A DNA stretch of 64,000 nt from Natronococcus sp. A-GB1 (GTDB lineage: Archaea; Halobacteriota; Halobacteria; Halobacteriales; Natrialbaceae). Made by a program: the position numbers and the translations under genes. The stretch is from NCBI RefSeq assembly GCF_029688845.1, contig NZ_JARUKW010000001.1, positions 124,001 through 188,000 of the forward strand, given 5' to 3'. Of the stretch, positions 1-64,000 are shown piece by piece (positions within the stretch are counted from its first letter, which is position 1; each line of letters begins with the position of its first letter). The notes beneath the pieces are model-generated. The model saw only the letters and a list, made by a program, of their open reading frames with translations. It had not been told where the DNA came from and made no database searches.

Positions 1-539
1 CCCTGGATCGGCTCGAGGATGACCGCTGCGGTCTCGTCGTCGACGGCGTTGGCGAGCTCCTCCCCGTCACCGTAGGGGACGAACTCGACGTCGCCGGCCA
101 GGGGCTCGAACGGCTTCTTGTACTTGTCCTTCCAGGTGGCCGCGAGCGAGCCCATCGTCCGGCCGTGGAACGAACGGGTCGCCGCGATGATCTTCGACTC
201 GCCGGTCGCAGAGCGGGCGAACTTCAGCGCGGCCTCGTTGGCCTCGGTCCCGGAGTTACAGAACCAGGCCGACTCGAGTTCCTCCGGTGTGGCCGCGACG
301 AACGCGGCGTAAGCGTCCTCGCGCGACTGGACGGGAAACGAGGAGTCGACGAACGTCAGCTTCTCGACCTGCTCGCAGACCGCGTCGACGACCGCGGAAT
401 GGCTGTGGCCCAGTGGCGTACAGGCGTAGCTCGCGCCGGCGTCCAGGTACTCCGTGCCGTCGGTACTGTAGAGGTGCGGTCCCTCGCCGCGCTCGATGCC
501 GATCGGCTTGCTGCCGGAGATGAAGTCGTGATCGCTCAT
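1..539 (-). CDS. argD: Acetylornithine / LysW-bound semialdehyde aminotransferase (partial)
   Basis: Class III PLP aminotransferase of the ArgD/LysJ type, transferring an amino group to the semialdehyde made by ArgC while it is carried on LysW. About 180 N-terminal residues are visible; the rest lies beyond the window edge, so the PLP lysine is not seen. Recognisable are a start ending in SGSKPIGIERGEG, the LGHSH motif, and SGTEANEAALKFAR with SFHGRT, typical of the cofactor-binding fold of this family. The ATG overlaps the argB stop (ATGA), so it is the fifth gene of the lysW-lysX-argC-argB-argD operon. Whether it also serves lysine synthesis cannot be told from sequence. Confidence 0.93.
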   Translation of the reverse strand, partial: MSDHDFISGSKPIGIERGEGPHLYSTDGTEYLDAGASYACTPLGHSHSAVVDAVCEQVEKLTFVDSSFPVQSREDAYAAFVAATPEELESAWFCNSGTEANEAALKFARSATGESKIIAATRSFHGRTMGSLAATWKDKYKKPFEPLAGDVEFVPYGDGEELANAVDDETAAVILEPIQ

Positions 540-1411
540 TTCGTGGCCTCCTGTGTGGCTTCCGCGTCCGTTTCGTCGTCGGCGAGCACGCCGGGTTCGA
601 GGGTCGTCCCTTCGCCTGCGAGCGCACTCGAGATCGGTGCGTCCGCGTTCGCCGTCGCAACGATGACCGACGAGGCGCCACCATCAAGGGCCTCCTTGGC
701 GGCCATGACCTTCTTGGTCATGAACCCCTCGGCAGCGTCCGTGACGGCCTCGAACTCCTCCGGGGTCGTGGCCGACTCGATCTTCGTCGACTCGTCGTCG
801 GGATCCTCGCAGATCCCCGAGACATCGGTGAGAACGACCAGGTCGGCCTCGAGCGCACCCGCGATCGCCGCCGCGGCGCGGTCGGCATCGGCGTTGACGG
901 CGGTGTACCCGCCGCCTTTTTCGGCTCCGAGCATCGGGACCGAGACGACGGGCGTGTACCCGCCCTCGAGCATCGTCTCGAGCAGATCGGCGTTGACCGA
1001 CTCGATCTTCCCCGAGTGGTCGCCGCGCAGGATCTTCTTCTTGCCGTCCACCTTCGCGCGGACGGCCGATTTTCGCTTGCCCTCGAGCAGTTTGCCGTCC
1101 GTTCCCGAGAGCCCGACGGCGTTGACGCCCTCGTTTTGTAGACTCTCGACGAGATCCGTGTTGAGCTTGCCTGGCATCACCATCTTGAAGACGTCCATGG
1201 TGTCTTCGTCGGTGAAGCGGCCGACGACGCCACCAGGCGTCTCGACGTAGGTAGGCTCCTGGCCGAGGTCCTCGAGAGTCTCGTCGACGGCCGTCGAGCC
1301 GCCGTGCGTGAGGACGACATCCTCGCCGTCCTCGACGAGGGAGGCGACGTCGGCGAGCGCACCTTCAGGATCGACGGCGCGAGCGCCGCCGATCTTCACT
1401 ACCACGGTCAT
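536..1411 (-). CDS. argB: Acetylglutamate / LysW-aminoadipate kinase
   Basis: Amino acid kinase family enzyme, 291 residues, phosphorylating the side-chain carboxylate of glutamate (or aminoadipate) attached to LysW. Visible landmarks are the N-terminal VVKIGGA with its lysine near residue 6, HGGS at about 36-39, a glycine-rich GLSGTDGKLL segment and NADADRAAAAIAGAL near 172-186 (nucleotide-binding half). It begins one base after the argC stop and its own stop overlaps the argD start, which indicates translational coupling. The neighbourhood (lysW and lysX present, no argJ or argA) argues for the carrier-protein version of the pathway and not free N-acetylglutamate. Confidence 0.93.
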   Translation of the reverse strand: MTVVVKIGGARAVDPEGALADVASLVEDGEDVVLTHGGSTAVDETLEDLGQEPTYVETPGGVVGRFTDEDTMDVFKMVMPGKLNTDLVESLQNEGVNAVGLSGTDGKLLEGKRKSAVRAKVDGKKKILRGDHSGKIESVNADLLETMLEGGYTPVVSVPMLGAEKGGGYTAVNADADRAAAAIAGALEADLVVLTDVSGICEDPDDESTKIESATTPEEFEAVTDAAEGFMTKKVMAAKEALDGGASSVIVATANADAPISSALAGEGTTLEPGVLADDETDAEATQEATK

Positions 1412-1412
1412 C

Positions 1413-2489
1413 TCAGGGTGCCCCCACGGGGTGGAGCCCCGTAAACTCGAGTCCGGCCGTCTCCTCGAAGCCGAGCGCGATGTTCGCTGCGTGGACCGCC
1501 TGTCCCGCAGAGCCCTTCATCATGTTGTCGATCGCCGAGAAGACGACGATCCGCTTGTTCGATGGGTCGAGTTCGAAGCCGACCTCGGCGAGGTTCGTCC
1601 CTGCCACGGATTTCGGTTCCGGATAACGGTAGACGCCGGAGCCGCCCGCGGCCATGCGGACGAACGGCTCGTCCTCGTAGCATCCTCTGTACGCCTTCCA
1701 GAGGTCGCCCTTCGAGACCGGCCCGGACGGGAAGACGTGGCCCGTCGCGCTGGCGCCGCGGATCATGTCCACGGCGTGGCAGGTAAACGCCACGGAGGTG
1801 TCCAGAAACTGTTCGATCTCGGCCTCGTGACGATGTCCCGTCGGCGCGTAGGGGCGAACGACGCCCGAGCGCTCCGGATGGCTCGAGGCCTCGCCGCCGC
1901 CGGCACCACCCTCCGAAGAGCCGACCTTCACGTCGACGACGACCTGCTCGCCGCCCTCGAGAATTCCGTGCTCGAACAACGGGTACAGTCCGAGAATGGT
2001 GGCGGTGGCGTTACAGCCGCCGCCGGCGATCAGCTCCGCACCGGGGAGATTCTCGCGATTGACCTCGGGGAGCGCGTACTCGGCCTTTTCGAGGTATTCG
2101 GGTGCGGTGTGGCCGTCGTACCACTCCTCGTACTGTTCCTCGGTGTCGAGGCGGAAGTCCGCCGAGAGGTCGACGACCGTATCCGCGACCTCGAAGAACT
2201 CGTCGACCTGCCCCATCGAGACGCCGTGTGGCGTTGCCGCAAAGAGGACGTCGACACTCTCGAGATCGTCGGGTTCGGTAAAGCGTAGGTCGGTCCCGCG
2301 AAGCGGCGGGTGAACCGAGCCGACGCTCTTGCCGGCCTTCGAGCGACTCGTCACTTCCGCGAGCTCGAAGTTGGGGTGGCCGGCGAGCAGTCGGAGGAGT
2401 TCTCCACCCGTGAAACCGCTCCCGCCGATGACGGTCGCGGTGACGGTCTCGCTCGACTCCTCGGTGCTGGCGTCGGTACCGACGGCCAT
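1413..2489 (-). CDS. argC: N-acetyl-gamma-glutamyl-phosphate / LysW-acyl-phosphate reductase
   Basis: NADPH-dependent reductase of the ArgC/LysY family, 358 residues, reducing the acyl phosphate made by ArgB to the semialdehyde. The Rossmann motif GGSGFTGGELLRL lies at about residues 22-34 and the catalytic cysteine is C159 in GGGCNATA; the YAPTGHRHEAE segment carries the conserved histidines of the family. There is a short acidic/Ser-Thr N-terminal extension of about 15 residues before the Rossmann strand, so a slightly later start is possible. Its ATG overlaps the lysX stop (ATGA). Confidence 0.94.
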   Translation of the reverse strand: MAVGTDASTEESSETVTATVIGGSGFTGGELLRLLAGHPNFELAEVTSRSKAGKSVGSVHPPLRGTDLRFTEPDDLESVDVLFAATPHGVSMGQVDEFFEVADTVVDLSADFRLDTEEQYEEWYDGHTAPEYLEKAEYALPEVNRENLPGAELIAGGGCNATATILGLYPLFEHGILEGGEQVVVDVKVGSSEGGAGGGEASSHPERSGVVRPYAPTGHRHEAEIEQFLDTSVAFTCHAVDMIRGASATGHVFPSGPVSKGDLWKAYRGCYEDEPFVRMAAGGSGVYRYPEPKSVAGTNLAEVGFELDPSNKRIVVFSAIDNMMKGSAGQAVHAANIALGFEETAGLEFTGLHPVGAP

Positions 2490-3373
2490 CAGAACGTCAC
2501 CTCGACTTCCTGGGAGTCGTTCTCGGCGGCTTTCTCCTCGAGCCAGTCGACGACGGTTCCCGCGATGTCGGTCTCGACGGCGTCGTTGAGCGCCTTGAAC
2601 TCGACGGTGTGGTTGACCTCGTGGACGGTGTACCCATCGTCCGTCTCCATAAGGTCGATACCCAGCAGTCCGCCGCCGACGGCGTCGCTGGCTTTCTCGA
2701 CGAGTTCGGTGGCTTCGTCGTCAGGTTCGAAGACGTTCGTCTCCGCACCCTTTGCGGCATTCGTGATCCAGTGGTCCGACGAGCGAACCATTCCCGCGAC
2801 GGGTTCGCCGTCGATCGCGACGACGCGGATGTCGCGGCCGGGTTTCTCGACGAACTCCTGGACGTAGAACACCTTGTGCTCGTAGTGGCCGAGCGTCGCC
2901 TTGTGCTCCAAGATCGCCTCCGCGGCGTCGCGGGAGTCGATCTTGGCCATCAGACGACCCCAGGAGCCGACGACGGGTTTGAGCACGCAGGGGTAGCCGA
3001 ACTCCTCGATCGCCTCGAGGGCGGTCTCCTTGGTGAACGCGACCTTCGTCGCGGGCGTGGGGACCCCGGCCTTCTCGAGTGCGAGGCTGTTCTTGACCTT
3101 GTCGGCACAGATCTCGGCCGTCTCGTTGCTGTTGACCACGGGGATACCGTAGGCCTCGAAGAACTGCGTCGCGTAGAGGCTGCGGCTCGTGGCGAGACAG
3201 CGGTCGACGACAACGTCGAGGTCGGCGAACGCCTCAGGAGCCTCGCCGATGTCGAACGTCTGCTTGCGGACGTCGATCTTCGTGACCTCGTGGTCGCGCT
3301 CGCGCAGCTCCGAGAGGAGGAGCTTCTCGTCCTTGCGGATCCGGGAGTAGAGTATTCCTATCTGCAAGGTCAC
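2489..3373 (-). CDS. lysX: Glutamate/aminoadipate--[LysW] ligase, ATP-grasp
   Basis: RimK-like ATP-grasp ligase, 294 residues, which attaches the alpha-amino group of glutamate or 2-aminoadipate to the C-terminal glutamate of LysW and so starts carrier-protein-based arginine/lysine synthesis. Seen are the N-terminal IGILYSRIRKDEKLL typical of LysX/ArgX, the ATP-grasp lysine region PCVLKPVVGSWGR and the metal-binding end DLMETDDGYTVHEVNHTVEFK. The start is GTG and overlaps the lysW stop (GTGA). The presence of argGH next door makes the arginine (ArgX) role likely; dual use is possible. Confidence 0.92.
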   Translation of the reverse strand: MTLQIGILYSRIRKDEKLLLSELRERDHEVTKIDVRKQTFDIGEAPEAFADLDVVVDRCLATSRSLYATQFFEAYGIPVVNSNETAEICADKVKNSLALEKAGVPTPATKVAFTKETALEAIEEFGYPCVLKPVVGSWGRLMAKIDSRDAAEAILEHKATLGHYEHKVFYVQEFVEKPGRDIRVVAIDGEPVAGMVRSSDHWITNAAKGAETNVFEPDDEATELVEKASDAVGGGLLGIDLMETDDGYTVHEVNHTVEFKALNDAVETDIAGTVVDWLEEKAAENDSQEVEVTF

Positions 3374-3534
3374 TCACCCCAGTCCTCTTCGAGCTCCGGG
3401 GCTCGCTCGAGGACTGGCGGCTCGGTGTCGACGACTTCCAGCTCGGCTCCACAGGTCGTACAGTCAACGATCTCTCCCACTTCCAGATCGTCGTGCAGGG
3501 ACACTTCCGCCCCACACTCGACGCATTCTGTCAT
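3370..3534 (-). CDS. lysW: Amino-group carrier protein LysW/ArgW
   Basis: A 54-residue acidic protein that acts as protecting group and carrier in arginine/lysine biosynthesis. It contains an N-terminal zinc-ribbon with cysteines C4, C7, C25 and C28 (CVEC and CTTC) and ends in EDWGE, the conserved C-terminal motif whose last glutamate is the attachment site. It is the first gene of the operon, its TGA overlaps the lysX GTG, and a TATA element sits about 30 bases before its ATG. Confidence 0.93.
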   Translation of the reverse strand: MTECVECGAEVSLHDDLEVGEIVDCTTCGAELEVVDTEPPVLERAPELEEDWGE

Positions 3535-3560
3535 TGTACTCCACACTGGGACCGCGGTAC

Positions 3561-3570
3561 CCTTAAAACC
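3561..3570 (-). promoter_or_regulatory. TATA box of the lysW operon
   Basis: Minus-strand GGTTTTAAGG centred about 31 bases before the lysW ATG, the only AT-rich core element in the GC-rich upstream region, implying an almost leaderless transcript. Confidence 0.6.
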
Positions 3571-3741
3571 TTCGAACCTAACAGAAAAGTTACAATAGAC
3601 GCACTACACACTAACGGTGTGTGACTGGCGTTTTCCGGCAGATTTTGTCCCTCGTATCATTCAGGTTGTGTATCGTCCCCCGGCGGGGACGGCGGCGGGG
3701 TCGCCACGCTCGGCCGAACCGGGTCTCGAGGGGCGAACCGA

Positions 3742-5217
3742 TCAGACATACCGGTTCACCTCCTCACGAAGCGCCGCGTGGGCGTCCTCGAGCACCTCGT
3801 CGGTCGTCGCCCGCGTCGCCTCGTCGGCCGCGAGCGTCTCGCGAGCCGACTCGAGCTGGTCGGTGACCGCCTCGGGAGCGGGTCCGCCCCGCGAGTCCCG
3901 GCTCGCAACGCTCGCCTCGGGGTCGAGGGCGTCCTCGACGGCGGCGGGATCGACGAACGACTCGAGCGGTTCGCCCAGTACGTCCCCTGCGGCGGCCTCG
4001 AGGGCGTCGTAGTCTCCCCCGTTCTCCGCAGCGTGGGCGACCATCTCGTGAGCCGTCCGGAACGGCAGTCCGTTCGCCGCCAGCAGGTCGGCGACGCCGG
4101 TCGCCGTCGAGAAGCCCGCACCGGCCTCCGCCGCGAGCGCCTCGTCGTTCCAGTCGGCCGTCGCGACCGCGCCCGCCGCGACCTCGCCGGCCTCCGTTAC
4201 GGCGTCGACGGTCTCCCAGGCGTGGGTCGTCGCCCGCTGTAAGTCGCGGTTGTACGCGCGGGGCAGCCCCTTGAGCGTCGTCGTCAGCCCCTGAACGCCG
4301 CCCGCGGCGTCGCCCGCGACCGCACGGACGAGCTCGAGCGTGTCCGGGTTCTTCTTCTGGGGCATGATCGACGACGTCGACGAGTAGTCGTCCGCGAGGT
4401 CGACGAACCCGCGGTTCGCGAAGATAATGAGGTCCTCCGCGAGTCCCGACAGCGTCGTCGCGTGGGTCGACAGCGCCTGGGTCGTCTCGAGCAGGAAGTC
4501 CCGACTCGAGGAAGCGTCCATCGAGTTCTCGACGACTCCAGCAAAGCCCAGCAGGTCGGCCGTGCGCTCGCGATCGATATCGAACGTCGTCCCCGCGAAC
4601 GCCGCACCGCCCAGCGGCGACTCGTTGATCCGTCCGTACGCGTCGAGCAGGCGTTCGGTGTCGCGACGGACCGCCCCCTCGTAGGACAGCGCCCAGTGAG
4701 CCACCGTCGTCGGCTGGGCCGGCTGAAGGTGCGTGTAGCCGGGCATGATCGTCTCTCGGCCCTCGTCGGCAACGTCGAGCAGCGCCTCGCGCAGCGCGAG
4801 TGTCGTCTCGACGGCGTCGAGGACGTCCTCGCGCAGGCGGTAGCGGATGCAGGTCGCGACCTCGTCGTTGCGCGAGCGGGCGGTGTGCATCTTCCCACCC
4901 TCCTCTCCGATGCGTTCGATGACGGCGGTTTCGATGGCCTCGTGGACGTCTTCACCGTCGGGCAGCGAGTCGTGGCCGTCGACCTCGATCGCGTCCAGCG
5001 CCGTCAGGATCTCCCCGGCGGTGTCGTCCGCGAGGATCCCCTGTTCGGCGAGCATGAGGGTGTGGGCGCGGTCGACCTCGAGGTCGGCCTCGAAGATCCG
5101 CTCGTCGGCCGCAAGCGAGGAGAGGAAGCTCCGTGCGGGGCCGCCGCTGAAGCGATCCCGTCGGACGACACCTGTGTCGTCCAGTCCGTCCGCGTCGGGA
5201 GCTTCCTCTCCGCTCAT
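3742..5217 (-). CDS. argH: Argininosuccinate lyase
   Basis: Last step of arginine synthesis: cleavage of argininosuccinate to arginine and fumarate. The protein has 491 residues when begun at the ATG one base after the argG stop. The fumarase/aspartase signature TSSIMPQKKNPD is at about 281-292, with ARSRNDEVAT near 113-122 and the catalytic-histidine region YTHLQPAQPT at 161-170. A longer open frame upstream runs through argG and is not used. It forms a coupled argG-argH operon; the separate lysW operon lies downstream on the same strand with its own promoter. Confidence 0.96.
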   Translation of the reverse strand: MSGEEAPDADGLDDTGVVRRDRFSGGPARSFLSSLAADERIFEADLEVDRAHTLMLAEQGILADDTAGEILTALDAIEVDGHDSLPDGEDVHEAIETAVIERIGEEGGKMHTARSRNDEVATCIRYRLREDVLDAVETTLALREALLDVADEGRETIMPGYTHLQPAQPTTVAHWALSYEGAVRRDTERLLDAYGRINESPLGGAAFAGTTFDIDRERTADLLGFAGVVENSMDASSSRDFLLETTQALSTHATTLSGLAEDLIIFANRGFVDLADDYSSTSSIMPQKKNPDTLELVRAVAGDAAGGVQGLTTTLKGLPRAYNRDLQRATTHAWETVDAVTEAGEVAAGAVATADWNDEALAAEAGAGFSTATGVADLLAANGLPFRTAHEMVAHAAENGGDYDALEAAAGDVLGEPLESFVDPAAVEDALDPEASVASRDSRGGPAPEAVTDQLESARETLAADEATRATTDEVLEDAHAALREEVNRYV

Positions 5218-5218
5218 C

Positions 5219-6442
5219 TTACTCCTCGCCTCCGTCGGTCGCGAGCTCGACCTCCTCGTCCTGGTTCGCGGCGATCGACTCGTTTGCGAGACGGCGCTGG
5301 AAGCCGTGGTACTTCGCGACGCCCGTGGCGTCCTCCTGGCTGATCTTGCCGACCGTCTCCGTGTTGAACGAGGCGTGCTCGGCGGAGTAGGCGGCGTACT
5401 TGCTGTCGCGGCCGACCGCACGGGCCTGGCCGCCCTCGAAGCGGATCGTCACCGTCCCGGTGACGCGGTTTTGGGTCTCGGCGATGAAGCCCTCGAGTGC
5501 GCCGACCAGCGGCGCGTCGACGAGGCCCTCGTACCCCTTCTTCGACCACTTCTGGTCGATCAGCTGCTTGAACTCACGTTCCTCCTGGGTGAGGACGAGC
5601 CCCTCCAGGGCCTCGTGGGCGTTGAGTAGAGTCGTCGCCGCGGGGTGTTCGTAGTTCTCGCGGACCTTCAGCCCGAGCATACGGTCCTCCATCGAGTCCG
5701 TGCGACCGATGCCGTAGGCGCCCGCGAGTTCGTTGAGGTGCTGGATGAGTTCGACGGGCTCGTACGCTTCGCCGTCGATGGCGACCGGGTAGCCCTCGTC
5801 GAACTCGATCTCGATCTCCTCGGTGTCGCCCGAGGGAGCCTGCGTCCAGTTGTAGATCTCCTCGCCGGGAACGTAGCTCGGGTCCTCGAGTTCCGACCCC
5901 TCGACCGAGCGGCTCCAGAGGTTGGTGTCGACCGACCACTTGCCGCCGCCGCCACCCTCGACGGGCAGGTCCTTCTCCTCGGCGTACTCGTTCTCCCACT
6001 CGCGCGTGAGCCCGAGTTCGCGCACGGGGGCGATGACCTCGAGATCGGAGTCGCGCCAGATCGCCTCGAAGCGAAGCTGGTCGTTCCCCTTCCCCGTACA
6101 GCCGTGGGCGATACCCGTACAGTCCTGCTCCTCGGCGACCTCGAGGATGGCGCTGGCGATCACCGGGCGGGCGAGTGCGGTCCCTAGCGGGTAGCCCTGG
6201 TAGGTCGCGTTCGCGCGGACGCTCTCGAAACAGAGATCCGCGAACTCCTCTTTCGCGTCGACGACGTAGTGTTCGAGTCCGAGCGCCTCTGCGGTTTCCT
6301 CGGCCTCGTCGAACTCCGACTCCGGCTGGCCGACGTCGACGGTGACGCCGATAACGTCGTCGTATCCGTACTCCTCTTCGAGCAGCGGGACGCAGACGGT
6401 CGTGTCGAGTCCCCCCGAGAACGCGAGTGCAACGCGTGTCAT
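5219..6442 (-). CDS. argG: Argininosuccinate synthase
   Basis: ATP-dependent condensation of citrulline and aspartate. Full-length 407-residue enzyme with the N-type ATP pyrophosphatase loop AFSGGLDTT at residues 7-15, GCTGKGNDQLRFE in the middle and the conserved DTNLW segment. A TATA element is about 32 bases upstream of the ATG; argH follows after a single base. Unambiguous. Confidence 0.97.
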   Translation of the reverse strand: MTRVALAFSGGLDTTVCVPLLEEEYGYDDVIGVTVDVGQPESEFDEAEETAEALGLEHYVVDAKEEFADLCFESVRANATYQGYPLGTALARPVIASAILEVAEEQDCTGIAHGCTGKGNDQLRFEAIWRDSDLEVIAPVRELGLTREWENEYAEEKDLPVEGGGGGKWSVDTNLWSRSVEGSELEDPSYVPGEEIYNWTQAPSGDTEEIEIEFDEGYPVAIDGEAYEPVELIQHLNELAGAYGIGRTDSMEDRMLGLKVRENYEHPAATTLLNAHEALEGLVLTQEEREFKQLIDQKWSKKGYEGLVDAPLVGALEGFIAETQNRVTGTVTIRFEGGQARAVGRDSKYAAYSAEHASFNTETVGKISQEDATGVAKYHGFQRRLANESIAANQDEEVELATDGGEE

Positions 6443-6470
6443 GTTCTACTCGAGTGGAGCGGGAGGATAG

Positions 6471-6478
6471 ACTTAAAT
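6471..6478 (-). promoter_or_regulatory. TATA box of argG-argH
   Basis: Minus-strand ATTTAAGT about 30-36 bases before the argG ATG. The region between argG and 6741 (about 300 bases) otherwise shows no gene; it also contains an AT-rich patch at about 6480-6510 that may hold a regulator site. Confidence 0.6.
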
Positions 6479-6740
6479 TCGTCGTTCTTAGTTTAGGAAA
6501 TTAAAGTTGTAGGCTACGCTACGTCGAAAAACTGGAGTTTTTGGATTTTCGCAGGTTCGGGACGAGGAGGTAGGGTATAGGGTGGGCTCAAAGGCCCGGT
6601 CGTCGAGGTCGTCGCGGCGTGACGGCTCCGGCAGTAGCGAAAAGGGGTACCGAGCTATCGGCGGAGCCGCTCATTAGGTCTCCCTATGAAAACGAGTCCT
6701 CTTAAATCCTACTCGGCAGGCAAGTATTGTGGCGGTCCGG

Positions 6741-7835
6741 CTACTCCTCGTCGATATCCTCGTCGGGGAGCGCGAGAACGTTCTCACGGCCGATGCGGAA
6801 GACCTCGATCTCGTCGTCCTCTCGAAGTCCGCCGACGACCTGGCTGGTCTTGGCCTCCGTCCAGTCGAGTTCGGCCACGACTTCCTGTTGTTTGATCCGT
6901 CCGCCACGGTCCTCGACCAGCTGTAACACTCGCTCCTCGTTGCTCAACAGCTCCGCAGGCGGACCGGTCGGTTGGGCAGCAGCGGTCGGTTCCGACTGCT
7001 CTACCGGATCGACGCTCTCGGAGTCCGATCCCTGTCCGTACCGGTACCACCAGCCGGCGACGCCGGCCAGCGCGAGCGCACCGAGGGCACCGAAAACTGC
7101 CAGCCAGGGCATCGCCAGCCCCTCCTCGGCCTCGGTCGGCTCACCGGTGGATTCGGTGTCCTCGATCAGAACGACTCGCGGTTGATCGTCGGCGAACTCG
7201 GTGTCACCGCCGTCCCAGAAGACCGATCCGTCCCCCCTGTCGTCCGAGTCCGGATCGATCTCGTACGCGGAGTAGGTATCCGGCCAGAAGAACTGGAGCG
7301 TCGTGTCGTCGACCAGCGTGAACCCGGACAGCGCGTCACCGGCCTCGATGCGGTTGAGTTCGACGTGGGCGAACGACGACCACTCGAACTCGTACTTCAC
7401 GTGGGCCAGATCCCGTGGCGCGGTACTTTCGTCGGTCGTCACGGTGAAGTTCGAGATCTCCATCTCCCGGTCCGTCGCGTTCTCACCGTCGGCGGCGACC
7501 TCGTTCCAGCCCTCGGCCTCCCGTTCGATGTACTCCTCGGGGTTCGACTCAATATCGTCCTGGAGGAGTTCCCACTCTTCGATCGACTCGTTCTCGGTGT
7601 TTATCGGGAATCGGTAGTCAACGGTGAACGTCGCCGACCCGTTCTCGTAGATATCAGCGTCGATGTGGATCTCGTCAGCGTCGTCGAACTGCAATCCGTC
7701 GTCAGTCTGCTGGAGCACCTGCTGTTGGGATCCGGCGTCACCGTCGGCCGCCACCACGGCCGAGGCGGGCATCGGAACGAGCAGGCATCCGACCACCACG
7801 AGCACCACTAGGGCTCGGAGCCCCCGCACATCCAT
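6741..7835 (-). CDS. Membrane-anchored winged-helix regulator with exported sensor domain
   Basis: 364 residues with an unusual order: signal peptide (about 1-28), an exported beta-rich acidic domain (about 45-235) with several Asn-x-Ser/Thr sites, one transmembrane helix (about 243-265, WLAVFGALGALALAGVAGWW), a Pro/Ser/Gln linker, and a C-terminal cytoplasmic winged helix (about 298-352) with ERVLQLVEDRGGRIKQQEV and the recognition-helix segment WTEAKTSQVVGGL. This matches the haloarchaeal DUF7345/DUF7343-type membrane HTH proteins. The inferred role is transduction of an extracellular signal to DNA by a single polypeptide; target genes are unknown. TATA CTATTTAG is about 27 bases upstream. 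Confidence 0.8.
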   Translation of the reverse strand: MDVRGLRALVVLVVVGCLLVPMPASAVVAADGDAGSQQQVLQQTDDGLQFDDADEIHIDADIYENGSATFTVDYRFPINTENESIEEWELLQDDIESNPEEYIEREAEGWNEVAADGENATDREMEISNFTVTTDESTAPRDLAHVKYEFEWSSFAHVELNRIEAGDALSGFTLVDDTTLQFFWPDTYSAYEIDPDSDDRGDGSVFWDGGDTEFADDQPRVVLIEDTESTGEPTEAEEGLAMPWLAVFGALGALALAGVAGWWYRYGQGSDSESVDPVEQSEPTAAAQPTGPPAELLSNEERVLQLVEDRGGRIKQQEVVAELDWTEAKTSQVVGGLREDDEIEVFRIGRENVLALPDEDIDEE

Positions 7836-7857
7836 TACGAGAAGATGGTAGAGCCGC

Positions 7858-7865
7858 CTAAATAG
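7858..7865 (-). promoter_or_regulatory. TATA box of the membrane HTH gene
   Basis: Minus-strand CTATTTAG about 23-30 bases before the ATG at 7835. Confidence 0.55.
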
Positions 7866-7996
7866 GTCTTTCCGACGACGGCGGCAACATCCGTCCCGCC
7901 GTCACTCCCGAGTACGAGGGACGGAAACGGCCACGGGACGACGGCTGAGCCGTCGAACGCCACACTCATAGGGCGATCGTCCGTACTCGCGAGAAC

Positions 7997-8497
7997 GTGT
8001 ACAGCGTCACCGTCCCGGTCCCCGGGCGCGTCCGCGAACTCGCGGACGCCCTCTACCCCGAGCTGATCGGATTCGATATCGTTCGCGAGGATCACTCCTG
8101 TCTGCTCAAGCGCCTCGGCGAGGCCGACCACGTCACTCAGCTCCAACACCGCACCCACCGCGTCCTCGAGGGGATCTCCCCGGTCGAGGCTCGCGTCACC
8201 GGAATCGACTTCTTCGCCGATCCGCCACTGGGGTCGGCTCCGGTCGTCTACCTCGCCGTCGACAGCCCCGGGCTCGAGGCGATCCACGCCCGCCTCGTCG
8301 AGGAGTTCGGCACCGTCGCGGGGCTCGAGGGCGAGGACTACGTCCCCCACGTCACCCTGGCCCGCGGGGGCGACGAACCGACTGCGAGACGGCTGGCCGA
8401 CCGTGAGATCGAGCCGGTCGAGTGGACCGTCGGCGAACTCGAGTTCCGGGACGGGACGGACGGGGTTCCGGTGAGCCGGGTCGTGCTGTCGGCGTAG
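7997..8497 (+). CDS. 2H phosphoesterase (2'-5' RNA ligase superfamily) protein
   Basis: 166 residues with a GTG start; the pattern of a MYSV N-terminus followed by a strand and PGRVRELADALYPEL helix fits the 2'-5' RNA ligase/2H fold. The second catalytic motif HVTLAR is intact near residue 117, but the first reads DHSCLL instead of HxTL, so the classical pair of HxT/S motifs is partly altered (HSC). It may still be a phosphodiesterase or have a changed function. It is distinct from the canonical ThpR gene at 41386-41943. No operon partner. Confidence 0.72.
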   Translation: MYSVTVPVPGRVRELADALYPELIGFDIVREDHSCLLKRLGEADHVTQLQHRTHRVLEGISPVEARVTGIDFFADPPLGSAPVVYLAVDSPGLEAIHARLVEEFGTVAGLEGEDYVPHVTLARGGDEPTARRLADREIEPVEWTVGELEFRDGTDGVPVSRVVLSA

Positions 8498-8533
8498 TCC
8501 GCCGTCCGGTGGGGTTTTTCCTCCCAGAAAGCA

Positions 8534-8542
8534 CATATAATA
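8534..8542 (+). promoter_or_regulatory. TATA box of the small lipoprotein gene
   Basis: CATATAATA lies about 21-29 bases before the ATG at 8563, predicting a leaderless or near-leaderless transcript. Confidence 0.55.
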
Positions 8543-8562
8543 CTGTACGAAGGTAGTAGAGC

Positions 8563-8907
8563 ATGTACCGACGGTCACTTCTCGGCGTCGCCGCCGCCGT
8601 CTCGGTCGCAGGCTGTTCGGCCGCGACCGACCTCGTGGGCGACGACGAGATCGACGAGACGCTCGAGGACGAACACACCGCAGAGTTCAGCGCCGACGAG
8701 GGCGACGAGTTCGCGGTCGAGATCGACGTCGAACGGGTCGAGAACGGGGACGCGGTCAGCGTCCAGGTCGCGAAGATCGGCGAGGGGCCGCTCGAGGCCC
8801 GCTCGGTCTCCGAAAGCGGGAGCTTCGACGTGGAAGTCGAGGAGAGCGGCGACCACGTCGTCACCGTGACGAACGGCGCCGCCCACGTGACACTCGACCG
8901 AAAGTAA
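8563..8907 (+). CDS. Small exported lipoprotein, unknown function
   Basis: 114 residues: short N-terminus with arginines (MYRRSLLG), hydrophobic stretch and lipobox VAGC with the cysteine at about residue 18, then a highly acidic beta-rich domain ending in HVVTVTNGAAHVTLDRK. The features suggest Tat-exported, lipid-anchored surface protein. It ends directly against the convergent helicase gene (stop codons abut at 8907/8908). No known family recognised. Confidence 0.75.
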   Translation: MYRRSLLGVAAAVSVAGCSAATDLVGDDEIDETLEDEHTAEFSADEGDEFAVEIDVERVENGDAVSVQVAKIGEGPLEARSVSESGSFDVEVEESGDHVVTVTNGAAHVTLDRK

Positions 8908-11082
8908 TCAGGGGGCGGGCGGGTCGCCGTCGTAGGCGGCGTGGTCCCCGTAGAAGTTCCGCATCGCGAACTTGAGCTTCGAGGGCTCGATGTCGATCAG
9001 CTCCTCGCGTTCCTCGTGAGGGAAGGTCCCGTTGACGCTGTACTTGCCCAGATCGGACTTCGCGTCCCTCGAGTAGCGCCGATCCAGCAGCGCGCGGACG
9101 GCGATGTCCTCGGGCGAACGGAGCACCCGACCGAGCGCCTGGCGGGTCTTGCGGACTGTTGGGATCTCGACGGCGTAGCGCCAGCCGGTGTCGGTTCCCT
9201 CGAAGGCGGCGTCGTAGGCCTCCTGAACCGCGTCGGCCCGGTCGTCGAGGTGCGGGTAGGGGACGCCGACGACCAGTACGGTCCGCGCGTCGTCGCCATC
9301 GAAGCTCACGCCCTCGGCGAGAGTTCCCCACAGCGAGGTACAGAGGACGGCGTCGTCGTCGTCGACGAACTCCCGCCGGAGCTCCTCGACGGCGACGCCG
9401 GGCTCGTCGAGGTAGACCGTCGCCGACTCGCGGCGCTCGAGGCGGTCTGCGTACCGTTCGGCCTCGCCGTAGTTCGGGAAGAAGGCGAGCGTGTTGCCGG
9501 CCGTCATCCGGACCGCGTCGTCGATCGTCCCCGCGACCTGCTCCTGGACCGCGGGGTCGTCCCTGTCGGACGAAAACAGCGGCGGCGTCTCGACGGCGTA
9601 CGTGCGGCGGTGTTCGCTTGGGAACTCGAGCCCGTAGGCCATCGAGATCGGCTCCTCGAGTCCCAGCACGTCCTCGGTGACGTCGAACGGTTGGAGCGTT
9701 GCGCTCATCAGGATCGTGGCGGAGACCTCCTCGAACAGCCGCCCGGTGACCTGGCGAGGGAGGCAGGTGTACAGCTCCGCGCGGCCGTAGATCTCGTCGG
9801 TGCCGGCGTCTCGAGTGACCGAGACGACGGGGTAGAGGCCTTCCTTCGTCCCCTCGTCCATCCACGCGCTGACGAAGCCGGCCGCCTGCAGGGTCTGACA
9901 CTCCGTCCGGGTGGCCGTCTCACCCTCTCGGTACGCCTCCTCGTACTCCTCGTCGAGCTCCTGACCCAGCGTCATTGCGGCCTCGAGGTCGTCGTCGATC
10001 CCCTGTCCCGAATACCGCTGGAGGAACTCGAGGGTGAGCTCGTCGCGCCGATCCTCGTTTGCGATCGGGACGTCCGTCCAGTTCTCGCCGATCCGCTCGC
10101 GTTCGCCGAACTCGAACGAGTCCTCGTAGGTCTCGACTAACGCGCGGTGAAACGCCGAGAGGACGTTGGTCGCGTCCTCGGCCCGGGGGTCGTCGCTGTC
10201 GGCGAGTTCGTCCAGCGCCGAGTCGAAGGTGCGCTCCGAGCAGGTGCGGGTGGCGTGCTCGCGGGCCGCGTCCTCGACGTTGTGGGCCTCGTCGAAGACG
10301 GCGATGACGTCCTCGGGCTCGCGGCCGAGCCAGCGGAAGAACTGTTCTCGGATCGTCGAGTCGAGCAGGTGGTGGTAGTTACAGACGACCAGATCGACGC
10401 CCTCGATCCCCTCTTTGAGGAGCTCGTAGCCACAGAAATCGCGCTTCTCGGCGTACTCGTAGATCTCGTCGGGCGTGCGGACGTCGTCGAACAGCCAGGC
10501 GAAGAAGTCGTCGGTATCCGCCGTGAGGTTGTTCCGGTAGTAGTCACAGACGTTCTGTTCCTCCAACTCCTCGAGGCGGTCCTCGACGTTCTCGAGTTCG
10601 TCCATGACCGCGCTGCGAGCGTCCGCCGCGGAGCCGTCGCTTCCCTCCTGGCTCTCGGCGAGCAGCTCGCGCTGGCGGCGCGCTAACTGTTCGCGGTCGC
10701 GCTCGGCGTCGACCACGGCCCGGGTGTTGTCCCGCAGGGTCTGACACTCCTCGTAGCCGACGTCGATGTGGCACATCGACCCCTTACCCTTGAACACGAT
10801 CGCCTGAATCGCCTCCTCGCTGGTGATCTCCCGGGCTTCGGCGACGAACTGACGCATCTGCTGGTGGACGTTGGTCGTGATGACGACGGTCTTGTCCTGC
10901 TCGCGGGCGACCTCGAGGGCCGGAACCAGCGAAGAGAGGGTCTTGCCGGTCCCGCAGGCACCCTCGAACAGCACGTCCTGGTCCCGGACCAGCGCGTTGT
11001 AGATCCGGTCCATCGCCTCGCGCTGGTTCTCGTAGGGTTGCTCGTACGGGAAGAATCGCATGTACCCGGCTGTCTCGGACAC
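8908..11082 (-). CDS. Rad3/XPD-family ATP-dependent DNA helicase with Fe-S cluster
   Basis: 724-residue superfamily 2 helicase. Walker A is GACGTGKT (about 41-48), Walker B box is FDEAH in the middle, MSATLQPF is motif III-like, and QALGRVLRSPED near the C-terminus is motif VI. Cysteines at about 104, 113, 179 (NVCDYYRN) and 217 (DFCGYEL) are placed like the Fe-S cysteines of XPD/DinG helicases. An acidic coiled insertion of about 55 residues separates the first two cysteines from the rest. Start uncertain: GTG at 11082 or the internal ATG at 11061 (MRFFPYEQ). Likely role is DNA repair or unwinding. A second helicase of this type is cut by the right window edge. Confidence 0.9.
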   Translation of the reverse strand: MSETAGYMRFFPYEQPYENQREAMDRIYNALVRDQDVLFEGACGTGKTLSSLVPALEVAREQDKTVVITTNVHQQMRQFVAEAREITSEEAIQAIVFKGKGSMCHIDVGYEECQTLRDNTRAVVDAERDREQLARRQRELLAESQEGSDGSAADARSAVMDELENVEDRLEELEEQNVCDYYRNNLTADTDDFFAWLFDDVRTPDEIYEYAEKRDFCGYELLKEGIEGVDLVVCNYHHLLDSTIREQFFRWLGREPEDVIAVFDEAHNVEDAAREHATRTCSERTFDSALDELADSDDPRAEDATNVLSAFHRALVETYEDSFEFGERERIGENWTDVPIANEDRRDELTLEFLQRYSGQGIDDDLEAAMTLGQELDEEYEEAYREGETATRTECQTLQAAGFVSAWMDEGTKEGLYPVVSVTRDAGTDEIYGRAELYTCLPRQVTGRLFEEVSATILMSATLQPFDVTEDVLGLEEPISMAYGLEFPSEHRRTYAVETPPLFSSDRDDPAVQEQVAGTIDDAVRMTAGNTLAFFPNYGEAERYADRLERRESATVYLDEPGVAVEELRREFVDDDDAVLCTSLWGTLAEGVSFDGDDARTVLVVGVPYPHLDDRADAVQEAYDAAFEGTDTGWRYAVEIPTVRKTRQALGRVLRSPEDIAVRALLDRRYSRDAKSDLGKYSVNGTFPHEEREELIDIEPSKLKFAMRNFYGDHAAYDGDPPAP

Positions 11083-11241
11083 GGTAGTGAGTGGTTCCCG
11101 CTTCGATAAAAGGATTCGTCTCCGATCCCGGCGGCCGCTTCGGAATCGGCGACACCGATTGTGGCCGTCCCCTGGTAGACGTACCCACAGCCGGCGTGCG
11201 CGCGCTACAGGGCCATACCCCTCGAGGGCTTCGCCTCGAGT

Positions 11242-11643
11242 ATGGCCATCCCCGGTTACGATTCCGGCAACGTCGTCGAGCTCGCTCTCGAACGCGCAGG
11301 CGCTCGCGCCGAGGTCGTCGCGGGCGTCGTCCCCGACGAGTTCGGCCTCGAGCGTAGCGGCCGCGATCCGACGGCGACCGCGCTCGCGGATGCCGTCGAG
11401 TTCGTCGGCCTCGCAGAGCTGCGGGCCGTCGATGCGTTCCGGATCGAACTCGTTTACGACCCCTCGGCGCTACCTCCAGGGGCGAGCCCGACCGATGTCG
11501 GGATCGCCGTCGAGACCGACGACGGCTGGGAGCGCCTCGAGTCGACGGTCGATCTCGAGGCGACGACGGTGTCGGCGACGCTGGGCGATCGCCCGTCGGG
11601 ATCGACGATCGTAGCGATCTACGACGGGACGGGCGAGAGCTGA
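11242..11643 (+). CDS. Conserved-looking acidic hypothetical protein
   Basis: 133 residues with haloarchaeal codon use and no signal peptide or membrane helix. The second half (FRIELVYDPSALPPGASP then strand-rich sequence ending GSTIVAIYDGTGES) resembles beta-sandwich modules found in larger haloarchaeal surface proteins, but here it stands alone after a helical first half. I do not recognise a named family. It is followed 48 bases later by the phosphoesterase gene, perhaps in one transcript. Confidence 0.6.
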   Translation: MAIPGYDSGNVVELALERAGARAEVVAGVVPDEFGLERSGRDPTATALADAVEFVGLAELRAVDAFRIELVYDPSALPPGASPTDVGIAVETDDGWERLESTVDLEATTVSATLGDRPSGSTIVAIYDGTGES

Positions 11644-11691
11644 ACGACGGAAGGCGAAAGGGACGTTACCCTCCGCGGCCGAACCCCGGCC

Positions 11692-12207
11692 ATGATCGCG
11701 ATCTTCTCGGACACCCACAGCAGCGACGGCCACGAACTCGAGGGCAAAGCCCTCGAGGCCGCCCGGAACGCCGAGACGGTGATCCACGCCGGCGACTTCA
11801 CCAGCACGGCGGCGCTCGAGGCGTTCCGCGCCGAGTGCGATCGGCTGTTCGCCGTCCACGGCAACGCCGACAGTGCGGCGGTTCGGGAGCGCCTGCCGAC
11901 GGCGCGTACGGTCGAGGCCGAGGGGGTTCGTTTCGCCGTCACGCACCGTCGGGAGGGCGGCGCAACCGGGCTAGCGATGTTCGGTCGGTCGCGGGACGCC
12001 GACGTCGTCGTCTCGGGACACAGCCACCGACCGACCGTGGTCGAAACCGACGACATTGTCCTGCTCAACCCCGGCAGCCACGTCCAGCCCCGTGGTAACC
12101 GGCCAGGGTTTGCCGTGCTCGAGCGCGACGGCGACGAGCTTTCGGGCGAGATTCGGGAGCCGGACGGAACCGTTCTCGAGACCGTCAGTGTCGCGACTCG
12201 GCGGTGA
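11692..12207 (+). CDS. YfcE/MJ0936-type metallophosphoesterase
   Basis: 171-residue calcineurin-like phosphodiesterase. Metal ligands are visible in order: FSDTHS (D7, H9), HAGD (about 33-36), HGNAD (about 58-62), a TH motif (about 84-85) and SGHSHRPT (about 104-111). Length and motif order fit the small archaeal/bacterial YfcE family, which hydrolyses phosphodiesters in vitro; the physiological substrate is unknown. Confidence 0.88.
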   Translation: MIAIFSDTHSSDGHELEGKALEAARNAETVIHAGDFTSTAALEAFRAECDRLFAVHGNADSAAVRERLPTARTVEAEGVRFAVTHRREGGATGLAMFGRSRDADVVVSGHSHRPTVVETDDIVLLNPGSHVQPRGNRPGFAVLERDGDELSGEIREPDGTVLETVSVATRR

Positions 12208-12515
12208 GAACGAAAGAGGATCGCGGACGAGTGACCGGCGCCAGCGGGACCGCGCCGCGACCCCCGCGAATCGCCCGCTCGGCGGTCCAGCGAGCCGCCA
12301 AACGGGCCTCCGGCACGACGGAGGGAAGCCGGCCGGAGCGGCCTCGGACCGACGGGCAGACGATCGGGCACCGAGGCCTACCGTCGCTACGGACCGCTGT
12401 CCAATATAGTCGATGCAAGCTGAAAGCGCGGTTTTAGCTATCTTTAATTCGATTTTATCGTATAAGTAACAAAACGTCGAAACGGTTTTGCGGGCCGATG
12501 CTGTACCGCTCGGAT
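12208..12515. other. Intergenic region, no gene seen
   Basis: The first 190 bases are GC-rich without a convincing reading frame. From about 12402 to 12472 the sequence becomes AT-rich, including TCGTATAAGTA at about 12458-12468, and may hold the promoter of the small membrane-protein gene that follows. Confidence 0.4.
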
Positions 12516-12647
12516 ATGGTTAGTCTCGTCCCCGACGATCCGGTCATCATCGCGATCGTTCTGATCCTGCTTGCGCTGATCTTCTTCACCTACCTGCTGT
12601 TGCGCCGGACGATCCTCGAGTTCCGCGACGGGATGGAGGGGCGCTAG
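12516..12647 (+). CDS. 43-residue single-pass membrane protein
   Basis: Short frame starting MVSLVPDDP, then one hydrophobic helix of about 20 residues (IIAIVLILLALIFFTYLLL) and a charged C-terminal tail RRTILEFRDGMEGR. Codon use is GC-rich as in neighbouring genes and the stop lies one base from the end of the convergent aldolase gene. Such tiny one-helix proteins are common and conserved in haloarchaea; function unknown. Confidence 0.62.
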   Translation: MVSLVPDDPVIIAIVLILLALIFFTYLLLRRTILEFRDGMEGR

Positions 12648-12648
12648 G

Positions 12649-13665
12649 CTACTCGAGGCGCTCGGCGACCAGCTCGACAGCGTTTTCGACGTCGTTCCGC
12701 GAGAGACAGCGATGCGTACAGAACCGGAGCGTGGTCTCGCCGAACGCCGACGCCCGAACCTCGTTGCCCAGTCGCTCGAGGGCGTCCTCGCTTGTCAGGC
12801 CGAGGGCCGAGACGTCGACGAGGACGATGTTCGTCTCCGGCCCCTGTACCTCCAGCCCCCCGATCTCGTCGAGTCCGTCCGCCAGCAGGCGAGCGTTCTC
12901 GTGGTCCGTCTCGAGATCCCCGACGTTCTCGAGGGCCTGCAGCCCGGGCGCGGCGACGATCCCGGCCTGGCGCATCCCGCCCCCGAACAGCTTGCGGACC
13001 CGACGGGCTCGTTCGATAAACTCCTCGGAGCCCGCGAGCATCGAGCCGACCGGAGCGCCGAGCCCCTTCGAGAGACAGAACATGACCGAGTCGACGGGAT
13101 CGGTGAGGTCGGTGACGGGGACGTCCAGTGCTGTCGCGGCGTTGAACAGCCGCGCGCCGTCGACGTGGACCGGAACGTCGCGATCGTGAGCACCGTCGGC
13201 CGCGGCTTCGATCTTCTCCGGCTCGATCGCGAGCCCGCCGCGAGCGTTGTGGGTGTTCTCGAGACAGAGCAGGCCCGTCCCCGGACGGTGGAGGTCCTCC
13301 GCGACGTAGCTCGCGTCGATCTGTTCGGGTGTCGGTACGCCCCGCGGGTCGGCGTCGAGCATCCGCACCTGTAGTCCCGCCAGCTGGGCGAGCCCGCCGA
13401 GTTCGTACTTCACGACGTGACTTTTTCGGTCGGCGAGCACCTCCTGGCCGCGCTCGGTGTGAACCCGCGCGGCAATCTGGTTGCCCATCGTTCCCGTCGG
13501 CACGTAGAGGGCTGCCTCCTTCCCGACCCGTTCGGCGGCACGAGCCTCGAGGTCGTTTACCGTCGGATCCTCGCGGTAGACGTCGTCACCGACCTCGGCC
13601 GCGGCGGCTGCGTCCCGCATCTCGTCGTCGGGTTTCGTCACGGTGTCCGAGCGCAGATCGATCAT
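12649..13665 (-). CDS. ltaE: Low-specificity L-threonine aldolase
   Basis: PLP enzyme of the beta-eliminating lyase family cleaving threonine/allo-threonine to glycine and acetaldehyde. Chosen start gives 338 residues beginning MIDLRSDTVTKPD, the hallmark N-terminus; an upstream extension of the open frame is rejected. Seen are GDDVYREDPTVNDLE, PTGTMGNQ, the VHVDGARLFNAA active-site segment and CLSKGLGAPVGS with the Schiff-base lysine near residue 197. A TATA element is about 28 bases upstream. Confidence 0.93.
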   Translation of the reverse strand: MIDLRSDTVTKPDDEMRDAAAAAEVGDDVYREDPTVNDLEARAAERVGKEAALYVPTGTMGNQIAARVHTERGQEVLADRKSHVVKYELGGLAQLAGLQVRMLDADPRGVPTPEQIDASYVAEDLHRPGTGLLCLENTHNARGGLAIEPEKIEAAADGAHDRDVPVHVDGARLFNAATALDVPVTDLTDPVDSVMFCLSKGLGAPVGSMLAGSEEFIERARRVRKLFGGGMRQAGIVAAPGLQALENVGDLETDHENARLLADGLDEIGGLEVQGPETNIVLVDVSALGLTSEDALERLGNEVRASAFGETTLRFCTHRCLSRNDVENAVELVAERLE

Positions 13666-13688
13666 GCGATTCGGTAACCGGCGGGCCG

Positions 13689-13697
13689 TCAAATAGC
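13689..13697 (-). promoter_or_regulatory. TATA box of ltaE
   Basis: Minus-strand GCTATTTGA about 24-32 bases before the aldolase ATG. Confidence 0.5.
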
Positions 13698-13718
13698 CGC
13701 CGTTCCCGAGTCGGTGAC

Positions 13719-13726
13719 AAAATATG
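13719..13726 (+). promoter_or_regulatory. TATA box of the 13752 membrane gene
   Basis: AAAATATG about 26-33 bases before the ATG at 13752, divergent from the ltaE promoter. Confidence 0.5.
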
Positions 13727-13751
13727 TACCGGCGGTCCGCTATCGTCCGCC

Positions 13752-13949
13752 ATGAACGCACGGCAACTCATCACCGTCCTTCGGCTCGCCGCCGTCGTAC
13801 TCGTCGTGACCGGATTCGTCGGCTGGGCGACGGGCGAGGCGGCTGCCTTCTCGCTCGAGTCGCCGTTCACGCTCGCCTTTCTGCTGGGGATCGCCTGCGC
13901 GGTCACCTCGATCTACCTCGGAATCTTCCTCGCGAATCGAGGGGAGTGA
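13752..13949 (+). CDS. 65-residue two-helix membrane protein
   Basis: Two hydrophobic segments (about residues 6-30 and 40-60) joined by a short loop, ending FLANRGE. No catalytic motif. Start chosen at MNARQLITVLR because a TATA box lies at the right distance. The family is not recognised; similar small proteins are frequent in haloarchaea. Confidence 0.65.
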   Translation: MNARQLITVLRLAAVVLVVTGFVGWATGEAAAFSLESPFTLAFLLGIACAVTSIYLGIFLANRGE

Positions 13950-14007
13950 ACTCCACGGAGGATTTCGATTCGAAAACGGTATTCCGAAGCGACGAGAGTC
14001 GTGACAC

Positions 14008-15099
14008 ATGGACTCACGCATCCGCGAGCACGCCGAGATCATCGCGAACCACTCCGTCGATCTCCAGGAGGGCGACAACGTCGTCGTCGACGCACACCCC
14101 GTCGCCGAGGACCTGGTCGTCGCTCTTCACGAGGTGATCGGCGACCGCGGAGCGAATCCCGTAACGACCAGTCAGCGAACCGGTAAACGCCAACAGCGCG
14201 CCTATCTCCGCGCGGCCGACGACGAGTTCGACACGCCGGAACACGAACTCGCGCTCATCGAAAACACCGACGTCTACATCGCGATTCGAGCCAGCGACAA
14301 CGTCACCCAGAGCAGCGACGTCGATCCCGAGACGCAGGCGGCCCACCGGCAGGCCCACCAGCCGATCCTCGAGGAGCGCCTGTCGACCCGGTGGTGTCTC
14401 ACGCAGTTCCCGGCGCCCGCGAACGCCCAGCTCGCCGAGATGAGCACCGAGGCCTACGAGGGGTTTGTCTGGGACGCCGTCAACAAGGACTGGGAAGCCC
14501 AGCGCGAACACCAGGCGAACATGGTCGAACTGATGGACGCCGGCGAGGAGATCCGCATCAAAAGCGGCGAGACGACCGACGTCACGATGTCGATCGACGG
14601 CAACCCGACGATCAACGACCACGGCGAGCACAACCTCCCCGGCGGCGAGGTCTTCACCGCACCCCAGCCCGACACCGTGGAGGGCGAGGTGCTGTTCGAC
14701 ATGCCGCTGTACCACCAGGGTCGGGAGATCACGGACGTCTACCTCGAATTCGAGGGCGGCGAGGTCGTCTCGCACTCGGCGGCGAAAAACGAAGACGTGC
14801 TGACGAACGTCCTCGAGACCGACGACGGCGCCCGGCGGCTTGGCGAGCTCGGCATCGGGATGAACCGCGACATCGATCGATTCACGTACAACATGCTGTT
14901 CGACGAGAAGATGGGCGATACGGTCCACATGGCGGTCGGCCGGGCCTACGACGATACCGTCGGCGAGGGCAACGAAGCCAACGAGTCTGCCGTCCACGTC
15001 GACATGATCGTCGACATGAGCGAAAATTCGGTGATCGAGATCGACGGCGAGGTCGTCCAGCGCGATGGCACCTTCCGGTTTGAGGAAGGCGAGGTCTGA
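14008..15099 (+). CDS. M29-family aminopeptidase
   Basis: 363-residue thermophilic aminopeptidase (AmpS/PepS-like, peptidase family M29), a cytoplasmic metallo-exopeptidase. Segments characteristic of the family are an N-terminal domain with LQEGDNVVVDAHPVAEDLV, then RWCLTQFPAPANAQLAEMS, NLPGGEVFTAPQPD (metal ligand E), DEKMGDTVHMAVGRAY and HVDMIVDMS (C-terminal ligands). The TGA stop is formed partly by the GAGC core of a hairpin element (15091-15115), and the last 18 bases of the gene recur 129 bases downstream. Confidence 0.88.
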   Translation: MDSRIREHAEIIANHSVDLQEGDNVVVDAHPVAEDLVVALHEVIGDRGANPVTTSQRTGKRQQRAYLRAADDEFDTPEHELALIENTDVYIAIRASDNVTQSSDVDPETQAAHRQAHQPILEERLSTRWCLTQFPAPANAQLAEMSTEAYEGFVWDAVNKDWEAQREHQANMVELMDAGEEIRIKSGETTDVTMSIDGNPTINDHGEHNLPGGEVFTAPQPDTVEGEVLFDMPLYHQGREITDVYLEFEGGEVVSHSAAKNEDVLTNVLETDDGARRLGELGIGMNRDIDRFTYNMLFDEKMGDTVHMAVGRAYDDTVGEGNEANESAVHVDMIVDMSENSVIEIDGEVVQRDGTFRFEEGEV

Positions 15100-15153
15100 G
15101 CGTAGCGAAGACCTCGAAGCGGAACGGCGAGCATCGCGAGCCGTGGAGACGGC
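15082..15153 (+). repeat. Direct repeat, copy 1 (end of aminopeptidase gene plus hairpins)
   Basis: 72 bases that match 15211-15282 at 69 positions. Copy 1 contains the last six codons of the aminopeptidase gene including the stop, then two hairpins: 15091-15115 (7-bp stem GAGGTCT/AGACCTC, loop GAGCGTAGCGA) and 15124-15144 (5-bp stem ACGGC/GCCGT, loop GAGCATCGCGA). Confidence 0.95.
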
Positions 15154-15180
15154 GGCGTTTGAGCGGCAGCGAAAACGCCG
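15153..15180 (+). repeat. GA-core hairpin between the two repeat copies
   Basis: 8-bp stem CGGCGTTT/AAACGCCG (15153-15160 with 15173-15180) around a 12-base loop GAGCGGCAGCGA. A further imperfect member follows at 15190-15210 (GCGGT / CCCGC around GAGCACCGCGA, one mismatch). Confidence 0.85.
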
Positions 15181-15210
15181 AAATACCGAGCGGTGAGCAC
15201 CGCGACCCGC

Positions 15211-15282
15211 GAGGAAGGCGAGGTCTGAGCGTAGCGAAGACCTCGAAGCGGAACGGTGAGCATCGCGAACCGTGGAAACGGC
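15211..15282 (+). repeat. Direct repeat, copy 2, with compensatory changes
   Basis: Second copy of 15082-15153. Of its three differences, two form a pair: C15128 to T15257 and G15140 to A15269, which turns the C-G closing pair of the second hairpin into T-A (ACGGT/ACCGT around the unchanged loop GAGCATCGCGA). From here to 15453 no gene is seen; 15301-15325 holds another small inverted repeat (CGGC/GCCG). Confidence 0.95.
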
Positions 15283-15421
15283 TTCGAGGAGTAGATCGTA
15301 ACGAGCGGCGTGAGCCGCGTCAGTCGCCTCGAGTCGAAACGGTACTCCGGCTGACTCGCCGGGAAGCTCCCCGTACGAAGACGGAGCTGGATCGGGGACC
15401 GACGACACGGATCGTGCATCG

Positions 15422-15429
15422 CGCTTATG
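15422..15429 (+). promoter_or_regulatory. TATA box of the UspA gene
   Basis: CGCTTATGG-type element (CTTATG core) about 25-32 bases before the ATG at 15454. Confidence 0.45.
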
Positions 15430-15453
15430 GTTCGGAACTGGGTAGAGTAGCGT

Positions 15454-15867
15454 ATGGCAGTACTCGTCGCATACGACGGTTCGGCGTCGGCACAGAAGGC
15501 CGTAGAGTACGCGTTCGACTCCCACGCCGACGAGGAGATCGTTCTGCTTCGCGTCGTCGAAGCCGCGAGCGGCTCGACCGAGGCCGGAATCAACCTCCTG
15601 CAGGAAGCGCTCCGCGATCGGGAAGAGGAGGCCTCGAGCTCCCTCGAGGACGTCACAGAACCGCTCGACACCGCCGACATCGAGTTTCGGATCGAGACCG
15701 CCGTCGGGAAACCCGAGCGCGAGGTCGTCGAGTTCGCAGAGGAGCACGACGTCGACCACATTATTATCGGCAGCCACGGCCGAGAGGGCGTCTCTCGAGT
15801 CCTGCTGGGCAGCGTCGCCGAGAAGATCGTCCGCCGCGCGCCGGTTCCGGTAACCGTGGTTCGCTGA
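15454..15867 (+). CDS. Universal stress protein (UspA family)
   Basis: 137-residue single-domain Usp. N-terminal strand VLVAYDGSASAQKAVEYA carries the conserved Asp, and the nucleotide-binding loop GSHGREGVSRVLLGS (about 109-123) has the G-2x-G-9x-G-[S/T] spacing of the ATP-binding Usp subgroup, followed by VPVTVVR. Cytoplasmic; probably a dimer. Stands alone with its own promoter. Confidence 0.92.
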   Translation: MAVLVAYDGSASAQKAVEYAFDSHADEEIVLLRVVEAASGSTEAGINLLQEALRDREEEASSSLEDVTEPLDTADIEFRIETAVGKPEREVVEFAEEHDVDHIIIGSHGREGVSRVLLGSVAEKIVRRAPVPVTVVR

Positions 15868-15876
15868 CCCGAGGGC

Positions 15877-16371
15877 TCAGACGACCTTGAGATCGCCGAG
15901 TTGAATCCCGGGCTGATGCTCGCAGATGTAGGTCGCCATCTCGTCGGTCGCAGTAAACGCGAGCGTCTCGGTCGCTCCGGTGTCGGCGACGATGTCGGTG
16001 GCGTACTCCCCGATGCGTTCGTCGGCCCGGTCCCAGATCGCCAGATTGTGTTTCACGTTGTCCCGGTTCTCGACGGTAATCTCGTAGGATCGACCCTCGG
16101 ACAACACCAGCGTCGGGTTCTCGACGCGGTCGATGTGGGCGGGTTCGACCCCGACCCAGCCACCGACGTAGGCGTCGAGGCGGATCTCGTCGACGTTTCG
16201 CCACACGTCGGGATGGGTGTCGTTCTCGAGCGTTTCGGCCTCGTCGACGATCGGCTCGTTGCCGTCGTCTTCCGCTTCCTCGTCGGATCCGACGCAGCCG
16301 GCCGCGAGGACCGCCCCGGCAGTACCGAGCGTCGAAAGTAGTCTCCGCCTGGTCGTCCCGCCACCAGCCAT
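15877..16371 (-). CDS. Tat-exported lipid-anchored cupredoxin (halocyanin-like)
   Basis: 164 residues: twin-arginine signal TTRRRLLSTLG, hydrophobic core and lipobox LAAGC near residue 25, an acidic linker, then a plastocyanin-like beta-sandwich. Candidate type 1 copper ligands are the histidine in DNVKHNLAIWD and the Cys and His of ATYICEHQPG; a conventional Met after the His is not seen, so the fourth ligand may differ (Gln possible, as in stellacyanin). Likely role is extracytoplasmic electron transfer. Convergent with uspA. Confidence 0.78.
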   Translation of the reverse strand: MAGGGTTRRRLLSTLGTAGAVLAAGCVGSDEEAEDDGNEPIVDEAETLENDTHPDVWRNVDEIRLDAYVGGWVGVEPAHIDRVENPTLVLSEGRSYEITVENRDNVKHNLAIWDRADERIGEYATDIVADTGATETLAFTATDEMATYICEHQPGIQLGDLKVV

Positions 16372-16675
16372 ACTGGCAAAAGGAGCCGAGAGCGAATAAG
16401 CTCCGACCCAACGTTCAGGGGCGGGCGACCATCGCCGAGAGCGGCGGCTCGCACTCGAGCTTTCTCTGTATCGTGGCGCAGATTCGGTCCAGAAAGGGTG
16501 TGATTTCCTTTGATATGCAGGCTCAAGCGGTTCACGACGGACTGGCTTAGACTGGCATCCGGAGAGAAAAAAGGACGCCGTCCGACGGTTCGACGGACCG
16601 CGTCCGACCGCAGCGCCGGCCCGACGACAGCCCGTCCGAGGGCCAAACGACCGCAACTCAACGGAGAACACCCCT
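16372..16675. other. Intergenic region, nothing recognised
   Basis: About 300 bases between the divergent cupredoxin and GCS2-ligase genes. An AT-rich patch near 16495-16515 could contain a promoter, but no element is at a convincing distance from the start at 16676. Confidence 0.4.
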
Positions 16676-17761
16676 ATGAAAACCAGCCTCGAGGTGGAGT
16701 ACTGGGTCATCGACGACGACGGTGACCTGGTTCCACCCGGAACACTGCTCGATGTCGCGGAGGGGATCGACCCCGAATTCGTCGAGCCGATGCTCGAGAT
16801 CAAGACCACCCCGTGTACGTCGATGACCGAACTCCGCGAGGAGTTCCTCGATCGGATCGAGCGCGTCGTCGACGCGGCACGCGCACAAGACAAGCGACTC
16901 GTTCCGCTGGCGACCCCGCTGTACGCCTCGCCGGCTGAGATACCGTACCGCGAGAAGCGAGGGACCGACCTCCAGCGTCGGATCGTGGGACCGACGTTCG
17001 ACGACGCTCGCGTCTGTGCCGGAACGCACATGCACTTCGAGCAGTCGAACGTCGCCGATCAGCTCAACGCCCTGACGGCGATCGACCCTGCGTTCGCCCT
17101 CGTCAACAGTTCGTCGCACTACCGCGGCGAGCGGATCGCCGCGTGTGCACGCCCCTACCTCTACCGGCGTTCGTGTTACGACGCCTGTCCGGAGCAGGGT
17201 CAGCTCTGGCCCTACGTCGACGGCGTCGCCGAGTGGGAACAACACCTCGAGGACGCCTACGAGACGTTCCGCGAGCGCGCCCTCGAGCGCGGCGTCGAGC
17301 CGGACGAGTTCGATTCCGAGTTCGATCCGTACGAGGCGGTCTGGACCCCCGTTCGGTTGCGGAAGGCGATGCCGACGGTCGAGTGGCGATCGCCGGACGC
17401 GGCTCTGCCGAGTCAGGTGCTTCAACTAACCGAGGCGGTTCGATCGATCGTCACCCACGCGGATGCCCGCGGAACCGCCGTCGCCGATGCCGAGCCGTCG
17501 GCCGACGCTACCGACGAGGAGATACCCCTCCCCAAATTCGAAACCGTCGAAACGGTCACCGACGCCGCGATCCACGACGGACCCGAGAGCTCGAGCGTAC
17601 GACGCTACCTGCGGAAGCTAGGGTTCTCCCCCGAGGAGTACGATCCGCTCGCGGATCGACTACCCGACTCGCGGATAACGAAACGCCGGGCAAAGCGACT
17701 GCGGCTCGAAGCCGCGAAGCAACTCGAGATCGATCTCGATCAGTCACGCGTTCGCGCCTGA
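16676..17761 (+). CDS. GCS2-family carboxylate-amine ligase (glutamate-cysteine ligase-like)
   Basis: 361 residues. The N-terminus TSLEVEYWVIDDDGDLVPPG is the strand motif of GCS2 ligases (usually GVEEEF), with LEIKTTPC, GTHMHFEQSN and AMPTVEWRSPDAAL matching later ATP/metal-binding blocks. Haloarchaea make gamma-glutamylcysteine with a GshA of this superfamily; this sequence is clearly divergent (VEY for EEF) and may be a paralog with another substrate. I therefore call the superfamily and not gshA itself. A C-terminal basic tail follows an acidic linker. Confidence 0.75.
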   Translation: MKTSLEVEYWVIDDDGDLVPPGTLLDVAEGIDPEFVEPMLEIKTTPCTSMTELREEFLDRIERVVDAARAQDKRLVPLATPLYASPAEIPYREKRGTDLQRRIVGPTFDDARVCAGTHMHFEQSNVADQLNALTAIDPAFALVNSSSHYRGERIAACARPYLYRRSCYDACPEQGQLWPYVDGVAEWEQHLEDAYETFRERALERGVEPDEFDSEFDPYEAVWTPVRLRKAMPTVEWRSPDAALPSQVLQLTEAVRSIVTHADARGTAVADAEPSADATDEEIPLPKFETVETVTDAAIHDGPESSSVRRYLRKLGFSPEEYDPLADRLPDSRITKRRAKRLRLEAAKQLEIDLDQSRVRA

Positions 17762-17801
17762 ACGACTATTTTGCCGGCCTCAGGCCGTCAACAGCCGATC
17801 G

Positions 17802-18977
17802 CTACCGTTGCTCGAGCCACCGCCGTCCGGTTCGAAGATCGGCCGGGATCTCGTCACCGAACGACCATCGCGTCCGTTGTCCCGTACAGGGGTTCCCCAT
17901 CGCGACTTCAATCTCCGGCGAGCCGCCCTCGAAGACGGCCGCACTCGCCGTCGTCAGTTGGCCGAAGGCGTGCGGTTCGTCCGCTTCGGGTTCCGGATGC
18001 CGACAGATCGACTTGTCACCGGGGCCGTTCTCGTGATCCTGTGCGACCGTCCACAGCTCGTCTCTGTCTGGATATCCACTTCCCTCGAGCAGCGACAGTG
18101 TCCTGCGTCGCCGCCTGATTGAACTTTCGGTCTCGGTCGACGACGACAGCACGAAGTGGTTCGTTCGCGCGACGACGGGCGCGTCGTCGACGGCGATCCG
18201 CTCGGCAGCCGGATCGATCTCGAGCAAGACGGCATTGGTGTCGTCGGCGAGAAACAGCGTTTGTCCGCACAGCTGACGGGTCGGGATGGACTCGAGCAGC
18301 GACCGAGCTTCCTCGACGGTGGCACACTCCTCTAGCACGATCCGGATGACGGTTCCGTTGCGGAGCTGGTTCTCAGGATCGACGTCGTCTCGCTTGCTGT
18401 CGATGTAGGTGTTCGCCGCGACCAGTCCCCGATCGTTGACTCCCTTGAAGATGGAGATGGTTCCACAGGTGTCGACCGTCAGATACCCGTAGTAGTCGCC
18501 GATCGGCGGCTGCTCGACGATCGACTTCGGACGGGCACCTCGGCCCGCGATATCCCGGTTCTTGAGGACGAGCGGTCCACCGGATGCCGAATCGACGCCG
18601 ACGGGCGTCCCCGAATCCGGCGGTGCGACGAGCATGTTCGTACACCCCTTCGGGTTCTTCTCGGAGCGCCCCTCCCCGTCGGCCAGCTCCTCGCAGAGCT
18701 CCGAGTACGCGAAGACGTACGCCTCGTAGACAGCCGGATCGACGTCGAACGCCGCGGCCATCGCCTCGTAGGCCCGGTCGTGGCGATCCGGCAGGCTCTC
18801 GCGGCTCCGCCGGGCGTACTCGAGCAGCGCCTCGAGTTCGATCCCCTGCTCGTCGATCTCGGATTCGAGTTCGTCGATGGCCCACTCGACGGCCTCCCGC
18901 TCGGTTTCCGCGCGCCGTCGAGCCTGTTCGGCGAACGTCTCCGCGCCGGTGACCGTCTCGGCGGTCGGTTCGTTCAT
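17802..18977 (-). CDS. C45-family Ntn-hydrolase (acyltransferase/amidase-like)
   Basis: 391 residues. The central KGCTNMLVAPP with C112 is the expected N-terminal nucleophile after self-cleavage, followed by LVLKNRDI and the GTISIFKGVNDRGLVAANTYI block typical of acyl-CoA:6-aminopenicillanate acyltransferase-like peptidases (C45). About 110 residues precede the cysteine, as a helical propeptide. No signal peptide, so cytoplasmic. Substrate unknown; the family includes amide hydrolases and transferases. Confidence 0.82.
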   Translation of the reverse strand: MNEPTAETVTGAETFAEQARRRAETEREAVEWAIDELESEIDEQGIELEALLEYARRSRESLPDRHDRAYEAMAAAFDVDPAVYEAYVFAYSELCEELADGEGRSEKNPKGCTNMLVAPPDSGTPVGVDSASGGPLVLKNRDIAGRGARPKSIVEQPPIGDYYGYLTVDTCGTISIFKGVNDRGLVAANTYIDSKRDDVDPENQLRNGTVIRIVLEECATVEEARSLLESIPTRQLCGQTLFLADDTNAVLLEIDPAAERIAVDDAPVVARTNHFVLSSSTETESSIRRRRRTLSLLEGSGYPDRDELWTVAQDHENGPGDKSICRHPEPEADEPHAFGQLTTASAAVFEGGSPEIEVAMGNPCTGQRTRWSFGDEIPADLRTGRRWLEQR

Positions 18978-19416
18978 ATCCGTGACAGCGACTCGAGCGA
19001 GTTGTATCGGCTGCCTGCACAGGCGATCGAGGTGTCAGTCGGGTACGCGCGTCGCAGGAGTCAACCGGGCTACCCGCAGCGATCACGACCGGAGCCGAAC
19101 CCGGACAGTCGTCCGCCGTTCGCGCAGGTAGCATACGTTTACTTCGGTCCGAGAAACGGGAAAGCCGGATCGTCGAGGAGTCGATATCGATCGGCGCCTC
19201 GAGAGACCAGCGGCCTGAAACCCTATATAGTTAGGATTTGTGTATAGTTTATCCGGTTATCAAATCGTTCGCGATGATACAACTGGTGCTACTGTGCGGT
19301 TACGGACACGCCGCAGGATGCTACGACCCCTACACGATCCAATCGGACGTTGCGATCGACGGGCTTCGATGCTGCCGGTTCGTAATTCACTCCTCGTTCG
19401 ATCGTCGTAGAATCAG
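18978..19416. other. AT-richer intergenic region, no gene seen
   Basis: Sequence between the C45 gene and the tRNA-Arg region. From about 19220 to 19285 it is markedly AT-rich (CTATATAGTTAGG, GTATAGTTTATCC) and from 19300 to 19410 less GC-rich than neighbours, with open frames that look random. Together with the tRNA 3'-end copy at its border this could be remnant foreign DNA. Confidence 0.4.
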
Positions 19417-19438
19417 CGGGCACGATGGGATTTGAACC
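19417..19438 (-). repeat. Copy of the tRNA-Arg 3' end
   Basis: 22 bases identical to 19506-19527, i.e. the T-loop side, acceptor strand and discriminator of tRNA-Arg, lying 89 bases downstream of the gene end. Between the two are a 5-bp hairpin with GAA loop on the minus strand (19445-19457, GCAGC/GCTGC), a T-arm-like piece (about 19461-19481) and a GAGCGAAGTGA core (19489-19499, minus strand). Confidence 0.85.
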
Positions 19439-19505
19439 ACGGTCGCAGCTTCGCTGCTCCCTGATTCGAATCCCACGTGCCGGTTCGCTCACTTCGCTCG
19501 CTGTA

Positions 19506-19580
19506 CGGGCACGATGGGATTTGAACCCACGACCGTCGGATTAGAAGTCCGACGCTCTTTCCGGACTGAGCTACGTGCCC
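19506..19580 (-). tRNA. tRNA-Arg (anticodon TCT)
   Basis: 75 bases with a 7-bp acceptor stem (GGGCACG/CGTGCCC), D-arm GCTCAGTCCGGAAAGAGC, anticodon stem CGGAC/GTCCG closing loop TTCTAAT region with anticodon TCT, and T-arm GTGGGTTCAAATCCCAT. No intron and no encoded CCA. A minus-strand TATA (about 19605-19612) lies 25-32 bases upstream. Confidence 0.93.
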
Positions 19581-19604
19581 TCGAGTACGAGTCGTCCATC
19601 GAGC

Positions 19605-19612
19605 GATATAAG
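19605..19612 (-). promoter_or_regulatory. TATA box of tRNA-Arg
   Basis: Minus-strand CTTATATC at 25-32 bases before the mature tRNA 5' end. Confidence 0.55.
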
Positions 19613-19809
19613 CGGTTGGGATTCGGCTGCCTGTGAAAAGCGTGCGGATAGCGACCACCACGTCGCCCCGCTGTCGTGACACACCATGGTTCCCGGCGAT
19701 CGAACCTCATGCCGGGTACTCGCGATACACGAGCGGCTATCGGTTCGAGCGCGTCGAAGGTCGAAAAGGGAAAGACCCAAACTGACGTCAGCCCACTGCG
19801 TCAGTCTAT

Positions 19810-20232
19810 TTAGTCGTCCCCGAGACCGTCGTCGTCCTCCTCGTCGTCATCCATGACGCCGTCGTCGTCCTCGTCGTCATCCATGACGCCGTCGTCGTCC
19901 TCGTCGTCGTCATCATCCATGGCGTCGTCGTCGTCCATGGCGTCGTCGTCGTCTTCGAGGTCGTCGTCTTCCTCGTCATCCATGGCGTCGTCGTCGTCTT
20001 CGAGGTCGTCGTCCTCCTCGTCATCCATGGCGTCGTCGTCGTCGTCTTCGAGGTCGTCGTCCTCGTCATCCATGCCGTTTTCGTCGTCCATGCCGTTTTC
20101 GTCGTCCATCCCGTTCTCTTCGGGATCGTCCTCGAGGTCGTCGTCCTCTTCGTCATCGGCACAGCCAGCAATTGCCGCAACCATACCAGCACCGACTGCC
20201 ATCGTGAATTTCCGTCTATCGAGTTTTGCCAT
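19810..20232 (-). CDS. Tat lipoprotein with polyacidic repeat tail
   Basis: 140 residues: MAKLDRRKFTMAVGAGM is a twin-arginine signal, with lipobox IAGC placing the lipid cysteine near residue 24. Nearly all the mature part is Asp/Glu with periodic Met, Ala, Gly or Asn, in imperfect units such as DDLEDDDDAMDDEE and DDENGM. There is no room for a folded domain; it would be a lipid-anchored, extended anionic chain outside the cell. A TATA (minus GTTATTTACT, 20261-20270) is about 30 bases upstream, so the frame is probably expressed. Confidence 0.72.
   Translation of the reverse strand: MAKLDRRKFTMAVGAGMVAAIAGCADDEEDDDLEDDPEENGMDDENGMDDENGMDDEDDDLEDDDDDAMDDEEDDDLEDDDDAMDDEEDDDLEDDDDAMDDDDAMDDDDDEDDDGVMDDDEDDDGVMDDDEEDDDGLGDD
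19817..20130 (-). repeat. Imperfect acidic-codon tandem repeats
   Basis: DNA basis of the polyacidic tail: units of GACGAC/GAGGAC codons with inserted ATGGAC or AACGGCATG. The larger units near 19925-20075 recur two to three times almost unchanged, consistent with expansion by slippage or unequal recombination. Confidence 0.8.
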
Positions 20233-20260
20233 AGTACGCGTCTGTTCCGAAGACCGGGCT

Positions 20261-20270
20261 AGTAAATAAC
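20261..20270 (-). promoter_or_regulatory. TATA box of the polyacidic lipoprotein gene
   Basis: Minus-strand GTTATTTACT about 29-38 bases before the ATG. The rest of 20271-20602 shows no gene or clear signal. Confidence 0.5.
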
Positions 20271-20602
20271 GGGTACACTCCGTTTCGACGGTTGGTTTCG
20301 ATTTAAATGAGTTCTGCGCTGACCAGTTCGACTCGATAAACGGTTGCGAACACGCCCGCTGTTTCGCAACTGAAAGCACGACCGGTCGTCGTTCCGGCTC
20401 TACTCGCCATCCTGTGGTCCGTATTTTCCCTCCGAGAACCGCTGTGCTCCCGGGAGAGGGGGACGTAACGGACGACCTACACCGGTTCATAATGAGGTTG
20501 TTTCACAGCAACCGGGGTCGGCGCCCGCGGTCGACTGCGGGTTTCGATCGATGCTCGCGACGAACACAGCCCTTATGCACGTCTCGACGGTACGTTCGTC
20601 CG

Positions 20603-21190
20603 ATGCACGTCATCGGAACGGTGGGACTGCCCGGAAGCGGCAAGGGCGAGGCCGCCACCGTCGCGCGCGAGGAAGGGATTCCCGTCGTGACGATGGGCGA
20701 CGTCGTCCGCCAGGAGACGACCGACCGCGGATTGGATCCCGCGAAAGACCACGGGGGCGTCGCCCGGGCACTCCGCGAGGAGAACGGCCCGGCGGCGATC
20801 GCCGAGCGCTCGCTGCCGATGATCGCCGACCGCCTCGCGGACCACGAGGCCGTACTAGTCGACGGACTCAGATCGGGCGTCGAGGTCGATACCTTCGAGG
20901 AACGGTTCGGCGACGCGTTCACACTCGTCAGTATCGAAGCGCCCTTCGATGTGCGAGCCGAACGTATCGACGCACGCGGACGGGACGCCGGCGCGAACGA
21001 CGGCGGCGAACCCCTCGAGAAACGCGACGAGCGCGAGCGCGGGTTCGGGATGGACGACGCGATGGACCGCGCCGACGTCGTCATCGAGAACACCGACTCG
21101 CTCGAGGCGTTTCACGAGCGAATCCGGACGATCATCCGCGAGGAAGCGGGCGAGAGCGCCGAGCAGGAAACCGAACCCCACCAGTCATGA
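20603..21190 (+). CDS. UPF0200-family P-loop nucleotide kinase-like protein
   Basis: 195 residues starting MHVIGTVGLPGSGKGEAA, a Walker A loop (GLPGSGKG, about residues 8-15), then VTMGDVVRQE, a DGLRSGVEVD segment (Walker B-like region) and an EAPFDVRAERIDARGR LID-like arginine cluster. The order matches the archaeal UPF0200 family, related to adenylate and dephospho-CoA kinases. Its stop overlaps the start of the next gene, a pairing known from many archaea. Substrate unknown. Confidence 0.85.
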   Translation: MHVIGTVGLPGSGKGEAATVAREEGIPVVTMGDVVRQETTDRGLDPAKDHGGVARALREENGPAAIAERSLPMIADRLADHEAVLVDGLRSGVEVDTFEERFGDAFTLVSIEAPFDVRAERIDARGRDAGANDGGEPLEKRDERERGFGMDDAMDRADVVIENTDSLEAFHERIRTIIREEAGESAEQETEPHQS

Positions 21191-21600
21191 CCCAGATCTA
21201 CAGCGTCGACGTCGAGATCACCGCACCAGTGTACGACACCGAGGTAACCAGCCGCGTCGCCGATGCCGTTACGAACGTCTTCCCGAACGCCGACCTCGAG
21301 GAGGAGTTCGGCGAGATCAGGGGAGAAGTCCACTCGCTGGATCACTTCTCCGAACTACTTCACCGACAGGAGATCTTGGACACCGCCCGCGGGGAGTTCT
21401 TCGGGAACCGAGCGGGCGACGCCTTCTCGTTCGTGTTGAAAAAGCAGGCGGCGTTCGAGGACCGGGTCAACTTCTCGGTCGGCGAACCGGACGAACTCGG
21501 CGAGATCGCCGTCCGCGTTCGCGTCCACGAACCCGACGTGGAGAGCTACGTCGACCACATCGCTCCCCCGACCGAGGACGGCCGACCCGTCGACGCCTGA
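21187..21600 (+). CDS. COG1325 / UPF0201-type RNA-binding-domain protein
   Basis: 137 residues, starting MTQIYSVDVEITAPVYDTEVTSRVADAV, with the pattern of the archaeal COG1325 family (predicted dsRBD-like fold once proposed as an exosome-associated protein). RVRVHEPDVESYVDHIAPPTEDGRPV is the conserved end. It overlaps the preceding UPF0200 gene by four bases (ATGA), so both are co-translated. Function is inferred only from fold and association. Confidence 0.82.
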   Translation: MTQIYSVDVEITAPVYDTEVTSRVADAVTNVFPNADLEEEFGEIRGEVHSLDHFSELLHRQEILDTARGEFFGNRAGDAFSFVLKKQAAFEDRVNFSVGEPDELGEIAVRVRVHEPDVESYVDHIAPPTEDGRPVDA

Positions 21601-21770
21601 CTGCAGACCGGATCGGTTTCGGACGGTCAGAGTCTCGTTCGTTCGATCGACGCGAACCCGGTTCGGAGATACCGATCGAGGTCCAGTCGACTCTCGACGA
21701 GACCGGAAGGAAACGATCGGTTTACTAGCTATCTAGGTCGAAACCTGTTCTCGAGCAAGCGCTGCGAGAT

Positions 21771-23171
21771 CTACCCGAACGGTCCCATCCCGCCCATACC
21801 GCCGCCACCGCCACCGCCGCCGCCCTGTTGCATCTGTTGCATCATCCGCTGCATCTCCTTGTCCGAACCCATCCCCTGGAACTGCTTGATCGTGCGCTCC
21901 ATCATCTTGTACTGCTGGAGCAGTTCTCGAACCTGTTCCTCGCTCGTCCCCGAGCCGCGGGCGATGCGTTCGATCTGGTCGGCGCCGATCGCTTTCGGAT
22001 ACTCCTTTTCGGTCTCGGTCATCGAGTCCATGATGACGCTGAACGTGCGCATCCGCTCCTGGGTGACGTCCATCGCGTCGTCGGGGAGCTGATCCTTGAT
22101 CCCGCCGCCGAAGCCGGGGATCATGTCCATCACCTGGTCGAGGGGACCCATGTTGTTCATCGCCTCCATCTGCTTTTGCATGTCGTTCAGGGTGAACTGG
22201 CCCGTCAGCATGTCCTCGGGGTCCCACTCCTCGTCGTCCTCGATGTCGGTCTGTTGCATCGCCCGCTCGACGCGCTCGGCGAGCTGGCCGAGGTCGCCCA
22301 TCCCGAGTAGCCGCGAGATGAAGCCGTCGGGCTCGAAGCGCTCGACGTCCTGTACTTCCTCGCCGGTACCGAGGAAGGCGATCGAGGAGTCGGTCTGGTC
22401 GACCGCCGTCAGTGCCCCTCCACCTTTGGCGGTCCCGTCGAGCTTGGTGATGACGACGCCGTCGATGCCGATCGACTCGTCGAACTGCTGGGCCTGGTCC
22501 TTCGCGCCCTGGCCGATCGCTGCGTCCAGCACGAGCAGCGACTTGTCGGGGTCGACCGTCTCCTCGATCTGCTCGATCTCGTCGATCAGGTCGTCCTCCA
22601 AAGCGTGTCGTCCAGCGGTGTCGACGATGTGGACGTCGGCTTCGCTCGTTTCCTCGAGCCCGTTCCGGGCGATCTCGACCGGGTCGTCGTTGTCCGGGTT
22701 GCCGTAGAAGTCGACCTCGGCACGTTCGCACATCTCCTTTGCCTGGTCGTAGGCGCCGGGCCGGAAGGTGTCGGTCTGAATCACGGCGGGGCGGAGTCCC
22801 TTCGTCGAGAACCACCAGGCCATCTTCGCGGCGGACGTAGTTTTACCGGACCCCTGGAGGCCAGCGAGCAGGATGGTCTGCTCCTCGAGGGGGAGATCGG
22901 TCGACTCGCCGATAAGGTCGACCAGTTCCTCGTAGACGATGCGGAGGACGAAGTCCCGCGCCGGGGTGCCGGCCGGGGGTTCCTCCTCGAGGGCGCGTTC
23001 CTTGATGTTGTCCGACAGCTCCATCACGAGCGAGACATCGACGTCGGCCGAGAGCAAGGAGCGCTGGATCTCCTTGACGATCTCCTCGATGTCCTCCTCG
23101 CTGAGTCGTGACTTCCCGCGGAGTTTGTCGAGGGTTCCCCGCAGAGAACTCCCGAGATCGTCGAGTACCAT
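21771..23171 (-). CDS. srp54: Signal recognition particle protein SRP54
   Basis: 466-residue GTPase of SRP that binds signal peptides and 7S RNA. N-domain helices 1-90, G-domain P-loop [13 protein letters not shown] (about 105-117), [24 protein letters not shown], then methionine-rich M domain with [16 protein letters not shown] and [15 protein letters not shown], the 7S-RNA-binding helix pair. The tail is a glycine run plus GGMGPFG. An in-frame extension of about 90 residues upstream is rejected because [17 protein letters not shown] is the canonical N-terminus. The receptor FtsY is in the same window at 36334-37893. Confidence 0.97.
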
Positions 23172-23530
23172 TTGCTCGGTGTACGTGGCGATGGCGTTAA
23201 AGGCTTTTTCTCGACCGCGAGCACTCCTGTTCGGCCACCACCGTGTGAGGAAACGACGAGAGGGATGAAGTACTCGAGCACGTCGGCTGGGGGCGTGACC
23301 ATCCTCGTGTTCGTGCGAGGAAGATCCCTTTTCAGAGAGACTAACGTGCGGGCCGGATTCGGTGTCGAGACCGGTAACGAAACCGTACAACTGCCGATAA
23401 CGGGATCCTACGTTCGGTCCGAGACAGTCCTGTTTCCCCACGCGACGGCTACTACGGAGGTTCCAAGCGCGACTGACGGTCGGACTGCGGCGTCGGAGAG
23501 TATTTCAGCCGTCCGCCGACAAGTTCGGGT
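23172..23530. other. Intergenic region, nothing recognised
   Basis: About 360 GC-rich bases between srp54 and the divergent HicB-like gene; no convincing frame, RNA or TATA element at a useful distance. Confidence 0.4.
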
Positions 23531-23749
23531 ATGCCAACCGAACCGGAGATCGACACGAGCGAGTATCCTGTCCTCGAGGACGCCGACGTCACCGTCCGCC
23601 TCGAGAACGGCCTCTACATCGCCGACGACGAGGTGACGGGCGTCTCGAGCCAGGGCCCCTCCGAGGAAGCAGCGATCGCGAATCTCGCGGAAACCGTCGC
23701 CACTTACACGGACGGCCAGAGCGACGATACCGGCGACGACTGGCTATAG
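23531..23749 (+). CDS. Orphan HicB-like small protein
   Basis: 72 residues. DVTVRLENGLYIADDEVTGVSSQGPSEEAAIANLAETVATY follows the RNase H-like HicB pattern (strand, then GVSSQG, then a helix with EEAAIANL). No HicA toxin (about 60-80 residues with a dsRBD-like fold) is encoded on either side and no DNA-binding C-terminal domain is present, so it is probably not a functioning toxin-antitoxin pair. Confidence 0.7.
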   Translation: MPTEPEIDTSEYPVLEDADVTVRLENGLYIADDEVTGVSSQGPSEEAAIANLAETVATYTDGQSDDTGDDWL

Positions 23750-23865
23750 ACCGCGACGCGGCCGACGACGTCGCGTGTGGCCGGTACTCGTCGGCCGACG
23801 CGTCGGCAAGCCGGCCACGGCTCGGCCTTGACGACACCAGCCCGGGACGATATCGGTGACGAGTG

Positions 23866-23877
23866 ATTTATTTATCA
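23866..23877 (+). promoter_or_regulatory. TATA box of the sensor kinase gene
   Basis: ATTTATTTATCA about 22-33 bases before the ATG at 23899, the most AT-rich spot in the region. Confidence 0.6.
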
Positions 23878-23898
23878 TAGTCACGTTACGTATCCAAA

Positions 23899-25518
23899 AT
23901 GGGTGAACAATCGGGGTCGACGACCCCGGGCGGCGACGGCGCGGCGCGGACGTACGAGCGGATCACCGACGCGGTGATCGCGCTCGACGGGGAGTTCCGG
24001 ATCACATTCTGTAATCGGGGAAGCGAGCGGGTGCTCGGTGAGTGCGGGTCGGATCTCCGGGGGACGGCGGTCCAGAACGCGGTTCCGAACGGCGTCGGCT
24101 CGACGGTTCGTGAGGGGTGTGAACACGCGCTGAAAACCCAGGAGTCGATCAGGTTTGAGGAGTACTTCGCCTCGCTCGATACCTGGTACGAACTCCGCGT
24201 CTACCCCGCCGAAACGGCGGTCACGGTACACTTCCGGGACATCACGGACCGGGTCCGGCGGGAAGACCAGCTCCGACGACGCGAACGCGCGCTTCAGGAT
24301 GCCTACGAGGCACTGGCGGACGCCAATCGGCCGCTCTCCGAGCAGGTAGAGGGGCTGTTGCGTATCATCCGCGAGACGCTCGAGACGGAGTGTGGGACGC
24401 TCTCGTCGATCCAGGAGGGCACCAACGAGTACACCATCGAGGCCGTCGACGCGGACGAGGGGATCGTCGTCGAGCCCGGAACGACGATACCCCTCGATTC
24501 GACGAACTGCCAGCGGGTCGTTGCGGCGGAGCGAACGGTGGCGATCGAGGACCTCGAGACCGACACGCCCCAACTCGGCGAACGCGCCACCAGCGGCGAG
24601 GGCCAGGTTTCGTGCTATCTCGGAACGCCGATCTTCGTCGACGGCTCCGTCTACGGTACCTTCTGTTTCTACGATCGGGAACCCTGTCCCGAGGGGTTCT
24701 CCGACTGGGAGCAGACGTTCGTCGGGCTGCTCGCGAACTGGATCGGGTACAAGCTCGAGCGACAGCGCTACAGAGAACGCCTCGAGGCCTCGAACGAGCA
24801 GTTAGAGCAGTTCGCCTACGCCGCCAGCCACGACCTCCAGGAGCCGTTGCGGATGGTCTCGAGCTACCTCTCGTTGATCCAGCAGCGCTACGAGGAGGAC
24901 TTAGACGAGGACGGCCAGGAGTTCCTCGCGTTCGCCGTCGACGGCGCAGACCGGATGCGTGAGATGATCGAGGGGTTGCTCACCTACTCCCGGGTGGAGA
25001 CCCAGGGCGACCCCTTCGAGCCCGTCGACCTCGAGACCGTCCTCGAGGACGTCGTCGACGACCTGCAGTTCCGGCTCGAGGAGACCGACGCGACGCTCTC
25101 GATGGACTCGCTGCCCCGAGTACAGGGCGACGAAGACCAGCTCCGGCAGGTGTTCCAGAACTTGCTCGAGAACGCGGTGGAGTACAGCGGCGATGAGCCG
25201 CCGTCGATCAACATTACGGCCGATCGGAAGACCGCAACCGACTCGGTCGGCGCCCGCGGCGAGGCCGTCTCGTCGGGGGACGGCAAGTGGGTGATCTCGA
25301 TCAGCGACGCCGGCATCGGGATCGATCCCGACAACCGCAAGCGGGTGTTCGAGGTCTTCGAGCGGCTCCACAGTCACGACGCCCATGCCGGGACCGGGAT
25401 CGGACTCGCGCTCTGTCAGCGGATCGTCGAGCGCCACGGCGGCGAGATCTGGATCCACCCCGATCCCGACGAGGGGACGACGTTCTGTCTCTCCCTTCCG
25501 GACGCGTCGATCGAGTAA
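23899..25518 (+). CDS. Soluble PAS-GAF sensor histidine kinase
   Basis: 539 residues without membrane helices. Domains in order: PAS (about 18-118; FRITFCNRGSERVLG and FRDITDRVRRE), coiled linker, GAF (about 148-285; CYLGTPIFVDGSVYGTFCFYD), HisKA with phosphoacceptor H311 in AYAASHDLQEPLRMVSS, and HATPase with QVFQNLLENAVEYSG (N box), ISDAGIGIDP and HAGTGIGLALCQRIVERHGG. GAF has several cysteines, compatible with redox or light sensing but unproven. No response regulator is adjacent. It ends directly against the convergent rhodanese gene. Confidence 0.93.
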   Translation: MGEQSGSTTPGGDGAARTYERITDAVIALDGEFRITFCNRGSERVLGECGSDLRGTAVQNAVPNGVGSTVREGCEHALKTQESIRFEEYFASLDTWYELRVYPAETAVTVHFRDITDRVRREDQLRRRERALQDAYEALADANRPLSEQVEGLLRIIRETLETECGTLSSIQEGTNEYTIEAVDADEGIVVEPGTTIPLDSTNCQRVVAAERTVAIEDLETDTPQLGERATSGEGQVSCYLGTPIFVDGSVYGTFCFYDREPCPEGFSDWEQTFVGLLANWIGYKLERQRYRERLEASNEQLEQFAYAASHDLQEPLRMVSSYLSLIQQRYEEDLDEDGQEFLAFAVDGADRMREMIEGLLTYSRVETQGDPFEPVDLETVLEDVVDDLQFRLEETDATLSMDSLPRVQGDEDQLRQVFQNLLENAVEYSGDEPPSINITADRKTATDSVGARGEAVSSGDGKWVISISDAGIGIDPDNRKRVFEVFERLHSHDAHAGTGIGLALCQRIVERHGGEIWIHPDPDEGTTFCLSLPDASIE

Positions 25519-26316
25519 CTACGCCATCGAGCCGGTTTCGATCTCTCCGTCTGTCGCGAGCCACTCCGTGAGGCTGCCCTCGTAGACCGAGACGTCCTCG
25601 TAGCCGAGCGCCTCGAGTACCGCGTCGGTGTGGCTGATCCGTCTGGCGGTGTTGCAGTACAGGACGATCTCCCGATCCCGATCGATCCCGTGGTCGGCGA
25701 ACAGCGTCTCGAGTTCCTCGGCAGGTTTCACCCGTCGCGTCTCGTCGTCGACGGTCGCCCGCCAGTCGAACCGGACCGCCCCGGGGAGGTGGGCCTCCGC
25801 GAACTCTTCAGGGTCTCGGGTGTCGACGAGGACGGCGTCGCCCTCGAGTGCAGCTTCGACGCCCGAACGGTCGATCAACGGGCTATCGGCGAACGAAAAC
25901 GGCGCAGCGGTGTAGGGGGTCGGCTCGACCGACGGCGGTTCGGTCTCGGTTTCGTATTCGGGGTTCCAGGCGCTGAAGTCGCCGTCGAGCAGGCGAACGT
26001 CGTCGTGGCCGTACGCCAGCGCGGTGAGCCGAAAGCGGGCTGCGAAGACGCCGTGCGTGTCGTCGTAGGCGACGATCGTATCCTCGGGTTCGATCCCGAC
26101 CTCGCCGAGCAGCCCCTCGAACGCCCCCCGCCCGGGGAGGGTGCCGGGATCGTCGGCGGTTTCGTCGCGGTAGTTGTCGAACGGGACGTTGACCGCGCCG
26201 GGTACGTGACCGATCCCGTCGTACTCCCAGGCGTCCCGGACGTCGACGACCGCGATCCCGGGTTCCTCGAGTCGAGCCGCGAGCCAGTCGGGCGAAACGA
26301 TGACGGAGTCGTCCAT
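25519..26316 (-). CDS. Sulfurtransferase with tandem rhodanese domains
   Basis: 265 residues, two rhodanese domains (about 1-130 and 140-262), like thiosulfate or 3-mercaptopyruvate sulfurtransferases. The first is catalytically dead (no Cys in the loop AYDDTHGVFAAR); the second has the active-site loop LYCNTARRISH with the cysteine near residue 226. The longer open frame upstream is not used; the chosen ATG begins MDDSVIVSPDWLAARL. It is divergent to a second enzyme of the same kind. Confidence 0.88.
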   Translation of the reverse strand: MDDSVIVSPDWLAARLEEPGIAVVDVRDAWEYDGIGHVPGAVNVPFDNYRDETADDPGTLPGRGAFEGLLGEVGIEPEDTIVAYDDTHGVFAARFRLTALAYGHDDVRLLDGDFSAWNPEYETETEPPSVEPTPYTAAPFSFADSPLIDRSGVEAALEGDAVLVDTRDPEEFAEAHLPGAVRFDWRATVDDETRRVKPAEELETLFADHGIDRDREIVLYCNTARRISHTDAVLEALGYEDVSVYEGSLTEWLATDGEIETGSMA

Positions 26317-26587
26317 CAGTTCAGACCTGTCGCGGCGGGCTGGAGTAGCCACCGGACCCGGCACGTCTCCCCGTCGTACCGAGACCGTGGCAATACTTGC
26401 AGCCCCCGGTCGTCCGATCGACGCCGCCACCGCACACGTTCCCCCGCTCGGCGCGTGAACCGTGGCTCGAGTCCACGAGAACGTTACGATCGACCGAGAT
26501 ATCGGAAAGGACTGCCGAAACAGTCTAGCGTCGACCGAATTGACCGGTTAGCGCGGCCCTATGTGGCCGCCACACCACGTGTCGAAT

Positions 26588-27448
26588 ATGGCAACGAACG
26601 ACTACGCGACCGACGCACTGGTCACGGCCGACTGGGTCGAGGAGCGACTCAGCGAGTTCCAGTCCGACGATCCCGGCCTCCGGCTCGTGGAGGTCGACGT
26701 CGACACGGAATCGTACGATGAGGAACACGCCCCCGGCGCGATCGGGTTCAACTGGGAGACGCAACTTCAGGACCAGACCCGACGCGACATCCTCGACAAG
26801 GAGGAGTTCGAGGAGCTGGTGGGCAGTCACGGTATCGGCGAGGATTCCACGGTCGTCCTCTACGGCGACAACGCCAACTGGTTCGCCGCCTACGCCTACT
26901 GGCAGTTCACGTACTACGGCCACGACAACGTCTACCTGCTCGACGGCGGCCGCGAGTACTGGCTCGAGAACGATTACCCCACCACGGACGAGGTGCCGTC
27001 GTTCCCCGAGGTCGACTACGAGGCCGGCGGTCCGCGCGAGACGATCCGCGCCTACCGCGACGACGTCGAGAAGGCGATCGAACGGGACGTCCCTCTCGTC
27101 GACGTTCGTTCGCCCGAGGAGTTCTCCGGCGAGATTCTCGCCCCGCCGGGCCTCCAGGAAACCGCCCAGCGCGGCGGCCACGTCCCCGGCGCGAAAAACA
27201 TCTCGTGGTCCGCCGTCACGAACGAGGACGGCACCTTCAAGAGCCGCGACGAGCTCGAGGAGCTCTACGCCGAGGAGGGTATCGACGGCGACGAGACGAC
27301 CATAGCGTACTGCCGGATCGGCGAGCGCTCGTCGGTCGCCTGGTTCGCGCTCCACGAACTGCTCGGCTACGAGGACGCCGTCAACTACGACGGCTCCTGG
27401 ACCGAGTGGGGCAACCTCGTGAACGCGCCGGTCGAGACCGGGGAGTAA
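26588..27448 (+). CDS. Second tandem-rhodanese sulfurtransferase
   Basis: 286 residues, again two rhodanese domains; inactive loop LYGDNANWFAAY in the first, active loop AYCRIGERSSVAW in the second. It differs from the neighbouring enzyme by an EILAPPGLQETAQRGGH insertion before the active domain. ATG at 26588 is used in preference to an earlier in-frame one because MATNDYATDALVTADWVEE is the usual form. It shares a 270-base divergent region with the other rhodanese and is followed after 13 bases by the ferritin-like gene. Confidence 0.9.
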   Translation: MATNDYATDALVTADWVEERLSEFQSDDPGLRLVEVDVDTESYDEEHAPGAIGFNWETQLQDQTRRDILDKEEFEELVGSHGIGEDSTVVLYGDNANWFAAYAYWQFTYYGHDNVYLLDGGREYWLENDYPTTDEVPSFPEVDYEAGGPRETIRAYRDDVEKAIERDVPLVDVRSPEEFSGEILAPPGLQETAQRGGHVPGAKNISWSAVTNEDGTFKSRDELEELYAEEGIDGDETTIAYCRIGERSSVAWFALHELLGYEDAVNYDGSWTEWGNLVNAPVETGE

Positions 27449-27461
27449 CGGTCGGTCTCCG

Positions 27462-28091
27462 ATGACCGATACCGCGGAGTTCCTCGAGACAGTCCGTGCC
27501 GAAAACGAAACCGAACTGTCGCGGCTCGGCTCGTCGAAGTCGCTGTACGCCGATACGAGCGGCGAGATCGACACCGAACCCGTACTGCGGGCGACAGCCG
27601 ACGCCGAGTACGCTGCCTGGAAGACCTTCGAGGCCTGGGCCGACGACGAGAGTCACAAGGGCGCCCGCGAGGCCTTCGAGGTGACGGCCGCCGAGGAGCG
27701 AGCCCACTACGAGACGGTCGCCGGGAAACTCGACGGGTACGAGCCCGAGACGGTGCCGACCCTTCACGAGTACCTGCGCGGGCTCGAGGACACCGTCGAT
27801 CGCACCGGCGCGCTGATCGGCCGGATCCTCGCGAGCCAGCGCTCGAAGGATCAGGTCGTCGGCTACTTCGTCGGCGACGCCGACCCGCAGACCGCGGGGC
27901 TGTTCCGGGAGTTCGGCGACGATCTGGACGACCAGCTCGAGCGCGCGACCGACCTACTCGAGGAAGTCTGTACCGACGAGACCGACCGCGAGCGGGCCCT
28001 CGAGGCCGCAAGCGGCGCGATCGAGGCCGCCTACGGGGAGTACGTCACCTCGCTCGAGGAGCTCGGCGCGAACCCCAAACCGGTCTGTTGA
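27462..28091 (+). CDS. Ferritin-like / rubrerythrin-related protein
   Basis: 209 residues, strongly helical and acidic. Glu-rich helices with ATADAEYAAWKTFEAWA and AAEERAHYETVAGKL (ExxH motif) suggest a ferritin-like four-helix bundle with a diiron site; there is no rubredoxin domain, although the protein ends in KPVC. It lies 13 bases behind the rhodanese gene, so a shared operon dealing with sulfur or oxidant stress is inferred. Confidence 0.7.
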   Translation: MTDTAEFLETVRAENETELSRLGSSKSLYADTSGEIDTEPVLRATADAEYAAWKTFEAWADDESHKGAREAFEVTAAEERAHYETVAGKLDGYEPETVPTLHEYLRGLEDTVDRTGALIGRILASQRSKDQVVGYFVGDADPQTAGLFREFGDDLDDQLERATDLLEEVCTDETDRERALEAASGAIEAAYGEYVTSLEELGANPKPVC

Positions 28092-28095
28092 CCGC

Positions 28096-28926
28096 TCACT
28101 CGACCGGCTCGAGCCGGGACTCGAGGTCGTACGCCGTGACGACCTCGGGGGAGAGGCCGGCCACGGCGTCGAGGAAGTTCGTTCGGTAGCTCGCCGGTCC
28201 CTCGTGGGGGATGTCGGCGGCCCGTTCTCCGGCAATTCCGAACGCGAGCGTCCCGTCTATCGCCGCTCGGTGGGGGTCCCCGAGAGCGCCACAGAACGTC
28301 GCGAGCGTCCCGCCGAGCATACAGCCCGTGCCGACGACCTCGCTCAGACGCTCGTGGCCCGCCGCGATCCGGGTCGCGCCGTCGCCGTCGGCGACGACGT
28401 CCTCGACACCGGAGGCGACGACGACCGAATCGGTCGACTCGGCGAGTGAGCGGGCCGTCTCCTCGATGGCGTCGTAGTCGCCGACCGACTCGACGCCCCT
28501 GACCTCGGCTTCGACGCCCGCGAGTGCGCTGATCTCCCCGTAGTTTCCCTTGATCACGGCGAACTCGTACTCGGCGAGGAACTCCTCGGCGACCGCCTCC
28601 CGCGTCGGCGTCGAGCCGACGCCCACGGGGTCGAGTACGACCGGAATCCCGCGGTCGTTCGCCGTCGCCGTCGTCTCGCGCATCGCCTCGAGCTTCGACT
28701 CCGGAATCTGGCCGGTGTTCAACAGAACCGAACTCGCGAGCGCGGCCATCTCGCCGGCGTCGCCGGGCGAGTCCGCCATTACGGGCAGCCCGTCCCAGTG
28801 GAGCGTGAGGTTCGCGACGTCGTTGATCGTCACCTCGTTTGTCAGCGACTGTACCAGCGGCTCGGTCTCGGCGAGCGCCTCGAGGGAGTCCACGATTGTC
28901 GGATGGGCCGTATCGGATCTCGTCAT
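28096..28926 (-). CDS. thiM: Hydroxyethylthiazole kinase
   Basis: 276 residues; phosphorylates the thiazole alcohol in thiamine salvage. SLTNEVTINDVANLTL and PVMADSP near the N-terminus, PVVLDPVGVGSTPTR in the middle and the anion-hole/catalytic segment VVGTGCMLGGTLATF with cysteine near residue 198 identify the family. It follows thiE after 7 bases in one operon. Confidence 0.93.
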   Translation of the reverse strand: MTRSDTAHPTIVDSLEALAETEPLVQSLTNEVTINDVANLTLHWDGLPVMADSPGDAGEMAALASSVLLNTGQIPESKLEAMRETTATANDRGIPVVLDPVGVGSTPTREAVAEEFLAEYEFAVIKGNYGEISALAGVEAEVRGVESVGDYDAIEETARSLAESTDSVVVASGVEDVVADGDGATRIAAGHERLSEVVGTGCMLGGTLATFCGALGDPHRAAIDGTLAFGIAGERAADIPHEGPASYRTNFLDAVAGLSPEVVTAYDLESRLEPVE

Positions 28927-28933
28927 GGTGCTG

Positions 28934-29590
28934 TCACTCTCGGTGCTCGAGGCCCTTCGCGGTTTCGACGGTTTCGACGAGGTCGGCGGTCGCGGCAGCC
29001 GGATCGTCGGCGGCGGTAATCTCGCTGATGACGGCGACTCCGACGGCGCCGGCTTCGGCGACGGGACCCGCATTGTCGGCCGTGATACCGCCGATACCGA
29101 CGACGGGGATCGAGATCGCCTCGGCGATTTCGGCGATCCGTTCGGGGCCGACACCGGTTTCGGCCTCGGGGACGTCCTTCGAGCTCGTCCCGTAGACGCT
29201 GCCGACGCCGAGGTAGTCCGCACCGGCGGCCTCGGCACGCCGGGCCTCCGCGACCGTCGAGGCCGAGCAGCCGACGGTCGCCTCCGGGCCGAGCAGTTCC
29301 CGTGCGACCGGGACGGGGAGGTCCGACTGGCCCACGTGGACGCCGTCGGCGTCGATCGCTTGTGCGATGTCGACGCGATCGTTGACGAGCAGATCGACGC
29401 CGGCCTCGGCGGTCAGCTCGCGTAATTCGAGACCCAGCTCGTACCGCGAGCGCGCGCTCTCTCCCTTCTCCCGGAGCTGGACGGCGTCGACGCCGCCGTC
29501 GATCGCTGCACGGACGATCTCGAGGGTCGACCGACCCTCGGAAATCGACGCCTGCGTGATGAGGTACGTTCCCCAGTTCGTCGGTGCCAT
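28934..29590 (-). CDS. thiE: Thiamine-phosphate synthase
   Basis: 218-residue TIM barrel joining the pyrimidine diphosphate with thiazole phosphate. Seen are DAVQLREKGESARSR, NDRVDIAQAIDADGVHVGQ, GCSASTVAEARRAEAAGADYLGVGSVYGTSSK and GIGGI phosphate-binding loop. First gene of thiE-thiM; a 10-base palindrome sits 11-20 bases upstream of its ATG. Some archaea have ThiE fused to ThiD-ThiN modules; this one is a single domain. Confidence 0.94.
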   Translation of the reverse strand: MAPTNWGTYLITQASISEGRSTLEIVRAAIDGGVDAVQLREKGESARSRYELGLELRELTAEAGVDLLVNDRVDIAQAIDADGVHVGQSDLPVPVARELLGPEATVGCSASTVAEARRAEAAGADYLGVGSVYGTSSKDVPEAETGVGPERIAEIAEAISIPVVGIGGITADNAGPVAEAGAVGVAVISEITAADDPAAATADLVETVETAKGLEHRE

Positions 29591-29600
29591 GGGTGATACT

Positions 29601-29610
29601 GTACGCGTAC
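29601..29610. promoter_or_regulatory. Palindrome in the thiE promoter
   Basis: GTACGCGTAC, a perfect 10-base palindrome between the expected core promoter and the start codon; a candidate operator for the thiamine genes. No TPP riboswitch fold was recognised. Confidence 0.4.
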
Positions 29611-29740
29611 GGGTCAAAGAGCCGACGGTTCCCGCAGGTGCTACTCGAGGGACGCGTGGGCGTGCCGACGCGTCGGCCCGGAGGAGTGGCTCGATAACGG
29701 AACCCGGACACTGATTGTAACGGACGATAACACGGGACGT

Positions 29741-30430
29741 ATGACCCTCGAGCCCGACGCCGTCACGACCGTCACCTTCGACTCCTACAGCACCCTCGTC
29801 GACGTCGACGACGTCGAACGCGCCCTCGAGGCCCACGCGGCCGTCGACGACTCCACGCCAATCTCGCGGACCTGGCGCGAGCGCTCGATGCAGTACACCC
29901 TCGTCGCGAACCACGTCGACGCCTACGAGACGTTCTACGAACTCAACCGCGACGCCCTCGAGTACGCCCTCGCGGCCCACGGGGTCGACGTCGGCGAGGA
30001 CGACCGCGAGGAGATCCTGTCGACCTACCACGACCTCGAGGTGTTCGACGACGTCCGGGAGAGCGTCGAGCGGCTGCGCTCGGCGGGCTACGACTGCTAC
30101 GTCCTCTCGAACGGTAACCCGGAGATGCTCGAGTCGATGGTCGAGGGCGCTGAGATCCGCGACCTGCTCGAGGGAACGATCAGCGCCCACGAGCTCGAGA
30201 CGTTCAAGCCCGCACCCGAGCTCTACCGCCACGCCGCGGGACGGACGGGGACCCCGATCGGAGCGGTCGCCCACGTCTCGGCGCTCTGGTTCGACGTCCA
30301 GGGCGCGGCCCACGCCGGAATGCAGGGCGTCTGGCTCGATCGGAAGGGCGATCCCGGGGAGCCGTTCGGGCCAAATCCCGACGCTGTCGTGGCGGGGCTC
30401 GAGGAGCTGGCGGACGCGCTCGCGAGCTGA
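29741..30430 (+). CDS. HAD-superfamily hydrolase (haloacid dehalogenase type II-like)
   Basis: 229 residues. Motif I TFDSYSTLVD with nucleophile D14, motif II VLSNGNPEM, motif III lysine in ETFKPAPELYRHAAG, motif IV ALWFDVQGAAHAG. The helical cap between motifs I and II is of the C1 type seen in L-2-haloacid dehalogenases. Physiological substrate is open; many haloarchaeal members are general phosphatases or dehalogenases. Confidence 0.88.
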   Translation: MTLEPDAVTTVTFDSYSTLVDVDDVERALEAHAAVDDSTPISRTWRERSMQYTLVANHVDAYETFYELNRDALEYALAAHGVDVGEDDREEILSTYHDLEVFDDVRESVERLRSAGYDCYVLSNGNPEMLESMVEGAEIRDLLEGTISAHELETFKPAPELYRHAAGRTGTPIGAVAHVSALWFDVQGAAHAGMQGVWLDRKGDPGEPFGPNPDAVVAGLEELADALAS

Positions 30431-30431
30431 G

Positions 30432-31046
30432 TTACTGCCGCCCCCGGGACATCCCCTCGAGTCGCCGCTCGCCGAGCGCGAGCAGCTCCTCGAAGTCCTC
30501 GTCGTCCCGGATGGACGGGAACGGTCGGATCGGCTCCGGATCGGTGGGTTTCTCCCCGATCGAGCGGCGCCACCAGGCGACGTCGTGCCACTCGTCCTCG
30601 ACGTACCCCATCGCGGGGAATTCGACGACCCGCTCGAACCCCAGTCGTTCGTGGAAGCCGACGGTTCCCGGGTTCGGAAGCGTCGTCACGGCGTAGACGT
30701 CGCGAACTCCCTGGCGCTCGAGGGCGGCGAACAGCGCCTTGTACAGCGCCTCGCCGACCCCCGTTCGACGCGCGTCCTCGGCGACGTACACCGAGAGTTC
30801 GACGACCCACTGGTAGGCCCGACGCTTGCGAAGCGGGCCGGCGTAGGCGTAGCCGGCCACCTCGCCCGCTCGCTCGCAAACGAGCCAGGGGTAGCTCTCG
30901 AGCGTCGATGCGATGCGGTCGGCCATCTCCGCCTCGGTGGGGGGCGTCTCCTCGAAGGTGACGGCGGACGATTCGCAGAAGGGCGCGTAGATCTCACGGA
31001 CCGACACCGTGTCGGACGGGGCCGCGACTCGGATGCTTGCGCTCAT
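30432..31046 (-). CDS. GNAT N-acetyltransferase (phosphinothricin acetyltransferase-like)
   Basis: 204 residues. SIRVAAPSDTVSVREIYAPF and TFEETPPTEAEMADRI match the PAT/YncA subgroup; the acetyl-CoA loop is RRTGVGEALYKAL, followed by PNPGTVGFHERLGFERV. About 45 residues extend beyond the GNAT core with FPSIRDDEDFEELLALGERR. Convergent with the HAD gene (one base apart). Confidence 0.88.
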   Translation of the reverse strand: MSASIRVAAPSDTVSVREIYAPFCESSAVTFEETPPTEAEMADRIASTLESYPWLVCERAGEVAGYAYAGPLRKRRAYQWVVELSVYVAEDARRTGVGEALYKALFAALERQGVRDVYAVTTLPNPGTVGFHERLGFERVVEFPAMGYVEDEWHDVAWWRRSIGEKPTDPEPIRPFPSIRDDEDFEELLALGERRLEGMSRGRQ

Positions 31047-31117
31047 AGGAGTGGATTTCCCCGAACGAGAATAAGCTCGCTGAAGCGAGCCACCACCCAA
31101 TTGCGACGAGAGGAGAG

Positions 31118-32008
31118 TCAGCCGTCGGCCATCAGAAACGATCGGAGGCGCTCGCGGAGCGCCGCCCGCGCGTCCGAGGTCGGGAAGTGGGATTCCCCCT
31201 CGAGCAGGACGACTCGCTCGAGGTTTCGAACCGTCGCTCGAGCCCGGGGAATCACGACCTCGGGCGGGAAGAACACGTCGTTCTCGGCGACGGCGAGGAG
31301 CGTCGGCGCGTCGAACCCCGAGAGCTCGTTGGCCGTCACGGTCTTCGGGAACGATCGCTCGAGTCTCACCTCCTCGAAGACGGCTCCGACGACCTCGAGC
31401 AACGTCTCGTCGACCTCTGCGGCAGGCTCGGAGAACATCGGCTGGACGGCGCGCTCGAGGCGCGCCCGGGATGGTCGGAGCCGGTAGGCGACCATCGGGA
31501 GCACGATCTCGAGGAGCATCCGACGCAGGGATCCGGTTCCGAGTCCCGACGGGACCACGAGGCAGGCGCGTTCGATCCGCTCGGGTGCGTGCGCGGCGGT
31601 TCGGAGGACGATCCCGCCGCCGTATGAGGGGCCGATCATCGGCGCGCGCTCAAGGCCGAGCCCGTCGAGGAGGTCGACCACCCACGCACCGTAGCTCTCG
31701 TCGCGCGGCGAAAGCCGGGTCTGGGCGCTGAATCCAGGGTGGCCGATCGTGTCGGGCGCGTAGATCCGGAACCGATCTGCGAGCGGCAGGAACCACTCGA
31801 GGCTGATCGGGTTCACGACGTTGCCGCCGTGGAAGACGACCAGCGGCGGGGCGTCGTTCGGTCCCGTGACGAGCAGGTGGCTCTCCCCGAACCGGGTGTC
31901 GACCCACCGCCGCTCGAACGAGGCCTCGAGTTCCGCCAGAAGCCTCCCGTACAGTCGCGTGATCGCGCGCTCCCCGTTCGCGGATCGGTAGATGCCGTCT
32001 CGAGTCAC
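31118..32008 (-). CDS. Alpha/beta hydrolase
   Basis: 296 residues with a GTG start. The oxyanion region is VVFHGGNVV, the nucleophile elbow GPSYGG (Ser near residue 129), the acid AVAENDVFFP and the histidine EGESHFP near the C-terminus. A cap domain lies between strands 6 and 7. Substrate unknown; the GHPGFSAQTRLSPRDESYGAW stretch resembles esterase/peroxidase-type members. Confidence 0.87.
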   Translation of the reverse strand: MTRDGIYRSANGERAITRLYGRLLAELEASFERRWVDTRFGESHLLVTGPNDAPPLVVFHGGNVVNPISLEWFLPLADRFRIYAPDTIGHPGFSAQTRLSPRDESYGAWVVDLLDGLGLERAPMIGPSYGGGIVLRTAAHAPERIERACLVVPSGLGTGSLRRMLLEIVLPMVAYRLRPSRARLERAVQPMFSEPAAEVDETLLEVVGAVFEEVRLERSFPKTVTANELSGFDAPTLLAVAENDVFFPPEVVIPRARATVRNLERVVLLEGESHFPTSDARAALRERLRSFLMADG

Positions 32009-32093
32009 TACCGGACTATCGGGGCCGACCTACTAATCCGTACGCGAGCGAAAGCGAGGGGCGGACGCCGTTGGAAACGACGGTTCGATGCCG

Positions 32094-33941
32094 TCAGTGG
32101 CCCTCGTCGTGGGGGTTCATCGCCGTGCCGTAGTTCTCGGCGTGGTCCGTGTAGTCGATGAAACGCGGTGCGTCGGGATCGAACGGGCGCTCGAGGCTCT
32201 CGAAGGCCTTCTTCTTGTCCCAGCCCTGGAGCTTGCCGACCGCCGACTTGTCCTCCAGGTCGTGGTAGTCGAGTTTCGGCTCGGTGTGCTCCCAGGCCGT
32301 TACCCCCTGCTCGGTCCGGAGGATGACGCTCGAGTACTCGTCCGCCGAGCCGACGGAGCCGACGGTGACGTCGGCACAGAACCCGGTGAAGTCCGCACAC
32401 TCGTCACAGCCCTTGAGGGCGGCGTCGTGGAAGTTCTCGATGTCCTCCTCGAGGATCATCCCGCCGTCGTGATCGTAGACCATCAGCTTCCCGTGGAGGA
32501 CGTCCATCTTGCCGATCTCGTCGGGCGAGACCCCCCGCTGGACCTCGAGCTGTTCGCCCATGAGGCTGTAGTAATTGAAGTTCTTCGTACACATCAGCGC
32601 AATCGTGTACTCGACGGCGCCGATACCCTCGTCGTGGGACTGGTAATCCCACTCGAAGTCCTGCAGGGCCCGGATGCCCTCGATCTCACAGGGCGTGCCG
32701 ACCAGGGCGAGGCTGAGCTCGTCCCAGTCCTTGTCGGGAAGCTTGTGCTCCCACCGCTTCAGGTCGAGGTTGCCGAGCGCGAGCGTCTGGTTGTAGACGG
32801 TACCGGCGTTCTCGATCAGTTCTGACTCGGTCGTCGCGAGGAAGCTCTCGGCTTTCCAGGGTTCGTCCTCGCTCTCGGTTGCGATCAGGGCGCCGTCAAT
32901 CTCGCCGGCCTCGAGCAGGCTCGCCAGCATTCCGGTGACGACGCCACCGTCCTGGGCGGCGTCCGTCCAGTCGTCGTCGACCTTCGCGGAGAACTCCGTG
33001 ATCGGATCACCGGCGCCCTTGACGTTGTCCTCGCCGCCCGTGATCTTCCACTGGCGTTCGTACCGGAGCCCGCCGCGGGGACAGAAGTCCCAGCACAGCG
33101 AACAGCCGGTACACATCTTGACGAGTTCGGGCAGGTCGTCGTCGCCGACGCCGATCGAGTCCGAGGGGCAGGCGGCGACGCAGGTGCCACACTGGATACA
33201 CCGACCCTCGTCGATGACCGCCTCGTCGAGCTCCATGAACCAGGTCTTCTCGTCGGGCGTCTCGATGTCGTTCATTTCGGAGCGAATTGAGTACGTCGGG
33301 GTGTCGAGGTCGACGCCCTCGGGGACTCCGACGCGAACGTCAGGCTCGCCGTCGTCGACGTTCTGGCTCACGTCCTCGGCGGGTTCGGTGAACTCGAGGT
33401 CGCCGAGGCTCCCCGTCTCGTCGACGTTGGAGACCCCCGCTCCGTCGGTCGCGACGGACCGACCCTCCGCGTCGGGTGCGGTCTTCTCGCCGCAGGTACA
33501 GGTGTCGGGACCGCAGCCCTCGTCCGTGGCGGTCTCGATCGCACCGCCACGGGTGTGGTCGAGACCCTCGCGGGAGTGCGGCGCGGCGCCGCTCGTCTCC
33601 GGGACGATGACGGCGTCGTCCTCGTCCTCGGACTCCGGAACGGCCGGGAAGACTCGGTCGTCGCGGTTCGCGGTTTCACCGCTCACTTGGTTCGAGGACT
33701 CACGCTGTTCGTCCTCGCAGTTCGCGGCTTCGCTGCCTTCTCGCGGGTTTCGCCCGCTCGAACGGTCCGCGGAGCTTCGCTCCGCGCTACTCCCACGATC
33801 CGAGGCCTCGCGGCTCGCGTGTCGCTTCTCGCTCGCGGTTTCACCGCTCGCATCATCGGGGCCCTCACTCCGTTCGGCCCCCGCCGCTCCCGCTCGCATT
33901 TCCGAGGCCTCGCTTCGCTCGGCCTCGCCGTCAATCCCCAT
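32094..33941 (-). CDS. FrhB-like ferredoxin oxidoreductase (F420 hydrogenase/dehydrogenase beta-subunit family)
   Basis: 615 residues from the ATG that overlaps the end of nirA by 11 bases. Residues 1 to about 95 are a low-complexity Ser/Glu/Arg tract encoded by a hairpin array; about 95-235 is an acidic linker with a CGPDTCTCGE motif. From about 235 the true enzyme: two 4Fe-4S motifs (C248, C251, C254, C258 and C277, C280, C283, C287), then FrhB domain with ALVGTPCEIEGIRAL and late cysteines KGCDECADFTGFCADVTVG. MNDIETPDEK at 223 may be the ancestral start. Probable electron donor to the siroheme reductase encoded just upstream. Confidence 0.85.
   Translation of the reverse strand: MGIDGEAERSEASEMRAGAAGAERSEGPDDASGETASEKRHASREASDRGSSAERSSADRSSGRNPREGSEAANCEDEQRESSNQVSGETANRDDRVFPAVPESEDEDDAVIVPETSGAAPHSREGLDHTRGGAIETATDEGCGPDTCTCGEKTAPDAEGRSVATDGAGVSNVDETGSLGDLEFTEPAEDVSQNVDDGEPDVRVGVPEGVDLDTPTYSIRSEMNDIETPDEKTWFMELDEAVIDEGRCIQCGTCVAACPSDSIGVGDDDLPELVKMCTGCSLCWDFCPRGGLRYERQWKITGGEDNVKGAGDPITEFSAKVDDDWTDAAQDGGVVTGMLASLLEAGEIDGALIATESEDEPWKAESFLATTESELIENAGTVYNQTLALGNLDLKRWEHKLPDKDWDELSLALVGTPCEIEGIRALQDFEWDYQSHDEGIGAVEYTIALMCTKNFNYYSLMGEQLEVQRGVSPDEIGKMDVLHGKLMVYDHDGGMILEEDIENFHDAALKGCDECADFTGFCADVTVGSVGSADEYSSVILRTEQGVTAWEHTEPKLDYHDLEDKSAVGKLQGWDKKKAFESLERPFDPDAPRFIDYTDHAENYGTAMNPHDEGH
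33669..33930 (-). repeat. Hairpin array inside the FrhB-like reading frame
   Basis: Successive inverted repeats: 33903-33927 (7-bp stem, minus-strand loop GAGCGAAGCGA), 33768-33786 (8-bp stem CGCGGAGC/GCTCCGCG, GAA triloop on the minus strand), 33693-33717 (7-bp stem, loop GAACAGCGTGA). Direct repeats inside: 13 bases at 33799-33811 and 33901-33913, and 16 bases at 33669-33684 and 33834-33849; both spacings (102 and 165) keep the reading frame. Confidence 0.85.
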
Positions 33942-35694
33942 GAGCAACACCTCCGGCAACCGGCGCCTCGGCACCTTGCATGATCGTTCGCAGGCGCTCG
34001 TTGTCGGCGCGACGGCACCACTCGTAGAACCGTTCGCCATCCTCGCGGTCGGCCGCGTAGGCGTCGAACAGCTGCTCGAGCGCCGGAATTACCGCGTGGG
34101 CCGGAACCGCGCTCTCGACCCAGTCGAGGAACTCGTTGTCCGATCCCAGGGAGCCCCCGAGGCCGACGTCCATTCCCTCGATCAGATCGACGGCTTCGCC
34201 GTCTGCTCGAGGCGTCGGAGACGCCTCGCTGTTATCTCCCTCCTCGTTGGGGCTCTCGATGTCCGCAGGTGCGTCGCCGTTCTCGAGCTTGACTGTCTCC
34301 CCACGAAACCCGATGTCGGCGATCTGGGGCTGGGCACAGGACGCGGAACAGCCCGACATGTGCATTCGAATGGCCTCGATGTCGTCGGGGACGTCGATGC
34401 GTTCGTCGAGCTGGCGGGCCCACCGCTTGGTCCGTTTCTTGGTCTCGATGATCGCGTAGTTGCAGAACTCGTTGCCCGTACAGCCGACGGCACCCCTCGA
34501 GAACGCGCCGGGGTTCGGCTGGTACTCCTCGGCGAACGACTCTGCGAGCAGGTCGGCGACGTTCTCCTCCGGGATGTGTGTGACGAGGAAGTTCTGATCG
34601 GTCGCCAGGCGAACTGAGGCGTTTTCGGTGCCGTACTCCCGCGCCGCGCGAGCGGCCTCGGCGAACTCGTCGCCGCCCATTCGGCCGGCGACGACGTTGA
34701 AGCCGACGTACTGCAGGCCGTCCTGTTTCTGGTCGTGGACGCCGACGTGGTCGCCCTGGTAGCCGACGGTCAGGTTCTCGCCGCCGGTGGGAAGATCGAC
34801 GGTACAGCGGTCGCGAACAGCTGCCTCGAATTTCGCGGGACCCAGCTGTTCGACGAGGTAGCGCATCCGGCAGACGCCCCGGTTCGTCCGATCGCCGAGC
34901 TCCTTGAACGTCTGGGCGACCGCGCGGCAGAACTCGACGGCGTCCTCGGGTTTGACGAAGACGTCGAGTTCGGAGGCCATCCGGGGCCCATCCGAGAGCC
35001 CACCGCCGACGCGGGCGTGAAAGCCGTAGAAGTGCTCTCCGTCGAGTTCCTTCTCCGCCGGAACGAGCCCGATGTCGTTGATCTGTGACTGGGCACAGTC
35101 GTGGGCACAACCCGTGATCGTGAGCTTGAACTTCCGCGGCAGGTTGGCGTACTCGCGGTTCCCCGTGAAGAAGTCGGAAACTGCGTCGACGACCGGCTGG
35201 GCGTCGAAGCACTCGTGGTCGCCGACCCCGGCCGCGGGACAGCCGAGCACGTTCCGAGCGGAGTCTCCACAGCCCTGGATCGTCGTGAGTCCGACCTCGT
35301 CGTAACGCTCCCACATCTCGGGGACGTCCTCGATCCGGATCCAGTGTTTCTGGATGTCCTGGCGGGTCGTGATGTCGACGTAGGCGTCACCCCAGAGTTC
35401 GTTCTGCTCCGTCCCGCCGTACTCCTCGGGCGCGACCGCGTAGTCCTCGGCGCACTCGCCGATCACTTCGGCCTGGTCGGGCGTGAGGTGGCCACCCGGC
35501 ACCTTCGTCCGGATCATGAAGTAGCCCGCCTGTTTCTGGGCGTACATTCCGGCCCACTTCAGGCGCTCCCACTCCCCGCCGCCGGCGCGGTCCTCGATCT
35601 CCTCGAACGTCAGTCCGTCCGCGGCGTACTCGTAGACGTCGTCGACGACCTCGAGCGGGTGTTTCTCTTGTTTGTACCGCTCGGTCGTGTTCAT
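33931..35694 (-). CDS. nirA: Siroheme nitrite/sulfite reductase, ferredoxin-type
   Basis: 587-residue assimilatory reductase for six-electron reduction of nitrite to ammonia (or sulfite to sulfide). Two ferredoxin-like/siroheme repeats; the Fe-S/siroheme cysteines are C405-x5-C411 (GCTGNEFC) and C449-x3-C453 (GCSASC). The first half retains related TGCAHDCAQSQ. An acidic linker at about 470-500 contains a 9-bp hairpin in its DNA. The gene order reductase then FrhB-like protein suggests one functional unit. Nitrite is favoured by overall similarity to haloarchaeal NirA, but sulfite is not excluded. Confidence 0.88.
   Translation of the reverse strand: MNTTERYKQEKHPLEVVDDVYEYAADGLTFEEIEDRAGGGEWERLKWAGMYAQKQAGYFMIRTKVPGGHLTPDQAEVIGECAEDYAVAPEEYGGTEQNELWGDAYVDITTRQDIQKHWIRIEDVPEMWERYDEVGLTTIQGCGDSARNVLGCPAAGVGDHECFDAQPVVDAVSDFFTGNREYANLPRKFKLTITGCAHDCAQSQINDIGLVPAEKELDGEHFYGFHARVGGGLSDGPRMASELDVFVKPEDAVEFCRAVAQTFKELGDRTNRGVCRMRYLVEQLGPAKFEAAVRDRCTVDLPTGGENLTVGYQGDHVGVHDQKQDGLQYVGFNVVAGRMGGDEFAEAARAAREYGTENASVRLATDQNFLVTHIPEENVADLLAESFAEEYQPNPGAFSRGAVGCTGNEFCNYAIIETKKRTKRWARQLDERIDVPDDIEAIRMHMSGCSASCAQPQIADIGFRGETVKLENGDAPADIESPNEEGDNSEASPTPRADGEAVDLIEGMDVGLGGSLGSDNEFLDWVESAVPAHAVIPALEQLFDAYAADREDGERFYEWCRRADNERLRTIMQGAEAPVAGGVAHGD
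34208..34228. repeat. Hairpin in the nirA linker region
   Basis: 9-bp perfect inverted repeat CGAGGCGTC/GACGCCTCG with a 3-base loop GGA (plus strand), encoding part of the acidic SEASPTPRADGE linker near residue 490-500. Confidence 0.8.
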
Positions 35695-35764
35695 GGGCAC
35701 CACCGACGATGGAGGCCGCGCCGGCTCGAGCGGGCGGACGAGTGGTCGTGATAAGCCATCTATT

Positions 35765-35774
35765 ACCACGTGGT
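35765..35774. promoter_or_regulatory. Palindrome upstream of nirA
   Basis: ACCACGTGGT, perfect 10-base palindrome 71-80 bases before the nirA ATG, next to a possible TATA (minus GGCTTATCACG, about 35747-35757). Candidate site for a nitrogen or redox regulator. Confidence 0.4.
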
Positions 35775-36018
35775 GAACGTCCACACGTATACGGCCCCGC
35801 AAACGGGCGAACCATGTCGGGGCTATCGTGACGAGGTAACACTTGCCAGCACCAATGTCGATCCCGAACCGGATCGGTCTCGTGGCTGTCGAAAACGACC
35901 GACTGACGCGCTGACCGATCGATCCGTACGTCTATATCTCAGCAATTGTTGCCGGATGGAGCGACGTGATACGCGGATCACCGCGAGTAGAGTATCGACC
36001 AACTCGAGTCACTCGGCC

Positions 36019-36267
36019 CTACCACGCTCGCTCGAGGTAATCCTCGAAACGGTGGAAATCGACGTCGTGGTCGGCCTGCAGTTCGTCGATCGGCAACTCA
36101 TTGAACCACTCGAACATCGCGGCGAGCTCTTCGTCCCGGCTCTCGCGGACGTCCCTGATCGAGAGGTGTCGGGTGACGGCGTCATCCTGTGTCCCGTCGG
36201 ACCCACAAGGGGTCTCGAGTCGACTCTCGTAGCACACCCGTTCTACCGGAGAACGTGAGAACTTCAC
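36019..36267 (-). CDS. Possible small acidic protein
   Basis: Up to 82 residues from a GTG. The last 55 (VTRHLSIRDVRESRDEELAAMFEWFNELPIDELQAD and following FHRFEDYLERAW) look like a genuine acidic helical haloarchaeal protein; the first 25 contain two Cys and look less convincing, and no good start with a promoter is seen. The remaining sequence from 35775 to 36333 shows no other gene. Confidence 0.42.
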   Translation of the reverse strand: MKFSRSPVERVCYESRLETPCGSDGTQDDAVTRHLSIRDVRESRDEELAAMFEWFNELPIDELQADHDVDFHRFEDYLERAW

Positions 36268-36286
36268 ACGGGACTTTCCGACAGCT

Positions 36287-36324
36287 CCGAACGAAGATAG
36301 GCCGAACGAAGATAGGCCGAACGA
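36287..36324. repeat. 15-bp tandem repeat
   Basis: CCGAACGAAGATAGG twice, perfect, plus eight bases of a third unit, ending 9 bases before the ftsY stop codon, i.e. just downstream of ftsY. Confidence 0.9.
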
Positions 36325-36333
36325 TGGGGGCGG

Positions 36334-37893
36334 CTACTCCTCGTCGGCGAGCAGGCGGTCGACCATCTCGTCGGGGTCGAACCGCTCTAAGTCGTCGTAC
36401 TCTTGTCCGACCCCGAGGAACAGAATGGGTTTCCCGGTGACGTGGGCAATCGAGATTGCCGCACCACCGTTCGAGTCGGCATCGGCCTTCGAGAGGATCG
36501 CGCCGTCGATCGCGGCGGCCTCGTTGAATTCGCGAGCCCGGTTGACCGCGTCCTGACCCGCGACGGCCTCGTCGACGAACAGCGTCAGATCGGGGCCGAC
36601 GACTCGGTCGATCTTCTCGAGTTGGTCCATCAGGCCCTCGTCGGTGTGGAGCCGACCCGCTGTGTCGGCCAGCACGACGTCGACGTCGTGGGCCTCGGCG
36701 TACTCGACGGCGTCGTACAGCACGGCGGCGGGGTCGCCGCCCTGCTCGTGGCTGATACATTTCGTATCCAGCGCGTCGGCGTGTTGCTGGATCTGCTGGT
36801 TCGCGCCGGCGCGGTAGGTGTCGCCGTTGGCGAGCACCGTCGAGTACCCCCGTTCCTCGAGGTAGCGGCTCAGCTTGGCGATCGAGGTGGTCTTGCCGAC
36901 GCCGTTGACGCCGGTAAACAGGAGGACGGCGGGTTTGTCCTCGACGGCGATGCGCTCGTCGAAGTCGAACTGGCCGACGCTGATCACGTCGTAGATCGCG
37001 TCCCGGAGCGCCTCCTCGACGACCTCGCCGGTCGAGGTCGTAAACGTCCGGGTCTCGCCGACCAGTTCGTCGCGGACGTTGTCGCAGATCTCCTCGGCGA
37101 CGCCCATCTCGACGTCGCTCGTGAGCAGTGCCATCTCGAGTTCGTGCAGCGGCTCCTCGAGATCCTCCTCCTCGATGACGAACTTCCCCTTGACGAGCGA
37201 GCGAGCCTTGGCACCGAAACCGGTACTGTTGTCGTCCTCGGTCTCGGCTTCGGCTCCGTCCTCGGTCTCGGCTTCGGCTCCGTCCTCGGTCTCGTCGGCA
37301 TCCGCGTCGAGTTCGGGCTCGGGCTCGGCTTCGGGCGCGGATGACGCCGCGTCGACGGCGTCCCCGTCGTCGGTCGGAACCGTATCGCTCTCCTCGACCG
37401 TCGCCGGGGCACCCGCCTCGGCGCTCTCGACGTCCGTCTCCGGCTCGGCGTCCGTCTCCGGCTCGAGCGAGTCCTCCGGTTTCTCGAGTTCGGAGTCGGC
37501 GTCGGCCGTTTCCGGCTCGAGTCCGGACCCGGGCGTCGAGTCCACACGGCTCGTCGGCTCGGCCGACGGCGCCGCTTCGCGAGCCGCCTCGTCGGCACCC
37601 GCGTCCGCACTCTCGGTTACCGCGTCGACCTCGCGGTCGCGATCGGCGACGACGTCGTGCTCGCCGACCGGTTTGTCGGTAGTATCGGGTGCAGCCGGTT
37701 CGGACGCCGGCTCCGGTTCGTCGGATTCGGTCGGCGTCCCCTCGAGGTCGGCCGCCTCGGCATCCGTTCGGTCGACCGACTCCTCCTCGAGCGCGTCGGC
37801 CGACTCCTCATCGACCTCCTCGACGTTCTCTTCGGCGGCCTCCTCGGCGTCCTCGCGGAAGCTCCCGAGTTTCTTCTTCAGGTTGTCGAACAT
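36334..37893 (-). CDS. ftsY: SRP receptor FtsY
   Basis: 519-residue GTPase docking SRP to the membrane. Residues 1 to about 215 form a very acidic, low-complexity A domain containing an eight-residue tandem repeat (ETEDGAEA). The NG domain follows: P-loop FTGVNGVGKTTSIAKL, ANGDTYRAGANQQ, LADTAGRLHTDEGLMDQLEK, SKADADSNGGAA and GVGQEYDDLERFDPDEMVDRLL. pfdA lies 17 bases upstream, so both are probably co-transcribed. The partner SRP54 is at 21771-23171. Confidence 0.97.
   Translation of the reverse strand: MFDNLKKKLGSFREDAEEAAEENVEEVDEESADALEEESVDRTDAEAADLEGTPTESDEPEPASEPAAPDTTDKPVGEHDVVADRDREVDAVTESADAGADEAAREAAPSAEPTSRVDSTPGSGLEPETADADSELEKPEDSLEPETDAEPETDVESAEAGAPATVEESDTVPTDDGDAVDAASSAPEAEPEPELDADADETEDGAEAETEDGAEAETEDDNSTGFGAKARSLVKGKFVIEEEDLEEPLHELEMALLTSDVEMGVAEEICDNVRDELVGETRTFTTSTGEVVEEALRDAIYDVISVGQFDFDERIAVEDKPAVLLFTGVNGVGKTTSIAKLSRYLEERGYSTVLANGDTYRAGANQQIQQHADALDTKCISHEQGGDPAAVLYDAVEYAEAHDVDVVLADTAGRLHTDEGLMDQLEKIDRVVGPDLTLFVDEAVAGQDAVNRAREFNEAAAIDGAILSKADADSNGGAAISIAHVTGKPILFLGVGQEYDDLERFDPDEMVDRLLADEE
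37237..37294 (-). repeat. 24-bp tandem repeat in ftsY
   Basis: Unit of 24 bases present twice exactly (37237-37260, 37261-37284) plus 10 bases, encoding ETEDGAEA repeats of the acidic A domain. Confidence 0.9.
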
Positions 37894-37910
37894 GGGTGTG
37901 ACCCCTTACG

Positions 37911-38366
37911 TTACTCGTCCGGACCCTGACCCTGCCCCTGTCCCATCTGCTGCATCTGCTGTTGCATCGCCTGCTGCTGGAGCTGCTGGGCCTGCTGTTC
38001 GAGCTCGCTGCTCTCGGCCTCAAGTTCGGTGATATCTTCGTTGACGTCCTCGATCTGGTCGTCGAGCCGGTCCTTGCGGTTCTCGAGGGCGTCGACGGCG
38101 TCGTCCTCCTCGAACTCCGCGGCGTAGTCGGCGCCGAGGTCGACGATCACTTCGTCGATATCCTCGATCGTCGCCCGAAGGTAGGCGCCGCCGCCGAGGG
38201 GCACCTGTACCGTCGAGTCGCTCTCGAGGGTGTCGAGCGCCTCGATGGCCTCGTCGACGTCGTGTTTCTCCTGCTGGAGCTGCTGGACGTTACCCTGGAG
38301 CCCCTCGATCTGTTCCTCGATCTCCTGAAGTTCCTGCGAGAGCTGCTGAAGTTGCTGTTGTCCCAT
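37911..38366 (-). CDS. pfdA: Prefoldin alpha subunit
   Basis: 151 residues with two long coiled-coil helices (about 1-50 and 90-135) bracketing the beta-hairpin region VQVPLGGGAYLRATIEDIDEVIVDLGADY. The C-terminus is Gln/Met rich (QQMQQMGQGQGQG), larger than in many relatives. Chaperone that hands unfolded proteins to the group II chaperonin. Upstream of ftsY in the same direction. Confidence 0.93.
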   Translation of the reverse strand: MGQQQLQQLSQELQEIEEQIEGLQGNVQQLQQEKHDVDEAIEALDTLESDSTVQVPLGGGAYLRATIEDIDEVIVDLGADYAAEFEEDDAVDALENRKDRLDDQIEDVNEDITELEAESSELEQQAQQLQQQAMQQQMQQMGQGQGQGPDE

Positions 38367-38492
38367 ACCCGCCTTTGGGGCAGGCAGTCGGAAGAATCTT
38401 CCCTTCCATCGTAGTCAGCCAGCGAGAACGCACTCGCCCCAGAACGGGGAGCTGGGGGTGGCTCGAGGGTAGCTTCGGGCGAACCGTCGGCA

Positions 38493-39440
38493 CTAGATCT
38501 GGCCCGGTCCGCGACCGGTCGAGCCCGTCATCGACGAGGCCGATCGCTTGCGCGTGACGAGCTGATCCGGATCGATTCCGTCGAACTCCGGCGGTAGCTC
38601 GCCGTCGGTCGCGTACTCGTACAGCGCCGTCTTCGCGACTGCCGTCGCCGCGTTGTGGACGACCAGCAACGCGCCGATAGCGAGCAGCGTCGGAACGAGC
38701 GTGTACTGGAGGACGGCCCACGGAGCCTCGAGCGCGAACAGCGGGAGGCCAATCCCGAGTCCGCCGACGAGCGCTGCGAGCGGGAGGATGACGAGCCCGA
38801 TACCGAGCGTCGTGCCGCCTGCCTCACCCCAGGTGTCGCGGAATAGTCCGACGCTGTTTCGCATCGACTCCCGGACGCCGCCGTCCTGAAAGACGATTAC
38901 GGGAACGATGAAGAACGTCATCGCGAACCAGGCGAAGCCGGCCACCGAGCGGGCGAGCTGGGCCGCAGTTCCCTCCCGGCTCTCGAGGGCCCGAAAGACC
39001 AGTCCGACCGCGGCGCCGACGGCACCCCAGGCGAGAATCGTCCGTTTGGCCTCCCACGCGCCCGCGAGTCCGTCCCTGAGGCTCGTCGACTCGCCGGCGA
39101 ACAGCGAGCCGACCGAGTGGACGAGCGCCGCGCTGAAAAACGTCGCAACCGCGGTCGCGACGAACATGAACAGGACCGAAGCGGCCACCAGAAGTGCGGT
39201 GACGGTCGTTTCGGCCTGCCCCTCCGAGACGGCCGCGACCTGGTCGACGGCTGCCAGCCCGTAGCTGGCGCCGAAGAGGGCGACGAAGATACCGGCGACG
39301 AGACCGATCGCTCCCGCCAGCCAGGCGATCCCGTACAGGACCGGGAAGACGAGCAGCCAGTACTCCCGGCGCAGGACGCCGAACGACGCCTTCGCGACCC
39401 GAAGACCCGTTCGGATCCGTCTGAACAGCGAGCTGAACAT
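38493..39440 (-). CDS. Multi-helix membrane protein (DUF6159-like)
   Basis: 315 residues with about six hydrophobic helices: paired helices near 27-60, 80-112, 137-160, 168-190, 205-235 and 245-270. It begins MFSSLFRRIRTGLRVAKASFGVLRREYWLLVFP and ends in a soluble basic/Ser tail. The pattern fits the DUF6159 family; no transport motif. Start supported by a TATA at 39464-39472 and a palindrome between TATA and ATG. Confidence 0.78.
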   Translation of the reverse strand: MFSSLFRRIRTGLRVAKASFGVLRREYWLLVFPVLYGIAWLAGAIGLVAGIFVALFGASYGLAAVDQVAAVSEGQAETTVTALLVAASVLFMFVATAVATFFSAALVHSVGSLFAGESTSLRDGLAGAWEAKRTILAWGAVGAAVGLVFRALESREGTAAQLARSVAGFAWFAMTFFIVPVIVFQDGGVRESMRNSVGLFRDTWGEAGGTTLGIGLVILPLAALVGGLGIGLPLFALEAPWAVLQYTLVPTLLAIGALLVVHNAATAVAKTALYEYATDGELPPEFDGIDPDQLVTRKRSASSMTGSTGRGPGQI

Positions 39441-39446
39441 TATACT

Positions 39447-39458
39447 GAACGATCGTTC
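39447..39458. promoter_or_regulatory. Palindromic operator candidate before the membrane-protein gene
   Basis: GAACGATCGTTC, a perfect 12-base palindrome between the TATA box and the ATG, at 7-18 bases before the start codon; binding there would block transcription start. Confidence 0.5.
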
Positions 39459-39463
39459 GGGAC

Positions 39464-39472
39464 GGAATATAG
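39464..39472 (-). promoter_or_regulatory. TATA box of the 38493-39440 membrane gene
   Basis: Minus-strand ACTATATTC, 24-32 bases before the ATG. Confidence 0.6.
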
Positions 39473-39550
39473 TTCTTGAGGTGAACAGTTCGGACTGGTG
39501 ATTCCTGTGTTGGGCCAAACGGTTTCCCTCGAGCCAGCGTACGATCGTCC

Positions 39551-39865
39551 ATGACCGAACACGACCCGGCCGAGTTGCTACCGAGCGAACGAATGCAGGG
39601 GCAGGTTCTCGAGGGCGAGGTGACCCAGATCCACCGCGGCCACCGCTATGCTGACGAGGGTGACACGTTCACGATCGAGGGGACGACGTTCGAGATCGTG
39701 GACGTAACCGAGCGGACGCTCGGCGATCTCACTGATGAGGACGCCCGCGCAGAGGGGATGGACGACCTCGAGGCCTACGAGCGGCTGCTCGAGCGCGCCC
39801 ACGACGACTTCGAGTGGAACGACGACAGCGAGGTCGTTCGTCACCAGTTCGAGCCAGTCGAATGA
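39551..39865 (+). CDS. ASCH-domain protein
   Basis: 104 residues. MQGQVLEGEVTQIHRGHRYADEGDTFTIEGTTFEIVDVTERTLGDL has the beta-barrel pattern of ASCH domains (PUA-like fold, expected to bind RNA or nucleotides), and LTDEDARAEGMDDLEAYERLLERAH is the typical ASCH helix. No other domain. Possible role in RNA-linked regulation; unproven. Confidence 0.82.
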   Translation: MTEHDPAELLPSERMQGQVLEGEVTQIHRGHRYADEGDTFTIEGTTFEIVDVTERTLGDLTDEDARAEGMDDLEAYERLLERAHDDFEWNDDSEVVRHQFEPVE

Positions 39866-39905
39866 ACGACGCTCCCCTCTGCGTGTGGCCGTCGGTCAAC
39901 ACACC

Positions 39906-40202
39906 ATGATCAACCCGCTCGAGAAACTCGAAGAGGACGACCCGTCGCCGTTCGAAGCCGACTCGGAGGACGACGGGAGCGAGGAGCTACAGGAGGCGTT
40001 CAGCGAGATGTCCCGGGAGACGCTGCTCGCGTTCGTGAGCGCGCTCCTTTTCGCCCACGTCGGGCTGCTGGCGACCGGCGTCGGGCTGTTGCTCGTGGCC
40101 TTCGACGGCCGGTGGCTGCTCGGGGGCGCCATCGCGGTCGGCGGTATCGCGGCGCTGGCGCTGACGGGGTGGATATATCGCTGGTACGAGGAAACGAAGT
40201 AG
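39906..40202 (+). CDS. Small two-helix membrane protein
   Basis: 98 residues: acidic cytoplasmic N-terminus (about 1-40) and two transmembrane helices (about 42-65 and 68-90) ending YRWYEETK. The ATG at 39906 follows the ASCH gene by 40 bases on the same strand, so the two may be co-transcribed. Haloarchaeal-type small membrane protein of unknown function; converges with eif6. Confidence 0.72.
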   Translation: MINPLEKLEEDDPSPFEADSEDDGSEELQEAFSEMSRETLLAFVSALLFAHVGLLATGVGLLLVAFDGRWLLGGAIAVGGIAALALTGWIYRWYEETK

Positions 40203-40207
40203 CGAAC

Positions 40208-40873
40208 TCAGTCGAGGTAGCCCAGGGCGTCCTCGATCCGACCGAGCTCCGGTCCGGTGGTCTCCTCGCCGACGACGTAGCCGGCGTCGTTGGCGAGCAG
40301 TCCCGAGCCGACCAGCGGCGCGCCGTAGTTGACGGTGCCGACGTCGGCCCGGACGTCGAGGGCGTCCTCGAGGAAGTCGAGTTCCTCGTCGGTCGCCTTG
40401 GGATGGCAGAGTACGCCCGAGTTGGTCGCGACCGCAGCGGTACCGACGGTGCGAACGCCCGCGAGGTCGCCGCGCTCGACGGGGACGTCGAGGACGTCCT
40501 TGACGACTTGGATCGCCTCTCGGGTCAGATCGGGGTGGACGTAGGCGCCGTAGTCGTTCGCGAGCACGACGTTGCCGGCGGCGTTGACGTTCCCCGGGAG
40601 CTCGGCGACCGGGAGGTCGACTTCCTCCTCGAGGCGCTCGCGCTCGTACTCGAGCACGCGGGAACTGACCAGCAGTCCGTTGTCGTTGCCCGTCGCGAGG
40701 GCGCCGACCGTCGAGGAGCCGCCGACGGTCGTCTGGACGGCGGGCACCTCGAGTTCGTCGGTCAGGTCGGCGACGGTGTCGTCGTCGACGTCCGGCCGGA
40801 CGAGCACGCAGGAGTCGGTTGCGCGGGCGAAGACGCCGACGTAGGCCGACCCGGCGAAGGCGAGACGCTGCAA
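40208..40873 (-). CDS. eif6: Translation initiation factor 6
   Basis: 221-residue anti-association factor that binds the large ribosomal subunit. Five-fold pseudosymmetric repeats are visible ([89 protein letters not shown]). No ATG or GTG fits: the reading begins with TTG (40873), two bases after the rpl31e stop, giving [13 protein letters not shown]. Translation is probably coupled within rpl39e-rpl31e-eif6. Confidence 0.95.
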
Positions 40874-40875
40874 GT

Positions 40876-41154
40876 TTAGTCGGCGACCTCGGCTTCGACG
40901 ACGGCCTCCCCCTCCTCGTCGAAGCGAGCCGCGCGAACGCGGAGCTTCCGTGGCGGGTTCGATCGGCCCTGCGACCAGATCGTCTCGTTGATCGAGGGAT
41001 CCAGTCGGATGGCGTCCTCGTCGACCGCGAAGTGTTTCGCGAGGTGTTCGCGGACCAGTCGCATCGCGAGGTCGGCGGCCTCGTGGTTGGCGCCCTTCTT
41101 GACGTCACGCAGCGGAACGGTGACGACCCGCTCCTCGAAATCGCTTGCACTCAT
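40876..41154 (-). CDS. rpl31e: Ribosomal protein eL31
   Basis: 92 residues; [35 protein letters not shown] and [20 protein letters not shown] are characteristic of eL31. It lies two bases after rpl39e and two bases before eif6, a tightly packed translation operon. Less basic than eukaryotic versions, as expected for a halophile. Confidence 0.96.
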
Positions 41155-41156
41155 TG

Positions 41157-41309
41157 TTACTCGTCAGTGTCGTTGCGCCGCCAGTTGCGTCGCTTCGGGT
41201 TCCGGGTGACTTCCATGTCGGTCTTCATCATGACCCAGACCGGCACGCGGCTGTTCTGCTTCTCGAGCTTTGCGAGGCGTTTCTTCTGGCCCTTCGATTT
41301 CTTACCCAT
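41157..41309 (-). CDS. rpl39e: Ribosomal protein eL39
   Basis: 50-residue basic protein [19 protein letters not shown] followed by [25 protein letters not shown], matching eL39 over its whole length. First gene of the rpl39e-rpl31e-eif6 operon with a TATA about 30 bases upstream. Confidence 0.96.
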
Positions 41310-41334
41310 AGTAGCCGGACGTAGCCCGCGGTGG

Positions 41335-41342
41335 GTTAAAAT
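41335..41342 (-). promoter_or_regulatory. TATA box of the rpl39e operon
   Basis: Minus-strand ATTTTAAC-type element (41335-41342) at 26-33 bases before the eL39 ATG. Confidence 0.6.
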
Positions 41343-41385
41343 GTTGTCCATCTCGCGAGGCCCCGGGGGTACGGTTCGCAGTGGC

Positions 41386-41943
41386 CTACTCGAGGGGGAA
41401 CCGCTCGACGGTCGCGTACTCGGGGCCGTCCTCGGTCAGCGTGCTCTCGGTGAGGCGGATCTCGTCGACGCGCATCTCGCCGACGGCCGGCTCGCGCTCG
41501 CGGACGAGCTCCTGGATCAGCTCCTTGCCACCAGCGTGTTCCATCCGCGCGAGGGTGACGTGGGGCGTGAAGTCGTGAGACTCTTCCTCGAACCCCATCG
41601 CGGTCGTTCGCTCCTCGACGGCCTCGTGGAGCCGTGTGAGCTCGGCTCCGCCCGCCTCGGTGCCCAGCCAGACGACGCTGATGTACTCGAGGTCGGGGAA
41701 GACGCCGAGTCCGTCGAACCGAACGGTGAATGGGGAGACCGCGGCCTCGTCAACCGCAGCTCGTAGTTCCCGCGAGAGCGTGGGGATGCGGTCCTCTGCG
41801 ACTTCGCCGAGGAACTTCAGCGTGAGATGGGCCTGCTCGGCGTCGGTAACGTTCAGCCCGCTGGCCTCGGCGAACTCCTTCTGAAGGTCGGCGATCGGCT
41901 CGACGAGGTCGTTCGGGAGATCGACGCTGACGAACAGTCGCAT
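41386..41943 (-). CDS. thpR: RNA 2',3'-cyclic phosphodiesterase (ThpR/LigT)
   Basis: 185 residues, two complete HxTL motifs: [10 protein letters not shown] near residue 39 and HVTLARMEH near residue 126, the catalytic histidines of the 2H superfamily. It opens cyclic 2',3' ends, and in vitro ligates tRNA halves 2'-5'. Starts [13 protein letters not shown] as usual. The gene at 7997-8497 is a divergent relative lacking the first motif. Confidence 0.93.
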
Positions 41944-42015
41944 ACGCGTCCCTTGGACGGGATCGTACTCAACGGTGACGGTGCCCGGGACCGAGGCCGA
42001 CGGCGAAGTGGTTCC

Positions 42016-42023
42016 CTCTTAAG
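42016..42023 (+). promoter_or_regulatory. TATA box of the CoA-disulfide-reductase-like gene
   Basis: CTCTTAAG about 25-32 bases before the ATG at 42048. Confidence 0.5.
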
Positions 42024-42047
42024 CGGCTGCAGGCTGAACGGGCGGGT

Positions 42048-43463
42048 ATGACGGACACCTTCGTCGTCGTCGGCGGCGACGCTGCCGGGATGTCAGCGGC
42101 GAGCAAAGCCAAACGGGACGACCCCGAGCTCGAGGTCGTCGTCTTCGAGAAAGGTGAGTGGGTCTCTTACGGCGCCTGCGGACTTCCCTACTACGTCAAG
42201 GGGGAGATACAGTCGCTCGAGGATCTGGTCTCCGTAACCCCCGAAGAGTTCCGCGAGGAGCGGGACATCGACCTGCGGACTGGCCACGAGGTCGTCGGGA
42301 TCGACCCCGACGAGAAGACGGTGACTGCCGAGAGCGAGGACGGAACCGTCGAGCAGTCGTACGACTCCCTGCTGCTCGCGACGGGCGCCGCCGCGACCGA
42401 ACCGCCGGTCGACGGCACCGATCTCGAGGGCGTCTACACGCTGGGGTCGATGAGCGACGGGAAGGAGCTCCGAGAGTACGTCGCCAGGGCACGCGAGGAA
42501 GAGACGTTCCAGCAGCCCGACCGGGGAATAGCCTGTCAGTATCTCGAGGACTGTACGGGTCCAGTCGCGGTCGTCGGGGGCGGGTACGTCGGCATCGAGA
42601 TGGCCGAGGCGCTGGCCGCCAACGGGTTCGAGGTCCACCTCTTCCAGCGCGGCGAGCGCCTGCTGCCGACGTTCGGCGAGGCGACCAGCGAGGCCGTCGC
42701 CGACCACCTCCGCGAGCAGGATGTCCGACTCTACCTCGGCAGCGAGGTTGAGGGACTTGAGGGCGACGGCGCGGTCGAGGCGGTCGTCGCCGCGGACGAA
42801 CGGATCGGCGTCGAGATGGCGCTGCTCGGAACAGGCGTTCGCCCGCGGACAGAGCTGGCGGAAGAGGCGGGGATCGAGCTCGGCGAGACGGGTGCGATCG
42901 CGACCGACCCGTACCGGGAGACCAGCGTCGACGACGTCTACGCCGCCGGCGACTGCGCGGAGGCGATCCACACGGTAACCGGCGAGCCGGCGTACGTCCC
43001 GCTGGCGCTGACCGCGAACCGCCACGGCCGCGCGGTCGGCCAGACCGTCGCCGGGCAGCCGACGACGGGCGGCGCCATCGCTGGAACGGCGGCGATCAAG
43101 GCCTTCGACGTCGAAGCGGCCCGAGCGGGAATCCTCGACCACGAGGAGGCCCGCGAGGCCGGCTTCGATCCCGTCAGCGAAACGATCGACGCGAACTCGA
43201 GGGCGGGCTACTACCCCGAGGACGGTACCGTCACCGTCACGCTGACAGCCGACCGCGACACCGGGCGGGTGCTCGGGGCGAGTCTCGTCAGCGAGTACGG
43301 CGAGGGCGCGGTCCACCGCAGCCACGCCGCCGTCGCGGCCCTCCACGAAGGGGCCGCTGTCGAGGATCTCGAGAACTACGATCTGGCGTACGCACCGCCT
43401 TTCAACACGACGTGGGATCCGATCCTCGTCGCGGCGAAGGTGCTCTCAGGGCAGTTGCGGTAA
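42048..43463 (+). CDS. FAD-dependent CoA-disulfide reductase / NADH oxidase-like enzyme
   Basis: 471 residues. FAD-binding VVVGGDAAGMSAASKAKR at the N-terminus, single redox cysteine C44 in SYGACGLPYYV, second dinucleotide fold VAVVGGGYVGIEMAEALA, FAD motif VYAAGDCAEA and C-terminal dimerisation domain with DLAYAPPFNTTWDPILVAA, a segment typical of CoA-disulfide reductases. It may reduce CoA, cysteine/gamma-glutamylcysteine disulfides or oxygen; haloarchaea use gamma-glutamylcysteine, so a thiol role is plausible. A strong hairpin follows the gene. Confidence 0.9.
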   Translation: MTDTFVVVGGDAAGMSAASKAKRDDPELEVVVFEKGEWVSYGACGLPYYVKGEIQSLEDLVSVTPEEFREERDIDLRTGHEVVGIDPDEKTVTAESEDGTVEQSYDSLLLATGAAATEPPVDGTDLEGVYTLGSMSDGKELREYVARAREEETFQQPDRGIACQYLEDCTGPVAVVGGGYVGIEMAEALAANGFEVHLFQRGERLLPTFGEATSEAVADHLREQDVRLYLGSEVEGLEGDGAVEAVVAADERIGVEMALLGTGVRPRTELAEEAGIELGETGAIATDPYRETSVDDVYAAGDCAEAIHTVTGEPAYVPLALTANRHGRAVGQTVAGQPTTGGAIAGTAAIKAFDVEAARAGILDHEEAREAGFDPVSETIDANSRAGYYPEDGTVTVTLTADRDTGRVLGASLVSEYGEGAVHRSHAAVAALHEGAAVEDLENYDLAYAPPFNTTWDPILVAAKVLSGQLR

Positions 43464-43519
43464 GGAACCCCACGGATCGTCCGCGCACGTAACCGGGTCG
43501 TGACCGAACTGACCGAGAC

Positions 43520-43550
43520 CACCACGAAAGGGGAGGGGGCTTTCGTGGTG
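43520..43550. terminator. Long hairpin behind the CoA-disulfide-reductase-like gene
   Basis: Perfect 11-bp stem CACCACGAAAG/CTTTCGTGGTG with a 9-base purine loop GGGAGGGGG, 57 bases after the stop codon and followed by TTTCC. Possible terminator or RNA stability element; the purine loop is unusual. Confidence 0.5.
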
Positions 43551-43604
43551 TTTCCGATCCCGTCAGTAAAATCAGTTCGAACGACGGATACCGCCAGGTC
43601 GCAG

Positions 43605-43613
43605 CCCTTAACA
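43605..43613 (+). promoter_or_regulatory. TATA box of the TPR gene
   Basis: CCCTTAACA about 24-32 bases before the ATG at 43637. Confidence 0.45.
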
Positions 43614-43636
43614 GTCGTCGCGACCACTTTCCACCA

Positions 43637-44494
43637 ATGACTGACCGAGAGGGCGACTCCGACCATCCCTTCTCCGAAGGGGAGGGGTTCGGAGGCGACT
43701 ACGACGAGTTCGATCTGGATCCGCCGGAACTGGGCGTCGACCCCTCGAAGGTCGACCCCGTCGACTCCCGGGTCGTCACCGACACCCTCGACCGCCAGAA
43801 CATCGACAGCGACGAGGTCGACGCGATCGAGTTGCTCGACGTCGGGCTCAACTACATGCAGATCAACCGGTTCGAGCAGGCCACCGAGGCGTTCGAGCGA
43901 ACCGCAAATTTCGCCGAGGACGACCTGCTCGCCCAGGAGGCCTGGACGAACAAGGGCGTCGCCCACGCCGAACTCGAGGAGTACGATGAGGCGATCGGCG
44001 CCTACCGCGAGGCGCTCCAGATCGGCGACGAGAGCGAACACGCCGCGACCGCCGAGACGAACCTCGCCTACGCGCTCTGGGAGTTCGGCGAGACCGCTCA
44101 GGCCTTAGAGCACGCCGAACGGGCCGTCGAGATCGACGAACGGTTCGCCGAGGGCTGGTTCAACCGCGCCTTCTTCCTCTCCGAGCGCGGGCTGGCCGAG
44201 GAGGCGCTTCACTGCGTCGACAACGCGATCCGGCTGGGGATGCGTAACTCCCAGGTGTTAGAAGAAAAGGCCGAAATTCTCGAGGAGCTCGGCGAGTACG
44301 ACGAGGCCGAGGAGATCGCCGAGGAGGCAAACGCGATGCGCGAGCGAGCCGAACAGCGCGTGATGGAAGAACGCGAGGAGATGGCGGGTCAGCAGGCAGG
44401 TGGCGGCCGTCCGCCGAACCGGGAGGATGGCGAGATTACGGATCCCGGACGAGCGCCGGAGCCCGAATCCGACGACGAGTGGCAACTCGAGTGA
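43637..44494 (+). CDS. Tetratricopeptide-repeat protein
   Basis: 285 residues. An acidic N-terminus (about 1-65) precedes at least four TPR units (about 70-235): GLNYMQINRFEQATEAFERT, AWTNKGVAHAELEEYDEAIGAYREAL, AYALWEFGETAQALEHAERAVE and AFFLSERGLAEEALHCVDNA. The tail is charged and disordered. Soluble; an adaptor is likely. It is followed after three bases by the DUF424 gene, suggesting a common task. Confidence 0.88.
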   Translation: MTDREGDSDHPFSEGEGFGGDYDEFDLDPPELGVDPSKVDPVDSRVVTDTLDRQNIDSDEVDAIELLDVGLNYMQINRFEQATEAFERTANFAEDDLLAQEAWTNKGVAHAELEEYDEAIGAYREALQIGDESEHAATAETNLAYALWEFGETAQALEHAERAVEIDERFAEGWFNRAFFLSERGLAEEALHCVDNAIRLGMRNSQVLEEKAEILEELGEYDEAEEIAEEANAMRERAEQRVMEEREEMAGQQAGGGRPPNREDGEITDPGRAPEPESDDEWQLE

Positions 44495-44497
44495 GGT

Positions 44498-44788
44498 ATG
44501 ATCGTCAACGAACGCGAGACGCCGGAGGGGCTGCTCGTCGCCGTCTGTGACGACGACGTCCTCGGCGAGCGCTTCGAGGGCGACGGCATCACCCTCGAGG
44601 TCACCGAGAAGTTCTACGGCGGCGAAGCCGTCGACGAGGCGGCCGTCGTCGACAGTCTCGCGCGGGCGACCGTCGCCAACATCGTCGGGACGCGAGCCGT
44701 CGACCTCGCGATCGAGGAGGGGTTCGTCGACGAGGCGAACGTCCTCGAGGTCGGCGACACCAAACACGCCCAGCTGTTGTGGATGTAA
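44498..44788 (+). CDS. DUF424 protein
   Basis: 96 residues, beginning MIVNERETPEGLLVAVCDDDVLGERFEGDGITLEVTEKFY and containing ARATVANIVGTRAVDLAIEEGFVDEANV, the conserved blocks of the archaeal DUF424 family. In other archaea it neighbours translation genes; here it is coupled to a TPR protein. Biochemical role not known to me. Confidence 0.85.
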   Translation: MIVNERETPEGLLVAVCDDDVLGERFEGDGITLEVTEKFYGGEAVDEAAVVDSLARATVANIVGTRAVDLAIEEGFVDEANVLEVGDTKHAQLLWM

Positions 44789-45061
44789 GAGCGCTCGCCG
44801 GCGGCGGAATACGGATGAGCTTCGATTGATGCAAGGTCGGCTCCCGATGATACCAAACTGTGTTGGAGTCAACGGTATCTATACAGCGGGGCTACAGTAG
44901 AGTACGACAGGGCCCTACCACCACCCATCACACCAGAGTCGTTCGATACCCCTGTCGTGACACACCACCCACCCTTCCCTTTCCGAAAACTCCCCGATGA
45001 GCGGCCGCGCCGTTCGCTGGGACCGAAGGAGTGTTTTGTCTGGGAGCCCACTCACTATTCA

Positions 45062-46303
45062 ATGAGTTCCCAGAACCTCGCACTCGACGTCGGGGCCATC
45101 CGCGACGAGTTCCCCATCCTCCAGCGGGAGTTCGACGGCCAGCAGGTCGTCTACCTCGACAACGCGGCGACGACCCAGACCCCGGACCCGGTCGTCGACG
45201 CGATGAGCGACTACTACCGCGAGTCCAACGCGAACGTCCACCGCGGCATCCACCACCTGAGCCAGGAGGCCTCCGAGGCCTACGAGGTCGCCCACGACCG
45301 CGTCGCCGAGTTCATCGGCGCCGACGGCCGCGAGGAGGTTATCTTCACGAAGAACACGACCGAGAGCGAGAACCTGCTCGCGTACTCGTGGGGGCTGAAC
45401 GAGCTCGGCCCCGGCGACGAGGTCGTCCTCACCGAGATGGAACACCACGCCTCGCTGGTGACCTGGCAGCAGATCGCCAAGCGGACCGGCGCCAGCGTCG
45501 AGTACATCCGCGTCGACGAGGACGGCCGTCTCGACATGGACCACGCTCGCGAGCTAATCACCGACGACACCGAGATCGTTTCGGCGGTCCACATCTCGAA
45601 CACGCTCGGGACGATCAACCCCGTCGGCAAACTGACCGAGCTGGCCCACGAACACGATGCCCTCTCGTTTATCGACGGCGCCCAGGCGGTCCCGAACCAC
45701 CCCGTCGACGTGAAGGAGATCGACGCCGACTTCTACGCCTTCTCGGGCCACAAGATGGCCGGGCCCACCGGAATCGGCGTTCTCTACGGCAAACGGGAGC
45801 TGCTCGAGGCGATGGAGCCCTACCTCTACGGCGGCGGGATGATCCGCAAGGTCACCTTCGAGGAGTCGACTTGGGGCGACCTCCCCTGGAAGTTCGAGCC
45901 CGGAACGCCGCCGATCGCCGAGGCCGTCGGCCTCCACGCCGCCGTCGACTGGCTCGAGGAGATCGGCATGGAGCAGATCCAGGATCACGAGCAGGAACTC
46001 GCGCGCTACGCCTACGAGCAGCTCGAGGACGAGGGTGACGTCGAGATCTACGGCCCCGAACCCGGCGAGGATCGCGGCGGCCTCGTCAGCTTCAACCTCG
46101 AGGGCGTCCACGCCCACGACCTGACCTCGATCATGAACGACCACACGATCGCGGTTCGGGCCGGCGACCACTGTACCCAGCCGCTCCACGACAAGCTGGG
46201 CGTCCCGGCGTCGACTCGAGCCTCGTTCTACGTCTACAACACCCGCGAGGAGGTCGACGAGCTGGTCGCGGCCCTCGAAGACGCCCGACAGCTGTTCGCG
46301 TAG
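45062..46303 (+). CDS. sufS: Cysteine desulfurase SufS
   Basis: 413-residue PLP enzyme supplying sulfur for Fe-S clusters. NAATTQTPDPVVDAM at the N-terminus, HHASLVTW, the Schiff-base lysine K231 in FSGHKMAGPTG and the catalytic cysteine C371 in RAGDHCTQPL (group II, SufS type). The chosen start MSSQNLALDVGAIRDEFP is internal to a longer open frame whose first 35 residues are not family-like. The DNA for TREEVDELVAALE near the C-terminus is repeated 208 bases downstream. Confidence 0.95.
   Translation: MSSQNLALDVGAIRDEFPILQREFDGQQVVYLDNAATTQTPDPVVDAMSDYYRESNANVHRGIHHLSQEASEAYEVAHDRVAEFIGADGREEVIFTKNTTESENLLAYSWGLNELGPGDEVVLTEMEHHASLVTWQQIAKRTGASVEYIRVDEDGRLDMDHARELITDDTEIVSAVHISNTLGTINPVGKLTELAHEHDALSFIDGAQAVPNHPVDVKEIDADFYAFSGHKMAGPTGIGVLYGKRELLEAMEPYLYGGGMIRKVTFEESTWGDLPWKFEPGTPPIAEAVGLHAAVDWLEEIGMEQIQDHEQELARYAYEQLEDEGDVEIYGPEPGEDRGGLVSFNLEGVHAHDLTSIMNDHTIAVRAGDHCTQPLHDKLGVPASTRASFYVYNTREEVDELVAALEDARQLFA
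46239..46278 (+). repeat. Direct repeat copy 1 (inside sufS 3' end)
   Basis: 40 bases identical to 46447-46486, encoding NTREEVDELVAALE just before the sufS C-terminus. Confidence 0.95.
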
Positions 46304-46321
46304 GATCGCCGCGAGCGGGGC

Positions 46322-46351
46322 GCGGTTCGGAGGCCGAAGGCCGAGAACCGC
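46322..46351 (+). repeat. Two-tier hairpin downstream of sufS
   Basis: Outer 7-bp stem GCGGTTC/GAACCGC (46322-46328 with 46345-46351) enclosing GA, an inner GGCC-GAA-GGCC hairpin and GA: the same architecture as the GA-core hairpins but with a longer inner stem. A GAGCGG-TTT-CCGCTC hairpin follows at about 46361-46375. Confidence 0.8.
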
Positions 46352-46394
46352 AGAAAATGCGAGCGGTTTCCGCTCCGGATTCTTGCTCGACCGG

Positions 46395-46419
46395 TTCGGC
46401 CGAGCGGAGTGAGGGCGAA
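46395..46419 (+). repeat. GA-core hairpin downstream of sufS
   Basis: 7-bp stem with one mismatch (TTCGGCC/GGGCGAA) around the core GAGCGGAGTGA (46402-46412). Confidence 0.75.
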
Positions 46420-46446
46420 CTCGAGAACAAAAAGGGTGATCCTGTG

Positions 46447-46486
46447 ACACCCGCGAGGAGGTCGACGAGCTGGTCGCGGCCCTCGA
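46447..46486 (+). repeat. Direct repeat copy 2 (sufS 3'-end fragment)
   Basis: Exact 40-base copy of 46239-46278, then a diverged end that still has TTCGCG where sufS has its last codons. It is not part of a gene. The rest of 46304-46925 has no believable coding frame. Confidence 0.95.
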
Positions 46487-46526
46487 CGGCGTTTTCGCGG
46501 GTGAACGACGTAAACGAGCGAAGACC

Positions 46527-46549
46527 AGCGAGACGCGAAGCGTCTCGCT
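46527..46549 (+). repeat. 10-bp hairpin with GAA triloop
   Basis: Perfect stem AGCGAGACGC/GCGTCTCGCT closed by GAA, giving GCGAAGC at the tip. A further inverted repeat (AGAGAAC/GTTCTCT) is at about 46599-46613. Confidence 0.85.
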
Positions 46550-46925
46550 TGGCGCGGCAGTTGTTGCGTAGGCGAACGGTTCGACGACGTCTCGAGACGA
46601 GAGAACAGTTCTCTGCACATCGGAAAGCGAGTAGGGTAGAGGACCCAACCCGCAACTCTGGTAACACGACGACGGTAGTCGTCGGAGCCGGAGTGATCGA
46701 CTCACACTGGGTCCGGTGTCACGGAAGGTGCGTCGATCACCGCCGGCCGTTCGGAACGTCCGTCGGGACGGTTACGGATCCTCGGCTGCACGTGTCCTCC
46801 GTTTAAATGGGGACGCTCGGTCGTCGCTGCCGGACGGGTTCCGAGGACTCGAGTGCGCAATCACAGACTGGCGATATCCACCGTCCGACCTCTCTGAGTC
46901 GATCGAAGCGGCGGAGTCGGTGCAG

Positions 46926-48185
46926 CTACGACGTCTTCGCGACGTCGCCGCGGCTCTCGTCGGGACCGCCGTCGGCCAGCCGATCGGGATCGATATCGAA
47001 CTCGAAGATCTCCTGGGGGACCGACACCGTGACGCAGGTGTTCGGAAGGTCGACGATACCCGCGATCCGGCTCTCGACGGGCGCCGTGCTCAGTAGCATG
47101 TAGGCCTGCTCGGCGGAGTAGCCGAAGTTCGTCATGTAGTCGATGGCGTCGAGGCAGGCCCGGCGCATCCCGATGTTCGCGTTTTTGTAGTGTTGGGTGC
47201 CGTCCTCGTCGACGGAGTAGCCCTCGAAGACGACGTAGTTCGAGAAGTCGGGGTCCATGTAGCCGGGTTTGAACATGGCGTAGTCGGTGCCCATCTTCTC
47301 CATTCCGTCCTTGATGACGTCGACCTTGAGATCGATCCAGCCGGGGAACTCGATCGCGCCACAGAAGGAGATCTCGCCGTCGCCCTGCGAGAAGTGCAGG
47401 TCGCCGACGATGAAGTTCGCCCCATCGACGAACACCGGCAGATACACTCGCGAGCCGCGACCGAGGTTCTTGATGTCACAGTTGCCCGCGTTCTCGCGGG
47501 GCGGGATCGTGCGCGCGGCCTCCTCCGCCGCGTCGTCGACCTGCTCCTCGTCCATGTCGCCGAGCAGAACGTCATTGGGCTCGGGCGGGAGTGCAAGCGG
47601 CGGTTCGGCCTCGCCGGTCTCGTGGTTGACCGCGGTGGGGTCGTCGGGACCGCGCTCGATGAGCGCGCGCTCGCGCTCGTTCCACTCCTCGAGCAGTTCC
47701 TGGGAGGGTGCCGTTCCGAGGATCCCCGGATGGGCACAGCCGGGGAATCGGACGTCCTCGATGTGGCGCGTGCTGGCCATGACGCCGTCGAGTTCCCAGA
47801 TGCTCTTGCGGGCCTCGGGGAAGTGATCGGTCAGAAAGCCGCCGCCGTTCTCCTGGTCGAAGATCGCGTTGAACCCCCACTCGTGGTCGGGGAAGGCGCC
47901 CAGATCGAGGATGTCGACGACGAGCATGTCGCCCGGCTCGGCCCCCTTTACCTCGAAGGGGCCGCTCAGGTGGTGGTTCGGGTCCAGCTCCATGTCGCGG
48001 ATGTCGTTCGCGCTGTCGTCGTTGTTCACCTGCCCCCCGGTCCAGTCGAGACACTCGATCCGTACCTTCTCGCCGGGTTCGATCGACGACACTGGCGGCA
48101 CGTCGGGGTGCCAGCGGTTGACGATCGGATCGGGTTGTTCGTCGGGCGGAGACTCGGTATCGACCTCGAAGACGGTTTCCGGCAT
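46926..48185 (-). CDS. fmdA: Formamidase / acetamidase
   Basis: 419 residues of the FmdA/AmdA family, releasing ammonia from formamide or acetamide. Landmarks: RIECLDWTGGQV, HHLSGPFEVKGAEPGDMLVVDI, FPGCAHPGILGTAPS, ENAGNCDIKNLGRGSRVYLPVFVDGANFIVGDLHFSQGDGE with its clustered conserved acids, and VESRIAGIVDLPNTCVTV near the C-terminus. Cytoplasmic, single gene with a TATA about 30 bases upstream. Exact amide preference cannot be read from sequence. Confidence 0.92.
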   Translation of the reverse strand: MPETVFEVDTESPPDEQPDPIVNRWHPDVPPVSSIEPGEKVRIECLDWTGGQVNNDDSANDIRDMELDPNHHLSGPFEVKGAEPGDMLVVDILDLGAFPDHEWGFNAIFDQENGGGFLTDHFPEARKSIWELDGVMASTRHIEDVRFPGCAHPGILGTAPSQELLEEWNERERALIERGPDDPTAVNHETGEAEPPLALPPEPNDVLLGDMDEEQVDDAAEEAARTIPPRENAGNCDIKNLGRGSRVYLPVFVDGANFIVGDLHFSQGDGEISFCGAIEFPGWIDLKVDVIKDGMEKMGTDYAMFKPGYMDPDFSNYVVFEGYSVDEDGTQHYKNANIGMRRACLDAIDYMTNFGYSAEQAYMLLSTAPVESRIAGIVDLPNTCVTVSVPQEIFEFDIDPDRLADGGPDESRGDVAKTS

Positions 48186-48214
48186 GGTTCACGTTCACAC
48201 TCACCCCGGCCGAA

Positions 48215-48222
48215 GTTATAGC
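48215..48222 (-). promoter_or_regulatory. TATA box of the formamidase gene
   Basis: Minus-strand GCTATAAC (48215-48222), 30-37 bases before the ATG at 48185. Confidence 0.5.
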
Positions 48223-48283
48223 TGATTCAGCATATGTGATACGTCTGAGGCTCGAAACCCGACCGGCACAGCCGTGGGCAGCG

Positions 48284-48292
48284 CCTTTTATG
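48284..48292 (+). promoter_or_regulatory. TATA box of the chaperonin gene
   Basis: CCTTTTATG-type element about 34-42 bases before the ATG at 48326; its position argues against the upstream in-frame starts at 48236 and 48290. Confidence 0.5.
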
Positions 48293-48325
48293 ACGATCCG
48301 TTCGGTAGTCGTGGGAGAACACGAC

Positions 48326-50008
48326 ATGTCAGGCACTGTCGAACCACACGATCGGCTCGAGGTCGGCGACACCGACGACGTTCCGAGTCGAGCCAGGAAC
48401 TTCGAGGCCGGGAAGCGCCTCGCGGAGACCGTCCGAACGACGCTCGGGCCCAAGGGGCTAGACAAGATGCTCATCACCGACGATGGGAAGGTAGCGATCA
48501 CGAACGACGGTGCGAGCATCCTCGAGCGGATGAAGCTCTCCCACCCGGTCGCGACCCTCGTCCTCGAGGTCGCCGAGGGACAGGAAACGACGGTCGGCGA
48601 CGGGACGACGAGCGCAGTGTTGCTCGCCGGCGAACTGCTCGGCGAGGCCGAATCGTTGCTCGAGAAGGGGGTTCCGCCGGCGAAGATAACCGAGGGGTAC
48701 CACCTCGCCGTCTCGCAGGCGGTCGGGTCCCTCCCGGAGTTGACCGTCCCGGTCGACCTCGCGGACGACGAGCGACTGCGGGAGATCGCGCGAACGGTCG
48801 TGACCGGGAAGTGGGACGAGTCGGGAACCGACTTTCTCGCCGACCGGGCCGTCGAGGCCGTGCGGGCGATCGAGCGCGACGACCGCGTCGCGTTCGAGCG
48901 CCTCACCAGGAAGACGATCCCGGGGGGCTCGTTCTACGACTCTGCGGTGATTGAGGGTCTCGTCATTGACATGGGGGAGTCACCGACGGATGTCGTCTCG
49001 CCCGACGCGACGCTCCCGAACCGCTACCGGGACGCGATGGTCGCGCTCGTCGACGAGGAACTGTCGATCGACACCGCCCGAGGGATCGGAAGCGTCGACC
49101 TCGAGACGGTCGAGGAGTTCGAAGCGCTCAGGGAGTACGAGCGAGACGTCTACGAGGCGTACGCCGACGCGATCGCCGGGGTCGGGGCCGATGTCGTCTT
49201 CTGTCAACAGTCGATCGACGACCCGGTTCGCTATCTGCTCGCCGAGCGAGGGATCCTCCCGATCGAACGAACGCAGCGGGACGAGCTCCACAGGCTGGCC
49301 CGCGCGACCGGGGGCAAACCAGTCCCGGTAGAGGCCCTGACGCGAGCGACGACGGGGACCGCCGCGACCGTCGAACGACGGTCGGTCGGCCCCACTGACG
49401 TGACGGTCGTCTCGGGACTCGAGGAGCTCGAGCAGGTGTCGGTCGTGTTCCGGGGCGGAACTCAACACGTCGCCGATGAGACCAAACGGATGCTCGACAC
49501 CTGCTTCTACGCGCTGAAGCTTGCGATCGAGGACGAGGCGGTCGTCCCCGGTGGGGGTGCGACCGAGGTAGCGCTCGCCCGCGAGCTCCGGTCGACGGCG
49601 ACCGGCCGATCGGGGTCCGAACAGCTGGCCGTCGAGGCGTTCGCCGACGCTCTCGAGACGATCCCGCGGACGCTGGCCGAAAGCAGCGGGTTCGGGCCGA
49701 CCGACGCCCTGCTGGCGTTGCGGAACGCCCACCACGACGGCGACCACACCGCCGGACTGGACCTCGAGACCGGATCGATCGTCGACGCGGCCGAGGCCGG
49801 CGTGCTCGAGCCGCTGTACGTCAAGCGCCAGGCGATCACCAGCGCGGGGGAGGCCGCGAGCATGATCGTCCGCATCGACGACAACGTCCCGATGGCCCCG
49901 CGAGGCGAGGGGGCGGGTCACGATCACGACCACGATCACGGTCCCGACGGGCTGATCCGGAGCACCGAGGGATACCCCTGGGCCGTCGGTCACTCGATGG
50001 GGCACTGA
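48326..50008 (+). CDS. Divergent group II chaperonin (thermosome) subunit
   Basis: 560 residues. Signature blocks are present: RARNFEAGKRLAETVRTTLGPKGLDKML, ITNDGASILERM, GDGTTSAVLLAGELL (catalytic Asp) and DEAVVPGGGATEVALARELR. Sequence between the blocks is much less conserved than in main thermosome subunits, and the usual glycine/Met-rich tail is replaced by GAGHDHDHDHGPDGLIRSTEGYPWAVGHSMGH. Likely a third, specialised paralog. Directly followed, one base later, by an uncharacterised gene. Start chosen at MSGTVEPHDRLEVG by TATA position. Confidence 0.88.
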   Translation: MSGTVEPHDRLEVGDTDDVPSRARNFEAGKRLAETVRTTLGPKGLDKMLITDDGKVAITNDGASILERMKLSHPVATLVLEVAEGQETTVGDGTTSAVLLAGELLGEAESLLEKGVPPAKITEGYHLAVSQAVGSLPELTVPVDLADDERLREIARTVVTGKWDESGTDFLADRAVEAVRAIERDDRVAFERLTRKTIPGGSFYDSAVIEGLVIDMGESPTDVVSPDATLPNRYRDAMVALVDEELSIDTARGIGSVDLETVEEFEALREYERDVYEAYADAIAGVGADVVFCQQSIDDPVRYLLAERGILPIERTQRDELHRLARATGGKPVPVEALTRATTGTAATVERRSVGPTDVTVVSGLEELEQVSVVFRGGTQHVADETKRMLDTCFYALKLAIEDEAVVPGGGATEVALARELRSTATGRSGSEQLAVEAFADALETIPRTLAESSGFGPTDALLALRNAHHDGDHTAGLDLETGSIVDAAEAGVLEPLYVKRQAITSAGEAASMIVRIDDNVPMAPRGEGAGHDHDHDHGPDGLIRSTEGYPWAVGHSMGH

Positions 50009-50009
50009 G

Positions 50010-50615
50010 ATGACCGAAACCGAACTTCCCCGGCTCGAGGACTGTCTCGAACTGTACGCCGCGGCCGTCGAACGGTACGGGTCGGAGCCGTTTACGGCTG
50101 CCAGGGCGAAGCGAGAGCTTGCCGGCACACCGTCCACAGGACTGCTCGAGCTGGCCGTCGCCTACGGACTGCTCGAGTTCGACGGCGACGCCTACACGGT
50201 TCGAGTCGAACCCGACGAGCCCGAGCGCGCGTGGCGAGCGAACGCGAGCGAGCGGGCCGAACGGATCCGAACGGCAGCCACGGAACGGACGACTCAGGGA
50301 ACGGGAGATACAGACGGCGTGCGGGCGCTGGCCCACGACTCGAGGCGGTTCGCGAGCGTCGCCGTCGGCGAGCGAGCGGAGCTCGAAGGGATCCTCGACC
50401 GCCTCGAGGGGGTTCCGCTCGAGGAGTACAACGGGATCGTCCTCCGGTCGCCGGGCGAGCGCGCCAACGCCGTCCAGCGGCTCGCGGATCGGCTCTGTGA
50501 GCCCGCCGTGGCGAACGAAACGGATCTCTCGAGGCCGTTCCAGAAGGAGTCCACCGACGTCGTCGGCGACGACAAGAACGACCTGGAGTTTCGGCTCTTC
50601 CTCGAGCGGGAGTAA
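50010..50615 (+). CDS. Uncharacterised protein coupled to the divergent chaperonin
   Basis: 201 residues, helical and charged, no membrane helix or signal. First part TELPRLEDCLELYAAAVERYGSEPFTAARAKRELAG, then VAYGLLEFDGDAYTVRVEPDEPE, resembles a winged-helix domain; the second half ends DVVGDDKNDLEFRLFLERE. I recognise no family. It starts one base after the chaperonin stop, so the pair is probably translated together; client or cofactor of the chaperonin is a reasonable guess. Confidence 0.65.
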   Translation: MTETELPRLEDCLELYAAAVERYGSEPFTAARAKRELAGTPSTGLLELAVAYGLLEFDGDAYTVRVEPDEPERAWRANASERAERIRTAATERTTQGTGDTDGVRALAHDSRRFASVAVGERAELEGILDRLEGVPLEEYNGIVLRSPGERANAVQRLADRLCEPAVANETDLSRPFQKESTDVVGDDKNDLEFRLFLERE

Positions 50616-50879
50616 CTACTCCTCGAGCGGTTCGACGTCGAAGACGGGTTCGTTGATCGTCCAGCCGCCGGACTGAAGGTTCTGAGAGATCGTCACCCGA
50701 TGGCCGTTCGGAGCCGCCGCGATGACGGAGTAGGCGTCCGTCTCGATCACCTCGTAGGGCTGCTCCCGATCGTTCATCGTCACGGTGTCCCCGACGTCCA
50801 GCCCGTCGAGGCGGTCCGTGATCTCGGCCGGTGCGAGCGCGTCGTCGTCGGTCGAACTATCGGACCTCGAGGGTGTCAT
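50616..50879 (-). CDS. Small beta-rich hypothetical protein
   Basis: 87 residues: disordered Ser/Asp N-terminus, then LDVGDTVTMNDREQPYEVIETDAYSVIAAAPNGHRVTISQNLQSGGWTINEPVFDVEPLEE, which looks like a small beta barrel (SH3-like). Stop abuts that of the convergent gene. Family not recognised; plausible haloarchaeal protein. Confidence 0.6.
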   Translation of the reverse strand: MTPSRSDSSTDDDALAPAEITDRLDGLDVGDTVTMNDREQPYEVIETDAYSVIAAAPNGHRVTISQNLQSGGWTINEPVFDVEPLEE

Positions 50880-50989
50880 GGGTAGACGAAACCGGCGCTA
50901 CCGTCTTATCTTTTGTCGGTTGCGACGGGAGCCGTTGTCCGGGCCCACGCATGGCAAAGTATAACACTGCACGTGGTAAACGGCGAGCT

Positions 50990-51577
50990 ATGTCACCACG
51001 ACCGGAGCCACGCGATCCCGAGGACGTAGACGATGGGCAGATCCGAGAGCTGCTCGAGGAGGCCGAAACCGGCTGGTACGGCGACAGCGCGTTCTTCGGC
51101 GCGATGGCCCACTGCCCGGAGTTGTTCGAGCACATCGTGGCGGCGTTCGAGTCGTTCGGCCGGGGAGCGAACGTCGACACCGAGCTGCTGGAGCTGATGC
51201 GGATTAAGGTCGCCGAAACCCACCAGTGTGCCTACTGCGCGACGGTCCGCACCCTCGAGGTGCGCGAGGCGGTCGCGCCGAAGGAGGACGCCGTCTTCGG
51301 CGACGTCGACGAGGACGAGCTCTCACGTCGGGAGTATCTCGCCGTCTCGCTGGCCGAGGCGCTCTCGACCGATCCGCACAGGCTCTCCGACGACTTCTTC
51401 GCGGAACTGGGCGAGGAGTTCACCGAGCAGGAGGTCGTCGAGCTCCTGTTGTTTGCCAGCCTCGAGGTGGGCCTCGATCGGTTCTGTATCGCCCTCGAGC
51501 TCCAGCCGACCGACGAGAGCGCCTACCCCGACGACGTCGACTACCCCCTCGAGAACCCGCGGCCGAAAACGTCGTAG
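50990..51577 (+). CDS. AhpD/carboxymuconolactone decarboxylase-family protein
   Basis: 195 residues from the ATG at 50990; an in-frame ATG at 50951 is rejected because a TATA (AAAGTATAACA, about 50956-50966) lies between the two at the right distance from 50990. Helical CMD fold with the redox pair C80-x2-C83 in THQCAYCATVRTLE, preceded by ELLELMRIKVAE. Such proteins act as peroxidase-type disulfide enzymes; exact role unknown. Confidence 0.85.
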   Translation: MSPRPEPRDPEDVDDGQIRELLEEAETGWYGDSAFFGAMAHCPELFEHIVAAFESFGRGANVDTELLELMRIKVAETHQCAYCATVRTLEVREAVAPKEDAVFGDVDEDELSRREYLAVSLAEALSTDPHRLSDDFFAELGEEFTEQEVVELLLFASLEVGLDRFCIALELQPTDESAYPDDVDYPLENPRPKTS

Positions 51578-51752
51578 TTCGACGCCACGGCCGAAGCCGT
51601 ATGATTCGCAGCCGCGAACCGGACGGGCCACGGTAGCGGGAGCTCCGATCGCAGACGGTGTCGCGGGCTCGCGCCTTGAACCATCACAACGCATCCCGGA
51701 CACTCCGTTCGGCCGGAACAAGCGGTTATGCTCGCCGCCGACCGAGTAGCAC

Positions 51753-52115
51753 GTGAGGAATCTCACAGTGACGGCGACCACGCTCACGCCGCGAATGCGA
51801 AAGCAGCAGGCGGCTCTGGAGGCGATTCCACCGATCGAGCGTTCGATCGAGAACGGCGAGCTTCGGCTCGTGCGACAGTTCCGCGGGCTCACGCTCGAGC
51901 AGGCGGCCGGCTACCTCGAGGCGCTCGGCGGCGAGCGAGTCGGGGAGAACGAAGTCGAAGGAGACGGCTGGTTGGTCCAGCTCTCGGCGGAGAAGGTTCC
52001 GGTGGGTCCGTCGTACCGACTAACCGAAGTGACAGTAGTGTGGACCGGCCGACCCGATGCCGTCGAGCCGATCGTCCTGCAGTTCCGGCGGAAAGCGTTC
52101 CGCGCACCGGGGTAA
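51753..52115 (+). CDS. Hypothetical protein, possibly DUF1952/MoaD-related C-terminal-like
   Basis: Up to 120 residues from a GTG; MRKQQAALEAIPPIERS at 51795 is an alternative ATG start. Core RQFRGLTLEQAAGYLEALGGERVGENEVEGDGWLVQL then a strand-rich end VTVVWTGRPDAVEPIVLQFRRKAFRAPG recalls the small domain sometimes fused to MoaD, but I am unsure. Codon usage fits a real gene. Confidence 0.55.
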   Translation: MRNLTVTATTLTPRMRKQQAALEAIPPIERSIENGELRLVRQFRGLTLEQAAGYLEALGGERVGENEVEGDGWLVQLSAEKVPVGPSYRLTEVTVVWTGRPDAVEPIVLQFRRKAFRAPG

Positions 52116-52155
52116 GTACGGAGTCCTTATCAGCCGGTCGCCGAAACGCGGCCGT

Positions 52156-52788
52156 ATGCTCGAGACCGTCCGCGACCGCGCTCGCCCGTACTTCGAGGAC
52201 GCGCCACCGGCCCACGACTGGCACCACGTCCGGCGGGTCGCGGCGCTGGCCGACACCCTCGTCGCGAAACAGACGGGATCCGCCGACGAGCGGATCGTCC
52301 AGCTTGCCGTCGCGCTTCACGACATCGGCCGCGAGCGGGAGGACCGCGGCGAGATCGACGACCACGCCGCCTGGGGCGCTCGAGAAGGCAGTCGAATCCT
52401 CGCCGACGTCGGGGCCAGCGAGGAGACGATCGAGCACGTCCGACACTGTATCGGCGCCCACCGCTACTCGAACGACGTCGAGCCCGAGACGCTCGAGGCC
52501 GAGATCGTCTGTGACGCGGACAACCTCGACGCCCTCGGCGCGGTCGGGATCGCTCGCGCGTTCGCTCACGGTTCGGTCATCGGGAGCCCGCTGTACGATC
52601 CCGACGTGCCGCCCGCCGAGGACGAGACGGTAGCCGGCCGATCGCAGTACAACCACTTCTACAAGAAGATCCTCGAGCTGCCCGAGCGAATGTACACCGA
52701 CGCCGGCCGGGATCTCGCGGCGGACCGTGCGACGTTCGCCCGCGAGTACCTCGAGCGCTTCGAGGCAGAGGCAGCCGGCGAAGCGTAA
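52156..52788 (+). CDS. HD-domain phosphohydrolase
   Basis: 210 residues. Metal-binding residues of the HD superfamily in order: AHDWHHVRRVAALA (H), VALHDIGRERED (HD), HRYS after HCIGAH, and CDADNLDALGAVG (D). This YedJ/PF01966-like subgroup hydrolyses nucleotide phosphates. Start at MLETVRDRARPYFED 41 bases after the preceding gene; the longer frame is a shadow. Confidence 0.88.
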   Translation: MLETVRDRARPYFEDAPPAHDWHHVRRVAALADTLVAKQTGSADERIVQLAVALHDIGREREDRGEIDDHAAWGAREGSRILADVGASEETIEHVRHCIGAHRYSNDVEPETLEAEIVCDADNLDALGAVGIARAFAHGSVIGSPLYDPDVPPAEDETVAGRSQYNHFYKKILELPERMYTDAGRDLAADRATFAREYLERFEAEAAGEA

Positions 52789-52819
52789 CCTCGTGGATCA
52801 ATAATAAACCCAGAAAAAG

Positions 52820-52828
52820 TTTTTAAGA
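52820..52828 (+). promoter_or_regulatory. TATA box of the 52865 membrane gene
   Basis: TTTTTAAGA within a locally AT-rich stretch, about 37-45 bases before the ATG. Confidence 0.45.
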
Positions 52829-52864
52829 CGGAGCCCCTACGGTTGCGTGCCGAGGTGAGAACGT

Positions 52865-53143
52865 ATGCATGAGAATACAATCGGACGCCGCGGACAGGAC
52901 CCGTTCGATGCCCTGGTCGACGTTCTCGCCGCGGTGAACCGGTACGACCTCGCGCTCGGTGTGATTCCGATCGCGTTCGTGATCGCGCTGGTTGCTGCGA
53001 GTGCGTTTGGCGTTCCGGCGCCGTACGCGTTCGCGGCTGCGGCGATCGTCGGTATCGGCGTCATCGCCGACGTCTGTTACCTGAACCCGCCGGTCGACCA
53101 GGGATCGACGGATAGAACCGACGATCGAACGGCTGCAGATTGA
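52865..53143 (+). CDS. Small two-helix membrane protein
   Basis: 92 residues: soluble N-terminus to about 28, hydrophobic helices about 29-50 (LALGVIPIAFVIALVAASAF) and 52-72 (APYAFAAAAIVGIGVIADVC), and an acidic C-terminal tail. Strong upstream AT-rich promoter. Family not recognised. Confidence 0.7.
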   Translation: MHENTIGRRGQDPFDALVDVLAAVNRYDLALGVIPIAFVIALVAASAFGVPAPYAFAAAAIVGIGVIADVCYLNPPVDQGSTDRTDDRTAAD

Positions 53144-53225
53144 TCACGCGATCCGGATGCCCGTGCATCCGATCCGGTTTTCGACGGCATCGAGTCCTGT
53201 AGCGCCAGCTCCCGACTCCCCGGAA

Positions 53226-53233
53226 CCCTTTTA
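53226..53233 (+). promoter_or_regulatory. TATA box of sufU
   Basis: CCCTTTTA about 29-36 bases before the ATG at 53262, favouring this start over an earlier one at 53157. Confidence 0.5.
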
Positions 53234-53261
53234 CAACGCACAGCCGTACGCGTCTCCAACG

Positions 53262-53681
53262 ATGGGACTCGGCTCCGATATGTACCGACAGCAGATCCTC
53301 GACCACTACAAGAACCCCCGTAACTACGGGGAGCTCGAGGATCCGACCTTCACCCACATCGGCGAGAACCCGATGTGTGGCGACGAGATCAGGATGGACG
53401 TCAAACTCGAGGACGACGACGAGACGATCGAGTTCGTCGCCTTCTCCGGAGACGGCTGTGCGATCAGCCAGGCCTCCGCGAGCATGCTCTCAGGCGAGCT
53501 CCAGGGCAAGTCCGTTGACGAACTCCTCGAGATGGATCGCGACGACGTTATCGACATGCTCGGCGTCGACATCTCGCCGATGCGAGTCAAGTGTGCGGTG
53601 CTCGCCGAGAAGGTCGCCCAGGACGGCGCGGAGATCTACCGGGGCGAACTCGACAAGGAAAAGACCTCGACCGAGGAGTAG
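53262..53681 (+). CDS. sufU: Fe-S cluster assembly protein SufU/IscU-like
   Basis: 139 residues. Zinc/cluster ligands C39 (NPMCGD), D41, C66 (GDGCAIS) and C111 (VKCAVLAEKV) in the SufU arrangement with the SufU-type insertion region before the last Cys. It receives sulfur from SufS, encoded about 7 kb away and not in the same operon. Starts MGLGSDMYRQQILDHYKNPRNYG. Confidence 0.93.
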   Translation: MGLGSDMYRQQILDHYKNPRNYGELEDPTFTHIGENPMCGDEIRMDVKLEDDDETIEFVAFSGDGCAISQASASMLSGELQGKSVDELLEMDRDDVIDMLGVDISPMRVKCAVLAEKVAQDGAEIYRGELDKEKTSTEE

Positions 53682-53846
53682 CTGAGTCCGGTCCGCCTCC
53701 CCTTTTACCTCATTCGGGCCAGAGATCGGTGTACCGTCGGTAGCGAGAGTCGAGAGCGACGCGTACCGCTCGAGCCGAACGCGGCTATCGCCGGACGATC
53801 AAACGAACGCGAGAACGAAACGCGAAAACCGTGACGCCGAGGCGCG

Positions 53847-54878
53847 TTATTCGGGTTTCAGACCGCCGTCCTCGACACGCATGACGGCCTCGCCGTCGGC
53901 GAGGTTCGGCGCGTCGACCAGGCGGACGATCCGCTTGTTCCCCTTGGACTTTCGGAGGTAGATCCGGAACGTCGACTTGTGGCCGAGGATGTTCCCGCCG
54001 ATCGGCTGGGTCGGGTCGCCGAAGAACGAGTCGGGGTTCGAGGCGACCTGGTTGGTGACGATGACGGCGGTGTTGTAGAGGTTGCCGACCTTGTCGATGT
54101 CGTGGAGGTGCTTGTTGAGCTTCTGCTGGCGCTCGGCGAGCTCGCCACGGCCGACGTACTCGGCGCGGAAGTGGGCGGTTAGCGAGTCGACCGCGAGCAG
54201 GCGAACGGGATACTCCCCTTCCTCGTGCTCGCCGGCGAGCTCCTTGGCTTTCTCCGCCAGCAGCATCTGGTGGTTGGAGTTGAACGCCTTCGCGACGTGG
54301 ATCTTGTCGAGGATGTCCTCGATGAGTTCGTCCATCGTCGCCTCGTTACTCGGCGTTCCCTCGATCTCGCGGTCCTCGAGGGTGGCCTCGATGACCTCGT
54401 CCGGAAGTCCCCGGACCATGTCGTCGATCCGTTCGGGTCGGAACGTGTCCTCGCTGTCGATGAACATCGCGCGACCGTGGAGGCCGCCGACTTCCTTGGG
54501 AAGCTGGACGTTGACGGCCATCTGGTGGGTGACCTGCGATTTGCCGGAGCCGAACTCGCCGTACACCTCGGTGATCGACTGGGTCTCGATCCCGCCGCCG
54601 AGCAGGTCGTCGACCTCGTCGATGTGCCAGCTCATCTTGCCGATCTCGTTTCGCCGCTCGAGCACCGTGGAGCCGGTCTCGAAGCCGCCGACGTCGGCGG
54701 CGTCGCGGGCCGCGCGGACGATGTCCGCCGACGTCGATTCGCCGACGTCGGCCGTGTTCGAGAGCTCGGAGGGCGACGCGACGGCCAGGCTCTGGAACGA
54801 GTCGAAGCCGGCGTCGTGGAGTTTGTCTGCGGTTGCCGGTCCGACACCAGGGAGGGATTCTAGGTCTGCGTCTGGCAT
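53847..54878 (-). CDS. radA: DNA repair and recombination protein RadA
   Basis: 343-residue archaeal RecA/Rad51 homolog. N-terminal helix-hairpin-helix ([20 protein letters not shown]), Walker A GEFGSGKS at 107-114, Walker B in [19 protein letters not shown] and the L2 region [25 protein letters not shown]. Ends with [23 protein letters not shown]. No intein. A minus-strand TATA is about 28 bases upstream. Confidence 0.98.
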
Positions 54879-54902
54879 TACTCACTCGTAGCAGCGGACG
54901 CC

Positions 54903-54911
54903 CCATAAAGC
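54903..54911 (-). promoter_or_regulatory. TATA box of radA
   Basis: Minus-strand GCTTTATGG, 25-33 bases before the ATG at 54878. Confidence 0.5.
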
Positions 54912-55045
54912 CTCGTTAACAGGAGAGTGAAAGTGAAAGTGCCGGAGGGCGCCTGGGTGATCGGAGACGGGGAACGAAAGTTTAGGAGTCAAGGCGCGGC
55001 CGAGGCCGCGTAGACGGGAGGGCGTGTCGTCGCGGCTCGAGATAG

Positions 55046-56131
55046 TCAGACGGTCTGCTCGTCGGTCGCCCACTCGAGCGAGGAGAGTTCATCGGCGGCG
55101 GCAACGTACAGCCGTCCGGGCGCGAGCGCGGGCGTCCTCGAGACGGGAGCGCCGAGGTCGACGTGCCAGCGCAGGTCGTAGTCGGTCGCGTCGACGCCGT
55201 AGAGCGAGCCGGTCGAATCGCCGACGCAGACGACGTCGCCGGCGACGACGGGGCTCGCGTCGACCTCGCCGTCCAGCGCGATCCCCTTCTTCGAGAACAG
55301 CCATCCCCGGACCTTGCGCCGGCCGAAACGGGTGTCGGTGACGTGGAGGTAGCCGTCGTCGGCGCCGACGAAGGTGGTCCCTTCCTCGGGGAGCACCGTC
55401 GCCGACGAGGTGAACGCGCCGCGGATCTCGTAGCTGAACCAGGTCTGACCGGTCTCGGTGTCGAGCGCGAGCAGCGTGCCGTCGTCATCGCCGACGTAAA
55501 CCCGGCCGTCGGCGATCGTGAGCGGCGCCGCGACGACTCCGTCGGTCGGCGCACTCCATGTTTCCTCGACCCCATCAGATCCGTCCTCGAGACAGCGAAC
55601 CTGCTCGTCGGCGGTACCGACGTACACTCGAGGGCGATCTGCGGCGACCGCCGGGGAGCCGGCGACCGACGCGTCGGTCTCGTGGGTCCAGTCGATCTCG
55701 CCCGACCCCGCCTCGAGCGCCGACAGGCCCGCCGTGTGGCCGGCGTACAGTCGGCCGTCCGCAAACGCGAGGTCGGACTCGAGGGGAGCCGGAAGCTCGG
55801 TCCGCCACAGGGTGTCCCCGGTTCCCGGGTCGATCGCGTGGACGGTCCCGGCGTCAGTTGCGGCGTAGACGCCGTCGTAGGTGGCAACCGGGGTCGCGTC
55901 GATCCCGTCGGTTGACTCGAAAACCCACCTGCGCCGGCCCGTTTCACGGTCGAGCGCGTACAGGTTCCCACGCGTCGTCCCGACGTAGACGGTGTCGCGG
56001 TCGAGAACCGGCGATCCCGCCGTACCGGCAAGTTCGACCGTCCAGGCCGACTCGGGGCGGTCGGGTCCCTCGAGGTTGCGACGAACGCCCGAGTGCTGTG
56101 GATCCCGTTTGAACTGATTCCAGTCGGTCAC
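55046..56131 (-). CDS. Cytoplasmic PQQ-type beta-propeller protein
   Basis: 361 residues with repeated blades of the form VYVGTTRGNLYALDRETGRRRW, VYAATDAGTVHAIDPGTGDTLW, RLYAGHTAGLSALEAGSGEIDW and further ones, about eight in total. No signal peptide, no lipobox and no C-terminal anchor, unlike the second propeller at 58194. The blades carry the W docking residues of PQQ-like repeats; a bound quinone is not implied. Role unknown. Confidence 0.82.
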   Translation of the reverse strand: MTDWNQFKRDPQHSGVRRNLEGPDRPESAWTVELAGTAGSPVLDRDTVYVGTTRGNLYALDRETGRRRWVFESTDGIDATPVATYDGVYAATDAGTVHAIDPGTGDTLWRTELPAPLESDLAFADGRLYAGHTAGLSALEAGSGEIDWTHETDASVAGSPAVAADRPRVYVGTADEQVRCLEDGSDGVEETWSAPTDGVVAAPLTIADGRVYVGDDDGTLLALDTETGQTWFSYEIRGAFTSSATVLPEEGTTFVGADDGYLHVTDTRFGRRKVRGWLFSKKGIALDGEVDASPVVAGDVVCVGDSTGSLYGVDATDYDLRWHVDLGAPVSRTPALAPGRLYVAAADELSSLEWATDEQTV

Positions 56132-56356
56132 TGTTCGGGCGTACCGATGCCGACCGGATAACTGGTTCGACAGCAGTCGCTACGGGGGAGAAGCGAAAAC
56201 GGAAGCGGAAGAGGGGGTGGGGAAGGGGATGCGACAGGACAGCTGGTGTATGGCGCAGCTGATGTGGCGTCCTGCCGTATCCACTTCTACAGGAGTGGAC
56301 GCATTACGGCTAACTCCAAACATATTTGGATCTCGTCGGTCGGACTGGAGCCTCGC

Positions 56357-56962
56357 TCACTCCCAGGGGTGAGTACCGCCCTCGCTCGGCCACAGCGGGT
56401 ACCAGTACTCCTTGTCGCGCTCGATCTCGAGTTCGCCGTCCAGTGTCGCCTCGAGCTTGAACTCGGCGTTCGAATCGCGCTCCCGACCGGAGCGGGGTGC
56501 GAACGGGTAGTACCGCCCGCGACGGAACGAGTAGATCCAGTAGGCCGGGCCCCGATCGTTCCGGTAGGCAAAGAGGGCTGCGAGCAGCCGCGAGCCGTAG
56601 CCGTGCTCGATAAACGTGTCCGCGGCGAAATGCAGACTGGTGATCAGATCCTCTGGATCGCTGTCCTCGAGGACGACCCAGTGGTAGCCGTGGTCGTCTT
56701 CCGAGACCGAGAACTCGGTGCCGGTGTCCTCCCGGCCGGCCTCGAGGATCGCCTCGACCTCGTCGACGGCCTCGCGGAAGCTGCTCGAGTCGACGCCGGA
56801 GAAACAGAGCGCACCGACGTCGGCGGACTCGTAGCCCAGATCGGCCTCCATCGTGAGGTAGGCGGTGCTCATCCCGAAGAGGTCGTCGGGATCGGCGTCG
56901 CGTTTCGCGTCGGACTCGGCGCGCGTGCCGAGAATGGAGCGAAGCCCGTCCAGTAGTCCCAT
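56357..56962 (-). CDS. pspAB: PspA-associated protein PspAB
   Basis: 201 residues; MGLLDGLRSILGTRAESDAKRDADPDDLFGMSTAYLTMEADLGYESADVGALCFSGVDSS fits the PspAB family, followed by a mixed domain ending SFRRGRYYPFAPRSGRERDSNAEFKLEATL. It lies 24 bases behind htpX, the usual PspAB partner, pointing to a membrane-stress module. Family name rests on the recognisable sequence pattern and neighbour. Confidence 0.82.
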   Translation of the reverse strand: MGLLDGLRSILGTRAESDAKRDADPDDLFGMSTAYLTMEADLGYESADVGALCFSGVDSSSFREAVDEVEAILEAGREDTGTEFSVSEDDHGYHWVVLEDSDPEDLITSLHFAADTFIEHGYGSRLLAALFAYRNDRGPAYWIYSFRRGRYYPFAPRSGRERDSNAEFKLEATLDGELEIERDKEYWYPLWPSEGGTHPWE

Positions 56963-56986
56963 ACTCGGAGTGAGGGATGGGTCCCC

Positions 56987-57868
56987 TTAGAAGCCCTCCA
57001 TCTCGCGCTCGAGGTCCCGAAGCTGTTCGACCCGTCGCTCGGTCGAGGGATGGGTGCTAAACAGCTTTCCGACGATTCCGGACTTGATCGGGATGATGAA
57101 GAAGGCGTTCATCTCGGCCTCCTCGCGCAGGTCGTTGTCGGGAACCTTGTCGACCTCGCCGGAGATCTTCATCAGCGCGGAGGCGAGCGCCGACGGTTTG
57201 CCCGTGATCGCCGCGGCCCCGCGGTCGGCGGCGAACTCGCGATACCGCGAGAGCGCGCGGATCAACAGGTAGCTGATGATCCAGACGACCAGCGAGACGA
57301 GGATGGCGACCATGATGCCGCCTTGGTTCTTGTTTCGTCCGCCGCCGAAGAACGCACCCCAGCGAACGATCATGAAGGCGATCGTCGAGAGGAGCGAGGC
57401 GATCGTCATCACCATCATGTCGCGGTTCTTGACGTGGGCGAGTTCGTGGGCGATGACGCCGTCGAGTTCCTCCTGGTTGAGCGTCCGCATCAGTCCCGTC
57501 GTTACCGCGACGGCGGCGTTCTTCTGGTTGCGCCCGGTCGCGAAGGCGTTCGGCACCTTCGAATCGACGACGGCGACCTTGGGTTTCGGCAGGTCGGCCT
57601 GCTGAGAGAGCCGTTCGACCGACGAGTGCAGTTGCGGGTACTCCTCGGCCGACACCGTCTTCGCACCCATGCTCTTGAGCGTGAGGGTGTCGCTGAAGTA
57701 GTACTGTCCGAGTGAGAACCCGCCGAAGATCATGCCAAAAACGAGGAGGTTCGCTCCTCCCGTGAGATACGCCGTGAGCACTCCGGCGAAGACGATGTAC
57801 AGCGCGAACAGTAGAAACATCGTGACGAACATCCGCGCGCGAAGTCCCCAGTCCGGCTGCCAGTCCAT
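56987..57868 (-). CDS. htpX: HtpX membrane metalloprotease
   Basis: 293 residues, M48 peptidase. Zinc motif HELAH at 141-145 with third ligand in REFAADRGAAAITG (about 213-218). Membrane helices near 12-35, 38-55, 152-172 and 183-205. Start at MDWQPDWGLRARMFVTMF; an in-frame upstream extension is rejected. First gene of htpX-pspAB. Degrades damaged membrane proteins. Confidence 0.93.
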   Translation of the reverse strand: MDWQPDWGLRARMFVTMFLLFALYIVFAGVLTAYLTGGANLLVFGMIFGGFSLGQYYFSDTLTLKSMGAKTVSAEEYPQLHSSVERLSQQADLPKPKVAVVDSKVPNAFATGRNQKNAAVAVTTGLMRTLNQEELDGVIAHELAHVKNRDMMVMTIASLLSTIAFMIVRWGAFFGGGRNKNQGGIMVAILVSLVVWIISYLLIRALSRYREFAADRGAAAITGKPSALASALMKISGEVDKVPDNDLREEAEMNAFFIIPIKSGIVGKLFSTHPSTERRVEQLRDLEREMEGF

Positions 57869-58193
57869 ACCCGGAACGAGGGACTCCGGCGAGATAAGTA
57901 TGGTCTGTGGCAGACGGGGACAGCCCTCACGGGCCGCCGTCTCAACCCCCCTGTTTCGCGTGGAAACCCCTGGACCGGGACACCGTTGCTCGAGCGGCGT
58001 CTGACGCGCGTCTGCCGGTCGCTCCTGGCAATCCGCTACGGTCCCGGTTTCGGCGAGACCGGAAGCGAGAGCGCCACGCGACAGCGATCGCCCCAAATCG
58101 ACAGGAACCGTTTCGGTTTCGGAACGATCGATCGGACCGTCGGAACGATACTACGAAGTCGATAGGGAAGAGTGATCAGTCCAAGAACGTGAT
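57869..58193. other. Intergenic region, nothing recognised
   Basis: About 325 bases between divergent htpX and the exported propeller gene, GC-rich with frames that look random. The segment near 58085-58150 has several short CGATCG/GAACGAT palindromes without clear promoter geometry. Confidence 0.35.
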
Positions 58194-59648
58194 ATGACGG
58201 GGTACGGCAGGCGGCAGGTGCTGAAACGGACCGGTGTCGTCGCGATCGGTAGCACCCTCGCGGCAAATGCCGCGGTCGCCGACGGGCGGGCGCTCACTGA
58301 CGGCGCAAGCGCCGGGTCGGCGGTCCAGTCCGACACACAGGGTTGGACGTCCCGCCGCGGGAATCCGGGCAACACCGGATACGCTCCCGAGGCGAGCGGG
58401 CCGGACGATCCGGCCGTCGTCGAGTGGAGACACGACGCTACCGGTCCCGTGACGGTCGTCGACGGCGTCGTTTATCAGACGGACGACGGTGCAGTCCACG
58501 CCTTCGACGCCGACGACGGGGACCGAATCGAAGCGAGCTCCGACGTCGGCGCGGACGGCGCGCCGACGGTCGCCGACGGACGGATCTACGTCGGCGGCGA
58601 CCGACTGGCGGCCCTCGACGACGACCTCGAGGGGATCGAGTGGACGATCGGGTTCGAGGAGGACGTTCCCGAGCCGATCGTCACGGACGGAAGCGCGTTC
58701 GTCGTCGTCGACGGCATCCTCTACGCGATCGACGCCGCCGAGGGGACCGAGCGGTGGCGGTCCGAGGAGGACGGCCGAAAGCTGCACGAACAGGCCGTCG
58801 CCGTCGCCGACGGTGCCGTCTTCGTGACCGACGGTCGAACCCTGTATGCGCTGGAAGCCGACGACGGGAGCCGCCGGTGGGCGAACCACGACGGCGGGTT
58901 CCGCAAGCAGGTCGTCGTCGCGACCGACGACACCGTCTCGGTGCAGGCCGGCGGTCTCGACAAGATCGCCGTCTACGAGACTGGAAGCGGCGACCTCCGC
59001 TGGACCGGCGAGGGGTACGCCTCGGCGCTCGCGACCGGCGACCGCATCTACGCGCTGACCGGATCCGACGTTGTCGGCTACGACCGCGAGAGCGGCGACG
59101 AACAGTGGCGTCCCGGGCTCGAGGCGGCGACGTACGGCCCGCCGATCGCCGACGGCGAGAAGCTGTACGTCGGCATCGAGAGTTCGAACCAGGGTCCCGG
59201 GATCGTCGCGTTCGACCTCGAAGACGGCACCCTCGAGTGGTCGATCGAAACCGACGCTCAGCCCGGCGATCTCGCCATCGCCGACAACACGCTCTACGCC
59301 GTCGCCGACGAGTTGCTCGCGATCCGGGCCGAGTCGGCGTTCGACGACATCGACGCCAACGAGACCGACGGCGACAACGTCACCCAACCAGAGAACGGAA
59401 ACGACACGTTCGAGGCCGAGGATCCGGAGGACGTCGGGGAGGACTCTGACGACTCCGACAACGGGAACGACAACGAGTCCGACGACGGCGACACCGAATC
59501 GGCCGACGAGGTCCTCGGGGACGACGACGGCGAAGACGAGGGAATACCCGGCTTTACCACGGGCGCTGGGCTGCTCGGCGGCGCCGTGGCGCTCGAGTGG
59601 CTCCGTCGAAACGCGGGCGTCGAACCCGCGGAATCGGAGTCGGAGTGA
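58194..59648 (+). CDS. Exported PQQ-type beta-propeller with PGF-type sorting signal
   Basis: 484 residues. Twin-arginine signal GRRQVLKRTGVVAIGSTLA, signal cleavage probably near residue 30; about seven propeller blades (for example RIYVGGDRLAALDDD, LYAIDAAEGTERW, LYALEADDGSRRW, VVGYDRESGDEQW). A long acidic Asp/Glu/Asn spacer (about 385-455) leads to GIPGFTTGAGLLGGAVALEWLRR, a PGF motif, hydrophobic helix and basic end as cut by archaeosortase ArtA. Surface-anchored; ligand unknown. The tail runs 12 residues past the basic end. Confidence 0.85.
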   Translation: MTGYGRRQVLKRTGVVAIGSTLAANAAVADGRALTDGASAGSAVQSDTQGWTSRRGNPGNTGYAPEASGPDDPAVVEWRHDATGPVTVVDGVVYQTDDGAVHAFDADDGDRIEASSDVGADGAPTVADGRIYVGGDRLAALDDDLEGIEWTIGFEEDVPEPIVTDGSAFVVVDGILYAIDAAEGTERWRSEEDGRKLHEQAVAVADGAVFVTDGRTLYALEADDGSRRWANHDGGFRKQVVVATDDTVSVQAGGLDKIAVYETGSGDLRWTGEGYASALATGDRIYALTGSDVVGYDRESGDEQWRPGLEAATYGPPIADGEKLYVGIESSNQGPGIVAFDLEDGTLEWSIETDAQPGDLAIADNTLYAVADELLAIRAESAFDDIDANETDGDNVTQPENGNDTFEAEDPEDVGEDSDDSDNGNDNESDDGDTESADEVLGDDDGEDEGIPGFTTGAGLLGGAVALEWLRRNAGVEPAESESE

Positions 59649-59723
59649 GCGTGCAGTTGAAATGGACCCGCGTCCGGGTGGCGCGCTCGAGTTCGGGCGT
59701 GCAAGCGACGAGCCGAGAGCGGG

Positions 59724-59731
59724 CCGTTTAA
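59724..59731 (+). promoter_or_regulatory. TATA box of nmd3
   Basis: CCGTTTAA about 26-33 bases before the ATG at 59757. Confidence 0.5.
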
Positions 59732-59756
59732 CACCGCCACGGCCCAATCGGGGACA

Positions 59757-60941
59757 ATGAGTGAGTCGCGTGCGTTCTGTCCCCGGTGTGGGGATCCGGT
59801 ACCCGACCGATCGGCGAGCGACGCGGACGCGGCCGCGGATCCGCTCCGACCCGGGACGGAGGTCGAACTCTGTGACAGCTGTTACTTCGACGACTTCGAC
59901 TTCATCGACGCGCCGGATCGGATCGACGTCCAGGTCTGTGCCCGCTGTGGCGCCGTCCACCGGGGGAACCGGTGGGTCGACGTCGGCGCACAGGACTACA
60001 CCGACATCGCCATCGAGGAGGTAAGCGAGGCCCTGGCGGTCCACGTCGACGTCGAGGACGTCGCCTGGCAGGTCGAGCCCGAACAGGTCGGCGAGAACAC
60101 GATCCGGATGCACGCCTACTTCACGGGCGTCGTCCGCGACACGCCCGTCGAGGAACAGGTGATGGTGCCGGTAAAGATCGCCCGCCAGACCTGTACCCGG
60201 TGTGGTCGAATCGCGGGCGACTACTACGCCAGCATCGTCCAGATCCGCGCGGAGGACCGAACGCCGACGAGCGAGGAGGTCGACCGCGCAAAGGAGATCG
60301 CGAACCAGGTCGTCGCCGACATGGAGGCGACGGGCGACCGCAACGCCTTCGTCACCGAGACGAGCGAGACCGACGATGGACTCGACATCAAGGTCTCGAC
60401 CAACAAGATCGGGAAGAAGATCTCGAACAAGATGGTCGAGGAGTTCGGCGGGACTGTCAACGACGCCGAGACGCTCGTCACGGAGGACCAGGACGGCAAC
60501 GAAGTGTATCGAGTAACGTTCGCCGTTCGGCTCCCGCCGTACACCCCCGGCGAAGTCATCGACCTGGCGGACGACGACGGCGGGCCGGTCCTCGTCCGCA
60601 GTGCCCGAGGCAACCTCAAGGGGACCCGCGTGACGACCGGCGAGCGCTACGAGGCGGACTACGAGGAGGGGAACTCGCCGGAGGCCCGCAGACTCGGCGA
60701 CCTCGATGACGCCGTCGAGACGACGGTCGTCACCGTCGAGGACGAGAACGCCGTCCAGGTGCTCGACCCCGAGACGTTCCAGGCCAAGACGGTCGCTCGG
60801 CCGGACTACTTCGATCCCGACGCCCAGACGGTACCCGTGCTGAAGAGCCGCGCCGGGGTCCACGTCCTGCCCGATTCCGACCCCGACACCGGCGACGAGG
60901 ACGACGACGGCTACTACGATCCCTACGAGAACGATGGCTGA
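59757..60941 (+). CDS. NMD3-family 60S export/ribosome-associated protein
   Basis: 394 residues. Zinc cysteines FCPRCGDPV, LCDSCYFDD, VCARCGAVHRGNRWVD and TCTRCGRIAGDYY make the NMD3 N-terminal zinc domain; the long beta domains follow with TETSETDDGLDIKVSTNKIGKKISNKM and the KGTRVTTGERYEADYEEG segment. In archaea without a nucleus it presumably acts in 50S maturation together with eIF6 (encoded at 40208-40873). Its last eight bases overlap the next gene. Confidence 0.93.
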   Translation: MSESRAFCPRCGDPVPDRSASDADAAADPLRPGTEVELCDSCYFDDFDFIDAPDRIDVQVCARCGAVHRGNRWVDVGAQDYTDIAIEEVSEALAVHVDVEDVAWQVEPEQVGENTIRMHAYFTGVVRDTPVEEQVMVPVKIARQTCTRCGRIAGDYYASIVQIRAEDRTPTSEEVDRAKEIANQVVADMEATGDRNAFVTETSETDDGLDIKVSTNKIGKKISNKMVEEFGGTVNDAETLVTEDQDGNEVYRVTFAVRLPPYTPGEVIDLADDDGGPVLVRSARGNLKGTRVTTGERYEADYEEGNSPEARRLGDLDDAVETTVVTVEDENAVQVLDPETFQAKTVARPDYFDPDAQTVPVLKSRAGVHVLPDSDPDTGDEDDDGYYDPYENDG

Positions 60942-62199
60942 GGGGTCCGAATCCGATCCCGAACCGAACGCGACGGCGATGGACTCGCTCGAGCGCGCCG
61001 ACGCGCCGCTGGCGGCCATCGTCGAGAGAGCGCGAACGGAAACCGCCATCGAGTCGCTTCGCGCCGAGGGCGTCTACGACGACTCGCGGCGCGTACAGGC
61101 GGTCAGCGATGTGGTTCGCGATCACGACGGGCGAGTCGACGACGCGCTCGAGGCGGACCGGGCTGTGAGCGAAACGGCTTCAACGGAGGGTGACGCGACT
61201 CGCGAGGACGATCCCGAGCGAATCGCGCTCCCGATCACCGAGCCCCCGGCCGAAACGCGCGTCCTCGAGGTCGTCCGCCAGCTCGAGCCCGAACTCCGGA
61301 GTCGTGACCTCGAGGACCTGCTGGCCGAACGGGGTTGGAGCGACGACGACCTCGAGCGGGCGCCCGGTTCGTGGGCCGTGATCGGCTCCGTCGTGCTCGT
61401 GACGATTCCGACCGAGTGCCCCGACGAAACCGACGTCGCCGAGGCCTTGCTCGAGCTCCACGGCGGGGCCGACAGCGTGCTGGCCGACGAGGGGATTGCC
61501 AACGAGGGGACGGCGGGCGCCTACCGCGAACCCCGCACCCGCCTGCTCGCGGGCGAGACGGACACCGAGACGATCCACACCGAACACGGGACCCGGTACG
61601 GGCTCGATCCCTCGAGGGTGATGTTCTCGCCGGGCAACCAGGCCGAGCGGGCGCGGATGGGCGAGGTCGTCGAATCCGGCGAACGGGTGTTCGACATGTT
61701 CGCCGGTATCGGCTACTTCACCCTCCCGATGGCTCGGGCGGGCGCAACCGTCACCGCGACCGAGCTGAATCCGACCGCCTTTCGCTACCTGCTCGAGAAC
61801 GCCGTCCTCAACGACGTTGCAGACCGAGTCGACGCCTACATGACCGACTGCCGGGACGTCGCCGGCGGACTCGAGGTCGACAGGGTGGTGATGGGCTACT
61901 ACGGTCGCGCCGACGGCGCGGAGGACGACGCTGACGCCGAGGACGCCCACAACGCCAGAACCGACGAGGGCCACGAGTTCCTCCCCGACGCCCTCGAGAC
62001 CCTCGAGCCCGGCGGGGTCGTTCACTACCACGAGGCCGTCCCCGAGTCGCGACTGTGGGATCGCCCGCTCGAACGGCTCGAGGCGGGCGCCGAGGACGCG
62101 GGCCGGGAGCTCGAGGTCCTCGAAAGGCGACGTGTCAAGAGCCACAGCGCGGGTATCGCCCACGTTGTCGTCGACGCCCGCTTCGGCGACGAAGCGTGA
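60934..62199 (+). CDS. taw2: tRNA wyosine-pathway transferase Taw2 / Trm5-like
   Basis: 421 residues. N-terminal 1-90 is unusual, acidic and less conserved, then a D2-like domain (LAERGWSDDDLERAPGSWAVIGSVVLVTIP) and a Rossmann domain with VFDMFAGIGYFTLPMARAG and TATELNPTAFRYLLENA. The motif after strand 4 reads DRVVMGYYGRADG, resembling Taw2 (MGY) and not the NxPxS of Trm5 methyltransferases, so aminocarboxypropyl transfer to tRNA-Phe G37 is favoured. An acidic insert (about 330-350) sits near the active site. Confidence 0.82.
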   Translation: MAEGSESDPEPNATAMDSLERADAPLAAIVERARTETAIESLRAEGVYDDSRRVQAVSDVVRDHDGRVDDALEADRAVSETASTEGDATREDDPERIALPITEPPAETRVLEVVRQLEPELRSRDLEDLLAERGWSDDDLERAPGSWAVIGSVVLVTIPTECPDETDVAEALLELHGGADSVLADEGIANEGTAGAYREPRTRLLAGETDTETIHTEHGTRYGLDPSRVMFSPGNQAERARMGEVVESGERVFDMFAGIGYFTLPMARAGATVTATELNPTAFRYLLENAVLNDVADRVDAYMTDCRDVAGGLEVDRVVMGYYGRADGAEDDADAEDAHNARTDEGHEFLPDALETLEPGGVVHYHEAVPESRLWDRPLERLEAGAEDAGRELEVLERRRVKSHSAGIAHVVVDARFGDEA

Positions 62200-62264
62200 A
62201 TCGACACAGTTCGAGGCGTGAGTCGGGCGTGACATTCTTATTGTCGGGTTGACTGCGCGTACGT

Positions 62265-62351
62265 ATGGACCGAAACCAGATCATCGCACTCCTGTTCGTC
62301 GTCCTCATGGTGACCTCGATGGTCGCCTGGGGCGCGACGGCAGCGTTCTGA
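62265..62351 (+). CDS. 28-residue single-helix protein
   Basis: MDRNQIIALLFVVLMVTSMVAWGATAAF: a charged start and one hydrophobic helix to the C-terminus. Preceded by AT-rich ATTCTTATTG (about 62234-62243) at about 22-31 bases, and the neat signal-like pattern suggests a real microprotein. Function unknown. Confidence 0.6.
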   Translation: MDRNQIIALLFVVLMVTSMVAWGATAAF

Positions 62352-62403
62352 CGTCGGCGTGCGGTACCGCCGTGGATTTCTTCCAGTGAGGATCGAACCA
62401 ACG

Positions 62404-62426
62404 GAGCGGTTCACGGTGAACCGCTC
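62404..62426. terminator. Near-perfect 23-base palindrome
   Basis: GAGCGGTTCAC, one G, GTGAACCGCTC: 11-bp arms with a single central base, 52 bases after the microprotein stop. Terminator, cruciform or a binding site; no T-run follows. Confidence 0.5.
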
Positions 62427-62574
62427 TCGGACGATAGTACGGCTCGATGTTCAGCAATGGGTGAAACTCTCGGCCAGTGCGGATGAACGGGAGAGTGTAC
62501 TGATCCAACCGGCCCCTCTCGAAACACACCCCACAAGAGGCGGGAATCCCATCAGATACGGACAGTCGTAGGTC

Positions 62575-62766
62575 TCACTTCGAAATAGGCTCAAACTCGG
62601 AGCCGCCGCACTTGCAGCCTCTCGGCAGACCGATGGGTTGAACCGTGTTGTCAGAAAACACCCATGCCGAGTAGACGCTACCGCACTCGCGACACTGCGC
62701 GGCTACTTGCGTCCGACCCTCGGTCCGTTCAACGTCGTTTTCCTGAGTTTTTGAGGGAGTTGTCAC
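62575..62766 (-). CDS. Small putative zinc-binding protein
   Basis: 63 residues from a GTG. The C-terminal part AQCRECGSVYSAWVFSD followed by GCKCGGSEFEPISK has two cysteine pairs (CxxC and CxC) typical of small zinc ribbons. The start is uncertain because the frame stays open for a long way upstream, where it runs antiparallel-in-phase through the Bat-type gene. Located immediately downstream of that regulator. Confidence 0.5.
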   Translation of the reverse strand: MTTPSKTQENDVERTEGRTQVAAQCRECGSVYSAWVFSDNTVQPIGLPRGCKCGGSEFEPISK

Positions 62767-62840
62767 ACGAACACGGCGAATCGCTTGGCGGAAAGCATAG
62801 TGGGTTGTATACACCACATCGTTCTCAAACCACAGAGAGG

Positions 62841-63503
62841 CTATTGATCGTCCGGATGAGTGAACGTCAACGTACTCGTGATAAGATTCCTGTGTGCGGC
62901 GTGGAAGCGCTTCGAGAGGGCCTGCTGAGAGACTCCCATGTCGTCCGCCAGTTCGCTCATCGAGATCCGCTGCGGAACCTCGTAGTACCCTTCCTCGAGC
63001 GCAGTCACCAAGGTTTCGCGCTGTTTCGTCGTGAGATCGTACTGTGCGCTCGCCATCGGCTGTTCTTGCTCTTGTAGCTGGTTGAGTTCGAACGAAATAC
63101 GGTTCTCCTTGCAGTAGTCTTCGAACTGCGAGAGCGCCTCTCGGTCGTCGAATCGCATCCGCAGCTCCCAGTATCGATCCCTTCCGACCGCGTCCATTAT
63201 CGTCGCTCCGAGCTCGACGTACGCATACACGATCGTTTCGACGTTTTTCGTCCACTCGGCGCGGTACAGGATGGCGTCGTCCGCCCGATCGATACGAGCG
63301 ACGCCGGTCACCGAACCGTCGTTTTGAAGTGCTTCCTCGAACTCCGCGTGATCGCCGCCGCTCACCCAGAAGTACGGCATCACTTTGTTTTCCATCGTCG
63401 CCACGACCTGCTCGATTTCGACGATCATGTGCGGGGCTTCCGTGAGCGAATGGCACAGCGCAAAGTCGTCGGACCTCACCGAAAACTCCGCAACGATGCT
63501 CAT
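62841..63503 (-). CDS. Bat-type HTH transcriptional regulator
   Basis: 220 residues: an N-terminal bacterioopsin-activator-like sensor/GAF-like domain (about 1-155, SIVAEFSVRSDDFALCHSLTEAPHMIVEIEQVVA) and a C-terminal HTH-10 domain with YDLTTKQRETLVTALEEGYYEVPQRISMSELADDMGVSQQALSKRFHAAHRNL. Start chosen at MSIVAEFSV. Such proteins are the most frequent one-component regulators in haloarchaea; the target is unknown, possibly the neighbouring small gene. Confidence 0.9.
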   Translation of the reverse strand: MSIVAEFSVRSDDFALCHSLTEAPHMIVEIEQVVATMENKVMPYFWVSGGDHAEFEEALQNDGSVTGVARIDRADDAILYRAEWTKNVETIVYAYVELGATIMDAVGRDRYWELRMRFDDREALSQFEDYCKENRISFELNQLQEQEQPMASAQYDLTTKQRETLVTALEEGYYEVPQRISMSELADDMGVSQQALSKRFHAAHRNLITSTLTFTHPDDQ

Positions 63504-63620
63504 ACCGATGCTTGCTCCGGGATACCAAGAGACATGGGCCGGGAAGCGAAAGCAGAAGCTCGTCAAAACGACGCTCTCCGCTCTCGTCCCGCTGTTTGGA
63601 CCGGTCCGACACGACCACCG

Positions 63621-64000
63621 CTACCCGTCCGTATCCCAGACGTCCGCTAGCGGACTCGAGCCCGACGAGCGCCGCGACCGGGAACCGGAACTACCGCGGG
63701 CGCTGCTCGAGTTTCGACCCGAGCCGTTCCGGGAGCGACCGCCCGAACTCGAGCCCTCACTTACCGCCGCGCTCGGTTCGAACGCCGGCAGCTCCGGGCG
63801 CTCCATCCGATCGACCTGCGCTGCGAACCAGTCGGGCATGTCCGAGCGGGCGCGGTCGAAGACGTCGAGCAGGCTCGAGTCCGCGAGGTAGGTCGCGCCG
63901 TAGTCGTCGGGTGCGCGGACGACCCGGCCGCAGGCCTGGATGATCGTCCGCAGGGCGGTCCGGTAGTACCACGCCCACTGGCCCTCCTCAAGGCGGTGGG
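63621..64000 (-). CDS. Rad3/DinG-type helicase, C-terminal part (partial)
   Basis: About 125 residues visible, the 5' part outside the window. RLEEGQWAWYYRTALRTIIQACGRVVRAPDDYGATYLAD contains helicase motif VI (QACGRVVR), followed by SSLLDVFDRARSDMPDWFAAQVDRM and a Ser/Arg/Gly-rich low-complexity tail of about 45 residues ending DVWDTDG. This is a second member of the family besides 8908-11082. Confidence 0.88.
   Translation of the reverse strand, partial: HRLEEGQWAWYYRTALRTIIQACGRVVRAPDDYGATYLADSSLLDVFDRARSDMPDWFAAQVDRMERPELPAFEPSAAVSEGSSSGGRSRNGSGRNSSSARGSSGSRSRRSSGSSPLADVWDTDG

Follow-up and report, generated by a model that had tools for sequence, protein, structure and literature searches.

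A two-hairpin repeat at the 3' end of an M29 aminopeptidase gene in Natronococcus and its haloarchaeal relatives

The aminopeptidase gene end and the E1 array

In Natronococcus sp. A-GB1, the end of the M29 aminopeptidase gene appears to have been rewritten by insertion of E1, a two-hairpin repeat of 62-66 nt (about 63 nt) without coding capacity of its own, which supplies a new stop codon and leaves the native gene end downstream. The genome is Natronococcus-like (Natrialbaceae), its nearest named relative being Natronococcus amylolyticus (97% identity for the aminopeptidase protein). The window, meaning the whole stretch of 64,000 nucleotides that was analysed, has a universal stress protein gene (15454-15867) downstream of the aminopeptidase gene. 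Gene calls come from a simple script based on codon usage, and the counts given below are based on 448 kb of this genome and on sampled stretches of other genomes. The features of the gene end are the following, with scores from the covariance model R1:

14008-15099, plus strand: M29 aminopeptidase gene (PF02073 match, E 9.9e-68), whose frame continues into E1 module A, giving the C-terminus FEEGEV*
15082-15086, plus strand: GAGGA, the final gene-derived bases ahead of the insertion, giving FRFEDGFEE* when joined to 15279
15087-15149, plus strand: E1 module A, 63 nt, two hairpins (92.9 bits, with a model built including this copy)
15090-15116, plus strand: hairpin 1 of module A, CGAGGTCT-GAGCGTAGCGA-AGACCTCG, core GA / GC-GTA-GC / GA
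15097-15099, plus strand: TGA stop codon of the aminopeptidase, formed by the last stem base and the first two core bases
15124-15144, plus strand: hairpin 2 of module A, ACGGC-GAGCATCGCGA-GCCGT, closing pair C15128-G15140
15150-15215, plus strand: E1 module B, 66 nt, with other stems (CGGCGTTT/AAACGCCG) and a GNNA loop (R1 match G000:C1:139145-139215)
15216-15278, plus strand: E1 module A', 63 nt, the second copy (91.5 bits), closing pair T15257-A15269
15279-15294, plus strand: CGGCTTCGAGGAGTAG, the original gene end (DGFEE*), displaced by 192 nt

The three tandem modules (63, 66 and 63 nt, 192 nt in all) fill the space between GAGGA and CGGCTTCGAGGAGTAG, and when these 192 nt are removed the joined flanks read ...VVQRDGTFRFEDGFEE* in frame, the ancestral C-terminus. 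Relatives without E1 have aminopeptidases mostly ending in the FEDGFEE or FEDGFEA type, and a DGF-type C-terminus is found in 61 of the 99 distinct orthologous loci, with DGFEE as the commonest form. A single 62-nt E1 occupies the same site, with the native end kept, in Natrinema salsiterrestre (L063) and in genome G313 (L268), and subtracting exactly 62 nt from either gives the usual C-terminus. At the same site in G145 (L267) the insert is 73 nt long, including an 11-nt repeat. No clear target-site duplication was found at the aminopeptidase insertion site, with at most an ambiguity of GA.

An earlier note on this DNA had described a 72-nt repeat, 15082-15153 recurring at 15211-15282 (start-to-start distance of 129, 96% identity, three differences), which was confirmed, and had read it as the tail of the gene duplicated downstream. 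For the most part this reading does not hold, because joining the flanks restores the native C-terminus and single inserts occur at the same site elsewhere: the repeated sequence is the E1 element, and the present gene "tail" is itself element sequence. The last six codons and the stop do lie inside the repeat; however, only its first 5 nt (GAGGA) are gene-derived, the remainder being inserted element. In the comparison with relatives that the note had called for, the element in the window is seen to interrupt the native DGF-type end, so that it replaces the C-terminus (FEDGFEE* to FEEGEV*) rather than extending it. The diverged module at 15150-15215 between the two copies and the surviving gene end at 15279-15294 were absent from that note. 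In N. amylolyticus the array has the order B-A, with the orthologous module B directly after the gene. The A-B-A' array would most simply derive from tandem duplication or unequal exchange of such a B-A pair.

Hairpin cores and covariation of the stems

The E1 core has the form GA-[GC or AC]-loop-[GC or GT]-GA, with variable arms on both sides. The hairpin-1 loops are GNA in 41 and GNNA in 6 copies, together 47 of the 54 parsed, and the inner pairs are always Watson-Crick, as read by a parser that demanded this core type and to which other cores would go undetected. Loops of the GNA and GNNA type on G-C pairs form extraordinarily stable, nuclease-resistant DNA mini-hairpins (PMC4686876, citing Hirao et al. 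1994). E1 has the GC-GNA-GC or GC-GNNA-GC core in common with these d(GCGNAGC) mini-hairpins; they are known as synthetic fragments, whereas the E1 core is natural, flanked by GA on both sides and carried on a variable stem. The overlap of the stop with the hairpin core, as previously noticed, is plain from the positions: the T of TGA (15097-15099) closes the first stem, and GA opens the core GAGCGTAGCGA. In the repeat region a strict scan found five hairpins, to which an imperfect one near 15190-15209 can be added, and the predicted folding energy is -105 kcal/mol (z = -5.0 versus shuffles).

The copies A and A' differ at three positions. C15128/T15257 and G15140/A15269 face each other as the pair that closes hairpin 2, ACGG[C/T]-GAGCATCGCGA-[G/A]CCGT, and this pair has gone from C-G to T-A as the earlier note had claimed; G15147/A15276 lies outside the stems. 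For three random substitutions in the copy, the probability of a compensated pair is 0.007 with all substitution types allowed and 0.020 with transitions alone; since the pair was spotted post hoc, these values are suggestive only.

Covariation extends to the 12 E1 copies of the aminopeptidase loci, with 97% of the pair cells paired and two-sided changes in seven pairs. In hairpin 1 each variable stem pair is changed on both sides in some copy, and its 8-bp outer stem has zero cells changed on one side yet still pairing. The covariation score is 0.385, compared with 0.161 for shuffled alignments (0 of 500 reach it), a result that is no probability since the copies are related, and with at most 0.107 for slid controls, over which the structure has the advantage of being derived from the same sequences. 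Among close copy pairs there are three two-sided stem changes (all C-G/T-A, all at gene ends) versus six one-sided ones, so that stem pairing is not absolute. Mismatches in the stems show a mild excess of G-T (14) over A-C (7), which would hint weakly at pairing at the RNA rather than the DNA level.

This pattern fits ordinary substitution via wobble intermediates under selection for pairing. Alternatively, the concerted stem changes might come from DNA template switching (quasipalindrome correction) and not from selection, in which case the hairpins would perhaps be neutral. Template switching is a documented maker and maintainer of hairpins (PMC8794818), and it would suit both the swapping of Watson-Crick types in the variable hairpin-1 pairs, without wobble cells, and the fact that the three two-sided changes seen in close copy pairs are all C-G/T-A. 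However, the close copies include one-sided intermediates (six versus three), single transitions via G-U wobble would suffice, and the sense-only orientation at the aminopeptidase gene is not predicted by this process, which makes it an unlikely explanation.

Occurrence of E1, related repeats and gene-tail copies

Among haloarchaeal REP-like or paired-hairpin repeats, a literature search that had most subscription papers outside its scope returned only the palindrome-associated transposable elements (PATEs) and small mobile repeats (SMRs) of Haloquadratum walsbyi (PMC3119063), which like E1 are short, transposase-free and without target duplication, the PATEs being palindromic. E1 differs from them in its two successive hairpins, in its stems varying freely around GNA cores and in its frequent location at gene ends, and a terminal oligonucleotide or inverted terminal repeat is not established for it. 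E1 could be a terminal-only PATE derived from IS605-type transposons, given that Haloquadratum has PATEs (about 52 bp, near-terminal palindrome) that insert without target duplication (PMC3119063) and that the filled sites L063 and L268 likewise show none beyond the GA ambiguity. PATEs are, however, known by a conserved palindrome sequence together with a terminal oligonucleotide, whereas free variation marks the stems of E1, and this origin is rather improbable. With respect to MITE features, target duplication is absent at the aminopeptidase site, and several dispersed copies lie within larger units that repeatedly show the left end GGTGGCGCGCGCTG. The Rfam covariance models gave no E1 match, the single weak hit (IRES_HIF1, 22 bits against a gathering threshold of 110) being elsewhere in its locus. 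E1 is provisionally regarded as an undescribed element.

Model R1 has matches at E<=0.01 in 60 of the 61 Natrialbaceae genomes, with at least 14 in this genome, at least 40 in G029 and up to at least 44 in one genome, these counts being lower bounds and the E-values rough owing to a short calibration. The dispersed units lie mostly between predicted genes, and in G029 groups of equal-scoring copies are found at separate places, as expected for a spreading repeat. At E<=1e-4, all 18 matches in 80 loci of 4.5-7 kb (560 kb) are at the aminopeptidase 3' end, and all are in the sense orientation. Across the 1.44 Mb of sequence sampled, the strong copies are likewise only at this gene, which makes mobility inside this genome less obvious than it is in G029. 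The distribution at the aminopeptidase gene is patchy, since 13 E1-bearing rows require 12 changes on a quick gene tree with many weakly supported branches, which indicates that E1 presence turns over fast by insertion, loss or interspecies exchange.

The exact E1 sequence is not common: a scan of 293 Halobacteriales genomes for TGAGCGNAGCGAAGNNNTCGAATCGG with one mismatch gave five places, each of them at the aminopeptidase gene. An exact-pattern search thus recovers the aminopeptidase copies alone, and the covariance model is required for the dispersed relatives. The core-only pattern GAGCNNNGCGA showed no excess over its reversed control and is uninformative alone; the core pattern plus stems gave 15 occurrences versus 1 for the reversed control in 448 kb. 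Hairpins are not universal 3' of genes, as stems of at least 7 pairs follow 23% of the aminopeptidase loci and 8% of other genes, an enrichment. A second gene of this genome, for a rhodanese, has its stop inside an E1 core (L324, G000:C7:40410-40481), and the rhodanese gene of N. amylolyticus also ends in one (L328, G003:C26:70926-70997). Their stems, GAGAACT/AGTTCTC and GAGAATT/AATTCTC, differ between the species by a C-G/T-A compensated pair and one A-C mismatch. Separately, the minus strand of the window holds a cluster of weaker E1-like and triloop hairpins at 33658-33928, with R1 scoring 33 bits twice.

A recent, simple tandem duplication of the tail, its copies differing at random, which the earlier note had given as the case against its own reading, would account for the 96% identity of A and A' in tandem context and for the short flanking GAGGA(A)GGC repeats. 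Although the array is partly tandem, this fails as a full account because other genera carry E1 independently at this site, because further copies are dispersed elsewhere in genomes, and because the E1 stems covary. The diverged module B between the copies also stands against it, and the still present gene end, from which the native C-terminus can be restored, largely refutes it, so that it is very improbable. Mobilisation as a REP/BIME-type element by a RAYT (Y1) transposase is similarly improbable: E1 is short, mostly intergenic, present in many copies and made of paired hairpins, as are the dispersed bacterial REP/BIME elements outside genes (PMC2817692), but unlike these it enters the aminopeptidase coding end and supplies the stop, and a Y1 transposase (PF01797) match is absent from G029 with its at least 40 E1 matches, one partial match being found in this genome.

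True tail duplications of the aminopeptidase do occur in relatives, where the last 15-75 coding nt are repeated downstream in 15 of 99 loci, compared with 5 of 1764 other predicted genes in the same scan. Two of the 15 loci, the window and L109, have the tail copy via E1. Most tail copies start 92-99 nt after the stop, across E2 (CTTTTTCATCGA...GGAAAAAGTTCGG), a second hairpin element that carries T5C. The loci belong to scattered lineages including Haloarcula (L057, L018, L027, L085, L086, L100, L095, L110, L118, L120 and others), and on the tree the duplications require 16 changes for 16 rows, namely the 15 scanned loci and L168, which was added by hand. E2-type elements do not always duplicate gene tails, as the copies inspected at other loci are without clear flanking tail copies.

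Further tail copies and elements were observed at other genes. In the window, 40 nt of the tail of the sufS cysteine desulfurase gene (44957-46303) are copied exactly at 46447-46486, the source lying 65 to 25 nt before the stop end and the copy 143 nt past the stop, and the interval holding hairpins and an A/T-tract element; degraded tail copies are present at this place in relatives. In Haloarcula rara, 50 nt of the tail of a gene (L127:6102-7005) are repeated exactly 138 nt after the stop, around a TTTTTC element. Dispersed elements with the core CTTTTTCATCGAAGTTTTTG (L135-L160), about 10 per genome, are found in two Natronococcus genomes, and several have ends like inverted GTTACGTA/TACGTAAC and exchangeable internal hairpins.

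Proposed origin, function and significance

Here it is proposed that E1 is a short two-hairpin repeat dispersed through the Natrialbaceae and wider haloarchaea, one or more units of which would have inserted into the M29 aminopeptidase gene at the junction of the FE and DGF codons. In its present form the frame runs through three to four element codons and stops at the TGA in the hairpin-1 loop, while the old gene end persists downstream, untranslated. Recombination between units, putatively unequal, would have produced the order A-B-A', and stem complementarity would be maintained by selection on the paired hairpins, most likely in the mRNA 3' end, where they may stabilise the mRNA or help to end transcription. 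This account as a whole is considered probable.

In Haloferax volcanii, hairpins also lie near transcript 3' ends, and termination can reach 59% of transcripts at a hairpin and 95% at T5C (PMC7237163). In contrast to these terminators, E1 overlaps the stop codon and is without a T stretch, none being found after the hairpins in 15087-15300, unlike in the strongest haloarchaeal terminators; T5C is carried by the E2 type neighbouring it in relatives. The lack of a T stretch favours weak termination or stabilisation, and by analogy with H. volcanii (PMC7237163) termination by the E1 hairpins only may be possible. The best guess for E1 is most likely an mRNA 3'-end hairpin with a stabilising or weakly terminating role.

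E1 is a variant of the small haloarchaeal hairpin repeats, notable in that it supplies stop codons and recurs at one site. More tentatively, and with less than even probability, it may represent an undescribed haloarchaeal class of non-autonomous double-hairpin elements, repeatedly sense at the ends of the same few genes and giving the stop from a GNA mini-hairpin loop, which together with the tail-copying T5C element would make gene 3' ends exchangeable cassettes. The aminopeptidase gene offers a case in which small repeats appear to rewrite the end of a conserved protein: several genera share the codon site concerned, and the stop comes from the element itself. Its filled and empty sites form a natural series for the study of haloarchaeal mRNA end formation, and its stems a clean case for the question of whether selection or template switching lies behind compensatory changes.
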